Below, in pieces: positions 1-64,000 of a stretch of 64,000 nucleotides of DNA; position 1 is the first letter of the stretch, and every line of letters begins with the position of its first letter. This stretch comes from Lotus japonicus (Eukaryota > Streptophyta > Magnoliopsida > Fabales > Fabaceae). A program made the translations under genes and the position numbers. The stretch covers positions 75,192,732 to 75,256,731 of the forward strand of contig NC_080044.1 in the NCBI RefSeq assembly GCF_012489685.1, read 5' to 3'. The notes under the pieces are model-generated. The model was not told where the DNA came from. It made no database searches and saw only the letters and a list, made by a program, of their open reading frames with translations.

Positions 1-815
1 ATCGCTTAACAATAAAACAGAACTTAACAACAAAACAATAACACTCAGAAGTTGTTCACCCAGTTCAGTGAAAACTTTCACCTACGTCTGGAGGGTTTGC
101 ACCCAAAGAAAGGAAATCCACTATCTCAAGATTCAGGAATTACAGACACTCATGAACGACTCAGTTCATAGTTCACTTCCTAATCTACCCAGTGTATTTC
201 TACTTAGAATCCCAACCTAAGTATGAGAGCCCCTCTCACTTTCTCTCAATCACTGCCACAGTGATTGGTGAACACAATGAACAAGTAAAGTTTGAACGCA
301 ATCAAACAACACAGAACCTCTCTTTGCTTTATAGAATCAGTGAGCAAAGACAGATTCACAACTAACACAGGACGAAGCACAATAACAAATCCTAAAACTC
401 TTAATCTCTCTTTCAGCTTCGGTTCTCTTCACGTTTTAGGTCTTCATCCTTTTATAGACTTCAGCAGCGGTAGCATGGGCTTTAGGGTTAGCACGGGCTG
501 AAGAAACAGATTCCAATAACAGCAATTTGAAAACGCAATCTTGATAGATTCGGTTTCTTATTGCACAAGTAAAGATAGAAATCAATCTTTTAACAAAGAT
601 TGTTTCAACAAATAACAACCCAACAACTAAAACCCTTTTGGAATAGTTACTTGCTCCTCAAGTAACTCAAAAACATATCTTCAGCAAATCTTCAGAAGGC
701 CCATAACAGAAACACAAGCTGAGGACTGATGTCCTAGCTTCACGAGGTCAGATGCCACGACATCTGCTTCGACAATCAGTTGTTTTGACAAAATGCAAGG
801 CAACATGTTCCAACA
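1..815 (-). mobile_element. Ty1-copia (SIRE-like) LTR, runs off the window
   Basis: Read on the minus strand this begins TGTTGGAACATG at 815, a typical copia LTR start. It then shows a U3-like region, a TATA box at 448-457 and a U5-like region running past position 1. The other end is outside the window, so I cannot tell a solo LTR from a complete element. The left boundary is inferred from where the OTU-domain reading frame of the neighbouring gene stops resembling its family; codon 783 of that gene (TGT at 815-813) is the first LTR base. The lineage (SIRE/Maximus) is recalled from the general look of legume LTRs and is not proven here. Confidence 0.6.
448..457 (-). promoter_or_regulatory. 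TATA box of the LTR
   Basis: The minus strand reads CTATAAAAGG here, in the middle of the putative LTR, followed by GA-rich sequence as in many copia LTR promoters. Transcription would run leftward, out of the window. Confidence 0.45.
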
Positions 816-3340
816 CTTAACTGTTAGAGCTAAACGCATTTGGTTAACCTCGCTGGCTCCAAACATGTTGATGTACATATTAGCATCCGAATCAATCTCC
901 GTCAGAAGTTCCCTACGTATAAGTGGCCAATCGTCTTCTGCAAGACCCTTCAACGATGCAACACATCTATATCCACAGTGGCCATCTCCCTTTACATTTA
1001 TAAAGTCAACAACGAATGGATGAAACTCATCAGGGATTTGTTTAAGGTAGCGCCGACGTAGGTAACTACTCACAGGCTTCTTATTCTTTGTACACACCAT
1101 CCGGATCAGAGGACTTTGTACCTTAGAAGCCTTAGAAGCCGTAGAAACCTTAGAAGCCTTAGAAGCCTTCGAAGCCTTAGAAGCCTTTTGAGACCTAACC
1201 TTTGGAGAAGGTTCCTGTAATGGTGTCGTGTTGCTATCACGCCATGAGCCCGGATACTCCTTGTCAATAGTCTCCCATCTACAAGGAATGCGCTTTGTAG
1301 AGGTCTCACCACATCCCTTGGCAAACTTCTTGGGCTTGTTAGTGGATCCCATTGGCCTACCCCTTGTTTTCTTCTTTGTTGGAGCGCACATAGAAGTCGT
1401 TTCTGGATAAGTAATCATTCTAAGGCTCTCAATGATCGACATTCTAACTCCGTGAGAAGACTCCTCGAACTTGGTTCGTAATTTATCAAATTCAGACTCA
1501 AAACTCAAACCCAATGTTGGATCCATGTCACGGTCCGAAGAATCCCAAGTCAATTTCCTCCAATGTGGATGAATTGCAAGTAATGGGACAGATTCAAACT
1601 TCATGAGCTCACAAGCACATGGTAGTCCATGGGTTCTCCTAAGTACACATTCACAGTATATACCACCAACCCCAATCATGCCAATTTGAGTCTTCTCTTT
1701 AACAATAATGTGCAATGCGGCTCTAGATACAAACCCGCGCAAATGCTTATAGAACGGGTCATTCAAAGAATGCTCTGTGACAAATATGCTGAGCTGGAAG
1801 GACTCCTTTATCTTGTCATGCTGCATGATAATAAGCTTGTTCATCGCAGTCCACGCAATGACCAAGTCACCCTTACTGTCGGACAATAGTTTCTTCAGCT
1901 TTGAGTGTGCCCCCTCAACTCTGCGCATGGAATAAACATGAAATAAAAAAAACAGAAAACATTTTGCCAAACATTTTACAGTTGAAGTAAAAAAAGTGAA
2001 GGATAGCAACAAATTACCTGTTTGTTGTCGTGCACCCCATGTGCATACAAGTATCAATCTCAAACTTCACAAACTTGCTTCTCAAAGGCAACCAGTTAGT
2101 CTCAATGTAAGTCCAGAGCTCACCGGTATTCGATATAGCACCCACAGCTTTATCATACTCAACCTCGTTGGCAGCATACATCAATCGATTCCATCTATCA
2201 GTAATGTCTTCACGTGTCTCAATGTCTTTCACAAGTTTCTTCATCTCGCCAGTTACACTCTTAAGTACATGAAACTGACATAGAAGACAGCGAGCTGCGG
2301 GAAAAACAGTTTCCAATGCTTCCATCAAAACTTGGTCTTTGTCTGTAACAAAGACCTTCGGCAGATTGTCCTCATTAATGATCAAGTCTTTTAATCTATT
2401 CACAGCCCAAACAACCTCATCCTTTTGCTCATTCTGCATGTACGCAAAAGCAATTGAGTATGTCAAATTTGTCGACGTAACCCCCACCATCTCAAGTAAA
2501 GGGATCCTGTACCTATTGGTCTTGTATGTACTATCCAGAATCACAACATGAGGAAACTCATTGAATAAGTGAATGGAATCAGGGTGTGCCCAAAACAAAG
2601 ATCTGACCACATCAGTACCATCCTGCACCCTGGACCAATGTGCGTATTTGTGTTCTTCCAACAACTTCATCAAGTGTTGCATCTCGGTCAACGATCCCCT
2701 CTTCAACCTGTTGTATGCTTGCTTCTCATTGTAAATCTGTTTAATTCTAGTCAAGTTGGTTGGGTTGTGTTTCCTTATAGCAATCAAAATATCACTGGCC
2801 TTGACCCTTTCTTCAATCATTTCTCCCACCATCGCCTTTTCCTCTGGATTTAGACGGCCAACATATGAGTGACCCTGCAAAACCTCAGCAGTGTCATGAT
2901 TATGGATCCCACTATGCACAAGCACCGTCCACATTTTATCTTTATTACTACGCCTTGCCCTTAGCCTGAATGGACAATTACACTTCTTAGTTCCAGTCCG
3001 ATTTCGCTTTAACACCGATGTGGATGGTTTATATTTGCCGCCACGCTCACATCCTAGTGTCATCACGGCCCTCCTTTTGTCAGATCCATAGTCCGACTTC
3101 TGAATAATAATAACATAGCCATGCTCTTTACCTACAGCTTTGGCCCAATTAACAAGATCTTTGGAGGATTCAAAAGCCTACAACATTTAAAAACTCAATT
3201 AAGTATACATCGCATGACCTACACATAGTGCCTAACTTGTTAAATTGAACAAAACTTACTTGGCTAGTGGTGAAAGCTTTTGTAAGATCCACAGAAGGCA
3301 CAATCTCCATATTGGGCCTATTTACTTCCTCAGGTATCAT
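681..3340 (-). CDS. MULE/FAR1-type transposase with SWIM and C-terminal OTU domain, 3' end truncated by an LTR
   Basis: Three coding exons join in frame: 3340-3260, 3177-2018 and 1920-681 (826 codons plus stop). Order of domains: FAR1-like zinc-binding domain (about residues 28-110); MULE transposase core with the first acidic residue in VILDSTYKTN (D242) and a downstream CQFHVLK segment; SWIM zinc finger CECVLRRTHGLPCAC (about 503-517); an AT-hook-like RGRP stretch (about 600); a KAS repeat tract; then an OTU cysteine-protease start, GDGHCGYRC, with the likely catalytic Asp726 and Cys729. The OTU domain is cut short: from residue 783 the codons belong to the LTR at 1-815, so its C-terminal catalytic His is missing. 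A donor-like CAT|GTAAGT at 3745 and acceptor just before the ATG suggest a 5'UTR intron. MULE transposases with OTU tails are known in plants. Whether this copy is mobile or host-adopted is undecided; no terminal inverted repeats were found. Confidence 0.8.
1121..1188 (-). repeat. 9-bp coding repeat (KAS tract)
   Basis: The unit GAAGCCTTA and close variants repeats seven to eight times. On the minus strand it encodes alternating Lys-Ala-Ser/Lys-Val-Ser triplets in the linker between the AT-hook-like stretch and the OTU domain. It keeps the frame, so copy-number change would only lengthen or shorten the linker. Confidence 0.8.
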
Positions 3341-3392
3341 TATGCTGCAATCAACAAAATAAGCTCAATCAATCTAAAAAACTTTGTTCTGT

Positions 3393-3656
3393 CCGCACTT
3401 TAATATGCGGCAGCACATATTTGCCTTCCGCAGTTTAACTGGCGGACCTATTATTCCAACATATCACTTTCCGCACGTATGTTAACGGGAAAATCAATTT
3501 TATTTAGATAGTAGCAGTACCAGAACTTAAGACGATTGAAATGACTAAGTTTTTTTGACTTCCGCTAACAAGTTAGCGGAAGGTATAAATTTAACACGTC
3601 CGCACGTATGTTAACGTGAGCGTGTAATTTGTTTCATTCCCGCAGTTTTAAGGGCG
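3393..3656. repeat. Array of CCGC...GCGG palindromic motifs
   Basis: Six related motifs occur in 264 bp: 3393-3410 (CCGCACTTTAATATGCGG), 3428-3445 (CCGCAGTTTAACTGGCGG), 3471-3489, 3560-3581 (TTCCGCTAAC, AA, GTTAGCGGAA, a perfect inverted repeat), 3599-3620 and 3639-3656. Two of them share CCGCACGTATGTTAACG. The array lies in the putative 5'UTR intron of the minus-strand transposase gene. Function is not known to me; transposon subterminal repeats are one possibility. Confidence 0.7.
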
Positions 3657-3849
3657 AGACTATCCAGTTACGTCAGAAAGTCGCGAAATCGCGATGGAAG
3701 CTAAAAAAAGCTGAAAAAAAGCTCGGAAAAAGGTAAAAACTTACATGGGTAAGCTTCTATTCTTGACTTGAGATCACCCAAAAGAGCTTGGGGGTGGAGG
3801 AGTGGAGGAGTGGAGGATTAAGAGGAGAGTGAGGAGGAGGGTGAGGAGG

Positions 3850-6800
3850 AAGAAGGAGATGGTGTGTGGGAAGTAAAAATTAAATATTACCTTTTTATGT
3901 TTTTTTTACTAAGGGCATTGTTGGAATTTTTAAAAAAGGAGATGGCGGACTTAACAAAACAGGGCGGCGCAAATAGTCTCTGCCTAAATCATATTACTAC
4001 ATCTTTCTTTGGCTCTATTTTTAAACGGTTGCGGAAACTAGAAAATGTTCCCTTTTCCACATCCAGATATCATTGCCATGCTTCACCTACTTCTTCTTCC
4101 TACAGCCACCTTCCTGACCTTGATGAAAACTTTTTCCCTTTCGCCTCCATCTTTTCATTGTTCTTCCGCTTCCATCTAGCTAGCACGTGCTTTCTGTCAG
4201 TGTCTTCCAATTGCCTCTGGTTTGGTGTGGATTTGTTCACATCTTCTATGGTCTCATTTTTGCGGTTGATACAACTGATTAGGCCTTAAAATATTTGAAG
4301 TGACAAAAGAATGGTTACTATCAAATTTTCGCTTTGTAATTAGTGGATTAGAGACCATGAAGACATTTGATCAGGACAGTTTATGTGATTGTTTTATTTC
4401 CTTTTGGTTTGCTGTTATCTACTTTATACCGACAGAGCTTGCTTCCGTTTATATTGTTTATATTATTTTATGTTGTAGCATTTCAGAATATTCTTTTACT
4501 GCTTATTACTCTAGATTTTTTTAAACATGTTACTCTACCTTATTATCATGTAATGTAAGTGTTATTTGACTTGTCTAACGAAAAAAAATTTCCTTTGGAA
4601 TTAGCAATGAACAAAAAAATCATGTTTGTTATTTCTTTTAAACGAAAACTTTAGTACCCATTTTTTTTGACAAGGAAAATTTTAGTACCCATTGAGCAAA
4701 GTTCAACCTCAAATATTTCCACATTGTGCTAGTTTGTATTCATTTCTTATCATTCGGCCTACGCCAAAAAATTATTATCTCAATAAAATATTTACATATA
4801 TATTTTTTACATGAAGGGTAGAAGTAGAACGAATTGCATATTCAGAACCTAAGCACACCAATTTATTGCCAATAAATGAAGATATTATGAAATTAAATTA
4901 ACTATGAATAATCAATAAAAGAATCATGAAAAATCAACCCGTTTGGGTTGGGCAAGCTACAGATAATCCAAGGCACGTTCAACCCATAAAAATTACAAAG
5001 AATAGCTTCTCGTTTAACATGATTTTTCCACATGCTAAGAACACATTTAATCAACATTATTCAGTGACAATCGCTTAACATGGCCAAGAAGCAATTATTT
5101 CTCACTTCATTTTACACAATTGTGGACACGTTATTATAGAGCAACTTTCCTAACACGCACTAATCGGTAAAGTATTTGTCAAAAGCTCATTCAGGTATGG
5201 CAGTTCCCTCATTCTCATTACATTTTCACGCAATTGTGGAAACAAGCGATTATTGAGCAGCTTTCCTAACATGCACTAATCACTTGACTGGTACGAAGAG
5301 ATTGGTTTCATTGATTTTCATTCTGTATCAGACAATCTACATACCGCAAGCAGATTTTCTGATGTAGCTTTGGGTCTTAAAATTAGCATTCACAGCGCAA
5401 TTAAGACCTAGCCTCAAACAAGGATACGTAGAGCAGTAGAGGAAACGTTTGGCTAATTGAAGAAATTGAATGAACGTGCACCAATTTCTTTAACATAAAA
5501 CCACTAACCGTAGCTAAAGGAATTCGTGCATCAAAATACCATGTATGGAAATTCAATTTTAATGCTCATTTACAGATGGTCCTTTATAAACTTAGTACTG
5601 CAAAATATAAAACCGAAGTTTTAAACTTGCTTCTACGCCTCATGAAGCAATAAAGTTTAATGACGGTTTTCTATTTACATGCTCAGCAACAAGCATATAA
5701 ACAGGTTCGGAGACTAAAATACTCCATGAGAACCAACCTTGATTGACATACAATCTTATGAATTTCAAGGTATATACCTCTATTTAAATGAACCAAATTT
5801 TAGAGAATTGCAGTTTTGGATGTTTTAAATGATCTACTCAACTCCACCCCTTTAAAGGTTGAGAGCTTGATATACGGACAGTAGACTAAAAGTAGTGCCC
5901 AATTTTGAGCCCACACCTCATAAATATAATTTACTTTTCTTTCATTATACTAAGCAGCACTAAGAACAAACACCTATGGTAAAGCATAATGCCCTCTACC
6001 CTAAGTGGCCAACTTGGCATAAAATTGACAGGCAACTAACAGTGACTAGACCAGGTGATGCAGAGACAGCATTAGAAAATTTAACCCTAAAAAATAAGAA
6101 AACTAATACACAAACAACTTCTAAGAACAAGCTTCACACAATCATCTGGTGAAGAGATTTTGCAGCTGCTCATGAGATCATCATACCCAATGCTTAACCT
6201 AACCAGAAAAGAGAGAGAGGGGGAAGAAGCAGAGCAGAAACAGAAGTGAAAAAAGAACCAAAAAAAGATGGAGGGAAACTTTCAGGTGTAATTCACAATC
6301 ACAAGAAAAATAATCCCATATTTCCTCAAAAGGAAGGACAAACCAAAAAGTTTTCCAGCACCAATTAGAAACAACCTCATTTTCAAAACCACAATATACG
6401 TGACATCATATCAAATCATCAAAAAATCTCATGACACAACATTGAGATGACCACTGAAAACCAGTCAATCTGCATATGATTGTAATTAGTGGAATATGAT
6501 CAATGTGAATAAGAAGGAAACGTAAAAACTAAATTAACCACAGACAAGGCTGAGATGATTCAAGTTCATACAGAGACAACTACACATACAACTGAAGATC
6601 CTACTCAAATAATGGAACAACTCAATAGTTTCATAGAGAATTACCTGTTGAAATCATTTGCATTTCAGCATTAACTTAAGAATAAATTGTAAGTCAGCCA
6701 ATTGCTCAAATGGAACAAAGACGTAACTCATTGCAGCAACATCCAGGATCTCAGTTGACCTTATATAGAAGCTTTACCTAGCCATGACAATTTCTTGGGA

Positions 6801-8204
6801 GGAAAAAAAAGGAAAAAGGAAGGGAAAAAAGAGGAAAAAAAAAGAGAAAAAAAGAAAATGAAAAAATACAGGACAATATAAGACACCAGATGATGATGGT
6901 AAAAAATATTGGCAAACAGTACATAGAGCAAACACACTCATACATAATACATCTCCCATATCACTTAACACTTGATAGGGGGAAAATATGCTCTGAACCA
7001 TAGAGCATCAGAATCTGACTGCATACCTTTATTTATACAAGAGAAAATCAACCCAAGAAAACTGTAGCTCAAAGCTCCAATAGATTTCAAAGTCAATAAC
7101 CTGCATTTGTTTTGGGTATAACATGCCCACCATACCACAAAACATGAGTGAATCAAACGGAACCTATGGTTGGCCACATCCAAGAATGTGGCTTGCAACT
7201 AAACATGATCATAATATCAAAATTCCCTGAAGGGTATAAATCTAGATATGACACAAAGTAACAAGAGGAGATGAACTAATACATCACTCGAAGGTTCAGT
7301 TTACACATTATTTATACCCTTAGAGAAAAAAGTTTTAGATGCATATCATCAGGACACAGGCTAAAAGGGTTTCTCCCTCCACACCATGACAATATCTGAG
7401 GGACTAGAAACCAAAGATATTCAGATTCCATAAATGTTCAAATAAATATGAAGATCCAAATATAGTAGAGTGCAATACCTTTAATAAGAAGAATAGTATA
7501 CTTAAAATAACATTCCAACATACATCAATCAAGCAGTAAAAGCAGCATGATACAAGTGCTGCATGGTTGATCATGACAAAAGCAGGACACTTCTTGAAAC
7601 CTTAAACCACATCAACAGCTGTAGGAATCTACATCTGATCTTTTTCCAACCCGACCTGCAAAGAGAAATAAACAATTGAAGATGTTCATAAACCAACAGA
7701 GAATATTCCGAGAACCCAGTCAAAGACATCCTCCGAGAATCACGCTTCTAAGAGGAAACAGTCTATTCCTTGTAGTGAACTGGTTCAGGAACCTCAATGA
7801 GAATCCTTAGTCCTTAATTAGAATATGCTCTTATCTCAATCATTGACGGTGTAAGAATCTTCAAACGCAGACAAAACCATGACCTGCGCAATGCTTTCGT
7901 GATAAGATCATTGACAAGAACTCCTATCAGCCTTGGGTGACAAGATTTTCTGATCAGCATTTATAAGCACCGAAGTTCGATTATCCTCTAAAGTACTTCT
8001 GATTTGAAATTAAAAAAAAAAAACAGAAATGAATACTCATGGTTAAATTGTTAGGATTGTCGGTTGTCAGGTAGAAACTTTGAAATCATTTAGATTCCCA
8101 CTCCTGCAAAGCACAAAAAGCAACTAAGCTTTAGTGATCACTATGAGTGCATAAACAAAATGTATTCCATATAAGGCCATTAGCTATTACCAAGGAGAGT
8201 TTTC
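3850..8204. other. Non-coding stretch between the transposase gene and the IRR-type gene
   Basis: I see no gene here; the open frames are short and unlike known proteins. AG-rich low-complexity sequence lies at 6790-6860. Acceptor-like TTTGCAG|G sites on the minus strand near 8106 and 7657 suggest that the 3'UTR of the upstream minus-strand gene may itself be spliced and extend to about 7.5 kb. A local duplication at 5101-5282 is listed separately. Confidence 0.5.
5101..5282. repeat. Local direct duplication, about 113-bp period
   Basis: 5101-5166 and 5214-5282 are diverged copies sharing CAATTGTGGA and CTTTCCTAACACGCACTAATC (A/G variants). No coding sense; probably an old local duplication. 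Confidence 0.6.
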
Positions 8205-11200
8205 TTAGTATTTCCCATTTTCCACTTCCTCCCCACGTTTCCAACCTGTATCAAAGAATATTGTCAGATTTTGAAGAATTTAAGCTAACATAATTGATGT
8301 TAACGTTTTATAACAGGAAAAGTCATACCTGGATTTTCATCAGCTCCTGCATTTTCAGTTGACCTTTCTGACTTGTAGTTCTCATTCACTGAATTCAACA
8401 TCCCATTATCATTCAGGTTTGTTGAGTCCTTCATGTTTATAATTGGTTCCTGTATGGCATCTTCAAGATGTTTTGAATTCTCTACACTAGAAGCATTTTC
8501 TCCATCACTTGACTGATGCTTAACTTCTACAGATCCAGAGTCATATTTTGTTATACTAGTTGATTCATACTCCTTGGAACTTCTTGTAGAGGGCCCACTC
8601 CCATCATGATGTTCTGATTTCAATTTAGACAGGATTTTCTCTTGATGTTCTGATCTTACATCTCCATTTCCATATTTATCACTGGATTGATGCCTGCCTG
8701 ACCTCAATCGTCTGCGTTCAAAATTGCTCTCATCCAAATTTTTACGGGATGAAGTGCCTCCTATGTCATGATCACCTTCTAATGATACTGACCTTGAACG
8801 CCTTCTATCACGATGCTTTGATTTCTTATCTTTTACTTCACCTGATTTATCTTTGGAACGATGCTTCCCTTCAACAGATTTGGATCTGGTCCTTTTACTA
8901 TCACGATGTTTTGACTTTCCATATTTTCTTTCATCCTCTCTAGCATCAGTTTGATCCCTACTTTCTGTAGATCTTGATCTGGAGTGCCTTTTGTCATTAT
9001 GCCTTGACTTTCGGATTCTGTTTTCCTCCAATTTCTCAGGGAAGTTGTGCTTATCCTCCACAGATTTTGACCTGGACCGCTTCTTGTGCCTGGATCCGCT
9101 TTCATCCACTTTTCTTGGGGATGATCGGCTTCTTCTCTGAGGCTTCTCATCCACAGATACTGACCTGGACCGCTTTCTCTCTCTGTGTTTAGACTTTTCC
9201 TGCAAGATTTCTTCATCTTTGTTGAAGGAGTTAGGCTTATCATCCGAAGAACTAGACCTCGAGTCCCTTCTGTTTCGTAGTTTTTTTTCATCAATCTTTG
9301 GAGAAGACCTACTTCCTCTGCGATGACTTGGAGAGCCAGAATCAGCACGTGACTGTTTTCTTCCTCTATGAGGTGAACTTTTCCTGTGACGTTTCGGAGA
9401 AACAGATGATTTCCGTGTATAGGGGCTCGCACTCCTACTTCTATGTCTTCTTGAAGCAGATGAATGATGATCTAGAAATCTATCTGAATCTCGTCTTCTA
9501 TACCACCTATCACTATGTTCCCTGGTGTCTCTAAAGGACCTCCGACCCCTTTCATAGCCCGAGTGATGGCGCAACCTCAATGGTGACCTGGACCTCCGAT
9601 CCCTAAAATGGGGAGCAGGTGAATAGGAACGAGACTTCCTCCTTCTCCTGTAATTGATAGGAGATCTCGACTTTGATTGAGATCTTCCACGAGGGGGAGA
9701 AGGTGATCTACATATGGAAATTAAATATAGATTAAGAGAGAGAGCATGTAAAGAAAAATATGGTTTTATGATAAAGGATACAAAGAATAAAGAAAGAACA
9801 AGATACATAAGTTTGTCACCACAGTTTATTTGACAATAAAGCATGATTGATGATAAACTTGCCAACAGCAAGGCCACCAACAATGTCCTTTCTTCGACAG
9901 CAGACACCTGTATATTCTAAATAGAAATAATTCATTGAGGCCAGCTCTTACCTATATTAAGCTGGCAGCCTTCTTTTAACCCTACTATTTCTAGCTAGAA
10001 AAGAAAGAAACTTCATTTGGCTAAAAAGTTCAACCTCGGCACTGAAATCTAAAATAATCTTATCAATAGTTCAGTCTAGGTCATGAGCTTGATTAAGTAG
10101 TCTAACTGAATTTCATATCCAATTGTATATAACTTCACTCATGAAAAGTCTCCTTTTTGCCCACAAGTAAGGGTGAGCAACCTTATACATACATTTTTTT
10201 GGTCAACCTTATGCATACACATATTTAAAGCCTCTTTGCTCAGTTTGTTACATCAAAGTTATTTCCAGCATTAAATCATACAAATCCATAATTCCTAGAT
10301 TTTCTAGGAAGGGCATGCTAGCAAAAACAAATAAATAAATATCGAACACTTACGACAATTAATTTTTTTAAAAAAAATAGAGAAGAGGCACCAATAGAAT
10401 AAATTATCATAAAAAAGAGTGACATAAAAGATAAACCTGGATTTCTGTTTTGTCTCTTTTTCTTCAATCACAAGTCCATCAGGATTCAATTTCTTACTTA
10501 TTTCTGCAGCTCGTGCTGCTGCTAAGTCTGTGGCAGATTTCATGGTTGCAGCTCGGTTAGCAGCCTGCTGTGCAGTCATAGTTTGTTGCATAAGCAGTGC
10601 TTGCTGGAATTGCTGCTGTTGCATTGCAACAGCTTGCTGCATCATTAAAGGAAGAGAGGATGAAGCATGTGAAGAATTCACAACAGATGGTTTCGGCGGA
10701 AGTGATTTTGCCATTTCAACATTTAAAGGGCGCCCCCCAACATCAATGTTGTTTAATGCCAAAGCAGCAGTTGCCTCTTTAGGTTTCGAGTATTCTATAT
10801 ATGCAAAATGCTTTGACTCAGTGATTGTACAATCAACAACAGTGCCACAGAAAGCAAAGAGTTGTTTTAGCTGTTCCACAGTGAGAACGGGACTTAGATT
10901 GCTAACTTGAAGGGTTTTCTTCAATGCATCCTCTTTATTAGTTTTTTCAGGTGAACCTGATTGTTGTAGCAAAATTAGTTGTAAGAAAAAATTAGGAAAT
11001 AGTAAAAAGACAACAAATAAAAAAAGAAAGTCAATAAAGTCACTACAAAAAATAATGTGAAATCAAGGAGAGAAAGCATTCATCACATACGAGTTCAGAA
11101 CTAGGCAAAAAACATACCAACATTACAAAAACAAAATTAAATAGCATATAGCATACCAGTGGAATCTTTAGCTGACTGAGCTTGCACCTGAGCTGCATGA

Positions 11201-12503
11201 GCTTGAAGGGCTTGGGCAGCAACTATTGCCTGAGCGGCGGCCATCGCAGCAGCAGAAGGCGCCATAGGAGCTTGGCTAAGTGTTCCCATTGAAGTTGTTG
11301 CAGCTAAGGCAGTCATAAGCAAATTATGAGGTGGGTGATTCAACTTACAATCAACTTTTGCACAGCGCCCATTTAGGTAATCACGACAAACTTCCCCCAG
11401 TGAGGCCCCAATTCCTGGTAAAATAGCACCGCCAGAAGCTCCGGTAATAATCCCTGGAATCATTCCCAATAGTCCCGGGAATGCCCCTGAAACAGACCCA
11501 GAGTAATTTGGCATGTTGGGCATAGTTTGATTTACCAGATTTGGAAATGAAGATGCAGGAGCTAAACCCAGCAGCCCTCCATTACTATTACCTACGATAA
11601 AACAAATCAAATAAATTGAAGATTATGACCAGTCAAAACACATATATGTGCAGTAATAAGGACATTCTTTTACGTACACGAATTTACACAGCATAACACA
11701 CATATCAAGAATAACAACTTTAAGCATAGCAACAAATCTTACTATCCCAAATAGAGGGAATATTCATTTCAACTTTGATATTTCTCATTCTATTTTAATT
11801 TTAATAGACCTAGACCCTTGTGTTACTCATAATTATATACCACACAAACCAAATGATACACATTAAAGGCAATCTCAAAAGAACCACATTGCAGCCGTAT
11901 ATAATCGAGAACCTATAGTAAAAGTAAACATTAAATCAGAGGATTTTAGTAGCAATGATGGTTACCTGCACTGAAAAACACAGGAAATGGACTACCCATG
12001 ATAGGCTTGCCATTGCATTCGACATTGACCATATAATTCCCTCTCTTTGGCACCACATACGTAACAGTATACGTTCCATCACCCATATCCTTGACAATCC
12101 CTTCTTGATCCGACCCACCAACCCCCAATCCCGGTGTCACTTTCACCTTGATCAAAGCACCCCCACTTGAAACCTTCCTCTCATCCGAATCCTTAGTCAC
12201 AACCGAAAACGAAGACGGAGCACAAGCCGTCCCGCCGGCTATCCCGGTCCCCGCAGCAGTACACTTCGCCGGATCCACCGGCCCAATAGGCTTCTTCTTG
12301 GCATAATCCTCATCCCATTCATCAGAATCACTATCCGATTGAACAGCAGGCCCCCCCTTCTCATGAGCCTTCTCCAAATCCCTGAATGTGGCCTCAAACG
12401 CGGCTTTGGCTGCCGCAGCTTTGTCGGCCTCCGTCTTCAGCTTCGCCTCCTCCGCTTGCTTCATCCATACCGGCTTCACAACTGTCAAACTCCGATCAGC
12501 CAT
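8205..12503 (-). CDS. IRR: Filamin-repeat/CCCH/RRM/RS-domain RNA-binding protein (IRR-like)
   Basis: Five exons join in frame: 12503-11966, 11591-11157, 10956-10437, 9707-8329 and 8245-8205, giving 970 residues. Order: conserved N-terminus MADRSLTVVKPVWMKQAEEA; acidic Ser/Asp stretch; filamin-type immunoglobulin repeat (about 88-178, with GDGTYTVTYVVPKRGNY); a CCCH finger of C-X7-C-X4-C-X3-H spacing (from C248); Ala/Gln-rich helix; one RRM (about 340-410, LQVSNLSP and HFAYIEY); Gln/Ala-rich part; then a long Arg/Ser domain (about 498-957). This architecture and the N-terminus match Arabidopsis At3g23900, called IRR, a nuclear splicing-related protein acting on immune-kinase transcripts; the symbol rests on recall. 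The start is the ATG at 12503; a donor-like site at 12767 suggests a 5'UTR intron. Failure to splice the last intron gives a different short C-terminus ending at 8300. Confidence 0.88.
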
Positions 12504-13502
12504 CAAACCCTAGCTTGAAACAAATCGAAAGATTAAAAAGCTAATCGAATAATTAACTTCAATAAAAACTAAACCCTAGAATTTGGGGGAAAAAAAAAAC
12601 CTAGGTCAAAATTGAAATCAGAATATGTAGAATCTGGAGGTGAATTTGAAGATTTGGAAAATTGAAAAGAGGAAATCGTGATGAAAATTAGAGGTAGAGT
12701 GAAGATCGAGAAAAAGAGGGGGGGGATTTTCTGGGTGATTTTCCGGGAAAGTGTAGTACCTGTCGGTTTGTTGTGTTGACGGCTAAGTTTGGTGTTGGAG
12801 ATTAGTTTCCCTTCCGAAGACTCTCTGATAGGAGAAAGGGTGAGGGTGAGGAATAACATGATGAAAGATAAAAAGAGAACCTGTTTTATTTTTTTATTAT
12901 ATTTGTGAAAGAATCTGTAAAATTGAGTTTTTTTTTTATTTTGAGAGGAAAATATTTCTATTATAATTTACTTTTTAGAAAAATATAGGTTTACTGTTGA
13001 AACTATTTTAATAAAAGGATTAAATTGATTATTTTACGTTAAAAACTTAATTATATAATTTGTTAAACTCATCTCAATTTTAAATTACACTTTTTTTGAC
13101 AATTTTTAAATTACACTTTTTTACAGGTTAAAATACAATGCAATTTTCCAAAAATTACTTGGTTTTTAATATATTTTGCTTTAAACTTTTTTATCACCGC
13201 GGTTAAAATCATAACAACAATCCCAATAGGTGGTTTGTTCAAATGGTATATGTTTGATTTCCCTTGAGCAAAGTCTTGGGTTTGAGTCTTGTGGATAGAA
13301 AAAACATCGTTGAAAGAGTTTGCCCCACCATGATGTGGATGTTCCCGACTCGAACAGGATGTCTCCGAAGAAGTATATCTGTCTTACACAAAAAAAAATC
13401 ACAGCAACAAGAAGAACCAAGAAGAAAAACTAAAAACACCTAGATAAGACTGTTGTAAATAATGGAGACATTATCAGAAGAGAAAAGAAAAAAAATACAA
13501 AA
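12504..13502. other. 5' leader/promoter of the IRR-like gene and AT-rich spacer
   Basis: 12504-12870 is the likely 5'UTR and start region of the minus-strand gene (pyrimidine-rich on the coding strand). 12870-13190 is AT-rich with nothing recognisable. 13190-13440 holds a possible SINE-like relic listed separately. Confidence 0.5.
13215..13320 (+). mobile_element. Possible tRNA-derived SINE relic
   Basis: A box A-like GGTTTGTTCAAATGGTA (13232-13248) is followed about 35 bases later by a box B-like GGGTTTGAGTC (13269-13279), the internal promoter layout of tRNA-derived SINEs. No clear poly-A tail or target duplication was found, so this is weak. Confidence 0.25.
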
Positions 13503-16102
13503 TGTAACACCCAATTTTCCGATTAGTAGAATATTTATTAATTTATTTTAATTATTATTAGGTTATATAGTGATTTGAATAAATAGGTGATTTTACTATA
13601 TAATAAGGTGATTATGAGATTTTATTATATACTAAGGTAATTAAGTGATTTTATTAGATAATTAGGTGATTATGTGGTATATTTTTGTGAGTAAATTATT
13701 TAAATTGTATATGAGTGATATATGTGATTATTATTTAAATCTTATGTGATATAGTATAAGATTTAGATAAATAAGGGTTTTAGGTTTTAAGTGAGTAGTT
13801 GGGAGTGAGGCCTATTGTAAGACTATTTAAGGGTTAGAAGTGAATTAAACAGGGAGAAATCAGAATTTGAGAATTGGAGAAGTTAGCAGAGCAGAAGAAA
13901 AGAAGCGTGAAAGAGAGAATGAGAGAAAGGAGAAGAAAAACCTAGACTTTGATCTTCAAGAAGTAAGGGTTTGGATTCATGTTCTATGGATTAGTATGAT
14001 AATGAGTAATGATAGGAAACATGATTTAGAAACCCTAGGATGCATAAATTCCCAAATTGAAATAGTTAGGGTTTGATTTTAAGATGAATTTTGGGGGTAG
14101 AAGATAGGCGCGCATGATGCGCGGGTTGCGCGCGGGAAATTTACGAGATCTTGAACCCTTTTTCGAGTTGTGTTAATGACCGAAATTGAAGAAGTAGTCT
14201 TCATAAGAGTTGTAGCCCTTTCTGTTATGAAACTTTTGCCGCTGGTTTCACGTCGTTCCGACGTCTGTAGCTCGAGTTATATGCGTTTTAGTGAGGATAG
14301 ATTAAGCTGTCTCGTTTCTCACGAACTGTTGTTAGTGTTAGATATTTCCTGAATTTTGTACTTCGAATTTCGACTTGAAAATTTACAGTGATTTACAAAA
14401 CGTGTATAGGGAACCATGATAAAAATATTGAATTTTTCTGAGTGTATTTGAGGTATTTAAAAATTCGCCTAGGTTGCTGTACAGTTTATAACCGTTTTGA
14501 ATAAAATGAGTCATTTTAGGTGCAAATGTTGTTTTCGAAAGAAGATGTGGTGCGCGCACGAGGTGATGCGCAAGACAAGGTGGCGTGCGGCCATGGCGAG
14601 GGTTGCGCGCGAGGGAGGTGTCGCATGTAGGCAGTGGTGCGCGCGGTAGTGCGCGCATGAGGGGGTAGTGCAGGGAGATTACGAGTTTTGGGGGAAAATT
14701 AGGAGGAATCCAGTTTTTGTATAATAGTTGCAAAACCTGTTATATATGAATTATATTTAATTTATATATGTTTAATAGTTCATTATATGATATTGTTTCT
14801 GAATTGATGTTATGTGTTAAGTTGCTAAGTTACTGTGATTGCAAGTTGTGTGATTGATAACATGTGAGTGTGTGTTTTGTGAAATTGGAGATGATGTGAA
14901 TTGTTGAACTGGTGATGAATATGCTAAAATAATTAAGACTTGGAGATGGTCTGGATATGCATATGTTAGTTGAGTTTTGTACAATACACTGCATAGTTGT
15001 CAAGAGACAATGTTTGCTAATTCTCGTGGAGGCTAGTGACTTGTCCCAAAACTGGAGTGGTTTTGAAGCCTAGAGCGAGGGATTTATTGGTGGTTATCTG
15101 TATGGAGTGGACGCGGTGATACCGCTAAGGATAACAACTTTGGTACCAAAGACATTTGCACGGAGTCACACTTGAGTCATATATGTTACCATATGGAGTT
15201 GTTGATGTTAAATAATGTTAACTGTGATATCTTTGGTGTGTGTTGTTGTTGTGATATTTGGAGATATTTATATTTGTTTCATATGAGCTATAATTATGGA
15301 GTATTGACATATTGTGAAATTAATTGATTATATTAAATTTCATGAATTATCTTCTTAATCATGTATAGGGAATTATGGATAATTTTTATAAGCTTTTACA
15401 TTATTTATTATTATGCTTATCCATATGATATGAGTTCTCACCCTTCTGTTGGAATGATGTTCTATGCGACATCGCTTAGGTACTGAGGATAGTGGAGCTT
15501 CTCGCGAGGGTTAGTTGGAGGAGCTAGCCTTTCATTTATGGTTTAGTTAGGGGAGTCATGCTCTATTATGTAACAACGGGGAAACGCTTAGTTTGTAACT
15601 TGATGTTAAGAGTTATTTTGTGAACTCTCTTATTAATTTTTGGATTATCTTTTATTTTGGAGTTGAAAAATAAATCCGTTGTGCTATGCATAAGATGTTA
15701 TGACATTAAAGTTGATAATTTATATCTAAATTATGAGCATGACAGGTGTTTTGGTTTATGTTTTGGAGAATAAGGGCGTGTTTGATAAGTGTTTTTAAAA
15801 ACAATTTTCTGTTTTATAAAATAAAAAAACAAAAAAACTTGTTTGGTTAAATTGTTTTCTCAAAATTAATTTGAAAACAATTTTCTATTTTTCTGTTTTT
15901 AAAACAATAAAATGAGAACAGAAAAAAATTGTTTTTGTTTTTGTTTTCTGGTTTTGAATTTCTGTTTTGGAAACAGAAAAAACACGGAGAACAGACTGTT
16001 TTTTATATCTCTCATTAATGGCACGTTCGTGACACCCTCTGTGTTATGCATTTTACTCTGATTTATGCTATAATAATTTTGCGGGGTTTAGAGGGTGTTA
16101 CA
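13503..16102 (+). mobile_element. Solo LTR (about 2.6 kb) with target-site duplication CAAAA
   Basis: The segment starts TGTAACACCC and ends GGGTGTTACA, giving the TG...CA ends of an LTR. It is flanked on both sides by CAAAA (13498-13502 and 16103-16107), a perfect 5-bp duplication. No PBS, polypurine tract or polyprotein lies inside, so it is a solo LTR left by recombination between two LTRs. The TGTAACACCC start suggests a Ty3-gypsy family, possibly Tekay-like; this is family-level recall. Two unusually CpG-rich patches with GCGCGC runs lie at about 14107-14137 and 14549-14668. A small insert near 15770-16015 may be nested. Short open frames inside are not genes. Confidence 0.85.
15770..16015. 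mobile_element. Possible nested small element in the solo LTR
   Basis: A run beginning GGGCGTGTTTGATAAG and rich in AAAACAATTTTCTGTTTT-type inverted segments interrupts the LTR just before its end. The style resembles hAT-type MITEs, but I could not match both terminal repeats or a duplication. Confidence 0.25.
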
Positions 16103-16131
16103 CAAAAAACTAAGGGTCTGTTTGTCTACAA

Positions 16132-16155
16132 TTTTCAGTTTTTAAAAACTGAAAA
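16132..16155. repeat. Perfect 24-bp palindrome
   Basis: TTTTCAGTTTTT is followed directly by AAAAACTGAAAA, a perfect inverted repeat, inside a stretch starting AGGGTCTGTTTGTC that again resembles a MITE end. Confidence 0.6.
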
Positions 16156-16199
16156 TCTGTTTGGTACAACCTGTTTTTGTAAACAGTTCTTATAGTGTC

Positions 16200-19100
16200 A
16201 CTAGCTTTGCCTTCACGAAAAATGGGTTTGGACCAAGAACGTAACCATGGCTAAGAAGAGAACTAAGGGTGGTAAAATGGGTTTAGTCCATGAACCACTT
16301 TATATGATCTATTTTTGTGGGTTGGGTTAGGAACCCAATTATCCACTTTAGCCTGATTTGATGATCAAGTGGTACGTTAGATTGAGCTAGTCCGCTTGGC
16401 TGAATATAAGAAAAAGGTATTAATATTATAAAAATTAAAATATTTTTATCCGTCATGTTTTTTTTAAATCAAAACTATATTGATGAGGAAAATGTCAAAG
16501 ATGTAACCCTCCTTAAATATTGAAGTATTGCACTCTTAGTAGGCTTTGTCTTCCTCTTAGATGTTAGTGTCACTTGACTGTAACTTTGATCCAATGAATC
16601 TTTATAGAATAAAAACTATAACACAATTTGTTGGTTAACTATCTTTGGTGACTTATATAATAACATGTTTTCGGGAAGGATAAATGGGGTACAATTCTAT
16701 TTTGGTGTAAGTCTTGACATCCTTAGCCTTCTCCTCAAGGCGATCCGTCCACTTGTAATTATCCAAGACGACTCTCAACGACTTCTTATAAAGTCATTCA
16801 TCTATGTTTACCCACTTTCCCATACTAACAGGGCAATTAATGAACCTAATCATGACACAATTAAGCCCTAAACAATTATCAAAATTAACAATATAATATA
16901 ATGAATCTTAATAAAATTTCAAATTTATAATACTTTTTGTATTTTTAATTTTTTAGCCATTTTTTTGTGTGCTAATTTTTGTCTGATGAATCAGATAGGC
17001 TTAGCGGGCCGAAAACGAAAAGCAAAATAAATACAAACCCTAGCTGCATGTGTGTGCTAAATTGTTCTTGAAATTTTACTTCGACGTGAAGAATAAATAT
17101 TTTCTCAAAAGTGCGACACTTAAGAATCAAACTTTCAATTTAAGAGTTCATATAATCGCTTTTAACCATTGCGGCTGAGACCAATTATAAATGAGGTTGT
17201 CTAAATGACTCATGTGAGTTACTGATTAACCACAACTCAATGAATCAATATGATTTTTATAAATAAGTTAAAAATATAAAAATTCAAACCTCTTAATTAT
17301 CTTCAATGTGGTTGGACGATAAACTTTCTCATGTGTCATTTAGAAAATCTCATTATAAATTTGTAGTCTTTTGAATATGTTTTTGGTAGCATTCATCTGT
17401 TATCGGTCCTTTTCTTTTCTCCTGCACAAATCTTGTAGTAAGATTGAAGTAAGAGGATGTGTTTTAGCATCTCTCTAGTTCTCAATGGAAACACACGTTA
17501 CAAGGGACCACAGCTGAGACCACTAAGGCTAAGGTATTATCCTCCTTCGGACACATATTGCTGGCCATAGAGCTTTACCACCTCGTGACAAAACAAAAAA
17601 GAAAAAAAGGGCAAATTAAAGAAGAGAAGCATGAAAATGAGAATGAAGAAAGAAACCGTGTGTAAAGAGAAAAGCTAAACTTTGAAGATGACTTCTTGTT
17701 GTTCATGTTAGGTTCCTCCCAAAAACCATCGTTTGGATACCTATTTAAAAAAATGGAAAAATAACACACCACCATACAATTTTTACACTTTTTTAATTGT
17801 TGAAATAGCAAGTTATAAATAAAAAGGTGTATTGGATTGGAATGTATTATTTGTCCCATTTTTTGTATTTTCTAACAAGTATCCAGATGAGTCCATAAAC
17901 TAGCTCCCTGATCAATCCCAACAAAATTTTATATAGAATATCCGAATATCTACTTGGCTAGAAATTTTTTCTCGTCTTAACGGGTGGGTTATCATCATAC
18001 TTTGAGAAAACATGGGCCAATAGCAGTTATTTTTGGCTAGACAGAAATCAGGTAGTTTTTCCTTTAAAGAACTATGGATTTACAAGAAATGATAGACCTA
18101 ACTAAAATTAGATTTTGGATATGAATGAAACTCAAAGTACCGAATTTTATTTATATATTAATTCTCTAATTGGTACAAACACACACTACATATCGAAATT
18201 ATTTCACGTGTTATTGTTTGGTTGTTTTGTGGATTTGTGTTCCGATGGGGCAGTGTCTTGAGATTATTTTTTTTGTTGAAATGTGTGTCTTTAGAAATAT
18301 GGTGTGCTAATTGTTTGTGGGGCTAAATATAATTATAATCTGCATACAAAAAGGTCAAGAAAACTGAAATGTGAAGTTAGAAGATCCAACTTACAATGGG
18401 GATACTTCTAAGAGAGTTGGTTTGTATTGATGTTGCATGTAGTAGTAGCTCTCGAGTAATGCAGAAATAAAAAGAAAGAATATTTGGAGAAATATATTGG
18501 AAGAAGTAACAATCTTTTGGTTACATTGTTAATCAATATATAAGTCAGTGAAATCTTATAAATATTTCTTCATTTCTTATTAAATCAAAGAAATTCAAGT
18601 ATCAATATTTGTTCGTCAAAAAATTTAATACTAACCAAAAAATAGTTTTTGTTTTGGCCGGCCCAAATGGGCACTCAGTCGATAATTAATTTGGTCAACC
18701 CAAAAAACTTACAAACACGTGGATTAATTATTGTCCAAAGATAAACTGGTCAAGCAAATGCATAAGTCAGATAGAAGACAACTTAACAAAGGTTGAGCAC
18801 TCCTACCACTACGGTTTCAACTACAATAATACAGATTTGATCATTCCATTTATTAAGCATTACTCATTTGTTTATTCATAATTATTCCTCTAGACCTTGG
18901 TTTCTCTCGTACGTTGAGTTGGCTTGATCGCTAAAATATCTTTTGAAGGTACCTCCCCGATCGTGCTCCAATACGGACGTTTATCATATATACTTATTAT
19001 TTGTTTCTGGCACCACGACACTTTGATCAAAAGTGTTGGAAATAAAATATTAAAGTGAGTGTCGCTACCATTTTTCGATAGAAATATTCATCTATAGAGG

Positions 19101-19797
19101 TAACCACCATTAATTTCATAGAATTAGAAAGTATGCATAGCAAGTGTTAAATATTGAAAATAAATGGCATTGCACTCAACAATGAAAACTTAATTTGGTT
19201 CTATGCATCGTGAAGAGGTGTTTTATGGAACATGGCAACATGAGGTGGTGATTAAACTAAACACAAAAAATATCATTAAATTATAATATTTTGATATGAC
19301 TAATGAATCGCGCGCACAAAGCACAGCACACAACAGCACATCATCGTTCATCGTTGTAACAACGATTTAGAAGAGAATTGCGGAACCATCACAATTTTCA
19401 GGGTTGTTGTTTTCTGGAACACAAACAAACAACGTAAGACACCACCACCGAATTCATGTTTCACTTTTCATGCTGCTCAAACAACCATTCTTCTTCTTCT
19501 TCTTCTTCTTCGTCTTAATCTGGTCACACCGATGGTTTTTTAGCTGCGAAAACGAGTTTCCAAGGTGCCAACAAGGTACTTTCCCTTCATTACACGTTAT
19601 CATGTTTTTGTGATTTCTGTCTCTTATTGCATTTTTCTGTGATTTTTTTTCCTATTTTGTTAATGGGGTGGTGCTTATTTATGTGTTTTGATTTTTGAAT
19701 TGATGGGTTAAGGTTGAGGCATTGGATTGGACATCTTGGAATTGCAATTGATTTGTGAAAAAGAGAATTTGGGTGAAGTTTTGATTCTTTGTCATAG
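16200..19797. other. Intergenic DNA, then 5' leader of the NIPA gene
   Basis: No gene is recognisable in 16200-19300. Around 18880-19020 the sequence (gacctTGGTTTCTCTCGTACG, then AAGGTACCTCCCC) resembles the U5 end of Tat-type Ty3-gypsy LTRs, a weak relic call. 19320-19797 is the likely 5'UTR/promoter of the following gene, with a TTC repeat at about 19490-19512. Confidence 0.4.
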
Positions 19798-22700
19798 ATG
19801 GGGATTTCTTCTGACAACGTAACTGGGCTTGTTCTGGCGGTTTCTTCCAGCGTTTTCATTGGCTCCAGCTTCATTGTTAAGAAGATGGGGTTGAAGAAAG
19901 CTGGGAATACAGGGAAAAGTGCAGGTTTGTCTCTAATTTGGTTTTTCCTCATACCCCTCTTTTGGTTTTTGGTATTTTTTCATCTGGGTTGTTGAAAAGT
20001 TTTGAACTTGCAGTGCATTTGATTTTTGTTTGTTTAATCATTGAATCTGTTTTGCTTTGATTTGATCAGCCTCCGGAGGGCACGCGTACCTGTATGAACC
20101 GTGGTGGTGGGTTGGAATGACCTCAAGTAAGTGATTTTCAATTTTTTTCTTCTTTCTTTTTTGGTGCCCTTTACTCAATTCTGGTATATCATGTGGTATT
20201 TCTACATGAAATCCTCCTTTTGATGTGGTCTAACATGTAAGCAACCTAGTATCTTTCCTAATTGCGTGTTCTCTAGGACTTTGTCTGGGAGTTTTTAAAG
20301 GAGGGGAAGGCTTTGAGAGGAAGGGGAGGGGGGGGGGAGATGGGGAAGGGAGGGTTAGTTATCCCCTTCTAGATTTGCAACTCTAATGAAATCAGCTGAG
20401 AAGTGTCTCTTTGAAGCCTACCAATATATTGGAAAGGAAAAACAAAAAATGAGAGCACATGGAGAAATAACAAGGAGAAAGTGATACTTACTCAACTATT
20501 TACACCTATAAATGTATTTTAAATCTAAAATTAGAAATATATATTTCAAATGTTTTAAAACATGTATATTATAACTGAACCAATTAATAATTTGAAACAT
20601 ATTATGAACCCCAGTGGCGTATTAAGTAAGCATGCCCCATGTTACTACACTTAACCAAGTAACATTGTGTTATCTGTACCAAAGAGTATTGCATACTAGG
20701 TACCTTTGACCCATTAGGTCTAATGTTTCTTAGATCAAAGAAAGCTATTTCTGTTACTTCCAAGTTCTTTCAAACAAAGTATGCTTTTGAATAATCAGAT
20801 GTATCTTGATTCATAACGCCAAGATCGGAATTTTTTTCTCCTTGTTGAAAATAAGAAATAAAGTGAAACAGTGTGTATTTATAAAATTCAGAATTTGATA
20901 TGCTCAACCAAGGGATTGGGACTTCAAAAATATTTCCTTTAGTTTTGGATTTAAATGTCTTTCATCAAACAGGAAAATGAGAATTTACTTTATAGCACAA
21001 GTGCACTACCACAATGTTCATCAGAATAGGCGCATACTGGCTTTAAATTAATGGAACAATCAAAGTTTAGCATATTGCAAAGTGCATCCTAGTGATTAAG
21101 TTATTTGATCCTTAGCTTATGTTGTTTAGATGCAAGGAGGGGGCATCTCTTCCAGGATGCAATTTTTTGTTCCCGTCATAAGAAACATGGGCTTTGATTT
21201 CTTTATAAGGATTAACATCTCTTGTACATCAGGGAAGATCAGTTATATGAGTGACTACAAGCGACTAGTAAAGTGGTTATACTTGGTTGTGAGATATATA
21301 GATTGCTGAAGCTTTGAAAGTTCAAAACCAGGAATAATTTATCATAGACTATCTCATGAAAGAATTCAGTCAATTAAGGAGTGAGGTTTCGTTCTATATA
21401 TAACACACCAATATCAGAATATTTAGATGTAGGTTTTTAGTAAGTTCTTCAGAGCGCTCAGTGTTAGAATTCTGAAAATATTTCATTCATATTAATTTAC
21501 ATTCTTACATGATATAATCCATGGATACTTTAATAGTTCTGTCTTTTATGCTTGCCTTCTATATTAGTAAGTTTCCTCTATGTTCAAACCCTAAAGTAAT
21601 GATGAGGGTCACTACCCCTGTTTACACTCAGAAGCAAGAGGAAATTGGGGAAGTGTAATGATCACATTTTGAAGCCTCAATATCATGAATGAATCAGTTA
21701 GTTTTTTTGAAGTGATAATCACTGTCAGAATGTCTTGGCATATAACTTCTACCATTCTGTGACTAAAAATAATTTACTTGTTTACATTCTCAGCGATCTT
21801 AGGATTCTATCAACTGATTCTACATATGTGTTGATATTTTTGCAGTGATTGTTGGAGAAATCGCCAATTTTGCAGCTTATGCATTTGCTCCTGCACTACT
21901 TGTCACTCCTTTAGGAGCTTTAAGCATCATTTTCAGGTAAGAAACATGGCATTCTTTACAACACAAACTCTTCATTTCTTCTCTTCAATACAAATGTGAA
22001 TGCACATCTTCATCCATCAAATTTTGATCTGGAGCATGCAAGAAATAGTTACAAACTCATATTTCGATGCAGTGCAGTACTTGCTCACTTTATCTTGGAA
22101 GAGAAATTGCACATCTTTGGTGTGCTTGGATGTGCTCTCTGTGTGGTGGGATCTACCACTATTGTTTTGCATGCTCCACATGAAAGAATTATTCACTCTG
22201 TTAAGGAAGTGTGGCAGCTTGCTACAGAACCAGGTATTTTTTTATCCTTGATTGCTTGTTTTCAACATTGTTTCCCATTGAATATTATCACAATTCAAAG
22301 CAGGAAGAAGATACACGAATGGTTTGCATTATGGCCTTAATGAATTTGAGGCATTCATTTAAGGTTAATTAAGCTAACATTGATTTTTTTTCTCTTAATC
22401 AACAGGTTTTCTTGTCTACACTTGTTTAGTCGTGATTCTTGTCATCGTCCTCATTTTCTACTTTGTTCCAAGATATGGACCAACCCATCTGATCATATAT
22501 GTTGGAATATGTTCTCTCACAGGCTCACTTACGGTATTAATTTTTGCTTTGTTAGAACATATGGAAAATATCTCATAATACTTGGATTGTAACTTTAATT
22601 TAGAATATCCAAATTTCATTACATGTTTCTTTGTTTAATTAGGATTAGAAGTCTAATAATTATCATGATTAGTTTCCTTATTTAACATTAGGAGTATAGT

Positions 22701-24251
22701 ATTGGTATAAATAAGGGTTAATGCTTTGTCTTTTATATAAAACCATAATCACAATTCAAGTTTTTATTCTCTCTCTTTCCTCCTTCCTTATCTAAAACCC
22801 TATAAAATCAACATCAATTATATCTTCAATGCTCATGTGTCATGATTGAACTTAGACCTGCTCTCCATGAACTTAATGTGGATCCACGGTGCGTAGGTTA
22901 TGGGTGTGAAAGCAGTGGGAATAGCTTTGAAGCTTACATTTGAAGGTTCCAATCAATTCACTTACTTCCAGACCTGGTTCTTTACGCTTGTTGTTATAGG
23001 GTGTTGTCTTCTGCAGATTAACTACTTGAACAAGGTAAGCTTTGGCATTATATATATGTTTAACTTAAAAGTAAGTTATAATTGAACGGATAGATTCACT
23101 ACAGATTTCCAGTGGACTAACAGTTGAACTTCAATTCAGCATCCTCTTTGAGTTTCTTTAATAATTTAAAAACCAGTAGCACTGGTATCCTGAAATTAAG
23201 TGTATTGAATTAGAAGTTCAAGATATTAACTCTACCAGTTATTTTGTCATGCTATTTATTTAATTTGGAAACATGTTTCAGGCTCTGGACACCTTTAATA
23301 CTGCGGTTGTGTCACCCGTTTACTACGTCATGTTCACATCGCTTACAATCTTTGCCAGCATAATCATGTTTAAGGTGACTAATTACATTCCGCGGTTCTT
23401 TATATTTATATTATAATTTTTTTTCATTTTTGTTTACTATGCACTTGGTGATGCTACTAAATTATTTGGAAATATGGTAGTTTATAAAAACAACATCAGA
23501 AACCTTTTCAGACTAGGTGGGATTGGTTAAATGGATAGTTCTATAGTATATATTGTAACATGAGAAAATTTGAAGTTCTCTTGAAAAGAAAGCAAAAGAA
23601 AAATCATGATGCTAAGGAAATCTTTTCTGGTAAAATGGATTCAGCATTTATTACAATAGATGTTAGTCATTACCTAGAAGATGTTTTAGTACGGTTATTT
23701 TTATTACAATGACCATCTGAAATTTTCGGAAGGATTCTGAAATTAGAGACAAATGCAGTGCATTCTCGAGACAGACAGAAAGATCAGAAAAAATGGGTAA
23801 TAAGGTTCTGGTGTGGTTACACAATTAAGTGCATGTTTGAAAATTCTTCTACCATTGATTCTAAATCCAAAATCAATTATGAGGATGTCAGAATTGATTC
23901 TGAGAAAATAGAAGCAGATCCAAACATGCTATAACATGTTCAATAATCTGTTTTGCTGTAGTCTTGTTAGACTCATCTTTATTATCAGCCTTAAAATAAT
24001 ACCTTCATTGGTCATTTTCATGGATATGGAATGTTTAGTCATCAATTGCTTTAGTGCTCTTTTTTTATTTGCTGCAGGATTGGGACACACAAAATGCATC
24101 ACAAATTGCTACTGAGTTGTGCGGTTTCGTCACAATTTTATCTGGGACGTTTCTCCTTCACAAAACTAAAGATATGGGAAAAAAACCTACAGACCAACCC
24201 CCTGTTTTCTCAACTCCAGACCGTGATTACGATAACTCAGCTTCCCGATAG
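19798..24251 (+). CDS. NIPA-type magnesium transporter
   Basis: Eight exons join in frame: 19798-19924, 20070-20126, 21846-21936, 22073-22233, 22406-22533, 22897-23034, 23282-23374 and 24078-24251 (322 residues, normal for the family). The protein begins [18 protein letters not shown] and has about nine hydrophobic spans, with family-typical blocks [64 protein letters not shown] and [14 protein letters not shown] proteins are membrane proteins proposed to move Mg2+ (DMT-like fold). The C-terminal tail after TFLLHKTKD is short, hydrophilic and variable. Intron 2 is 1.7 kb, and intron 7 carries a small MITE. The plant paralogue number cannot be assigned from sequence alone. Confidence 0.93.
23831..23929. 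mobile_element. Small MITE in NIPA intron 7
   Basis: The ends are GCATGTTTG and CAAACATGC, a 9-bp terminal inverted repeat about 99 bp apart. Inside are ATTGATTCTAAATCCAAAATCAAT-type segments (given in part) that are common in legume hAT-like MITEs. No clear target duplication. Confidence 0.5.
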
Positions 24252-25643
24252 CCACAGATTTTTGAATCTAGTCAGAACACCAATGGTGTTTTCACCTTTG
24301 TTCCCAAGCTAAACAGCTTTGAAAATCTGATGAAGGTTATGCCATGGTCTTTCAAAGAGAAGAAAGTCTGAAATGATATGGTATTGTCTGCTTCCATCAA
24401 GCTTGTAATGTCGAAAAAGGCAAAGCTGAAAGTATGATATGTTAATGTGAAGAGTTACAGGAAGCATTTCTAACACATTTTGAGAACAATACCTTAACTT
24501 AGTTTCTTATAGAATGAACAAACAGTTTTTATGTGAAGTTGTGCATAGCAAATAGCAAGGTAATCTTCATTAATGAGATTATGATCCTTGGAACTGATTT
24601 TTTAGTTCCTATCATGGTCTTCAACCACTTCAATGCCATCATGAAATATTCATTCAGCTGAGTGTATGTATTGTAAGATCAGTAAAGAAGTATAAAGTTT
24701 TTTAAGCTTTTCTTTTCTGTTTGTGCCAGATGAATCCATATTTTATTATATAGGCCAAAATCTAGGCACAATAGAACGAATATGTAACTACTATCTTAGC
24801 ATGTTTCTGAGCTAAGATTACACTTAATTTGCTGCTTATTCAGCTGCAAACTTTAGAGGGAGACAAATACTCCTGATGTGTTCTGCTTTAATGGGCAAGA
24901 AAAGGGGCTCATGAGAAATAATCAAACACATTTGAGTAATGATGATTGTAAAATGCATTTTTTGAACAATCACTAGAAAACAATGAGAAACTCTACCACA
25001 ATACTTTTTTTAGTACTTAGCAGTCCAAATTTTACACATAGGTGGGGATCTATAGACGTACCTTTTACAGTTTTACTAGTTTACTACTATAATATTCCCA
25101 TACAGAAAGATAGGTGAATGAGAACATGGTAACGTGATTCCTGTATCATTCCCTTGGACATCGCTTCGGTAGCCTTACAGAAAAAGATGGTTCAATATCC
25201 TTCACATCATTAAGTATAGATTTGTTTTAATTAAAATTTAAAACGAAAGTTATTATTTCTCCTACATGACGTATTGTGATTGGTTGTCGGTGTAAAATTG
25301 TTTTACACCGATAATGCATATTCATTAAACTCTTAAAGTATTAGGTCTAGATTGTAAATAATAAATATTTATTTAAGAAGAGATAAGAAACATCGTCTAT
25401 TTTAAATGGGTATTGGAGAAATCACATTTTTTATTACCATTTCGAACCTAGATACAAAATACCTATTCAATTTTAGCCATACTTAATCAAATCTAGCGCA
25501 TGGATGTAAATGACAATTGAAATAGTAAAGGATTTGAATTCTTAAACTAGCTATAGATGATTGAAGGCAAAAATTAATATAGTCATCAATCAAATATTAT
25601 GCCAAAAGAAACATATGGAAATACACAAAAGTAAATAAAAAAG
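24252..25643. other. 3' flank of NIPA gene and spacer
   Basis: The 3'UTR probably ends near 24700. The rest has no gene-like signal apart from the hairpin at 25287-25311. Confidence 0.5.
25287..25311. repeat. 11-bp stem hairpin
   Basis: TCGGTGTAAAA, three-base loop TTG, TTTTACACCGA: a perfect stem. Flanking TGACGTATTGTGATTGG resembles a repeat I recall from other legume genomes, so it may be part of a MITE-like family. Confidence 0.6.
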
Positions 25644-25725
25644 CGTGGACGGCAGGATTCGAACCTGCGCGGGCAAAGCCCACATGATTTCTAGTCATGC
25701 CCGATAACCACTCCGGCACGTCCAC
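25644..25725 (-). tRNA. tRNA-Ser (anticodon AGA)
   Basis: The 82-nt minus-strand sequence has acceptor arms GTGGACG and CGTCCAC with discriminator G, and a T-loop GGTTCGAATCC. The anticodon stem CATGA/TCATG encloses loop CTAGAAA, giving anticodon AGA (reads UCU). A long variable arm (GGGC TTT GCCC) is typical of class II tRNA-Ser. No intron. CCA is not encoded, as expected for nuclear genes. Confidence 0.96.
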
Positions 25726-26168
25726 TTGATTGATGAAAACTTCATAAACAAAATATATATTTATTTATTATAACTTTTTCCGAAAAAATAAAAATTGACT
25801 GGTAACTATTTTCGCTTGTAAGAGCTTCGTCACTTGATTCCCCAGTGAGCTACCTATTCTAAACTTCCTCGGGAAAATTCAACTTTCCGGGAAAATCCAT
25901 TTGCCATCGCCATCGCCGCCGCAGCTCCTCCCTCTCCACCGCCGAATCGGAAAAGGTAAGCAACCGCTATCCTTACGCTTTCATTGTTTCATTCAATTTG
26001 AGCTTTTCGGGGGAGAATTCTTCAAACGAGTTGGACGGTGTTGGTGTTCTCGATGCAATCGGAATCGTCACCGGAAAATTTTCTGGTGCCTGAGGAAGTG
26101 GTGGAGGAGGAGGAAGGAGAAGAAGATAGGAGTACTGTTATTGTAGTAGGGATTGTTTGCTGACGACA

Positions 26169-27512
26169 ATGATTCCTCCGAGAAGGAAGAAATGGACGGA
26201 GGCGGAGGAGAAAACCCTAATCGACAAGTACGGCGAGATGGTCGCCGATGGTTCTCTTGCGAAGATGAGAACTCGAGAGAAGAAGTTCAAACCAATTGCT
26301 TGTCATGTGAATTCGTTGCATCACCTTCGCGATCCCATGGCGTATCCATGGCAGTGGAGTTGGAAGGATGTTTCCACCAAGGTGCAGAACATGAGGCATC
26401 AGTATCTGCTGGTTAAGCAGAAGATTAAGAAACCTGAGTTTTCGGGGATGGAGAGTAGTAATGGTGGGGATTGTGATGGGGGTGAGTTTGATTGGGTTGA
26501 GGGTCTTACTCATTGGTCTAATTTTCTTAGGTATAAGGAAGTGTTTGGTGATGTTGCTCTTGTTGTTGGGAGTTATGCGAATGGTGGTGGTAATGAGTTG
26601 ATGGTGATTGGTGATGGTGATGGGGATCATGGAGATGGGTTTCTTGCTGATGGTGGTGGTGGTGGTGGTGGAGGGATAGATATGGTTGAGTTTGGTCAGA
26701 TGGGTCATTCTGGGAATGGCGATGCTGATGGTGATTTTGCGGCTGCTATTGATGGGGTTGATAATGAGGTGATGGGTTTGGGGTTTGAGTATGATGCTGA
26801 AGAAGGGGAGGTGAATTATAATGAGAATGGCCGGACTAGGGAAGATGCAGAGAACGGTTATGAGGAAGGGGAAGTGACGGGGTTGAACTCGAAGAAGAAG
26901 AGGAAGGCGGCGAAGGGGATGGAAAAGAAAGTGTGGAGGATTCTTTCTAACCAGATGGGACAGTTGAGGGAAATGGAGGCTCGGTTCGAGCAGCGAGAGA
27001 TGGATAGAGAGCGGGAGAGACAGCGGAGGGAGAATTTGCAAGCGGAGCTTGATAGGCAATGGGAAAAGAAGCTGGAGGAGAGGGAGAAAGATAGGGACAA
27101 GCAGAGGAAGCAGAGAATGGCTGAGTGGGAAGCTATAGAGAAGGAAAATGAAGAGATGGAAAGGAAAAGAAGAGAGGAAGATTTAATTCATGAGAGGGAA
27201 CGAGAGGAGAGGATGAACTGCAGGAGGCTAGAATGGAAGAAGAGGATCGATGAGATGCTAAATCAGCACCGAGCAGAAATGGGGCAGATTCAGACTCGCA
27301 TTCTTCACGAGCAACAAAATCTTACTAGTCAATTGCTTGGTATATTCTCACAGTGGACTGCCCAACCTGCTGGCATTTCTGATCATACTAGTGCTAGCAA
27401 CCATTATCTTTCACAAATGATGCAAAATCTGCATCATGTGAACGGCATTGTCCACGGCGACACCAGGGTTGAGGGGGATAATCAAGAAGATCAATTCATT
27501 GTTGATGGATGA
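26169..27512 (+). CDS. MYB/SANT-like (trihelix-type) protein with long charged coiled coil
   Basis: Single exon, 447 residues, starting at MIPPRRKKWTEAEE; the upstream frame has no earlier ATG. The N-terminal 90 residues have the tryptophan and helix pattern of a MYB/SANT-like DNA-binding domain (KKWTEAEEKTLIDKYGEM, then YPWQWSWKDVSTKVQNM). The middle is Gly/Asp-rich with a poly-Gly run (about 160-170). A basic KKKRKAAKG nuclear-localisation-like stretch is followed by a long Glu/Arg-rich coiled coil (about 255-385). This suggests a nuclear DNA-binding or chromatin-linked protein; targets are unknown. A splice-donor-like AAAAG|GTAAGC at 25955 suggests a leader exon and 5'UTR intron. Confidence 0.8.
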   Translation: MIPPRRKKWTEAEEKTLIDKYGEMVADGSLAKMRTREKKFKPIACHVNSLHHLRDPMAYPWQWSWKDVSTKVQNMRHQYLLVKQKIKKPEFSGMESSNGGDCDGGEFDWVEGLTHWSNFLRYKEVFGDVALVVGSYANGGGNELMVIGDGDGDHGDGFLADGGGGGGGGIDMVEFGQMGHSGNGDADGDFAAAIDGVDNEVMGLGFEYDAEEGEVNYNENGRTREDAENGYEEGEVTGLNSKKKRKAAKGMEKKVWRILSNQMGQLREMEARFEQREMDRERERQRRENLQAELDRQWEKKLEEREKDRDKQRKQRMAEWEAIEKENEEMERKRREEDLIHEREREERMNCRRLEWKKRIDEMLNQHRAEMGQIQTRILHEQQNLTSQLLGIFSQWTAQPAGISDHTSASNHYLSQMMQNLHHVNGIVHGDTRVEGDNQEDQFIVDG

Positions 27513-29063
27513 TCTACCCGTTACTAGAAGCGGCATTAAGTGCACATAACTGTTGAATGCATTCTTTCATGTACTATCATTGTATACTATGTCTAGTATA
27601 ATGTTTCTAGTGTAACAATTCTAAATAATAATGCCCTTTGTTCTTGTTTTGTCCAATATCCAATGTGTTTTTATTGCTTATATATAAACTATATTATGTG
27701 AATCGGAATCCCCTAAAATGTACATAAATTGAAGGAGGAATTTTCTACCGGTTCTTTAATATACAATCCAACTCATTGTAATGCTAATGCAACAGAAGGT
27801 GATATTCTAAGCTCTGGACTGCTATATTCATCCTTTGTTATTTTTCTTGCTTTACTATGTTCTCCTATATTCTTCTTGCATATAAGCCCTGAATCTCGCA
27901 TGTAATCTTCAATTACTGGATATTCTTCGTATTAGCATTGCTTGTGTTCATTTTGTATCTGGTTTATAGCTTTATGGTGAAGAACTAGGAATGATGTCCC
28001 TTTTCTGTAACTTTTACTCTTTATATTTGGATAAAAATAAGTCTATATTAGGAATTTGGATGTACAGTAAAAAGTAGAACAAAATGGAAGTTAAGTACCT
28101 AACGTAAATTTATGAAAACTTCTTTATAGACTTGAAGCAATAATGTTGGAACTGTGACCTTCAATATCTCATCAAAATCCTTAATCCAACACTATTGCTC
28201 AATCCGGATATTGCAACATCTACCTGCCCATGAAAGAATATTGATTTTGGAAGTTAGACACCAACATGTTTCATAGATCGTTCTCCACTTTTATTAATTG
28301 CCATTTCAATAGAAACTACTATGGAAAACACGAACATGAACAACCTGATCAGCTCAATCAAACTCACTCAGACGGGTTGCAACAGGTTAAAATGTGACCT
28401 TGGGGGATTATTATGGATGTGTGAGATTATCATATATAGTTTCCCTTCTAACATGTTATCAATCTTTCACTAATTATTTTTTGCACTATAAGTATCTTCC
28501 ACGAGAGACAAGACAAAAGCATTCACATCTTAGTGCTAGCTAATTCCCCTAGTGAGAATTTTTCCAAACACACCCTTGCTACTATTGGTAGATCCTCACT
28601 TGCAAGTAGTTCGCCACCTATAAAAAATTATTAGTCTGACTGGTTTAATCTTATATAAGCAAACACACACAAGATGATGGAATATAGATAAAGAATCTTT
28701 GTGTGGCATATTCATTTGAAGTAATGAAGACAAAAACAGAATACTTTCCTTTCAGCTTTGGGATGGTACCTGAGAGAGGAATGAGGATGCTGCTGAGTCT
28801 ACTTGGTCATGCTGCTTTGACCCATAAAATCAAAAAGGAGGGAGGGAGAGGACTCACTTTATTAATAAAAAATAGCAACCGGCAACTAATAATTAATTAG
28901 TACTATCTACCCACTTTCAAGTAGTATATATATAAACCCTCTTCCTCACCAATTCATTCACAACATCCCCATTCATCATCATACTTTAAGTCTTTTCTTT
29001 CTAACTTGAGCTTTTAGCCAACTTCGTTCTCTGTTCTGCAAGCTTGTTTAGTAACCAGAAAAG
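27513..29063. other. Spacer and chalcone synthase promoter region
   Basis: 27513-27700 is the likely 3'UTR of the MYB/SANT-like gene. 27700-28500 has nothing recognisable. 28500-29063 is the promoter and leader of the chalcone synthase gene. A CTACCCACTTTC stretch (28907-28918) upstream of the TATA box resembles MYB-binding AC/H-box elements of phenylpropanoid promoters, but is not a full consensus. Confidence 0.45.
28927..28936 (+). promoter_or_regulatory. TATA box of chalcone synthase
   Basis: TATATATAAA followed by CCCTCTTCCTCACC, about 128 bp upstream of the ATG at 29064, a normal spacing for a plant TATA box plus a roughly 100-base leader. Confidence 0.65.
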
Positions 29064-30349
<1,286 letters not shown>

Positions 30350-31079
30350 CGAACCTTGTTTGTTTCTTTGTGGCTTTTATATTTAATTGTAAGCTTATAA
30401 ACAAGCATTCATGACATTTAATGGAATTCAATTTACACATTAGCTATCATTTCATTTGCAAAGAGAACAATCTGGGGGTTTCTTCATATACTCCTTTGTT
30501 TTCTCTGAATTGGGGTTAAGATTCCCCTTTACTGAGTTTGAAAATCACATCCTGACCTCCTTTGCATTGCCCCTTCCCAGCTTCATCCCACTTCCTGAAC
30601 TATTTTGAGGAGTTTTCATGTTCTTTGTGAGTTACTGGATATTCCAGCTAGCCATTCTTTATTCTTTCATCATTTGCAATTAAACCTGCTGATGATCAGA
30701 GAAAAAAGAGCTTTATAAAACTCATGAAAATTCTGGAAGGATAACTAGACTCAAAGTGGTACAGAGATGCATATACTTTTGTCAAGCTTGAAATAGAGTG
30801 GAATGACACAAGAGAGGAAGGATATTTTCGTAAATTATTGACTACTATTTTCTCTTTATTTTTATCAGAAATTCTTTCAATATTAGTCATTTTCAGATCA
30901 ATTATTACAAAATATAATTCTAACATTGCCTTTTGCGGTAGTTGAGAACAACCTCGTCCACTTCTTTATAATATGGATGTTGTGATGGCAAAGCGCATGT
31001 TTCATGTGGGACTCTATATACTCAAACAATGTGAGTCAGAATATTACAGTGGCTACTTTGCAGCAAAGTGAGTGCTCTC
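30350..31079. other. CHS 3' flank and amidase promoter
   Basis: 3'UTR of CHS to about 30460, then AT-rich spacer. A TATA-like TCTATATACT at 31012-31021 precedes the amidase start by about 60 bp. Confidence 0.4.
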
Positions 31080-33835
31080 ATGGCTTCAGTACATGGTTAC
31101 TCTCTCTTCCAATTCTTTTCTGTGATCTTTCTGATCACATCAGCCAATGGATTCTCAATCAAGGAAGCAACTGTGCATGATCTCCAACTTGCTTTCAAGA
31201 GAAACCAATTAACCTCTAAGCAACTTGTTGAGTTCTATCTCAAACAAATACAAATCCAGAACCCAGTTCTCAAAGGGGTGTTGGAGGTGAATCCAGATGC
31301 AGTAGCAGAAGCAGAAAGAGCTGACAAGGAGAGAAAAAAGGCTAAGGAAACAGGGTATCTGCTTTCAGGATTACATGGAATACCAATTTTGGTGAAGGAT
31401 AACATTGCAAGTAAGGATAAGCTTAACACCACTGCAGGCTCTTATGCTCTGCTTGGCTCTGTGGTGCCTAGAGATGCTGGTGTTGTTGCAAGGTTAAGGA
31501 AAGCTGGGGCTATCATATTAGGAAAGGCCAGTTTGAGTGAGTGGTCTTATTTCAGATCCAATGGAGCACCCAGCGGTTGGAGCGCCAGAGGTGGACAAGG
31601 AAAGGTAATTTTTCTTCTTGTTCTTACTTATAGCATGTTTGATTCTTATTGGAGATGTTAATTTATTATTAAACTGTATGGACATCTAGAGCATGAAATT
31701 TGCAAGAATGAATATATGCGGGTGGCTCATATACAAGTGATCTCCACTAAACGAATCTAGAATAAATATTATACCATGTTAATGATCAATCACAGAAATG
31801 TAGGCATGAAATGAAATCTCTCATGTATTGAATTAACTGAAGATCATTTATATACAAGAGAATGTTGAACTAGAGTTTGTTATGACTCACTTAACCATCT
31901 AACTACTCTGTAACTAACTCACTCGAAGTCATTATAGTTTTCAAAGTTGACTACTTATTCCGGTATGTTTTGATGCTACAAAGTAATTACCTGATTGAAA
32001 AACTTTAGAAAATAGCTGAATGACTATAATGTAAGTGATTCTAAAAAGTCATGAGTTGACACATGTGATTTATGTTTGGCAGAATCCATATACATTGGGT
32101 GATCCATGTGGGTCTAGTAGCGGATCAGCAATATCAGTAGCAGCAAATTTGGTAACAGTTTCTCTTGGTACTGAGACTGACGGCTCCATTTTATGCCCTT
32201 CAAATTCCAACTCAGTTGTGGGAATCAAACCAACAGTTGGTCTCACTAGCAGATCAGGGGTAGTTCCAATCAGCCCAAGACAAGACACAGTTGGGTAAGT
32301 CTATGACAATAGCTCCATTTTTTTCGAGTGTTATCAACACACTCTTTTAAACAGGTTTGTAAACAAACTTAGAAAGCCAACACGTTTGACTCACTTCTTA
32401 AAAAAATGTGTTGACTTTGAAAAAATCAATCACACTGATTGTGTTGGGAAGTGTGTTGAAAAGAGTGTGTTGTTGACCTATATTTCATTGTAACAAACAC
32501 TATTTACAACAAATGTGTAACATTGTCTGGACTGGTATAGACCAATTTGCAGGACAGTATCAGATGCTGCTCTTGTTCTTGAAACTATTGCAGGCATTGA
32601 TGCTTTTGATAAGGAAACAATTGAAGCATCAAAGTATATCCCAAAAGGTGGCTATACTCAATACCTGAAGAAAGATGGACTAAGGGGAAAGAGATTAGGA
32701 ATAGTTAGGTCATACTATGATTTTGGAGATGATACCTTTCTCGATGAAACTTTTAAGCTACACCTAAAAACATTAAGGTAAGGAAAGTTACTATTTGTGT
32801 TAACTATTAGTATTTTTGGATCAGTTTATTTTTCCTCAAAATTAATTTTGGTATTCAGAAGCTACTCACGTAAGCTTCTTCCCAAAATTAATTTTGGCAT
32901 TAGAATTAATTATAGAAGGATTTCTAAAATGAAGGTTGAGCAAGTCTCATATACTTCCTTCAAACTCAGGCAAAGAGGTGCAGTTTTGGTTGACCATTTG
33001 AAGATAGATAACATTGATGAAATATTCAGTGATTCAAGTGAAAGTATTGCTTTGGATTTTGAATTCAAGTTATCCTTGAATGCATACTTGAAAGACTTAG
33101 TTGCTTCCCCGGTTCGAAGCTTGGCTGATGTAATAGCCTACAACAAGAAACACCCAAAACTGGTGAGTTGTGAGAATTTGTTATTTGTTTATTGTCAACA
33201 TAGATAAGATAATTGATAGTTTAAAGTAGTTGCGTTGTGACTTTCACATTACCTACAATCTTTCTCCATGTCACCTGGCCTTTTGCAAATGCTGTGTGGA
33301 GGATTTTATCTTGACTGTTCTTTGAGAAAATTCTAGAATTTCCTTTTTTTGTAGAAGTTTCTGATAATTTTTCTCCTTTATTCTGAGGTTGAAATTTAAG
33401 CTTTGATTGGAAGACATTTTCAATTGTATCTTCAATAATAGGAACTTGACATTTTTGGTATGGCAATTGCAGGAGAAACTTGATGAGTATGGTCAAGATG
33501 TCATGCTGCAAGCTGAAAAGACAAATGGAATTGGGAAAGTACTGGAGCAAGCATTGTTAAACATGACAAGATTGTCACAAAATGGATTTGAGAAACTAAT
33601 GAAAAGAAACAAACTTGATGCTGTGGTGATACCTTCTTATAGCTTTAGTAACATCCTTGCTATTGGAGGTTACCCTGGAGTGATTGTTCCTGCTGGATAT
33701 GAAAAGGGTGTGCCATTTGGAATTTGTTTTGGAGGTTTGAAAGGCTCAGAACCAAAACTGATAGAAATTGCCTATTCCTTTGAGCAAGCAACTATGATCA
33801 GGAAGCCTCCTCCACTTAGAAAGTTAAAGGTTTAA
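31080..33835 (+). CDS. Amidase signature family enzyme with signal peptide
   Basis: Five exons, 31080-31604, 32083-32294, 32541-32777, 32970-33162 and 33473-33835, join in frame to 509 residues. A hydrophobic N-terminus (YSLFQFFSVIFLITSANG) is a likely signal peptide, placing the enzyme in the secretory pathway. The amidase-signature Ser-cisSer-Lys triad is visible: Lys in GIPILVKDNI, cis-Ser/Ser in DPCGSSSGSA and the GTETDGSI block. The similar Arabidopsis protein is the probable amidase At4g34880. Its substrate is not established; amide hydrolysis is the family reaction. The ATG at 31080 is chosen because the frame upstream has no other ATG and the signal peptide starts there. Intron 2 contains a MITE. 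Confidence 0.92.
32335..32472. mobile_element. MITE in amidase intron 2
   Basis: Terminal inverted repeats CAACACACTCTTTTAA (32335-32350) and TTGAAAAGAGTGTGTTG (32456-32472) match over about 14 bp. The 138-bp element has no coding capacity and leaves the splice sites intact. Confidence 0.6.
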
Positions 33836-33856
33836 ACATAATGCTTTAGTACAGAG

Positions 33857-34130
33857 TGTTAAAATGTAATGCAAATTTCTAGAATGTATTAGAAAGCTCT
33901 AGAAAATGATAGAAACATAGGCAATGTCAATTGCTAGAAATCTGTAGAATGAACAAATAATAAAAAATAAAGAACCGACATTATGAGTCGGTAATGTAAG
34001 GCCTATAAATAGGCCAGTGATCTTTGCATTGTATCAAGCAGCAAGTTGATCTTGCTAGCTTCACTCCTCCAATCTATATATGTTTCTATATCATTTCTAA
34101 ATTCTATCAACTATCAGTACCACATTAATT
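33857..34130 (+). mobile_element. Possible solo LTR relic
   Basis: A stretch starting TGTTAAAATG has repeated CTAGAA motifs, a near-palindromic TATA region GGCCTATAAATAGGCC (34001-34016) and a GCATTGTATCAAGCAG leader, in the style of copia LTRs. No end or duplication was confirmed, and part could be amidase 3'UTR. Confidence 0.3.
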
Positions 34131-34200
34131 GCTTCAAACTATTTTCACCAAATACCAACTATTCAATTATCAACAAGAAGTGATTGTTTATGAAATAAAG

Positions 34201-34790
34201 TGAAGAAGATATTGCTCGAGAGAGCTTTGAAGAAGAAATGAAGAACTGAATTTCATTATTCAAATTAACTATTTGTGTACATGACTATCCTTTATTACTA
34301 CATGATTCTAGTGCTAGAAAATAAGAGGGAGTAAACTAGTCTCAAGTGAAAACTGAAAGAGGGACTATATCTAAACAATCACTACTTACAACACAAAGTA
34401 GTTAACTGTTAACTAACTAAAAATGGAAAGCTGAAAACTAACTCCTAACCCTCTCTGCTTTGATCCTCTCTGCCTTTTCTGTGATTCTTCGCGTTACATC
34501 CCACCTCAAGCTGAGCTTGATATCATGTTCAGCTTTGTCACTGGAGTATGAAACCGTGCTGGCTACAAAGAACAAATTAGTTGTTTGATCTAGAGTAGAA
34601 ATAGGGAGCAATTTCATTAAACAATCTAGTGCCTTCTGTCGAACTATGTGGTAATCTATGCCTAGATGCTTATTTCTCTTGTGAAAGCCTGGATTGGCCG
34701 CTATATGAAGGGTACTCTTATTATCACAATACAGGACTATGCTTACTTGAGGTTAATTTTGAAGATCCTGAATCAAATATGTGAGCTATT
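34201..34790 (-). mobile_element. 3' end of a degraded Ty1-copia element
   Basis: Minus strand 34746-34499 is open and encodes the RNase H end of a copia polyprotein (LYCDNKSTLHIAANP, then a KHLGIDYHIVRQK block). A polypurine-like CTTGAGGTGGGA ends at 34499, and the LTR starts TGTAACGC at 34498 and probably ends ...TTCTTCA at 34201 (298 bp). The rest of the element is missing. Confidence 0.6.
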
Positions 34791-34799
34791 ACAACTCAC

Positions 34800-36580
<1,781 letters not shown>

Positions 36581-39500
36581 ATGGTGGTTGAGACAACGAG
36601 GAAGAAGAAGAAGAAGATGAGGTGGAGTGTGATTTTCTGCGTTTTCGTTTGTGTTTGGGTTGCGTCGATCGAGTATGGTGGTGTGAGAGTGATGACAGAG
36701 GCAGAGTGGTTCAAACCCTTCAACGTCACCTACGATCACAGAGCTCTCATCCTCGATGGCAAACGCCGCATCCTCATCTCCGCCGGAATTCACTACCCAC
36801 GCGCCACTCCCGAGGTCTCACTCACCTCTTTCCCCAAATTTATACCATGTTTCATCAGTCCTCATAGAAGGCTTCTTCCCGGAATTGATTTTGACTAGAA
36901 TCAATTATGGAAGGAAGGTTACTTCCAAATTCCAAGTTTGGCTTGGCTTCTCTTTCCTCACAATGAATTCTAAGATAAATAAGCTACTCACATTAACATC
37001 TTTTCCATAAGTGATTTTGGGTTTAGAATCAATGTACTAAATTTTTTGGATAGTGAATATGGGGTTTTTAATTTTGATTCACTGATACATTTGGGGTAAT
37101 TTTTGTTAGATGTGGCCTGATTTGATTGCAAAGGCCAAGGAAGGTGGGGCAGATGTAATTGAAACTTATGTATTTTGGAATGGGCATGAGCCAGTGAGAG
37201 GACAGGTGCATAACCATATTTCACCCTGCAATGCTGGCGGGTAGCCTTGTCTTGTTTCTGCAACTGTATATTTGATATTTATGTATTACTATTAATGATT
37301 CGTACTAAAGTATTAATCTTTTCTTGTTTCATTTATTATGCTTGAACTTGTGCAGTATAATTTTGAAGACAGATATGATCTTGTGAAGTTTGTGAAGCTA
37401 GCTGCATCCAGTGGACTCTATTTCTTTCTCCGTATAGGCCCCTATGCTTGTGCTGAGTGGAATTTCGGGTCTCAGCCTTTCAACTCTAATATTATTATCT
37501 TACTTTTTTTTATGCTTAAGTTTGATGTTTCCAATTTGGTAAACAGCTTGAAGAGTAGGACTTGCATTCGTTCATGAACATCTGAATGCGCTCATTGCAT
37601 AATGATAGTTCATTTATCATGCTTCTCTATTGTAAAAATTAAAGCAGCATTAAATGTGTAGTTATCGTGGGTTTGTTTATGCTAATTTGTAGGATTTTTA
37701 CATTCATATATAGTTGAAACTTGAAAATCTTTGTTTTAATGTTTTGATGTGAATAATAGTCTACCTTCTGTTAGCTTGTGAAGTGGGTAGACAGTTGGAA
37801 AAATATGCATAGGAATTTCGGATTTGACATCCCTGCTGCACTTCTTGCTTCATCTGTTTCTTTTATTTCACAATTTTTTTCTTGATTTGGCTATGTTTGC
37901 AGGGGCTTTCCAGTCTGGTTGCGTGATATCCCTGGTATTGAATTTCGAACGAACAATGAACCTTTCAAGGTAGAGTACTTTGTTAGTTGGCATTGCTTTC
38001 TTTATTTTTGTTTGTCTTAACAGATGTAACATTTTTTTGCCTTCTTTTGGGTTTGTGTTTAGGTTAGTCAGGGTTCTAAATTTTCGACCACAATTGACTC
38101 GATATGTGTTTCACTTCACTTGTTTGCACTCATCACTTGATGCAGGAAAGCTTGTCAACTAGCCATTTTTGTTTTGTTTTTTTTTTTTTTTTTATATCAT
38201 ATACTACACCTCAATGTTAATGCTGGTGGACGTGGGTTTCATATAAACGGTGCTTAAATTTAATATTTTTCATTGGACAGTGTTTTAACATCCTGATTTT
38301 ATATTAACTTCTCCTATTGGAATTGGAAAGGACATGGTTTTGATCAACTTTTCTTTTTCTCAAAACTTAGGAGGAGATGAAGCGGTTTGTCTCCAAGGTG
38401 GTGAATCTTATGAGAGAGGAAAAGCTGTTTTCTTGGCAAGGTGGTCCTATAATTTTGTTGCAGGTTGGAAGAGAGTATGGAGTTTGGCATTTATATGCAT
38501 CAGTTGATTTTATTTTTCATGATTTGATGGATCACAGTCCTGCTGGGGTTTCCAGAATTGGCAGTCAAAGTTACAACTGTCCGTATATTCTTGTTTTACC
38601 ATATTGCACTTGTGCTTCTTTACTTAAGCATGTCTTATTTTTTGTGGGATTGGAATGCTTTTACCAGATTGTGGATATGTCACTTTTTCCTCTTCTAGTT
38701 TCTTCATTTTCTATTTGCATAAGCTAAATAGGTGATAACATATGTGATTGGTTAGTAAAGACGGGCACCATTCCGACTTACTTGATTTATTAATAGAAAT
38801 TGCATGTAAGGTTTTAATTGTTGATTCTTATTATATTCAACTTGAAATCTTTATTATAAACTCCAATTCACAAATTACTTAGTTCTCCAGCTTTTTTATT
38901 TGGACAATAGTTCTCCAGCTTATGAGCAGACCTACAGATGTGTGTTAGATAATGGTTGACTATGATTTATTCTATTATCTAGGAATTAGTTCATGCAAGT
39001 GTTAAATTTGATGCTTCCTTTGGTAGAATGCAATGTTTAACAAGACATGTAACTGGATTTCATCAGATTGAAAATGAATACGGGAACATTGAGGGCTCCT
39101 ATGGCAAGGGAGGTAAAGAGTACATTAAATGGGCTGCTCGAATGGCTCTAAGTCTTGGTGCTGGTGTTCCATGGGTCATGTGCAGGCAAACAGATGCTCC
39201 ATATGATATCGTAAATTATATCCTGTTCCACTATTGAAAAAACTGTCATTGACACCTATACTTATTAAAATAAAAATAAGTTTTAATGCATGTCAACGTT
39301 CTTATTTATATTCATAGACTGTATTGTTGTCCACAGATTGATACATGCAATGCATACTACTGTGATGGATTTAAACCAAACTCTCGTAACAAACCAATCA
39401 TGTGGACAGAGAACTGGGATGGATGGTATGAACAAACACATCCTTCAAGGGATTACCTTTTCATATCAGATGGTTGTCAATAATGACTCTAGCACTAGTG

Positions 39501-42500
39501 GCTGCTATGGTGAAGCACGTTAGTCTAGTCTGTTTTCTTCGCTATAGTGGCTGCTTTCTGATCTGCCACTGTACCATTTTAAAGGGGTAGTTGCTTCATG
39601 CTGTCTTCTGGCGTTGCCTGCTTAATATGTGCGATGCAGACTTGTTCAGTAATTGTGAAATTAGTTATGTGGTTAGGATAGGAATGCATCTACTTGTAGG
39701 TGCACTAGAAGTAAGGGACTAAACAAAATACATATACCTATATGATTTATGAGAGTATAAATACAAGTTTTGGATCAGTCAATATTAGATAAACTGTTCA
39801 CGAACTTTTCAGATCAACCAATATATGTGTTCAATGCTTCGTGTTTGTGTGCATATGTGTAAGTGCATGCACCTATGTGTATTGAACTGTTGATAAGAAA
39901 TAGAATGTCAAAGAAGTTATTGTTGACCGCTTACTTGGTATTTTGTTGCGTTGTGATAAATATTTTCCTCACTTCTAATTGATTTTTGAAGGTATACGCA
40001 GTGGGGTGAAAGATTGCCTCATAGACCTGTTGAAGACCTTGCATTTGCTGTTGCACGTTTTTTCCAACGTGGAGGATGCTTACAAAATTATTATATGGTA
40101 TGATAGCTGATTAAATTTATTATTTGGACTGAAAATTCCTTTCTGGCTTCTTTATTGTGCTAAGCTAAAATATATTAGATTTTGTGGATGTTCAAAGTAT
40201 CTGCGACCTGCATCTTGATAAGCCTTTTTTATGTTACAGTATTTTGGCGGAACAAATTTTGGACGCACTGCTGGGGGACCTTTGCAAATTACAAGTTATG
40301 ATTACGATGCTCCAATTGATGAGTACGGTATGTAGAAGAATAACAATTATGTTGTTCAGATGGTAGCTATTTTTGGGATTCATATAACTATTGACATGGT
40401 TGAGGACGTTCAATTGATGAACCTTGTTTTTTAGGTCTGCTGAGTGAGCCGAAGTGGGGCCACTTGAAAGATTTACATGCTGTTATAAAACTTTGTGAGC
40501 CTGCTCTAGTGGCTGCTGATTCACCAACATATATAAAATTGGGTCCAAATCAGGAGGTTTGACCCAATCCTGAAAGTTATTTATAATCATTTAAATATCG
40601 CTAGTTATTGTATGAGAGATTTACAGGATGATAATTTTTTTCTCCCGAATTACTTCTGTAAATCAATTCCAGGCACACGTGTACCAAGCAGATGTTCACG
40701 CTAAAGGATTGAACTTATCTCTGTCTGAATCCTCTGGCATATGCTCAGCATTTCTTGCCAACATTGATGAGCGGAAAGCGGCAACTGTGACCTTCCGTGG
40801 TCAAAGATACACTATACCACCTTGGTCTGTGAGTGTGTTGCCAGATTGCAGAAATACAGCTTTCAATACTGCTAAGGTTGGTTTATGCAAGGGATATTTC
40901 TGGGGCTTCAAAAATTTGCATGACATCAATTTATTTCTGACCTATCTATATACTAGTTTATCTATTCGTAATCTATATAATATATACTGGCTCCGAAGCA
41001 TATCAAAATCAATCTTACATACATGACTGTGAGTACCTTTTTGTACAAAAGAAACCTAAAAAATATAACAGTCAAGTTCCAGCCATACAGTCCAAAGAGT
41101 ATAGCATTGCACATTGCCATAAAAGTTTAGCTTATTTAGTTCTAGGAAAACTATGGAAATAATAATAATAAAATGATTCAGCGATCTAGGACACCCTCAA
41201 CACACACCAAAATGCCAAATAAGGAATTCCTTAGAGAAGCTGCAGCAGAATAATATAAGTAGAGTTGATTAATTAATTCTGAGCTAATACCACATGTTAC
41301 AAACATAGCAAGGGAAAGAGCCTTATACAGACTACGAACCAACATGTCATGGCTGGACATCATGGTGAATAACAGAAAAGAGCCGGTTGACTTTGTTCAC
41401 CTACATACACCACTCAAAAACAGAAAGTCATTCGTGATTCCTGTATCTTCTCACTTATCAGCAATTTTAATAGGAACTGTAAAGAATGTTTGGATGTGTG
41501 TTAGAACCACACAACAGCACAAAACCTTAGGCTTAAGGCAATGGGTGTGTGTGTTCTTTATTATATATGCACTTGTGCACTTGCTAATCTTGGCAATGTG
41601 GGACTTCTTTGAGTCACCACTTTATTATCTCTATTACTCCCCCTCATTTGGGACTCCATTTTTTTTATTTTTTTTATTTTTTTGCCTGTGCCTTGCACTC
41701 CAGCGGGAACATCAGTGGTCGTCGGACTTGTGCTCCTTCGTCTGAGTTTGCCTTTTGACTTTCTTTGTCTGGGCTAGTACTCTAGCGGGAACATCGGAGT
41801 TCCTTGGACTTGTGCTCCTTCGTCTGAGTCTGAGGTCTTGGCTTGCGCAAATGGGACTGCCATTTTTGTGTTTTTTTTTTCGAATTTTTTTTCGTTTTTT
41901 TTTTTTTTTGGGAAGCGGAAGTCATGGCTTGGATCAGACCAGCTCTGATACCATGTTAAACTCTCTAAGATATGTAACTGAATTTCATTATTGAAAAGCT
42001 AAAGATTACAATGAGTGATCTCAGTATTTATAGAGAATACAAGGCTTGCTAAGCAAGCTACCAACTCTAACAGAATCAGTTATGTGACAGCTGTAATGAC
42101 AGCTCACATGACAGCTGTATTGACAGCTCATTCTAACAGAATGTAACTAACTCAAATATTAACTATACTACTAACAGTAACTAACTTCTTAATCAGAGTA
42201 ATGTGTACTCTACTCATAGAGATAATAAAGTGGTGACTCAAAGAAGTCCCACATTGCCAAGATTAGCAAGTGCACAAGTGCATATATAATAAAGAACACA
42301 CACACCCATTGCCTTAAGCCTAAGGTTTTGTGGTGTTGTGTGGTTCTAACATGGTATCAAGAGCGCTGAACGATCCTTGGGATCTTTCTCTCTGATTTTT
42401 CTCGCTTTTTCCTCTTCTTCTTCATCATCGCCATGGCTGATGACGCTTCTGCACCTGCAACTGCAGCTGCAACTCCAGTTCCGCTTGCGGTTGCTCAACC

Positions 42501-45500
42501 GCAACTGAGTTCTACTTCTCTAGTTCACAAGCTTATCCTGAAGCTTGATGATTCTAACTTCCTTTCATGGAAGCAGCACATTGAAGGCATCGTGCGTACG
42601 CACAGGTTGCAGAGCTTTCTTGCTCATCCAGAGATTCCACCTCGCTGGCTCAGTGAGGATGATCGCGTGAATGCAGTGGAAAATCCTGCATATCAGATCT
42701 GGGAACAACAAGATTCTGCACTGTTTACATGGCTTCTCTCGTCTCTTTCTCCATCAGTGCTTCCAACCGTGGTCAACTGCACTCAGTCTTGGCAGATTTG
42801 GGAAGCAGTGCTCGACTTCTTCCAAGCACAATCGCTTGCTCAATCCACGCAACTACGTTCCGAGTTGCGATCGATAACCAAGGGCTCGAAGACTTCATCG
42901 GAGTTTCTCAAGAGAATCAAGTCCATTGTGAACGCGCTTGTCTCCATCGGAGATCCAATTACCTATCGCGAGCACCTTGAGGCTATTTTCGACGGTCTTC
43001 CTGAGGATTACAGTCATCTCTTGACTGTAATCTACAATTGCGATGATCGCTGCTCGATCTCGCATGTTGAATCCATGGTTATCGCGCATGAAGCGCGCCT
43101 TGAGCGTTCTCGCACTCGTCAGATGAGTGCAAATCCTCCGTCAGCGCTTCTCGCTCAGGCTGCGCCACCGCCAACGCCTCCAGCGCCGCCATCGCCAGCG
43201 CCGACACCATCGTCGACTGTCTCTACACAGTCGACTGCATCCTCAGAAGCTAACTATGCTTCTAGTTCTGTCAACAACTCTTACGATGATCGATCTTATG
43301 ATAATCGTGGTGGATATGATGATTCTCGTTCTCGCGGTGGTTATGGTGGTAGATCTGGTGGTCGTAACTCTCGTGGTGGAAGAAACGGTAATCGTAGTGG
43401 TGTTCAATGCCAGATCTGTTACAAGTATGGACATGATGCTAGCATCTGCTATCATCGTGGTTCATCAGGATCCAGTGGCTCGTTTGGTATGCAATCTTCT
43501 GGTTATGGCATGCCTATGCCTATGCATCCAAAAATGCTCCCACACTTTGGATTCTCACCTTTCTATGGTGTTCCACAATTTGGAAATCCTACTCAGTTTG
43601 GTAATTCTCAGTTTGGACATCTTCCTGGCATGATGTTAGGCCAGTATCCTCAGAATTCAGGCATGAACATGAGCAACTTTGCTCAGTCCTTTGGTCATTC
43701 CCCTTATGGTGGTGCACAGTGGCATCCTACACCTGCACAATTTCCTGGTGGTAATCCTAGGCCTGCAAATCCTCCAGCCAGAGCTCCACAGGCTATGCTT
43801 ACTGGTCCTACTACTTCTCCTGCTGCAGCAAATCTCAGCTCCTGGTTTCCTGACTCTGGAGCAACACATCATGTTACCAATGATGCATCTGTGATTTCTG
43901 ATAGTGTCTCTCTCACTGGTACTGATCACATTCTAATGGGGAATGGACAAGGTTTGCCAATCCACTCTATTGGTTCAGCTTCTTTTCCTTCTCCTTATCA
44001 CAAAAATACTACACTCACTCTTAGTGATCTTCTTTTAGTTCCTAATATCACAAAGAATCTAGTCAGTGTTAGTAAATTTGCAAAGGATAATAATGTCTAT
44101 TTTGAGTTTCACTCATCCTATTGTGTTGTGAAATCTCAGGAAACTTCTAGAGTTCTCCTCAAGGGTACTGTTGGTCCAGATGGTCTATACATCTTTGAGG
44201 GGATGCATACTCCAACTTTTCCTCCAGCCAGTTCTGTTAAAGCTTCCTCAGTTCCAATTCCAGTTGCTGTTTCCTCTGTTAATACTGCTTCTTTACCTAT
44301 TTCTAATGTACCTAGTCCTACCTCTGATGTAACTACTACTTCTTATGCCTTGTGGCACAATAGGCTAGGTCATCCTCATCATGAGGCTTTGCATTCTGCT
44401 TTAACTGTTTGTAAGATACCAGTACCTAATAAAGCAAAGTTTTCAGTATGTTCAGCTTGTTGTTTGGCAAAGTCTCACAAATTACCTTCTTCTTCCTCTC
44501 ATACTGTTTATACTGCACCTCTAGAACTTGTCTTTGCTGATCTATGGGGTCCTGCCTCTACTGTTTCTTCATGTGGATATTCTTATTTTTTGACTTGTGT
44601 GGATGCTTATTCTAGGTTCACTTGGATTTTTCCCCTAAGACAAAAATCTGAAACCTATTCTGTTTTTCTTCAGTTTCAAGCCATGGTTGAATTAAAGTTT
44701 AGCTTGAAACTGAAATCTGTCCAAACAGATAATGGTACTGAGTTCAAACCTCTTACCCCTCATTTTACCAAACTTGGCATTGTCCATAGGCTCACTTGCC
44801 CCTACACACACCATCAAAATGGTAGTGTTGAAAGGAAGCATAGACATATCATAGAAACTGGTTTATCTTTGCTGGCTTATGCTAACATGCCATCCCAATA
44901 CTGGGATCATGCTTTCTTGGCTGCTGTTTTTCTAATTAATAGGCTTCCTACTGTGGTTTTGGGCAATGAGAGTCCTTATTCTAAGTTGTTTAAGACTCTC
45001 CCTGATTATAAGATTCTCAAAGTGTTTGGCTGTGCCTGTTACCCTCATTTAAGACCTTACACTCACAACAAGCTCTCCTTGAGGTCTAAGGAATGTGTGT
45101 TTATTGGATATTCTTCCTCTCATCAAGGGTACAAATGCATGGACAGTGATGGCAGAATTTTTATCTCTCGAGATGTGATTTTTGATGAAGTAAAGTTTCC
45201 TTATCCTGCCATGTTTACCTCCACTGACTCTGACCTCCCAGATAGTGGCATTCTTTCAACAATACCTATTGTTCCAGTTCCAGTTGCTGCTCAGCCTACA
45301 ACCTCCAATTCAGACTCTGATTTGTCTTCAGGACCTGTCTCTCTGGCTCAGGTTTCTGCACAAGAGCAAGTCCAAGCTTCTCCTGCAGCCTCAGGCACAA
45401 CTTCAGCACCCTCTTCTCCTGTTGGGCCTTCACCTCCAGTGGGCAGTATTCATCCTATGCAGACAAGAGCAAAATCTGGCATAATCATGCCCAGATTGCA

Positions 45501-48500
45501 TCCAACCTTGCTCCTCACTCAGGCAGAACCTACTACAGCCAAGCAAGCACTCAAAGACCCTAAGTGGTTGGCAGCCATGAAGGCTGAGTATAATGCATTA
45601 CTAGCTAATGATACCTGGACATTGGTTCCTCTACCCAAAGATCGGACACCAATAGGATGCAAATGGGTGTTTAGAGTGAAGGAGAATGCAGATGGTTCTA
45701 TCAATAGATATAAAGCAAGGCTTGTAGCCAAAGGTTATCATCAAGTGAAGGGTTTTGATTATTCTGAGACATTTTCCCCTGTGGTCAAACCTGTTACTAT
45801 TAGGCTCATTCTTTCTCTTGCAATCACTAAACAGTGGCATATTCATCAGCTTGATGTCAATAATGCCTTTCTCAATGGTGCACTTCAGGAGGAGGTGTAC
45901 ATGACACAACCTTCTGGATTTCAGAATGAGGATAAGACTCTTGTTTGCAAGTTGAACAAAGCTCTCTATGGCCTCAAACAGGCCCCTAGAGCTTGGTTTG
46001 AAAGGTTAAAGTCAGCTCTTGTGAAGTATGGCTTCAAACCTAGTAGATGTGACCCATCTTTGTTCACTTTCCACAATGCAACTTGCTGCATTTACATCCT
46101 AGTCTATGTAGATGATATCATCATTACAGGCAACTCTTTGCCTCTTGTGCAGAAAGTGGTTGAGAATCTCAATTCTGAGTTCTCTTTGAAGCAGCTAGGA
46201 CTGCTAGATTATTTCCTTGGTGTTCAGGTGCATCATCTTCAGGACAGGTCATTATTGTTGACCCAGACAAAGTACATTACTGATCTCCTTGAAAGAGCAG
46301 ATATGGGAGAAGCAAAGGGCATCTCTACTCCTATGGTTGGTGGTGCCAAATTGAGCAAATATGGAGCAGATTACTTTGCTGATCCTACCCTTTACAGATC
46401 CATTGTAGGAGCACTTCAATATGCCACCTTAACCAGACCTGAGATAAGCTTTGCTGTGAACAAAGTTTGTCAATTTCTAAGTCAGCCATTGGAAGATCAT
46501 TGGAAGGCTGTTAAGAGAATATTAAGGTATCTTAAGGGTACTCTTCATCATGGGCTGCATCTTAAGCCTTGTTCTCTTCATTCTCCTGTTTCTCTAGTGG
46601 CCTTTTGTGATGCTGATTGGGCATCAGATCCTGATGACAGAAGGTCAACATCAGGATCATGTGTTTTCTTTGGCCCTAATCTTGTGTCTTGGAGCTCCAA
46701 GAAGCAGACCTTAGTGGCTCGTTCCAGTACTGAAGCAGAATACAGAAGCCTAGCCAATACCTCTGCTGAGCTGCTATGGGTTCAGTCACTTTTGCAGGAG
46801 TTGCAGATTCCTTTTTCTCCTCCTACAATCTTTTGTGACAACATGGGTGCAGTGGCTTTGACCCATAATCCAGTTCTACACACCCGCACTAAACACATGG
46901 AGCTTGACATCTTCTTTGTGAGGGAAAAAGTTCTCAACAAGTCTCTTTTTGTGCATCACATTCCTTCAGTTGATCAACTGGCAGATCTCTTTACAAAGGC
47001 TCTTTCACCTCTTCGTTTTGAAACTCTTCGTGACAAACTCAATGTGATTGAGAAATCCATTTCTCACCCACCTTGAGTTTGAGGGGGCCTATTAGAGTAG
47101 AGTACACATTACTCTGATTAAGAAGTTAGTTGCTGTTAGTAGTATAGTTAATATTTGAGTTAGTTACATTCTGTTAGAATGAGCTGTCAATACAGCTGTC
47201 ATGTGAGCTGTCATTACAGCTGTCACATAACTGATTCTGTTAGAGTTGGTAGCTTGCTTAGCAAGCCTTGTATTCTCTATAAATACTGAGATCACTCATT
47301 GTAATCTTTAGCTTTTCAATAATGAAATTCAGTTACATATCTTAGAGAGTTTAACAATGTGTCTTTTGGAAGGATATGGGCTTATGGATTCTTTTATAGA
47401 ACTTGAATGAATCAAAATTCTTGATTTTTCAGCTAGAAGCTGCTTTTGTCCTCTTTTGTTGGATTCAGTTGCCCTTGTGTGTGTGTTTTTTTTGTCATTC
47501 CTGAATTTTTTAGCTGATGGTTTTTTTGGGGGGGGATCACCTTGATGAATTATAGAATGATTTGACAGCACCCTTGATTTAATAATTTTTTGTTTCACCT
47601 TTTTGTTTGGTAGTTCGCACTTTGCCTGTTAAAGAGAAGTCCTTGTTGTCTATTCTTTTTGCAAGGTGTACTAGTAAAAATGCCCATTGTTAGAAACAAA
47701 TGTTCATACTATCTTGGGGTTGTCTGAAACTTTTATCTCTAAATTTGGACAGGTTGGAGCACAAACTTCAATCAAACTGGTACAGTTTGATTTGCCACTT
47801 GTCTCTAATTTTTTCACAACCCAGCCATTGATGCACGACAATGGCATTTCCCACACCTCAAAGTCTTGGATGATTACAAAAGAGCCAATCAATATATGGA
47901 GCCAGAGCGGCTTCACTGCAGAAGGTATATGGGAGCACTTAAATGTAACAAAGGATCAATCTGACTATCTTTGGTATTCAACCAGGTAATATGATATGCT
48001 TTACAGAAGATATGATATGGCTTGTGTACTTTTAGTTTCTGATATAAATGGTATATATTATGGATGCTTTACTTTTATCAAAAGAAAAAAAAATACACGC
48101 TTTACTTGTGTAACAACAGTACCAAAATAGAAATTGGAAAAATTGATCTTTATTGTACGAAACAAGGTTTTCAGGTGTGACTCGTTTGTGAGGGAAACCT
48201 ATGAGACCAAAAGTGAAATAGGAAAGATTGATCTTTTTGAATGAAACAAGGTTTTCAGGTGTGAGTGCATCCTGAGACATACAAAATGACACGTCCAGAG
48301 ATATTCTAAGAGACCCTGGACTCTCCTAACTGCCTTACAATTCTATACCTAAGCCTCAAGTGTGTTACATTTCAATATACGAATAGCAGTCCCTATAACC
48401 ATGTGTTAGAAATTTAATATAAATCATTCATGTCTCTTCACACAACAACTTAAACTTTTGGTACAGTGGTCATACCTGAGCCTCTATAACCAAGTGGTTT

Positions 48501-51500
48501 GGAGTTCAATCCTTATTCTAATAAAGAGTTAACTTTCAGTACAAGGTACCAAATTGAAATAAAGTGAAGAATTGAATATTATTTTTTATGATTCAAAACT
48601 GTGCAAAGTCTATACAATATAAAATCTGACCTAATTAAAGAATCTTCTAATTACAGGGAAAAACCGTAGAAATCAGAAACAGATCAAACCTATCCTACAA
48701 TAAGGAAATAAATTTGTATAGGAATGAAATTACACTTACCATGGAAGTTATATTACAAAACACATGCTCTGAGTTCCACAAAGATGTAATGAAAAAATAT
48801 ATACACCTCGAAAGTTTAGTCAATTATTAGTTCAGCGGTTTTCTAATTACATTTCCATTAATTTGTGTATAAAATGCAGAATATATGTTTCAGATGGTGA
48901 CATCTTATACTGGAAGGAAAATGGTGTTAATCCAAATCTTATTATAGATGGTGTCCGTGATGTATTGCGCATTTTTGTCAATGGCCAACTTGTAGGTAAT
49001 TAATCCTGTAGAACTGAATGTATGCTTTATTTTAAGATGAACATGTTTCTTTCTTTTTAATTTCTTAAATTAATGGAAATTTATTCTGACCAATGCACTT
49101 TATTATGTAATTTCCCTAGCTATGTTTCATTTTCTGCGGATGCTTAAGAAAATAGCTGTTCTGATCTGTCTAATCATTCTGTATGCCTTTCTTTCTTTTC
49201 CTTCTGAAATGTGCTTCTCTTATGCCTCCTCTTATCAACAGGATTTGAGATACTATTGCTTAGATTTTGTATGCCCCTCTTTTCCTTCTTATCTCTCAGC
49301 TTGTATTTTAGCTAAGTTTTCGTTCATTTTATATGCTACTCTTACTCACAGAAAACCACATCAGTGAAGCTTAATTAGTATAATCGAATTTCTTGGCTAA
49401 GATTTATACTATGAAATATACCTCTAAATGATTTTTTTTCAATATTTATTCATTTTGAAAATTCTAGTTTAGATGTTACACAATGAGCTGAATATGAAGG
49501 TTTATCTTGTGGAACACAACGGGTCCTTATTTTTATTCCAAGTGGAAGCATGACCTATATCATATTATCATAATTGTTATGCTTTAGAGGTTTTATCTTT
49601 ATTTTTGCCTATATATTCATGTATTTCCCTGTCATTCCAAGTGTAGGTAATGTTGTTGGTCATTGGGTCAAGGTGGTTCAGACTCTTCAATTCCTGCCAG
49701 GATACAATGATTTAATACTGTTATCTGAAGCAGTGGGTCTGCAGGTGAAATTCCTACACCCTTTAAATCCATATCCTTATGTATAATTCCAAAACCTTAA
49801 ATTATTGTATTGTGTCTGTATGCGTAGGTATTAACTGACCATAGCGTAGGATTTCATAATTCATGGACTTGAATCATTATATAACTTTACATGGAATTAG
49901 ATTTTTTTTTTCTAATCCAACCATTGAATTTTTCATGTTTACTTAGATTCACGGGGTGCAAACTAATTTTTTATTAAAAAAAATTGAACATGTTATGCAC
50001 ATTGGGTGCTTTTAATCCAACAATGGAAATTTTTTTCCTGAAAATTCTTCCTGTAAAAAGCTGTTTAATGGTGTGAAAATGATGTTATACACCCATGTAA
50101 CTTTGTGTTAGAGATATGCACATGTAGCTCCGTTGTCTAATAAAGGATATCCAATACTGAATGGGTAATAAAGGATTCTCCAATGTGTAACCATGAATAT
50201 GGATGGCATATTTCCATCTGTAAGCACTGTGACTTGCTTCTCGATTTTCTTCAGCTTACACTCCTACAACTGAGTAAAAATGTTCACTGACTAAATAATA
50301 TTTTGTCGCACTATGTGAAACAATGTCACAGAATTATGGTGCCTCCCTTGAGAAAGATGGAGCAGGAATTAGAGGTGTAATCAAGCTCACTGGATTTAGA
50401 AATGGAGATATAGATCTTTCAAAATCGTTGTGGACCTACCAGGTACGTATACGAGTATATATATGTATATTCTGTGATGCTGATTCCGATTTCTGATCTT
50501 TCAATGCATTAGCATTTTAAAATGATAAAGGTGCTTTAAAGAAATTTAAGTTTTTTGGATAAAAAAAGAAATTTTGTTGAAGAAACAAGAATTGCAAAAG
50601 GAGGGAGAATGCAGTAATTATTGGTTATAAGGGTTTAGCTATTTGGGAATTTATGGTTTAGATGTTTGGCTTTTAACATATCTTTATATAAGTTGGGTTA
50701 AGATTCTATTTTCTAGTATAGAATAGGCCTTTGAATCTTAAGCTTTTGTTGTGTGGCCTTGTAGTATTTGGTTGTTTTGAAGTTTCCTATTTGAGGTCTT
50801 TTATATCTTTAAGGATTGAGTCCAATGTTTATCGTTTTGGTCTTTTCATGGTTTCAACTTTCAAGTCTTTGTTCAAAATGAGTTAATCATTCTATTTCTG
50901 TCATCACTCAAAAAGAAACTTAATATGCTGCTTTAGTTGTGTGTTTTCATTGTAAGTTAATTTACTTGTACTATAATTTTTCATCTTCATTCTATCAAAT
51001 TCTATACTTGACTTGTAGTATTTTACTTCTTATACCTTTCCTGAGTCTGGAGAGTTTGAAACTGCTGACCCCAGTGTATTCAATTTTATCATAGGTTGGG
51101 CTTCAGGGCGAGTTCTCAAAATTTTACAGTGAAGAGAATGAAAATGCAGAATGGGTAGAATTGACTCCTGATGCCATTCCATCCACATTTGCATGGTACA
51201 AGGTATATTGAGTCCTCTTTTTTAAAAGAATCACTCATTCTAGCCTATATATTGTATTGTCATATACACAGCTTTGAATCAAATAATTTCTCAAATATGA
51301 CAGACATTCCCTTCTCATTCAAGTGGAATCTCTGATATTGAAGAATATGAATTTTTTATTTATTTATTGTAATAGCCATGGACATACAGTTACAGAGTGA
51401 GAATGAGTCGAGGATCATGATGTCTACTGTGTTAATAGTCCAATGGTCATTTTTACCTAAAGCTATTTTTCTCATATCATATTAACCATCTATTTATTCG

Positions 51501-53058
51501 AGCAGACATATTTTGATGTCCCTGGTGGCACAGATCCAGTTGCTCTTGACTTTGAGAGCATGGGGAAAGGTCAGGCTTGGGTGAATGGTCACCATATTGG
51601 AAGATACTGGACTCGGGTTTCCCCCAAAAGTGGATGTGAACAAGTCTGTGATTACCGTGGAGCATACAATTCCGACAAGTGTACAACTAATTGTGGAAAA
51701 CCAACTCAAACCTTGTATGTAGTCTCACTCTCAAGTCTTAACAGTAGTAAAACTGTTGTTTTCATCCAGTGCAGAACTTCACAGAGAAATTATGAAAAAC
51801 CATTCAAGTCAACATATATCCAACACTGTACTAAAATAATTTATAGGAGGACATAGCATTACTCATTTACTGCATGTTGAAATAAATTTTCAGTGGCACT
51901 AAAATTTGAGACATTGGTCAATCTTCAGGTACCATGTGCCACGATCATGGTTGAAAGCCTCTGACAATTTACTTGTTATCTTTGAGGAAACTGGAGGAAA
52001 TCCCTTTAGGATTTCTGTCAAGTTACATTCGGCTAGAATAGTGTGTGCTAAAGTGTCAGAATCCCACTATCAACCTTTGCACAAGTTGATGAATGCAGAT
52101 CTCATTGGTCAAGAAGTTTCTGCGAATAGTATGATACCTGAATTGCACTTGCGTTGTCAAGATGGACGCATCATTTCCTCAATAACATTTGCTAGCTATG
52201 GAAATCCAGAAGGGAGTTGTCAGAGTTTTTCAAGAGGGAACTGTCATGCACCTAGTTCAATGGCTATAGTTTCCAAGGTAAACTTCACATGTGGTACCTT
52301 CATGCTCTTAGCAAGTACTATTGATAAAAAAAATCGTTGCAATAGTTCTTTGCTAGAAAGAAACAGGCAACAGCTCCACAAGATTTTGGTATTGTGGACT
52401 TGAATTAGGGGTAACTTGGATAGGGTTTGGCTCTTCTAAGATGAAGAAGACACTTTAGATAGTAAAATAATACATCACAAGTCACAACCATTGATTGAAA
52501 AATCAACAGTTGTGATCATATATACTTGCACAACAAATTATCGCGTTCTTTTCAATCAATTAATGGTTATGAGGGCTTACTTTACTCTCTTAAAAGTGAC
52601 TGATTTACTTTCGAAGAGCTAAATCCTCAACTTGGATAAAAGTTCAGAGGCAGAATGTTTTCCAAAATGCTTAACCCTATACTTTGGTCAAGTACTAGTT
52701 TGAATGATATAATCAGTGAATGTTATGTAGGAACTGGAAAATTGATGAGAACTTAACAGTGAATTATGCAAAGTTAATGAGAACTTATATTTAGTACATA
52801 ATGCCAAACACTATAAATGATTGAGCAGCTTCTTGTTGTAATTGATTTTTACCTTATTAAGATTGTAGACCCTCTAAAAATACCTATTACGTTTTCCAGG
52901 CTTGCCAAGGGAAAAGGAGCTGCTCCATTAAAATATCAGACACTATATTTGGAGGTGACCCTTGCCAGGGTGTTATGAAAACGCTGTCTGTGGAAGCTAG
53001 ATGCACATCACCATCAGTGATGGTTTCTTCCAACTTCAAGGATGTAAGCAGCTTTTAA
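36581..53058 (+). CDS. GH35 beta-galactosidase with SUEL lectin-like tail (BGAL9-like)
   Basis: Nineteen exons join in frame (912 residues): 36581-36814, 37110-37205, 37356-37468, 37903-37969, 38371-38463, 39067-39210, 39337-39425, 39992-40097, 40240-40327, 40435-40556, 40673-40876, 47753-47985, 48880-48995, 49647-49744, 50332-50442, 51095-51202, 51506-51714, 51929-52277, 52900-53058. After a Lys-rich start comes a signal-anchor-like [17 protein letters not shown], then the GH35 barrel with acid/base Glu205 (IENEYGN) and nucleophile Glu274 (WTENWDGW), the jelly-roll domains ([16 protein letters not shown]) and a C-terminal Cys-rich lectin domain. The family removes terminal beta-galactose from cell-wall polysaccharides in the apoplast. 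The closest recalled match is Arabidopsis BGAL9. Intron 11 (40877-47752) is swollen by a 5.9-kb composite retrotransposon, and a TRIM element lies 138 bp after the stop, yet no exon is damaged. Confidence 0.93.
41499..41636 (-). repeat. LTR-A, reverse copy
   Basis: Reverse complement of TAATAGAGATAATAAAG...GGTTCTAACA, 138 bp. It is the outer 3' LTR of the reversed TRIM half; a polypurine stretch (TGAGGGGGAG on the minus strand) abuts it at 41637-41646. Confidence 0.85.
41942..41953 (-). other. Primer-binding site of the TRIM half
   Basis: The minus strand reads TGGTATCAGAGC, complementary to the 3' end of initiator tRNA-Met, directly next to the reversed LTR-B. Confidence 0.85.
41954..42215 (-). 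repeat. LTR-B, reverse copy
   Basis: 262 bp, the reverse complement of 47090-47356 with one mismatch seen by eye and five bases missing at its U3 tip, where it meets LTR-A. Confidence 0.85.
42216..42351 (+). repeat. LTR-A, forward copy
   Basis: 136 bp. It is the inverted partner of 41499-41636 with one mismatch and two bases missing at the U3 tip. It serves as the 5' LTR of the gag-pol half. Confidence 0.85.
42352..42364 (+). other. Primer-binding site of the gag-pol half
   Basis: TGGTATCAAGAGC, an initiator tRNA-Met type site with one extra A compared with the TRIM site, immediately after the LTR. Confidence 0.8.
42433..47076 (+). CDS. Intact Ty1-copia gag-pol polyprotein
   Basis: One uninterrupted frame of 1547 codons encodes gag, protease, integrase, reverse transcriptase and RNase H in Ty1-copia order. 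Landmarks: gag zinc knuckle of CX2CX4HX4C form from Cys326, protease DSGATHH at Asp474, the LWHNRLGHP pre-integrase block with a downstream CX2C-type CSACC, integrase from about 690 (DLWGP at Asp703, [18 protein letters not shown]), reverse transcriptase with [11 protein letters not shown] and the YVDD box at 1225, and RNase H with CDADWASD and RSSTEAEYR. The single long frame without a gag/pol stop, and near-identical LTR pairs, suggest recent activity. It may supply reverse transcriptase and integrase to the TRIM family in trans. Lineage within copia is uncertain (Ale/Retrofit-like by general look). Same strand as the host gene, inside its intron 11. Confidence 0.97.
47077..47089 (+). other. 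Polypurine tract
   Basis: GTTTGAGGGGGCC immediately upstream of the forward LTR-B, right after the polyprotein stop, where plus-strand priming is expected. Confidence 0.75.
47090..47356 (+). repeat. LTR-B, forward copy (3' LTR)
   Basis: 267 bp, TATTAGAGTAGAG ... GAGAGTTTAACA, with a TATA-like CTCTATAAATACTG inside. Its U5 end forms the right border of the composite element, followed by ATGTG. Confidence 0.88.
48121..48264. repeat. Two-copy tandem repeat, about 85-bp period
   Basis: 48121-48180 and 48206-48264 both start ACCAAAA and end AAACAAGGTTTTCAGGTGTGA, in intron 12 of the beta-galactosidase. Non-coding. Confidence 0.65.
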
Positions 53059-53196
53059 AATGGGTCATCAACAAATAAAAAGTGGCCTTTAATTGTGTTC
53101 ATTGTTTGATTGTATATTATGGTACTATGCTAAATCTCATGATTTTGTAAATAATGCAAGGTCGTAAATAAACAATTTATTTTTATCAATATTTGT

Positions 53197-53817
53197 TAAT
53201 AGAGATAATGAAGTGGTAACTCAAAGAAGTCCCACATTGCCAAGATTAGCAAGTGCACAAGTGCATATATAATAAAGAACACACACACCCATTGCCTTAA
53301 GCCTAAGGTTTTGTGGTGTTGTGTAGTTCTAACTAAGGATTTCTAACATGGTATCAGAGCTGGTCTGATCCAAGCCATGACTTCCGCTTCAAAAAAAAAA
53401 AAAAAAACGAAAAAAAAAAGTAAAAAAAATCCGAAAAAAAAAAGAAGCAAAAATGGCAGTCCCATTTGCGCAAGCCAAGGCCTCAGACTCAGACGAAGGA
53501 GCACAAGTCCAAGGAACTCCGATGCTCCCGCTAGAGTACTAGCCCAGACAAAGAAAGTCGAAAGGCAGACTCAGACGAAGGAGCACAAGTCCGACGGCCA
53601 CTGATGTTCCCGCTGGAGTGCAAGGCACAGGCAAAAAAAAAAATGGAGTCCCAATTGAGGGGGAGTAATAGAGATAATGAAGTGGTAACTCAAAGAAGTC
53701 CCACATTGCCAAGATTAGCAAGTGCACAAGTGCATATATAATAAAGAACACACACACCCATTGCCTTAAGCCTAAGGTTTTGTGGTGTTGTGTAGTTCTA
53801 AATAAGGATTTCTAACA
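53197..53817 (+). mobile_element. Complete TRIM retrotransposon with TSD TTTGT
   Basis: Two 152-bp LTRs (53197-53348 and 53666-53817) differ at one base by eye. The PBS TGGTATCAGAGC follows the first LTR directly at 53349-53360, and a polypurine TTGAGGGGGAG precedes the second. The whole 621-bp element is flanked by TTTGT (53192-53196 and 53818-53822). There is no coding capacity; the internal region has A-rich tracts and an 82-bp tandem repeat. LTRs begin TAATAG rather than TG. It is the same family as the reversed half of the composite element, and sits just past the beta-galactosidase stop codon, possibly in its 3'UTR. Confidence 0.9.
53484..53635 (+). repeat. 82-bp tandem repeat inside the TRIM
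   Basis: Two units start with CAGACTCAGACGAAGGAGCA at 53484 and 53566 and both continue to a TGTTCCCGCT/TGCTCCCGCT block. The same duplication is seen in the reversed copy at about 41700-41860. Confidence 0.75.
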
Positions 53818-53822
53818 TTTGT

Positions 53823-54564
53823 CATTTTCTACAAGTACTTTTGAAGGTTACAGGATTAGTACTTTCTTTACTCCCTTTCTACATACACATCAAATTTCTT
53901 GAAATCTAAATCAAAAGTTTTAATTTTTTTCTAAAATTTCAATCTCGCTACACAATGAGTGTGGATTTTCATCAAACTCAACGTCAATTCAAATTGACGC
54001 TAACGTGTTAAAATCCTGCTTCTCTAATCCATGTTAAACTCGTGGTAAATTTTAACTTTTCTGTTGATGCATTAAGACTCGTGAAATTATGTTGGCATTG
54101 GTTTTAATGCCAATTGCCAAACCAAACATGCTTAGTATACAAGCTTGGTAGTCATCGTTAATGAAGAATCAGCAAGCCAACAAATATCTTCTACAAACAA
54201 GTGGCATCGTGCAACTACCATTCAAACAAATAAAACTTTTAACTACTGCATTTCTTTTTCTTCCAAGTATTCTTCCTATATGAAGTTTTTGACAACAAAT
54301 CTAGCAGTATTTGTTTTTTCTTCAAAATCAACAATACAGAACAGTTATGAGATGCTTGCTAATAATAATACAAAATCCGGGTGAATGACTTTAAAACAAA
54401 CACCTTCTCCAAACTAGGGTGTTGACGTTTTATACACGGACAAGCTTTTAAACTATCTCCAGGAACTCTGCAAAGATTTTCCAGGAATTTTTTTCCAAAG
54501 GCTAGCTAAACATGTCTGAGGATGAGTTATGCCTGTAAAGACACTTGAGAAGAAAAGCTGTGTT
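53823..54564. other. Spacer between convergent genes
   Basis: AT-rich, no gene seen. It separates the 3' ends of the plus-strand beta-galactosidase and the minus-strand methyltransferase gene. Confidence 0.5.
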
Positions 54565-57149
54565 TCAACTCAAACGTCTGATCTTTTTTGTCGCATTAAT
54601 AATGTTCTGACCTATCTGTGGATGTTTGAACTTCAACAATTTATCAAGTTTAAGAGAAGCTTCAGAAAAGCAGTCATCTTCAATACAGGACTCTGATTTC
54701 AGAGCAAAATGGACCTCATTGACGTCCTCTTCAAGCTGGAGGCAAAATAGGTGGCTGAAGACCTATGTGATGATAACAGAAATATTCAAGATTATAGTGG
54801 AGCTCTATAGGACAAATTTTATTTCTCATAAAAATTGGAAAAGATTAATACAGAATAGAGCTGTTTTAAATTACATCTGTAATAAATTTCAAATTGAACA
54901 ATATAATACAGAGCCAGGCAGCAAGAAGAATAGTCCCAAATGAATATTATTGCACTAATATTTGCTTTTACCTTTTTCATTCTCAAGAGAACTGCATCCT
55001 TAGTGGCCTGGGACCGTGACACCAAATTGACAACAAAGAGCCCTTCCTCTGAAAGATTATCCTTTACAGTCTCAAGAAAAGACTCATCCAGAAAGTCCGG
55101 AGCAGGGCATGTTATTGCAGAGCTGTGCAAATTATGTAATGGATTAGTAGAAGACGTCATTATTTAAAACCCGTTAACAGCCTAACAACTTTTTTTTCCT
55201 TGGCCAGTCTATTATAGCTTAATGTAATAACAAAATGCATACTCAATTCACCTTGAGTCTGAAGAGTCAACGTCAACAATAACTATATCAACTTTTGTTG
55301 CTTCTACATCTTCTGCATGAGATGCAATTGAACTCCCATTTGAAGAAGACTCGGTATTGCTACAACTATCACATTTTCCATGAAATTTTGTGACTCCAGA
55401 ATTGGCAATGTCTCGGACAAACTGGATCCCATCAGCTACATGCACCTGGAATCCCAAAGTAATGAGATTTAGTATGCAATGTTGCGAATTGTGACCTTCC
55501 CTTCCCAAGATTAATTCATCAAAATCTTAAACCATATTGTGGTTCACAATAATACTGGTCCAGCAGTCCCTTCCTCCACCCCAAAAGAAAACGTAAAAAC
55601 TGTACCTTACCTGCTCTTACCACATTTTTATTACTCTCATATGCATTTACGTGTTTAAAACGTCATAAAAAATCATGAAAATCAAAATAACTAATTTTTC
55701 TTGTCAACATCATATGATTCGAGTAGGGACAAAAATATTCTCAACATTTTTTACTGTTTCATGTGTATACTTCCTTTTGTGCAAATTAGTCATCTGGCTT
55801 CACAATTTACTTTGGTACACATTCTCACAAGCAATAGCTTCACATGATCTATAAGTACCACGAAACTTAAAAGGAAAAGATGTGGAAGTATATTTAATTA
55901 CCTTTAAGCGTTTATCGTCAACAAAACTGAAGTATTCCCTTGCAATATCAACAATTACAGGGTCTAACTCGACTGCCTGTAGATATAAATGAATATCATG
56001 CCACTTGATATCATTAAATCATTCTAAATAGACTTGCGTCAGGACGCGTTAAATTACCTGAATTTCCAAAAAGGGGATACACCCATGAAGAAACATGGGA
56101 AGTAAACCTGCTCCAAGTCCTATTATTACTGCTTTTACCTGATATATGCCGCATGTATGTATCAGCAATGATGAACAGCAAAAGAATGTTTTAAAGCACA
56201 TAAAAATGTCATAAACGAGTTAATGTACTTACTATTTCCTCCTATAAACTACCAACTGAAAAATGGTACATGTTTAGCTTTTTCTATAGAAAACAGAAAT
56301 ATTATGATGAATAGAAAACTACTAGAGCAAAAAGGAAATCCTAACAAGTAGACAGCCAGCAAAAAAATGAAAAAGAGCTGAGACTATAGAATAATGAGAG
56401 GATTTGAGGTAAAACTAAGTTTGTATTCTGTCCACACAGGTATCTATATTAGACAGTATTAATTGCAAGAGATGATGTTCAGCACATGTATATTGAGTAA
56501 TAAGTAAAAATCACTCTGCTTATTATAAAAATTGCAAGAGAGATGTTCATTTTTTTATCATTTTCCCAAATAAAAATTATAAGTACTTGCCATTTTCCCA
56601 CTTGATGCCACACTTTCCATGTAAGAGGATATTAACATGAATCCTGAAACAATCCCTGAATGATATGAACTAGCTAAATAGTCATGAGATACCGCCAAGG
56701 GGCTGCTTGTTCCTGCAACATGAGGAAAAAATATTAAAATAGTAAGAGATCAAAGTTATAGGCAGCAAAGCAAATATTGTGTAAACTAATAAAATTATTA
56801 ATTTTAAAAAGACTCGATCTAATAATGGATCTAATTAATAGTTCTATAAATGCTATAAAATAATACCATTTTCATCCAAAACATTTTTAGCATGTAGTAA
56901 AAGGGGAAATGGACACAAATTAGCATTATTTCATGAACAATTACAAAATGTATATCAATTTTAACAACGGATTTGAAAGTATAGTTCCAATACTAGAATA
57001 ATAGAAAATCTGATGCCAAAAGGTTTTACAATAATTCCATGTTTAGCTTTCACATGACATTCTTCAGACTGTCATGTGAACAATGTCCATATGAACCCTA
57101 ACCTAATCACAAGGACTAGTGAAGAATAATGATGGCAATGTTTTGACAA

Positions 57150-57183
<34 letters not shown>

Positions 57184-60100
57184 TGATGATTTAATATTCA
57201 TTAATTTCCAAAGAGCCATCCAAATCCAACACCTCTACATTGACTAGTCTATAAGAAGTATGCACAACTATATTGCTAGTGTAAGACATTGCCTACAGCA
57301 CTTTCTTAGTTTCTTATATGAGAAAAAAAATTATTAGAGAAACAAGGAAAAATACAAGAGAGACCCACATTCCTCTTGATCGTATGCAACCATATATTAC
57401 AAACAATCAGGATTTTATATAAAGTTGAGCAATGATCAATAAATAGTGATTCGAAATAATACCACCATTCTGTCTCTGGGACCCATGTTTCCTAGACTTG
57501 GAAGACGAGTTGGTCTTCTTCCTCTCTGACTCGACAACTAGTTTTGTAGGTTCATCTTTTAGCAGAGCTTCAGACTGCACCAAATTTGCAGCTCTTTCAA
57601 ATACAAGGCGTCGAAACACCAACTCTCTAGAAGGAAAAATACAACTGACTTCATCATCAACATTTTCGTAAACTACATCTTCAACGATAATTGATCCAGT
57701 TAACGAAGATGTGATCTGCAAAACATAAATAACTATTAATGATATATTGAGAATATGAGGATCATCTTAAATCAAGTAGGCCATCATAAGGATGAGATCC
57801 ATCCAAAAAGTGCAAGTCACAAAGGCAAAAGACAAGTGAATACATAACTTTTTCTTTCTTAGATCAATAATGCAGGGGGGATAAAAAGATGAAAAGTATA
57901 ATAAGAACGTGGCTCAATAGAACCCTTCACTCCCTCCAAAGACAATGAGGCTTGATTTGAAGGCAAGGAAATGTGATTTGAAGCTGGACCTTAATGATTT
58001 AAATCATTAAACCCAACATAAGAGTCACACAGCCCTCGTAGAAAGAGAAAGAGTTCACTTGACCAAAATAACAACAAAAGAGAAACAGCATAGAGTATAA
58101 TGCTGATAACCTGATGAACGATGTTTCGTTTCTTGATCCCCTCGCTTGCCATCAAGAAACTGTGCATATATCAAGAATTTATCAGAAAAGTGCACCTCAT
58201 GAAGGGCAAGTATGATAACAACAACTGCCAGAATGGTTTATCCTAATAATAATAATTGTAACACACAATCGAGCATGTTAGAATATCTTGGCATTAATAG
58301 ATTAACAAAATCGGAATTCTTAGATTAAAACTATTCAAAATGAAGAAAAATCACATAAAGAAAAACATGTATAAGATACTGACGGTATTTGAGCTCCATT
58401 TGCATTTTCATTTGGTTCCAACTGTTTAACCAATGGAGATAAATCCTTCTGAAAAGGGATAACTAACATAATTCAGTAGTAGTTAACCAGTTTGAATGGA
58501 ATGTCCAAGGAAGCTTAGTTTAAGAAGACATTTCCACCTTAATCTCATCCATGCTGGCATTTGTATGGCTTGTGTCCAAGAAAACCTAAAGTTACAGAGA
58601 TTTGCAGAGAAGCTTCCATTAGAAAAGTCATGTAAAACAATAAAAAACACCAGAAAATTCTAACTTCATTAAGTCAATACCATTATGAGCCGAGCAGCTT
58701 TGGAGCTTCTGACCACCATCCATTGTCCTTCTTCAGAAAAGAAAAGCCATTCACGAGCACGAGTCTGAGATTTGAATACAGTCATGAAATTTAACCAGAA
58801 TAATTGCATAATTTGTAGTAATAGGAGTTTCAGACAACATAAAAAAAAGGAGAACGAGCATCATGCAGAGCTGCTGTCCAATGTTCTCTACAACACATAT
58901 ACATGCATGTCATGATCCAAAAAAAATAAAAAATGAAAGAAAAATAAATAAATAAGTGAAGAACATAAGAAATGCTAGAATTTCTGTGATTCTAGATACA
59001 GGGTACTAAACAAAACAATTTCAGGTTGAGGCAGGTAAGAATAGAAATTTAATAAGTTTTTCAGATGATTTGATGCAACAAATATGTAATTGCCATCCTA
59101 GTTTTAAAAGATATCTTCAGCAGCAGAGTTAGTACAATGTGAATTGGTCATTCTTTTGCTTCATTATTTCCATTTTATTCGTTTGTTAAACGTCAAAACC
59201 ACAGTGCATGAAGACTGAAGAGGATTACTAATTCATTGTGAAATTTAGGAGCTGATACGTTAGAAATGTTTTCTTGATATGAAGTCACAAGGAATACATG
59301 AACAGAAAACTAAAAGGGATCTCCGCCAACACACACCTTTGGCACAATGAAAACTCCACAGTGATATGTAACTGGGTCAGACTGTTCCTCAGCATCAAGA
59401 ATTACGGCTCTATAAGAATAACTAGAGCACCCTTGCCCACCCAAAGTAAGCTGCAATCGCCGACCTTGGGAAAGCTTTGTCAGTTCTTTTTGCAGATCTT
59501 CCACAGAGTATAATATATCGGAGCTACTGGAGTATTTTTCACGAATCTGATTCTCATTTTGAAGAGCTTCAAGGAGTCCAGAAGCCTTGCACAAATGAAT
59601 AAAATTAAAGCATAAACAGAAGATGACAAAAAAAACTATCTGCAAAACTTATTAGAAAATCATTGGAGTCATCAGAATATCATGATAAGTAATATTGGGT
59701 TAACTAATCCTTTATTTGAGGGAAACGTAAGGAGCTGTCCCTAATTTTATTATCTTTCCTAATATGTTTTCCTAATTTGACTAGGGTTAGGATTCTTAAT
59801 GTATTAGTAGGCTTGGCATGCTTTGGTTGTACTACCTAGTAATTAGCCTGATTCTCTGTATAAATAAATATTACTGGCATTTAACAAACATCAAAATCTT
59901 TTGAATTTGGGTTAAGCTTAACTCACAACCTCAAAAGCTAGCTCATAAGATGGAGATTACCCAACCATTTATAACTTTGATCATATCTCTAGTTGATGTA
60001 GATCTCAACATACCCTCCAACGACCACATCTGGAGCGTGGAGATTGTAGGACTGGTTTTTTTATTGAAAAAAGAAAGCCTTATGGCCAAGTTGATTGCAC

Positions 60101-62476
60101 TGGGATAATTTTTATTGCACTAGAAAATCCATGAGGCCAGTTGATTATTGGACAGCTATGAGTGGCTCAATGTCGGATCTAGGATAGATTGTATTATCAT
60201 CTTGGATTTGGGCTAGTTCTAACTCAAATCCAAAAGCTAACTCATGTGTTGAGTATTGCCCAAGCTTTTATAAGCTCCACTTTGTCATATTCTGAGTCCA
60301 TGTGGAATCTTGACTGAATCAATCTAATCCCAATATTTAGAGCATCTCAATCCATTCTTCCATCCCTATCAAAACCCTACAAAATTCAATTAAATAACTA
60401 ATTCTCCACAACCATAACATTTAACACTCTAGCTATAGTAAATATGCATCTAACAATGTTACATTAATAATCCATGAACTCTTATTCTGAGAAAACACCT
60501 ATGCCCATTGAGAAACAGGGGAAAAAATATAATTATCCCATATATTCTACCTGTTTTGAATTTGAATTACAATGAAGAGAGGAATTTTGAAGCAATGATG
60601 TGATTTGATGCACTAAAGTAGACAGCTCCTTCTCCACAATCACCATATATGTTTGAAGGCTAGGTTTACTAGAAGATTTCGAAGGTATGACATCAACACT
60701 CATTTTCCACCCAAGTCGGAACTTTGAGAAAAGTAGATCTGAAAATTATGAATTAGTTATCTTTCATCTCCCAGCCAAGCAAAAACAAGCAGGCAAAAAA
60801 ATCACAGAAGACGGAATGCAAAAAATTGTTCCAGAAAAATCTCTCATTGCAGAGTAGTAAAGCTTCATGTCCAAGTGCGCTACAATCAAATATAAAAAGA
60901 ACATAGAATAGTTTATGTAATAACATGTTGCTTTTAGTGAGAGGCACGACGAGTTTTGTGTTAAAAGCTTATCGGGGTTAGCAACACCAAAAACAATTAT
61001 GACTCCGTGCTCAAATGAGTTTGGAAAGTGGGTAACCCAATGAACTCTCACCTGTGTATAGTTCATCAAAGATTTTTTTCTGGAAAATGAAACTTCATTC
61101 TATATGTTGTTCAGTTAGGATTAAAGGAGGTGTAATTCAGGGGCTGTGTGTAACATGCAATATGAATAAAATTCATCCATTATGTTAGTTTTGTGTTGCT
61201 AACAGGCTGGGGTAACTGATTTTTTCCATGATTGGAATAAGTAGTGCTATGCCTAAAACAATGACGGAGTCAACTGTGCTTGTAGTACGAAACTAGACAC
61301 TGGTAGGGGTAGTTGCGATTGTAGGTAATTAGAAACCAAACACTAGACGGTAGAGAGAGAAATTACTTGATGCAAATATAAATATCAATTCAATTAGTAG
61401 AATAATTGACTTCAGAATTCTATTTGCATTTTCAAATACAATACTTTCTCGCGGGAAAAAGAGGAAGACAATTTCTGCCAAGCTACGGTAACAGTGGCTA
61501 AGTATAAGTTCGAGGATAGAAGAGAAACTTTAAGTTGTGTTCAATATTTGATGCTATCAAAAGTAGAACAACAACGGAACTCAAGGTAAAGTGTGGTATA
61601 CTTTGGTTCCCCTGAAAAAAGGGTAGAACCAAAAATAACATAATAGAGACAATGCTACCCACATAATCAAATGAAAACACCATCACAGCTTGTTAGTGTT
61701 TTCACAGTCCATACACCACAACATTTTCATTCATTAAACAAATTTGAAGAAACATACCCAGTACATGAGATTCCGCCAAGGTAAGGCACAAAAACTTTCC
61801 CCCAGGCTTCAGTACTCTCTTTACCTGAATGCAAATTAACAAACACAAAGTATTCAAACCCCATTATCAATCAATCAATAAATCATCAATAGAAATAGAG
61901 AAAATCATAGAAACCTCAGAGAGATACTGCATTCCCAATTTGGGACCAAGCTCAGGCTCCATTAAAGCATCCAATCCACCTTTATCAATGATAGCACTAA
62001 AAGTCTCATCAGCAAACTGCACAACAACAACAACAACAGCATTGAAATGTGAGAGTGAAAATCAGACATAGAGAAGTAGTTTTGTTGAGGAATTAAGAGA
62101 AGACCTGCATGGCGGTCATGTCCATGATGCGCCAGCGCATGAGGGGGCGGAGGCGGACATTGCGGCGGAGCATATCGGAGATGACGACGGAGGAAAAGTC
62201 GATGTTGGTGATGTTGGTGTGGCCGGCGTCATAGAGGTGTTCGGAGAGGGTGGAGTTGCCGCAACCGGGGACGAGCAAGGGAAGAGGAGGGGGAAGAAGG
62301 GTTTGGAGGTGGGAGAGGAGAGGGGTTTTGAGTTGGGGCCATTCTGCGTACCATTCGAAGGGTTGTTGTGAACCTCGAATGGTGAAGAACTTGTCCCAGT
62401 TCTCTTTGCTGGTGAAGTCTCCTAGGGTTTCCAGAAGATCCTCTGGTTTCGTCTTCGTCTTCGTCTTCGATCCCAT
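54565..62476 (-). CDS. METTL13-like double methyltransferase
   Basis: Sixteen exons join in frame to 765 residues: 62476-62105, 62016-61915, 61824-61758, 60738-60551, 59585-59337, 58764-58681, 58585-58538, 58448-58384, 58159-58111, 57715-57463, 56712-56591, 56138-56058, 55976-55902, 55445-55252, 55122-54972, 54762-54565. The N-terminal seven-beta-strand methyltransferase domain has the SAM-binding LVPGCGNS (about 68-74) and the DKGGLDAL block. A second, spermidine-synthase-like methyltransferase domain starts near 534 with VIIGLGAGLLP and continues AVELDPVIVDIARE. This is the two-domain layout of METTL13, which in animals methylates elongation factor eEF1A at its N-terminus and a lysine. The plant counterpart I recall is At2g31740; the plant substrate is inferred only. 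Intron 11 uses a GC donor (ATG|GCAAGT). Intron 10 holds an AT microsatellite. Confidence 0.92.
57152..57181. repeat. (AT)n microsatellite
   Basis: About fifteen AT units in an intron of the methyltransferase gene; a likely length-variable marker. Confidence 0.95.
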
Positions 62477-64000
62477 TTCTTCTTCTTCTTCTTCTTCTTC
62501 CTTGCTTGTTGTTAAGTCTCAGTGTTTACAGTCCACTGTTGTTGAATGAAAATGAAATGCTTTGCTTGTGTGGGGTTTTTGTTTTTGAAGGGGATAAAGT
62601 GAAATTGGTTTACATAACTAACTGCAAGTTCCGGATTTAACCGTTACTTACTTCCTTATATTATAAGTCGAGTGTGAGAAATGAGCATAATTCCTTCATC
62701 TAAACTCATCACTCATTAGCTTCAAAATATGTTTTTGTTAGCGAAGGACTGTGATCCGTCACTAGACGTAGAAAGAAATTAGCGACGGATTATTTTCGTC
62801 GCAAGACTTTGTAGTTTAAGCTTCTTTTCTGTGATGTGGGAAACGCAAACATGAGTGATAACTGAAAAGGGGAAAGTGGGAAACCGTTCCTTTCTCGTCG
62901 CCGCTACTGACCGTGCCGCCACCGCTCAGTCGCACGCTCCACTCTCCAGTGATCAACAACATCCAACGTGAGACCTTTTAGCTCTGCTCTGTTCTCTTTT
63001 GCATTTTGCTCCTGCTATGTTTTCTTTTGCCTCTGTTAGATCCTTCATCAGCCATGTCACTCTGTTCTCTCTTTAGTATACTTTGAACTTTGAACTATCA
63101 TGGGTATGCTTCAAAATTGATGCTTGAGCTAGGTTTAGATTTGAACATGATAATTGAGGATGGCTTTGTACAGTGTTGTTGTACTGCTGTCATTTTGTTG
63201 TTATAACTGGTTCCAATTGAAATCTGGAGAAGAAGGATCTACATTTATAATACTTGAAACTTGAAGAAAACAAACTATGCTTATAGCAATCGTTATCAGA
63301 TTAACTCGAATAAGTGCTTATACCTATCTATAAGTTATTTCCAGCTTGTTTTGATAAACTTCTGTTTATCAAATAAGTGTTTTTTTTTTGCCATAAGTGC
63401 CTAATTAAATTTACTCAACCTCACCCTTGGTCCTTGAGGGGGAAAGGTCAGCATCTTTTCATGTTTATTCCCTATTTTCATGTTCATGTGGCTGTTATGC
63501 GTTTAAAATCCTTCTTGTTTTGCCTAATTAGGTTACTTTGTGTTAATAAAGTAGAATTAACCTGTTAAGAGTAATGAAATGGAAGTCTTGTGTTTTTTTG
63601 GTAAGTAGGAAAGTAAAAAGTCTTGTGTTGTGACTACTTGAGAAACTTTATGATTGGAAAAGGGGAAAAGAATTTAAAAATATAACTATGGCGAGGTAAT
63701 GAGTCCTGAATTGAAATGCATTTGTGTGGCACCTACACACTTCAAAAGCACTTCTGGTTTGGCTTTGTACTGTTGGCTGTGTTGTGATTTTATTGGTTGC
63801 TTTGATTACTCTTTCATGCTTAGGAAAGTAGTTTTTGCTGATTGTATGGTTTTATCTCTCAGTCTTGCTGACCTATGTTGCCCATGCACAAGTTTCTTTG
63901 CATACTAAAGTAAAACCATGAACAAGATGTTAGATGTGAGAATTGATGACTGTTATGAGCTTTTATTCACATTACCCATTCTTAGATGCTCCATCACAAG
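62477..64000. other. Shared upstream region and probable 5' part of a plus-strand gene
   Basis: 62477-62560 is the methyltransferase 5'UTR (AGA repeat on its coding strand). 62870-62975 is GC-rich and C/CGCCGC-containing with a donor-like CAACGTGAGACC, which looks like the leader exon of a gene running right. From 63000 on I find no convincing coding exon, so this may be a long first intron. Confidence 0.4.
62754..62790. repeat. Short inverted repeat (ATCCGTCACTA / TAGCGACGGAT)
   Basis: Arms 62754-62764 and 62780-62790 match at 10 of 11 positions, and another CGTCGC follows at 62797. CCGTCGCTA motifs are common in plant CACTA-like and MITE relics; here only this fragment is visible. Confidence 0.5.

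Follow-up and report, generated by a model that had tools for sequence, protein, structure and literature searches.

The window, a stretch of 64,000 nucleotides of Lotus japonicus DNA, holds a retrotransposon insertion (41499..47356, W below) in which a TRIM and a Ty1/copia element lie head to head between a single pair of 5-bp TSDs, each carrying the LTR of the other at its 5' side. Related fused units recur in the same genome, so that W seems to be a by-product that retrotransposition yields repeatedly and not a one-off accident. We consider it likely that W arose through a plus-strand transfer step and a single integration through two U5 ends, a judgement that leaves aside the order of joining and integration.

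Structure of the window unit

Base for base, W begins after the left TSD with LTR-A, a TRIM internal region, its PBS and LTR-B, all reverse-complemented. It continues forward with LTR-A, PBS, gag-pol, PPT and LTR-B, up to the right TSD (Table 1). A PPT lies immediately 5' of each 3' LTR (at 41636 on the minus strand and 47090 on the plus strand), and no host bases separate the halves. The two LTR-A copies have 1 mismatch in 136 positions and a common 14-nt loss near U5, and the two LTR-B copies have 1 mismatch in 262 aligned bases, so that 2 of 398 sites differ in all. With this base composition, two given places would share 5 bp by chance with a probability of ~0.0014. The exchanged 5' LTRs had been reported in the preliminary description, and they were confirmed base for base. 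Its further statements, that both outer borders are U5 ends flanked by ATGTG and that the inner U3 tips are fused with 5 (B) and 2 (A) bases lost, were also correct.

Table 1. Features of W and of a parent-type control in the same window
Feature	Position	Strand	Basis
Left TSD, ATGTG	41494..41498	.	sequence and border comparison
Native LTR-A at the 3' side of the TRIM half, with its U5 end as left outer border	41499..41636	-	
TRIM internal region without gag-pol; PPT adjoins 41637, PBS ends 41953	41637..41953	-	
TRIM-half PBS, TGGTATCAGAGC	41942..41953	-	
LTR-B in the place of the TRIM 5' LTR (foreign); U3 lacks its first 5 bases, TATTA	41954..42215	-	
U3-U3 junction, B tip against A tip, zero inserted bases	42205..42226	.	
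Foreign LTR-A replacing the copia 5' LTR; U3 lacks its first 2 bases, TA	42216..42351	+	
Copia-half PBS, TGGTATCAAGAGC, same as in native B-copia elements	42352..42364	+	
gag-pol ORF, 1547 aa, stop-free, Ty1/copia type	42433..47076	+	
Copia-half PPT	47078..47089	+	
Native LTR-B at the 3' side of the copia half, with its U5 end as right outer border	47090..47356	+	
Right TSD, ATGTG	47357..47361	.	sequence and border comparison
Native A-TRIM-A, parent-type control; TSD TTTGT at 53192-53196 and 53818-53822	53197..53817	+	

The reverse half has the short LTRs, the short internal region without gag-pol, the PBS and PPT, and the 5-bp TSD of a TRIM, and we take its PBS to be of the initiator-tRNA type. 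Its LTRs belong to two families, B at the 5' side and A at the 3' side; it is a TRIM body bearing a foreign 5' LTR. In the forward half a single frame encodes gag, integrase and then reverse transcriptase, as in Ty1/copia elements (Retrotran_gag_2, rve and RVT_2 in that order, with the ORF searched as three pieces). It too has LTRs of two families, A at the 5' side and B at the 3' side, and in native copies B stands before an identical PBS. A BLAST comparison of the A and B LTRs gave no match at E 1e-3, and hence no sign of an R in common.

Both parents are present in native form. The internal region of W's TRIM is 88% identical to that of the control TRIM in the window, a native B-copia-B element with the TSD AATAC is present in the genome, and native junctions of LTR-B to the copia PBS were found at L028 and L039 (L0xx denotes loci other than W). 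Among the 40 of 210 LTR-B candidates scored, 11 same-strand pairs lie 4.95-5.37 kb apart, and only in W do two copies within 6 kb face opposite ways.

Related units in the genome

The survey covered 29 LTR-A units at 28 loci, seeded with the LTR-A copies closest to W's and thus chosen by similarity and not at random. Fifteen of the 29 are composites, a count that leaves out L011 (a solo LTR), L018 (truncated) and L025 (counted as truncated); the 5-bp TSD is exact in 14 and matches at 4/5 bp in L009. The TRIM at L018 is truncated on the 3' side. In L025, GAGGC flanks a 5'-truncated TRIM on both sides, and the left border is ambiguous.

Eight of the 15 composites are head-to-head units with U5 at both outer ends, a count favoured by the search for U5 borders alone at L017, L024 and L035. 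Their TSDs are ATGTG (W), CTGCC/CTACC (L009), GTTAC (L012), CGCCA (L017), AAAAT (L024), CACCA (L027), TGCAT (L030) and CTCTT (L035). L017, L024 and L035 came from a prediction tested on five plain-looking TRIMs that lacked a TSD: these three proved to be halves of head-to-head units, each with a U5 end at its far border and then the matching 5 bp. No TSD or partner was found for the remaining two, L019 and L022. A search for tail-to-tail (U3-outward) borders, made at these two loci, gave no candidate at L019 and three motif matches at L022, none of them followed by a recognised LTR start.

The head-to-head partners in L009, L017, L030 and L035 are 5'-truncated and retain the PPT and 3' LTR, as expected of incomplete minus strands. 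Some truncations are of another type, since the gag fragments of L033 and L029 keep their 5' side, the former with an internal deletion before its LTR and the latter with no recognised LTR before the right border. In L009 and L012 the TRIM half stops no more than ~10 nt into the PBS. L009 also holds an exact joint of A-U5 to B'-U3, which plus-strand transfer alone does not predict.

LTR-A is highly uniform across the family (often 0-2 differences), and the aligned parts of copies from separate loci often do not differ at all. LTR identity alone therefore does not prove a single replication cycle, and it was set aside as uninformative. The 14-nt loss on the U5 side was rejected as a private mark of W because it is also present in the 5' LTR of L024, the sole other surveyed LTR with it.

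Foreign LTRs and the origin of the unit

An LTR was called foreign if it was unlike the LTR behind the PPT of the same internal region, or of its relative at another locus. In the scan, which covered 23 of the 28 loci, foreign LTRs were joined exactly at the border of LTR and PBS at 12 junctions in 8 loci. W has two such junctions, as do L010, L026 and L033, which are head-to-tail composites with the 5' LTR replaced exactly at the PBS; L009, L012, L029 and L030 have one swapped LTR each. The 5' LTR of the TRIM was foreign in 6 of 23 cases and the 3' LTR in 0 of 25 (Fisher p = 0.008, with same-locus junctions not fully independent); the LTR behind the TRIM PPT was thus native in 25/25. A genome-wide pattern search for an A-like end joined to the copia-type PBS gave 7 exact matches, 7 forward and 0 reverse. 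Four are surveyed hybrids (W, L026, L029 and L033), and three are other copia-type LTRs (L041-L043).

At both W junctions the foreign LTR is on the 5' side only and the junction falls within PBS homology, as plus-strand transfer predicts. The asymmetry of foreign 5' and native 3' LTRs suggests that plus-strand strong-stop DNA passed from one molecule to another between unrelated elements packaged together, and the U5/U5 outer borders point to integration via the 3'-LTR ends of two cDNAs joined at their other ends. In the mechanism that we propose, the TRIM RNA (LTR-A) and the Ty1/copia RNA (LTR-B) would be reverse transcribed within one particle. Plus-strand strong-stop DNA would be synthesised on each 3' LTR, giving A+PBS and B+PBS, and each would anneal to the partner's minus-strand DNA through the 13-nt core, TAACATGGTATCA, that the A and B elements have in common at their LTR/PBS borders. 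The transfer would yield two hybrids, B-TRIM-A and A-copia-B, with no need of a later flip. Both hybrids would then enter a single target with a 5-bp stagger in one integration event, each contributing its U5 (3'-LTR) end. Their U3 ends would be joined to each other by end joining, or by an end-to-end template jump, with the loss of 5 (B) and 2 (A) bases, most simply after two-donor integration. The preliminary description had already offered the view that two co-packaged cDNAs were fused at U3 and inserted as a single unit. The single TSD, the U5 borders and seven further head-to-head units with that border rule speak for it; the co-packaging itself is our inference.

The same hybrids might instead have been joined at U3, by end joining or a template jump, before integration, so that a linear dimer, ending in U5 on both sides, was inserted. 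Retroelement cDNA ends are well known to undergo end joining, and the product would be identical, so the two orders of events read alike in sequence. With a dimer formed first, the 8/8 U5-outward units would require U5-U5 joined dimers to be rare or integration-incompetent, and we regard this order as possible but somewhat doubtful.

Regular reverse transcription makes the two LTRs of one molecule equal. Each half of W has two different LTRs, unlike such a product, no R shared by A and B is evident, and the scanned swaps fall at the PBS. These points make it unlikely that W came from RNA template switching through R regions, or from reverse transcription of read-through RNA of an existing composite locus, although three-LTR complexes have been explained by R-region switching (PMC1950507) and LTR recombination in ONSEN, in the accessible part of that report, occurs mostly at the first template switch (PMC5668417).

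A later flip had also been suggested: A-TRIM-A and B-copia-B would have joined U3 to U3 in native order, and the inner LTR pair would then have inverted between the inverted PBS regions. The inner pair of W does lie between inverted LTR/PBS borders, identical over 13 bp, and inversion would give the observed order. However, 13 bp is short for chromosomal recombination, and the same PBS-exact 5'-LTR swap occurs in the head-to-tail units (L010, L026, L033) and single-swap units (L009, L012, L029, L030), where the flip cannot act because they hold no flippable LTR pair between inverted PBSs. We consider it very unlikely, and the other suggestion, inversion of an LTR-B element after the entry of TRIM sequence, found no support.

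Two independent adjacent insertions, rearranged later by deletion or inversion, are the explanation for most published complex elements (PMC1950507). Here they are highly improbable, given matching 5-bp outer TSDs in 15/15 composites (14 exact, L009 4/5), the direct contact of W's halves and the 2/398 differences between its LTR pairs. Inverted-order repeats are prone to assembly error, but this is the least credible explanation: the TSD is exact, and the assembly, 553.7 Mb in 65 contigs, has head-to-head units at seven more places, with other partners and other TSDs.

Relation to known composites and significance

In soybean, Du et al. (2010) reportedly found that autonomous and nonautonomous elements had swapped LTRs, founding new families with matching LTRs. 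The partners in W likewise exchange LTRs; unlike in those families, each half has two different ones. W-type hybrids are probably replication dead ends, because their transcript would start with the R of one family and end with that of the other.

LTR swapping and composite LTR insertions are known, and their cause is disputed between chromosomal recombination and reverse transcription (PMC1950507; PMC11899658, accessible part). Sabot and Schulman (2007; PMC1950507) described two elements as one insertion with one 5-bp TSD and invoked co-packaging and abnormal strand transfer. W is also a two-element insertion with the TSD of a single integration, and L010, L026, L032 and L033 resemble this class. 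In the published cases two related cores share an internal LTR and lie between highly similar outermost ones, three LTRs in all. In contrast, W has head-to-head cores and four LTRs of two unrelated kinds, with A and B as outer LTRs, and its exchange is at the PBS and not in R.

Tandemly arrayed TRIMs were reported by Gao et al. (2016; PMC4717578), whose accessible text includes one inverted TRIM pair in maize with the TSD CTTCA. Those arrays and W are multimers that contain a TRIM and have a single TSD. The arrays involve one TRIM subfamily, whereas one half of W is an autonomous-type copia element, and the accessible text describes no LTR swap, autonomous partner or mechanism for the inverted pair. 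During transposition bursts of ONSEN, family members recombine at strand transfer, and LTR events in the accessible part of the report are mostly in R (PMC5668417); in W the exchanged LTRs are unrelated and are joined at the PBS. Tandem LTR-retrotransposons flanked by a TSD in rice and other plants, attributed in the accessible text to recombination or to insertion of a preformed tandem, have alternating LTRs and internal regions (PMC11899658); W is likewise TSD-flanked, but head-to-head. The earlier remark that no standard element has W's layout thus needs qualifying, since the literature includes single-TSD insertions of two kinds, three-LTR complexes (PMC1950507) and, in the accessible text, an inverted TRIM pair (PMC4717578). 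Neither a heterologous reciprocal head-to-head element nor the PBS rule was found among the matches listed in the open-access literature searched.

This rule (foreign LTRs at the PBS, none behind the TRIM PPT, U5 at all head-to-head borders found) offers an easy test for any long-read plant genome. If it holds, such genomic fossils would record co-packaging, that is, which autonomous elements share particles with which TRIMs. They would also record integration by the ends of two cDNAs, which is known mainly from in vitro retroviral work. For Lotus japonicus, we tentatively put forward, as quite possible, that plus-strand transfer between unrelated co-packaged elements is routine and that integrase regularly takes two U5 ends from two cDNAs. 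Unfinished cDNAs may thereby be rescued head to head, and this two-donor pathway may account for a large proportion of insertions in one TRIM family.

Structure and parents of the window unit

The window unit, a head-to-head composite of 5858 bp (41499-47356), is flanked on each side by ATGTG. Its TRIM and copia halves are joined at their 5' LTRs with zero inserted bases, where the LTR-B tip lacks TATTA and the LTR-A tip lacks TA. The domains found in its gag-pol are copia gag, integrase and RVT_2, and legumes (Trifolium, Cajanus) were many of the best named relatives in a homology search with one pol piece. The unit is probably young, given that the LTR-A pair has a single difference over 136 sites and the LTR-B pair a single one over 262. 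Coding sequence for a beta-galactosidase with a GHD domain lies on its left (40628-41026, plus strand), and a match to a solved beta-galactosidase lies on its right (47687-47989, also plus). Because both flanks code on the same strand, an intron of a beta-galactosidase gene is the probable location of the unit.

Components of the window unit
Feature	Position or extent	Strand	Place in the unit
LTR-A	41499-41636	minus	left half, 3' LTR
TRIM internal region	317 bp, without gag-pol; PBS at start, PPT at end	minus	left half
LTR-B	41954-42215	minus	left half, 5' LTR position
LTR-A	42216-42351	plus	right half, 5' LTR position, followed by PBS
gag-pol frame	1547 aa, followed by PPT	plus	right half
LTR-B	47090-47356	plus	right half, 3' LTR

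Both parents were found in native form. A plain TRIM with LTR-A at either end lies in the window at 53197-53817 (TSD TTTGT), and a native copia element of ~4.5 kb is bounded by LTR-B (TSD AATAC). Genome-wide, LTR-B forms at least 11 same-strand pairs spaced 4.95-5.37 kb apart among the best 40 of 210 candidates scored, and at two loci (L028 and L039) a copia PBS of the window type is directly preceded by LTR-B. These native elements and junctions therefore assign LTR-A to the TRIM and LTR-B to copia. The 3' LTRs of the window unit are thus native in both halves, and the 5' LTRs are exchanged in both, at the PBS.

Composite units among LTR-A loci

All LTR-A loci among the best matches were classified (43 rows; 40 of 326 candidates scored). 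The 27 loci outside the window, together with the window unit and the TRIM at 53197, gave 29 units, a non-random sample from one genome of the copies most similar to the window LTR-A. Eight are head-to-head (the window unit, L009, L012, L017, L024, L027, L030, L035), six are head-to-tail or multi-LTR (L010, L013, L026, L028, L032, L033), and one, L029, combines LTR-A with a gag fragment of another family. The others are plain TRIMs with a TSD (9/29: L014, L015, L016, L020, L021, L023, L031, L034 and the one at 53197), plain TRIMs without one (2/29: L019, L022) and solo or truncated copies (3/29: L011, L018, L025). A TSD is present in 15/15 composites, exact in 14 and CTGCC/CTACC in L009.

Several loci have features of their own. 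L013 (4419-5330, TSD ACTCG) carries two extra LTR-A copies ahead of its TRIM, each followed by TGGTAT, which are six PBS bases; these copies may be strong-stop DNA caught directly, perhaps joined end to end. In L009, the U5 end of LTR-A is joined exactly, with zero extra bases, to the U3 start of LTR-B' (5401-5402), which resembles the joint of a two-LTR circle. L025 (4648-5047) is a 5'-truncated TRIM without a left LTR that nevertheless has GAGGC at either side. L029 (4892-6130, TSD TTATC) runs from LTR-A into gag of a different copia family, and its putative right end reads ...TTTCTAACA. Another family of miniature elements (LTR-D), which has a PBS and a PPT of its own, likewise makes head-to-head units with LTR-A TRIMs (L012:4293-4537, L035:4140-4560).

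Composites with one TSD have been published, as have TRIMs in tandem, a single inverted pair of TRIMs sharing one TSD, and recombination at strand transfer (PMC1950507, PMC4717578, PMC11899658, PMC7215508, PMC5668417, PMC12786077). In the text consulted from these papers and among the matches listed from the open-access literature, there was neither a heterologous reciprocal head-to-head unit nor a rule that foreign LTRs lie on the PBS side or that U5 ends point outward.

Foreign 5' LTRs and outward U5 borders

An LTR was called foreign when it is unlike the LTR behind the PPT of that internal region or of its relative elsewhere. Foreign LTRs were seen on the 5' side only, at 12 LTR|PBS junctions in 8 loci, and 12/12 change at the exact base where the LTR ends and the PBS starts. 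In the junction scan, which took 23 of 28 loci (L011, L017, L018, L024 and L025 were left out), the 5' LTR of the TRIM itself was foreign in 6/23 cases. No foreign 3' LTR was found behind a TRIM PPT (0/25) with a pattern built from the LTR starts of the observed partner families, which would overlook any others.

U5 lies at both outer borders in 8/8 head-to-head units, or 1 in 256 by plain arithmetic. For L017, L024 and L035 the search for the far border was confined to U5 ends; without these three guided cases the count is 5/5, which is 1 in 32 at equal odds. Units with U3 at both borders, sought in L019 and L022 only, were not seen.

If halves of such units can pass for plain elements, a farther U5 border followed by the matching 5 bp is predicted for plain TRIMs that lack a TSD. 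Such a border was found in 3 of 5: CGCCA follows an LTR end of a copia family also present in L033 (L017), AAAAT follows the last 70 nt of an L026-type LTR, 70/70 identical (L024), and CTCTT follows the U5 end of a second small element in reverse orientation (L035). The same search found none in L019 and L022.

A possible route through strand transfer

Normal reverse transcription makes both LTRs of one molecule identical. A molecule with two whole, different LTRs that switch precisely at the PBS is the expected outcome if plus-strand strong-stop DNA jumps onto the minus strand of another element. A reciprocal jump would give B-TRIM-A and A-copia-B, matching both window halves. In serial jumps, the plus strand would re-copy the tRNA and move to a further template, which would yield A-gag(deleted)-E-TRIM-A, as in L033, and B''-TRIM-A-copia-B'', as in L026, whose outer LTRs are identical at 318/318 sites.

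In L009 and L012, one TRIM half starts inside the first ~10 PBS bases, where the minus strand would stop before gaining a 5' LTR. The truncated partner kept its 3' side in L009, L017, L030 and L035; the gag fragments of L029 and L033 are exceptions. Synthesis is expected to finish the U5 end at the 3' LTR earlier than the end at the 5' LTR. Pairing of two such U5 ends would place U5 at both outward borders. The inner joints would arise when the ends left over were joined to each other, either before or after integration.
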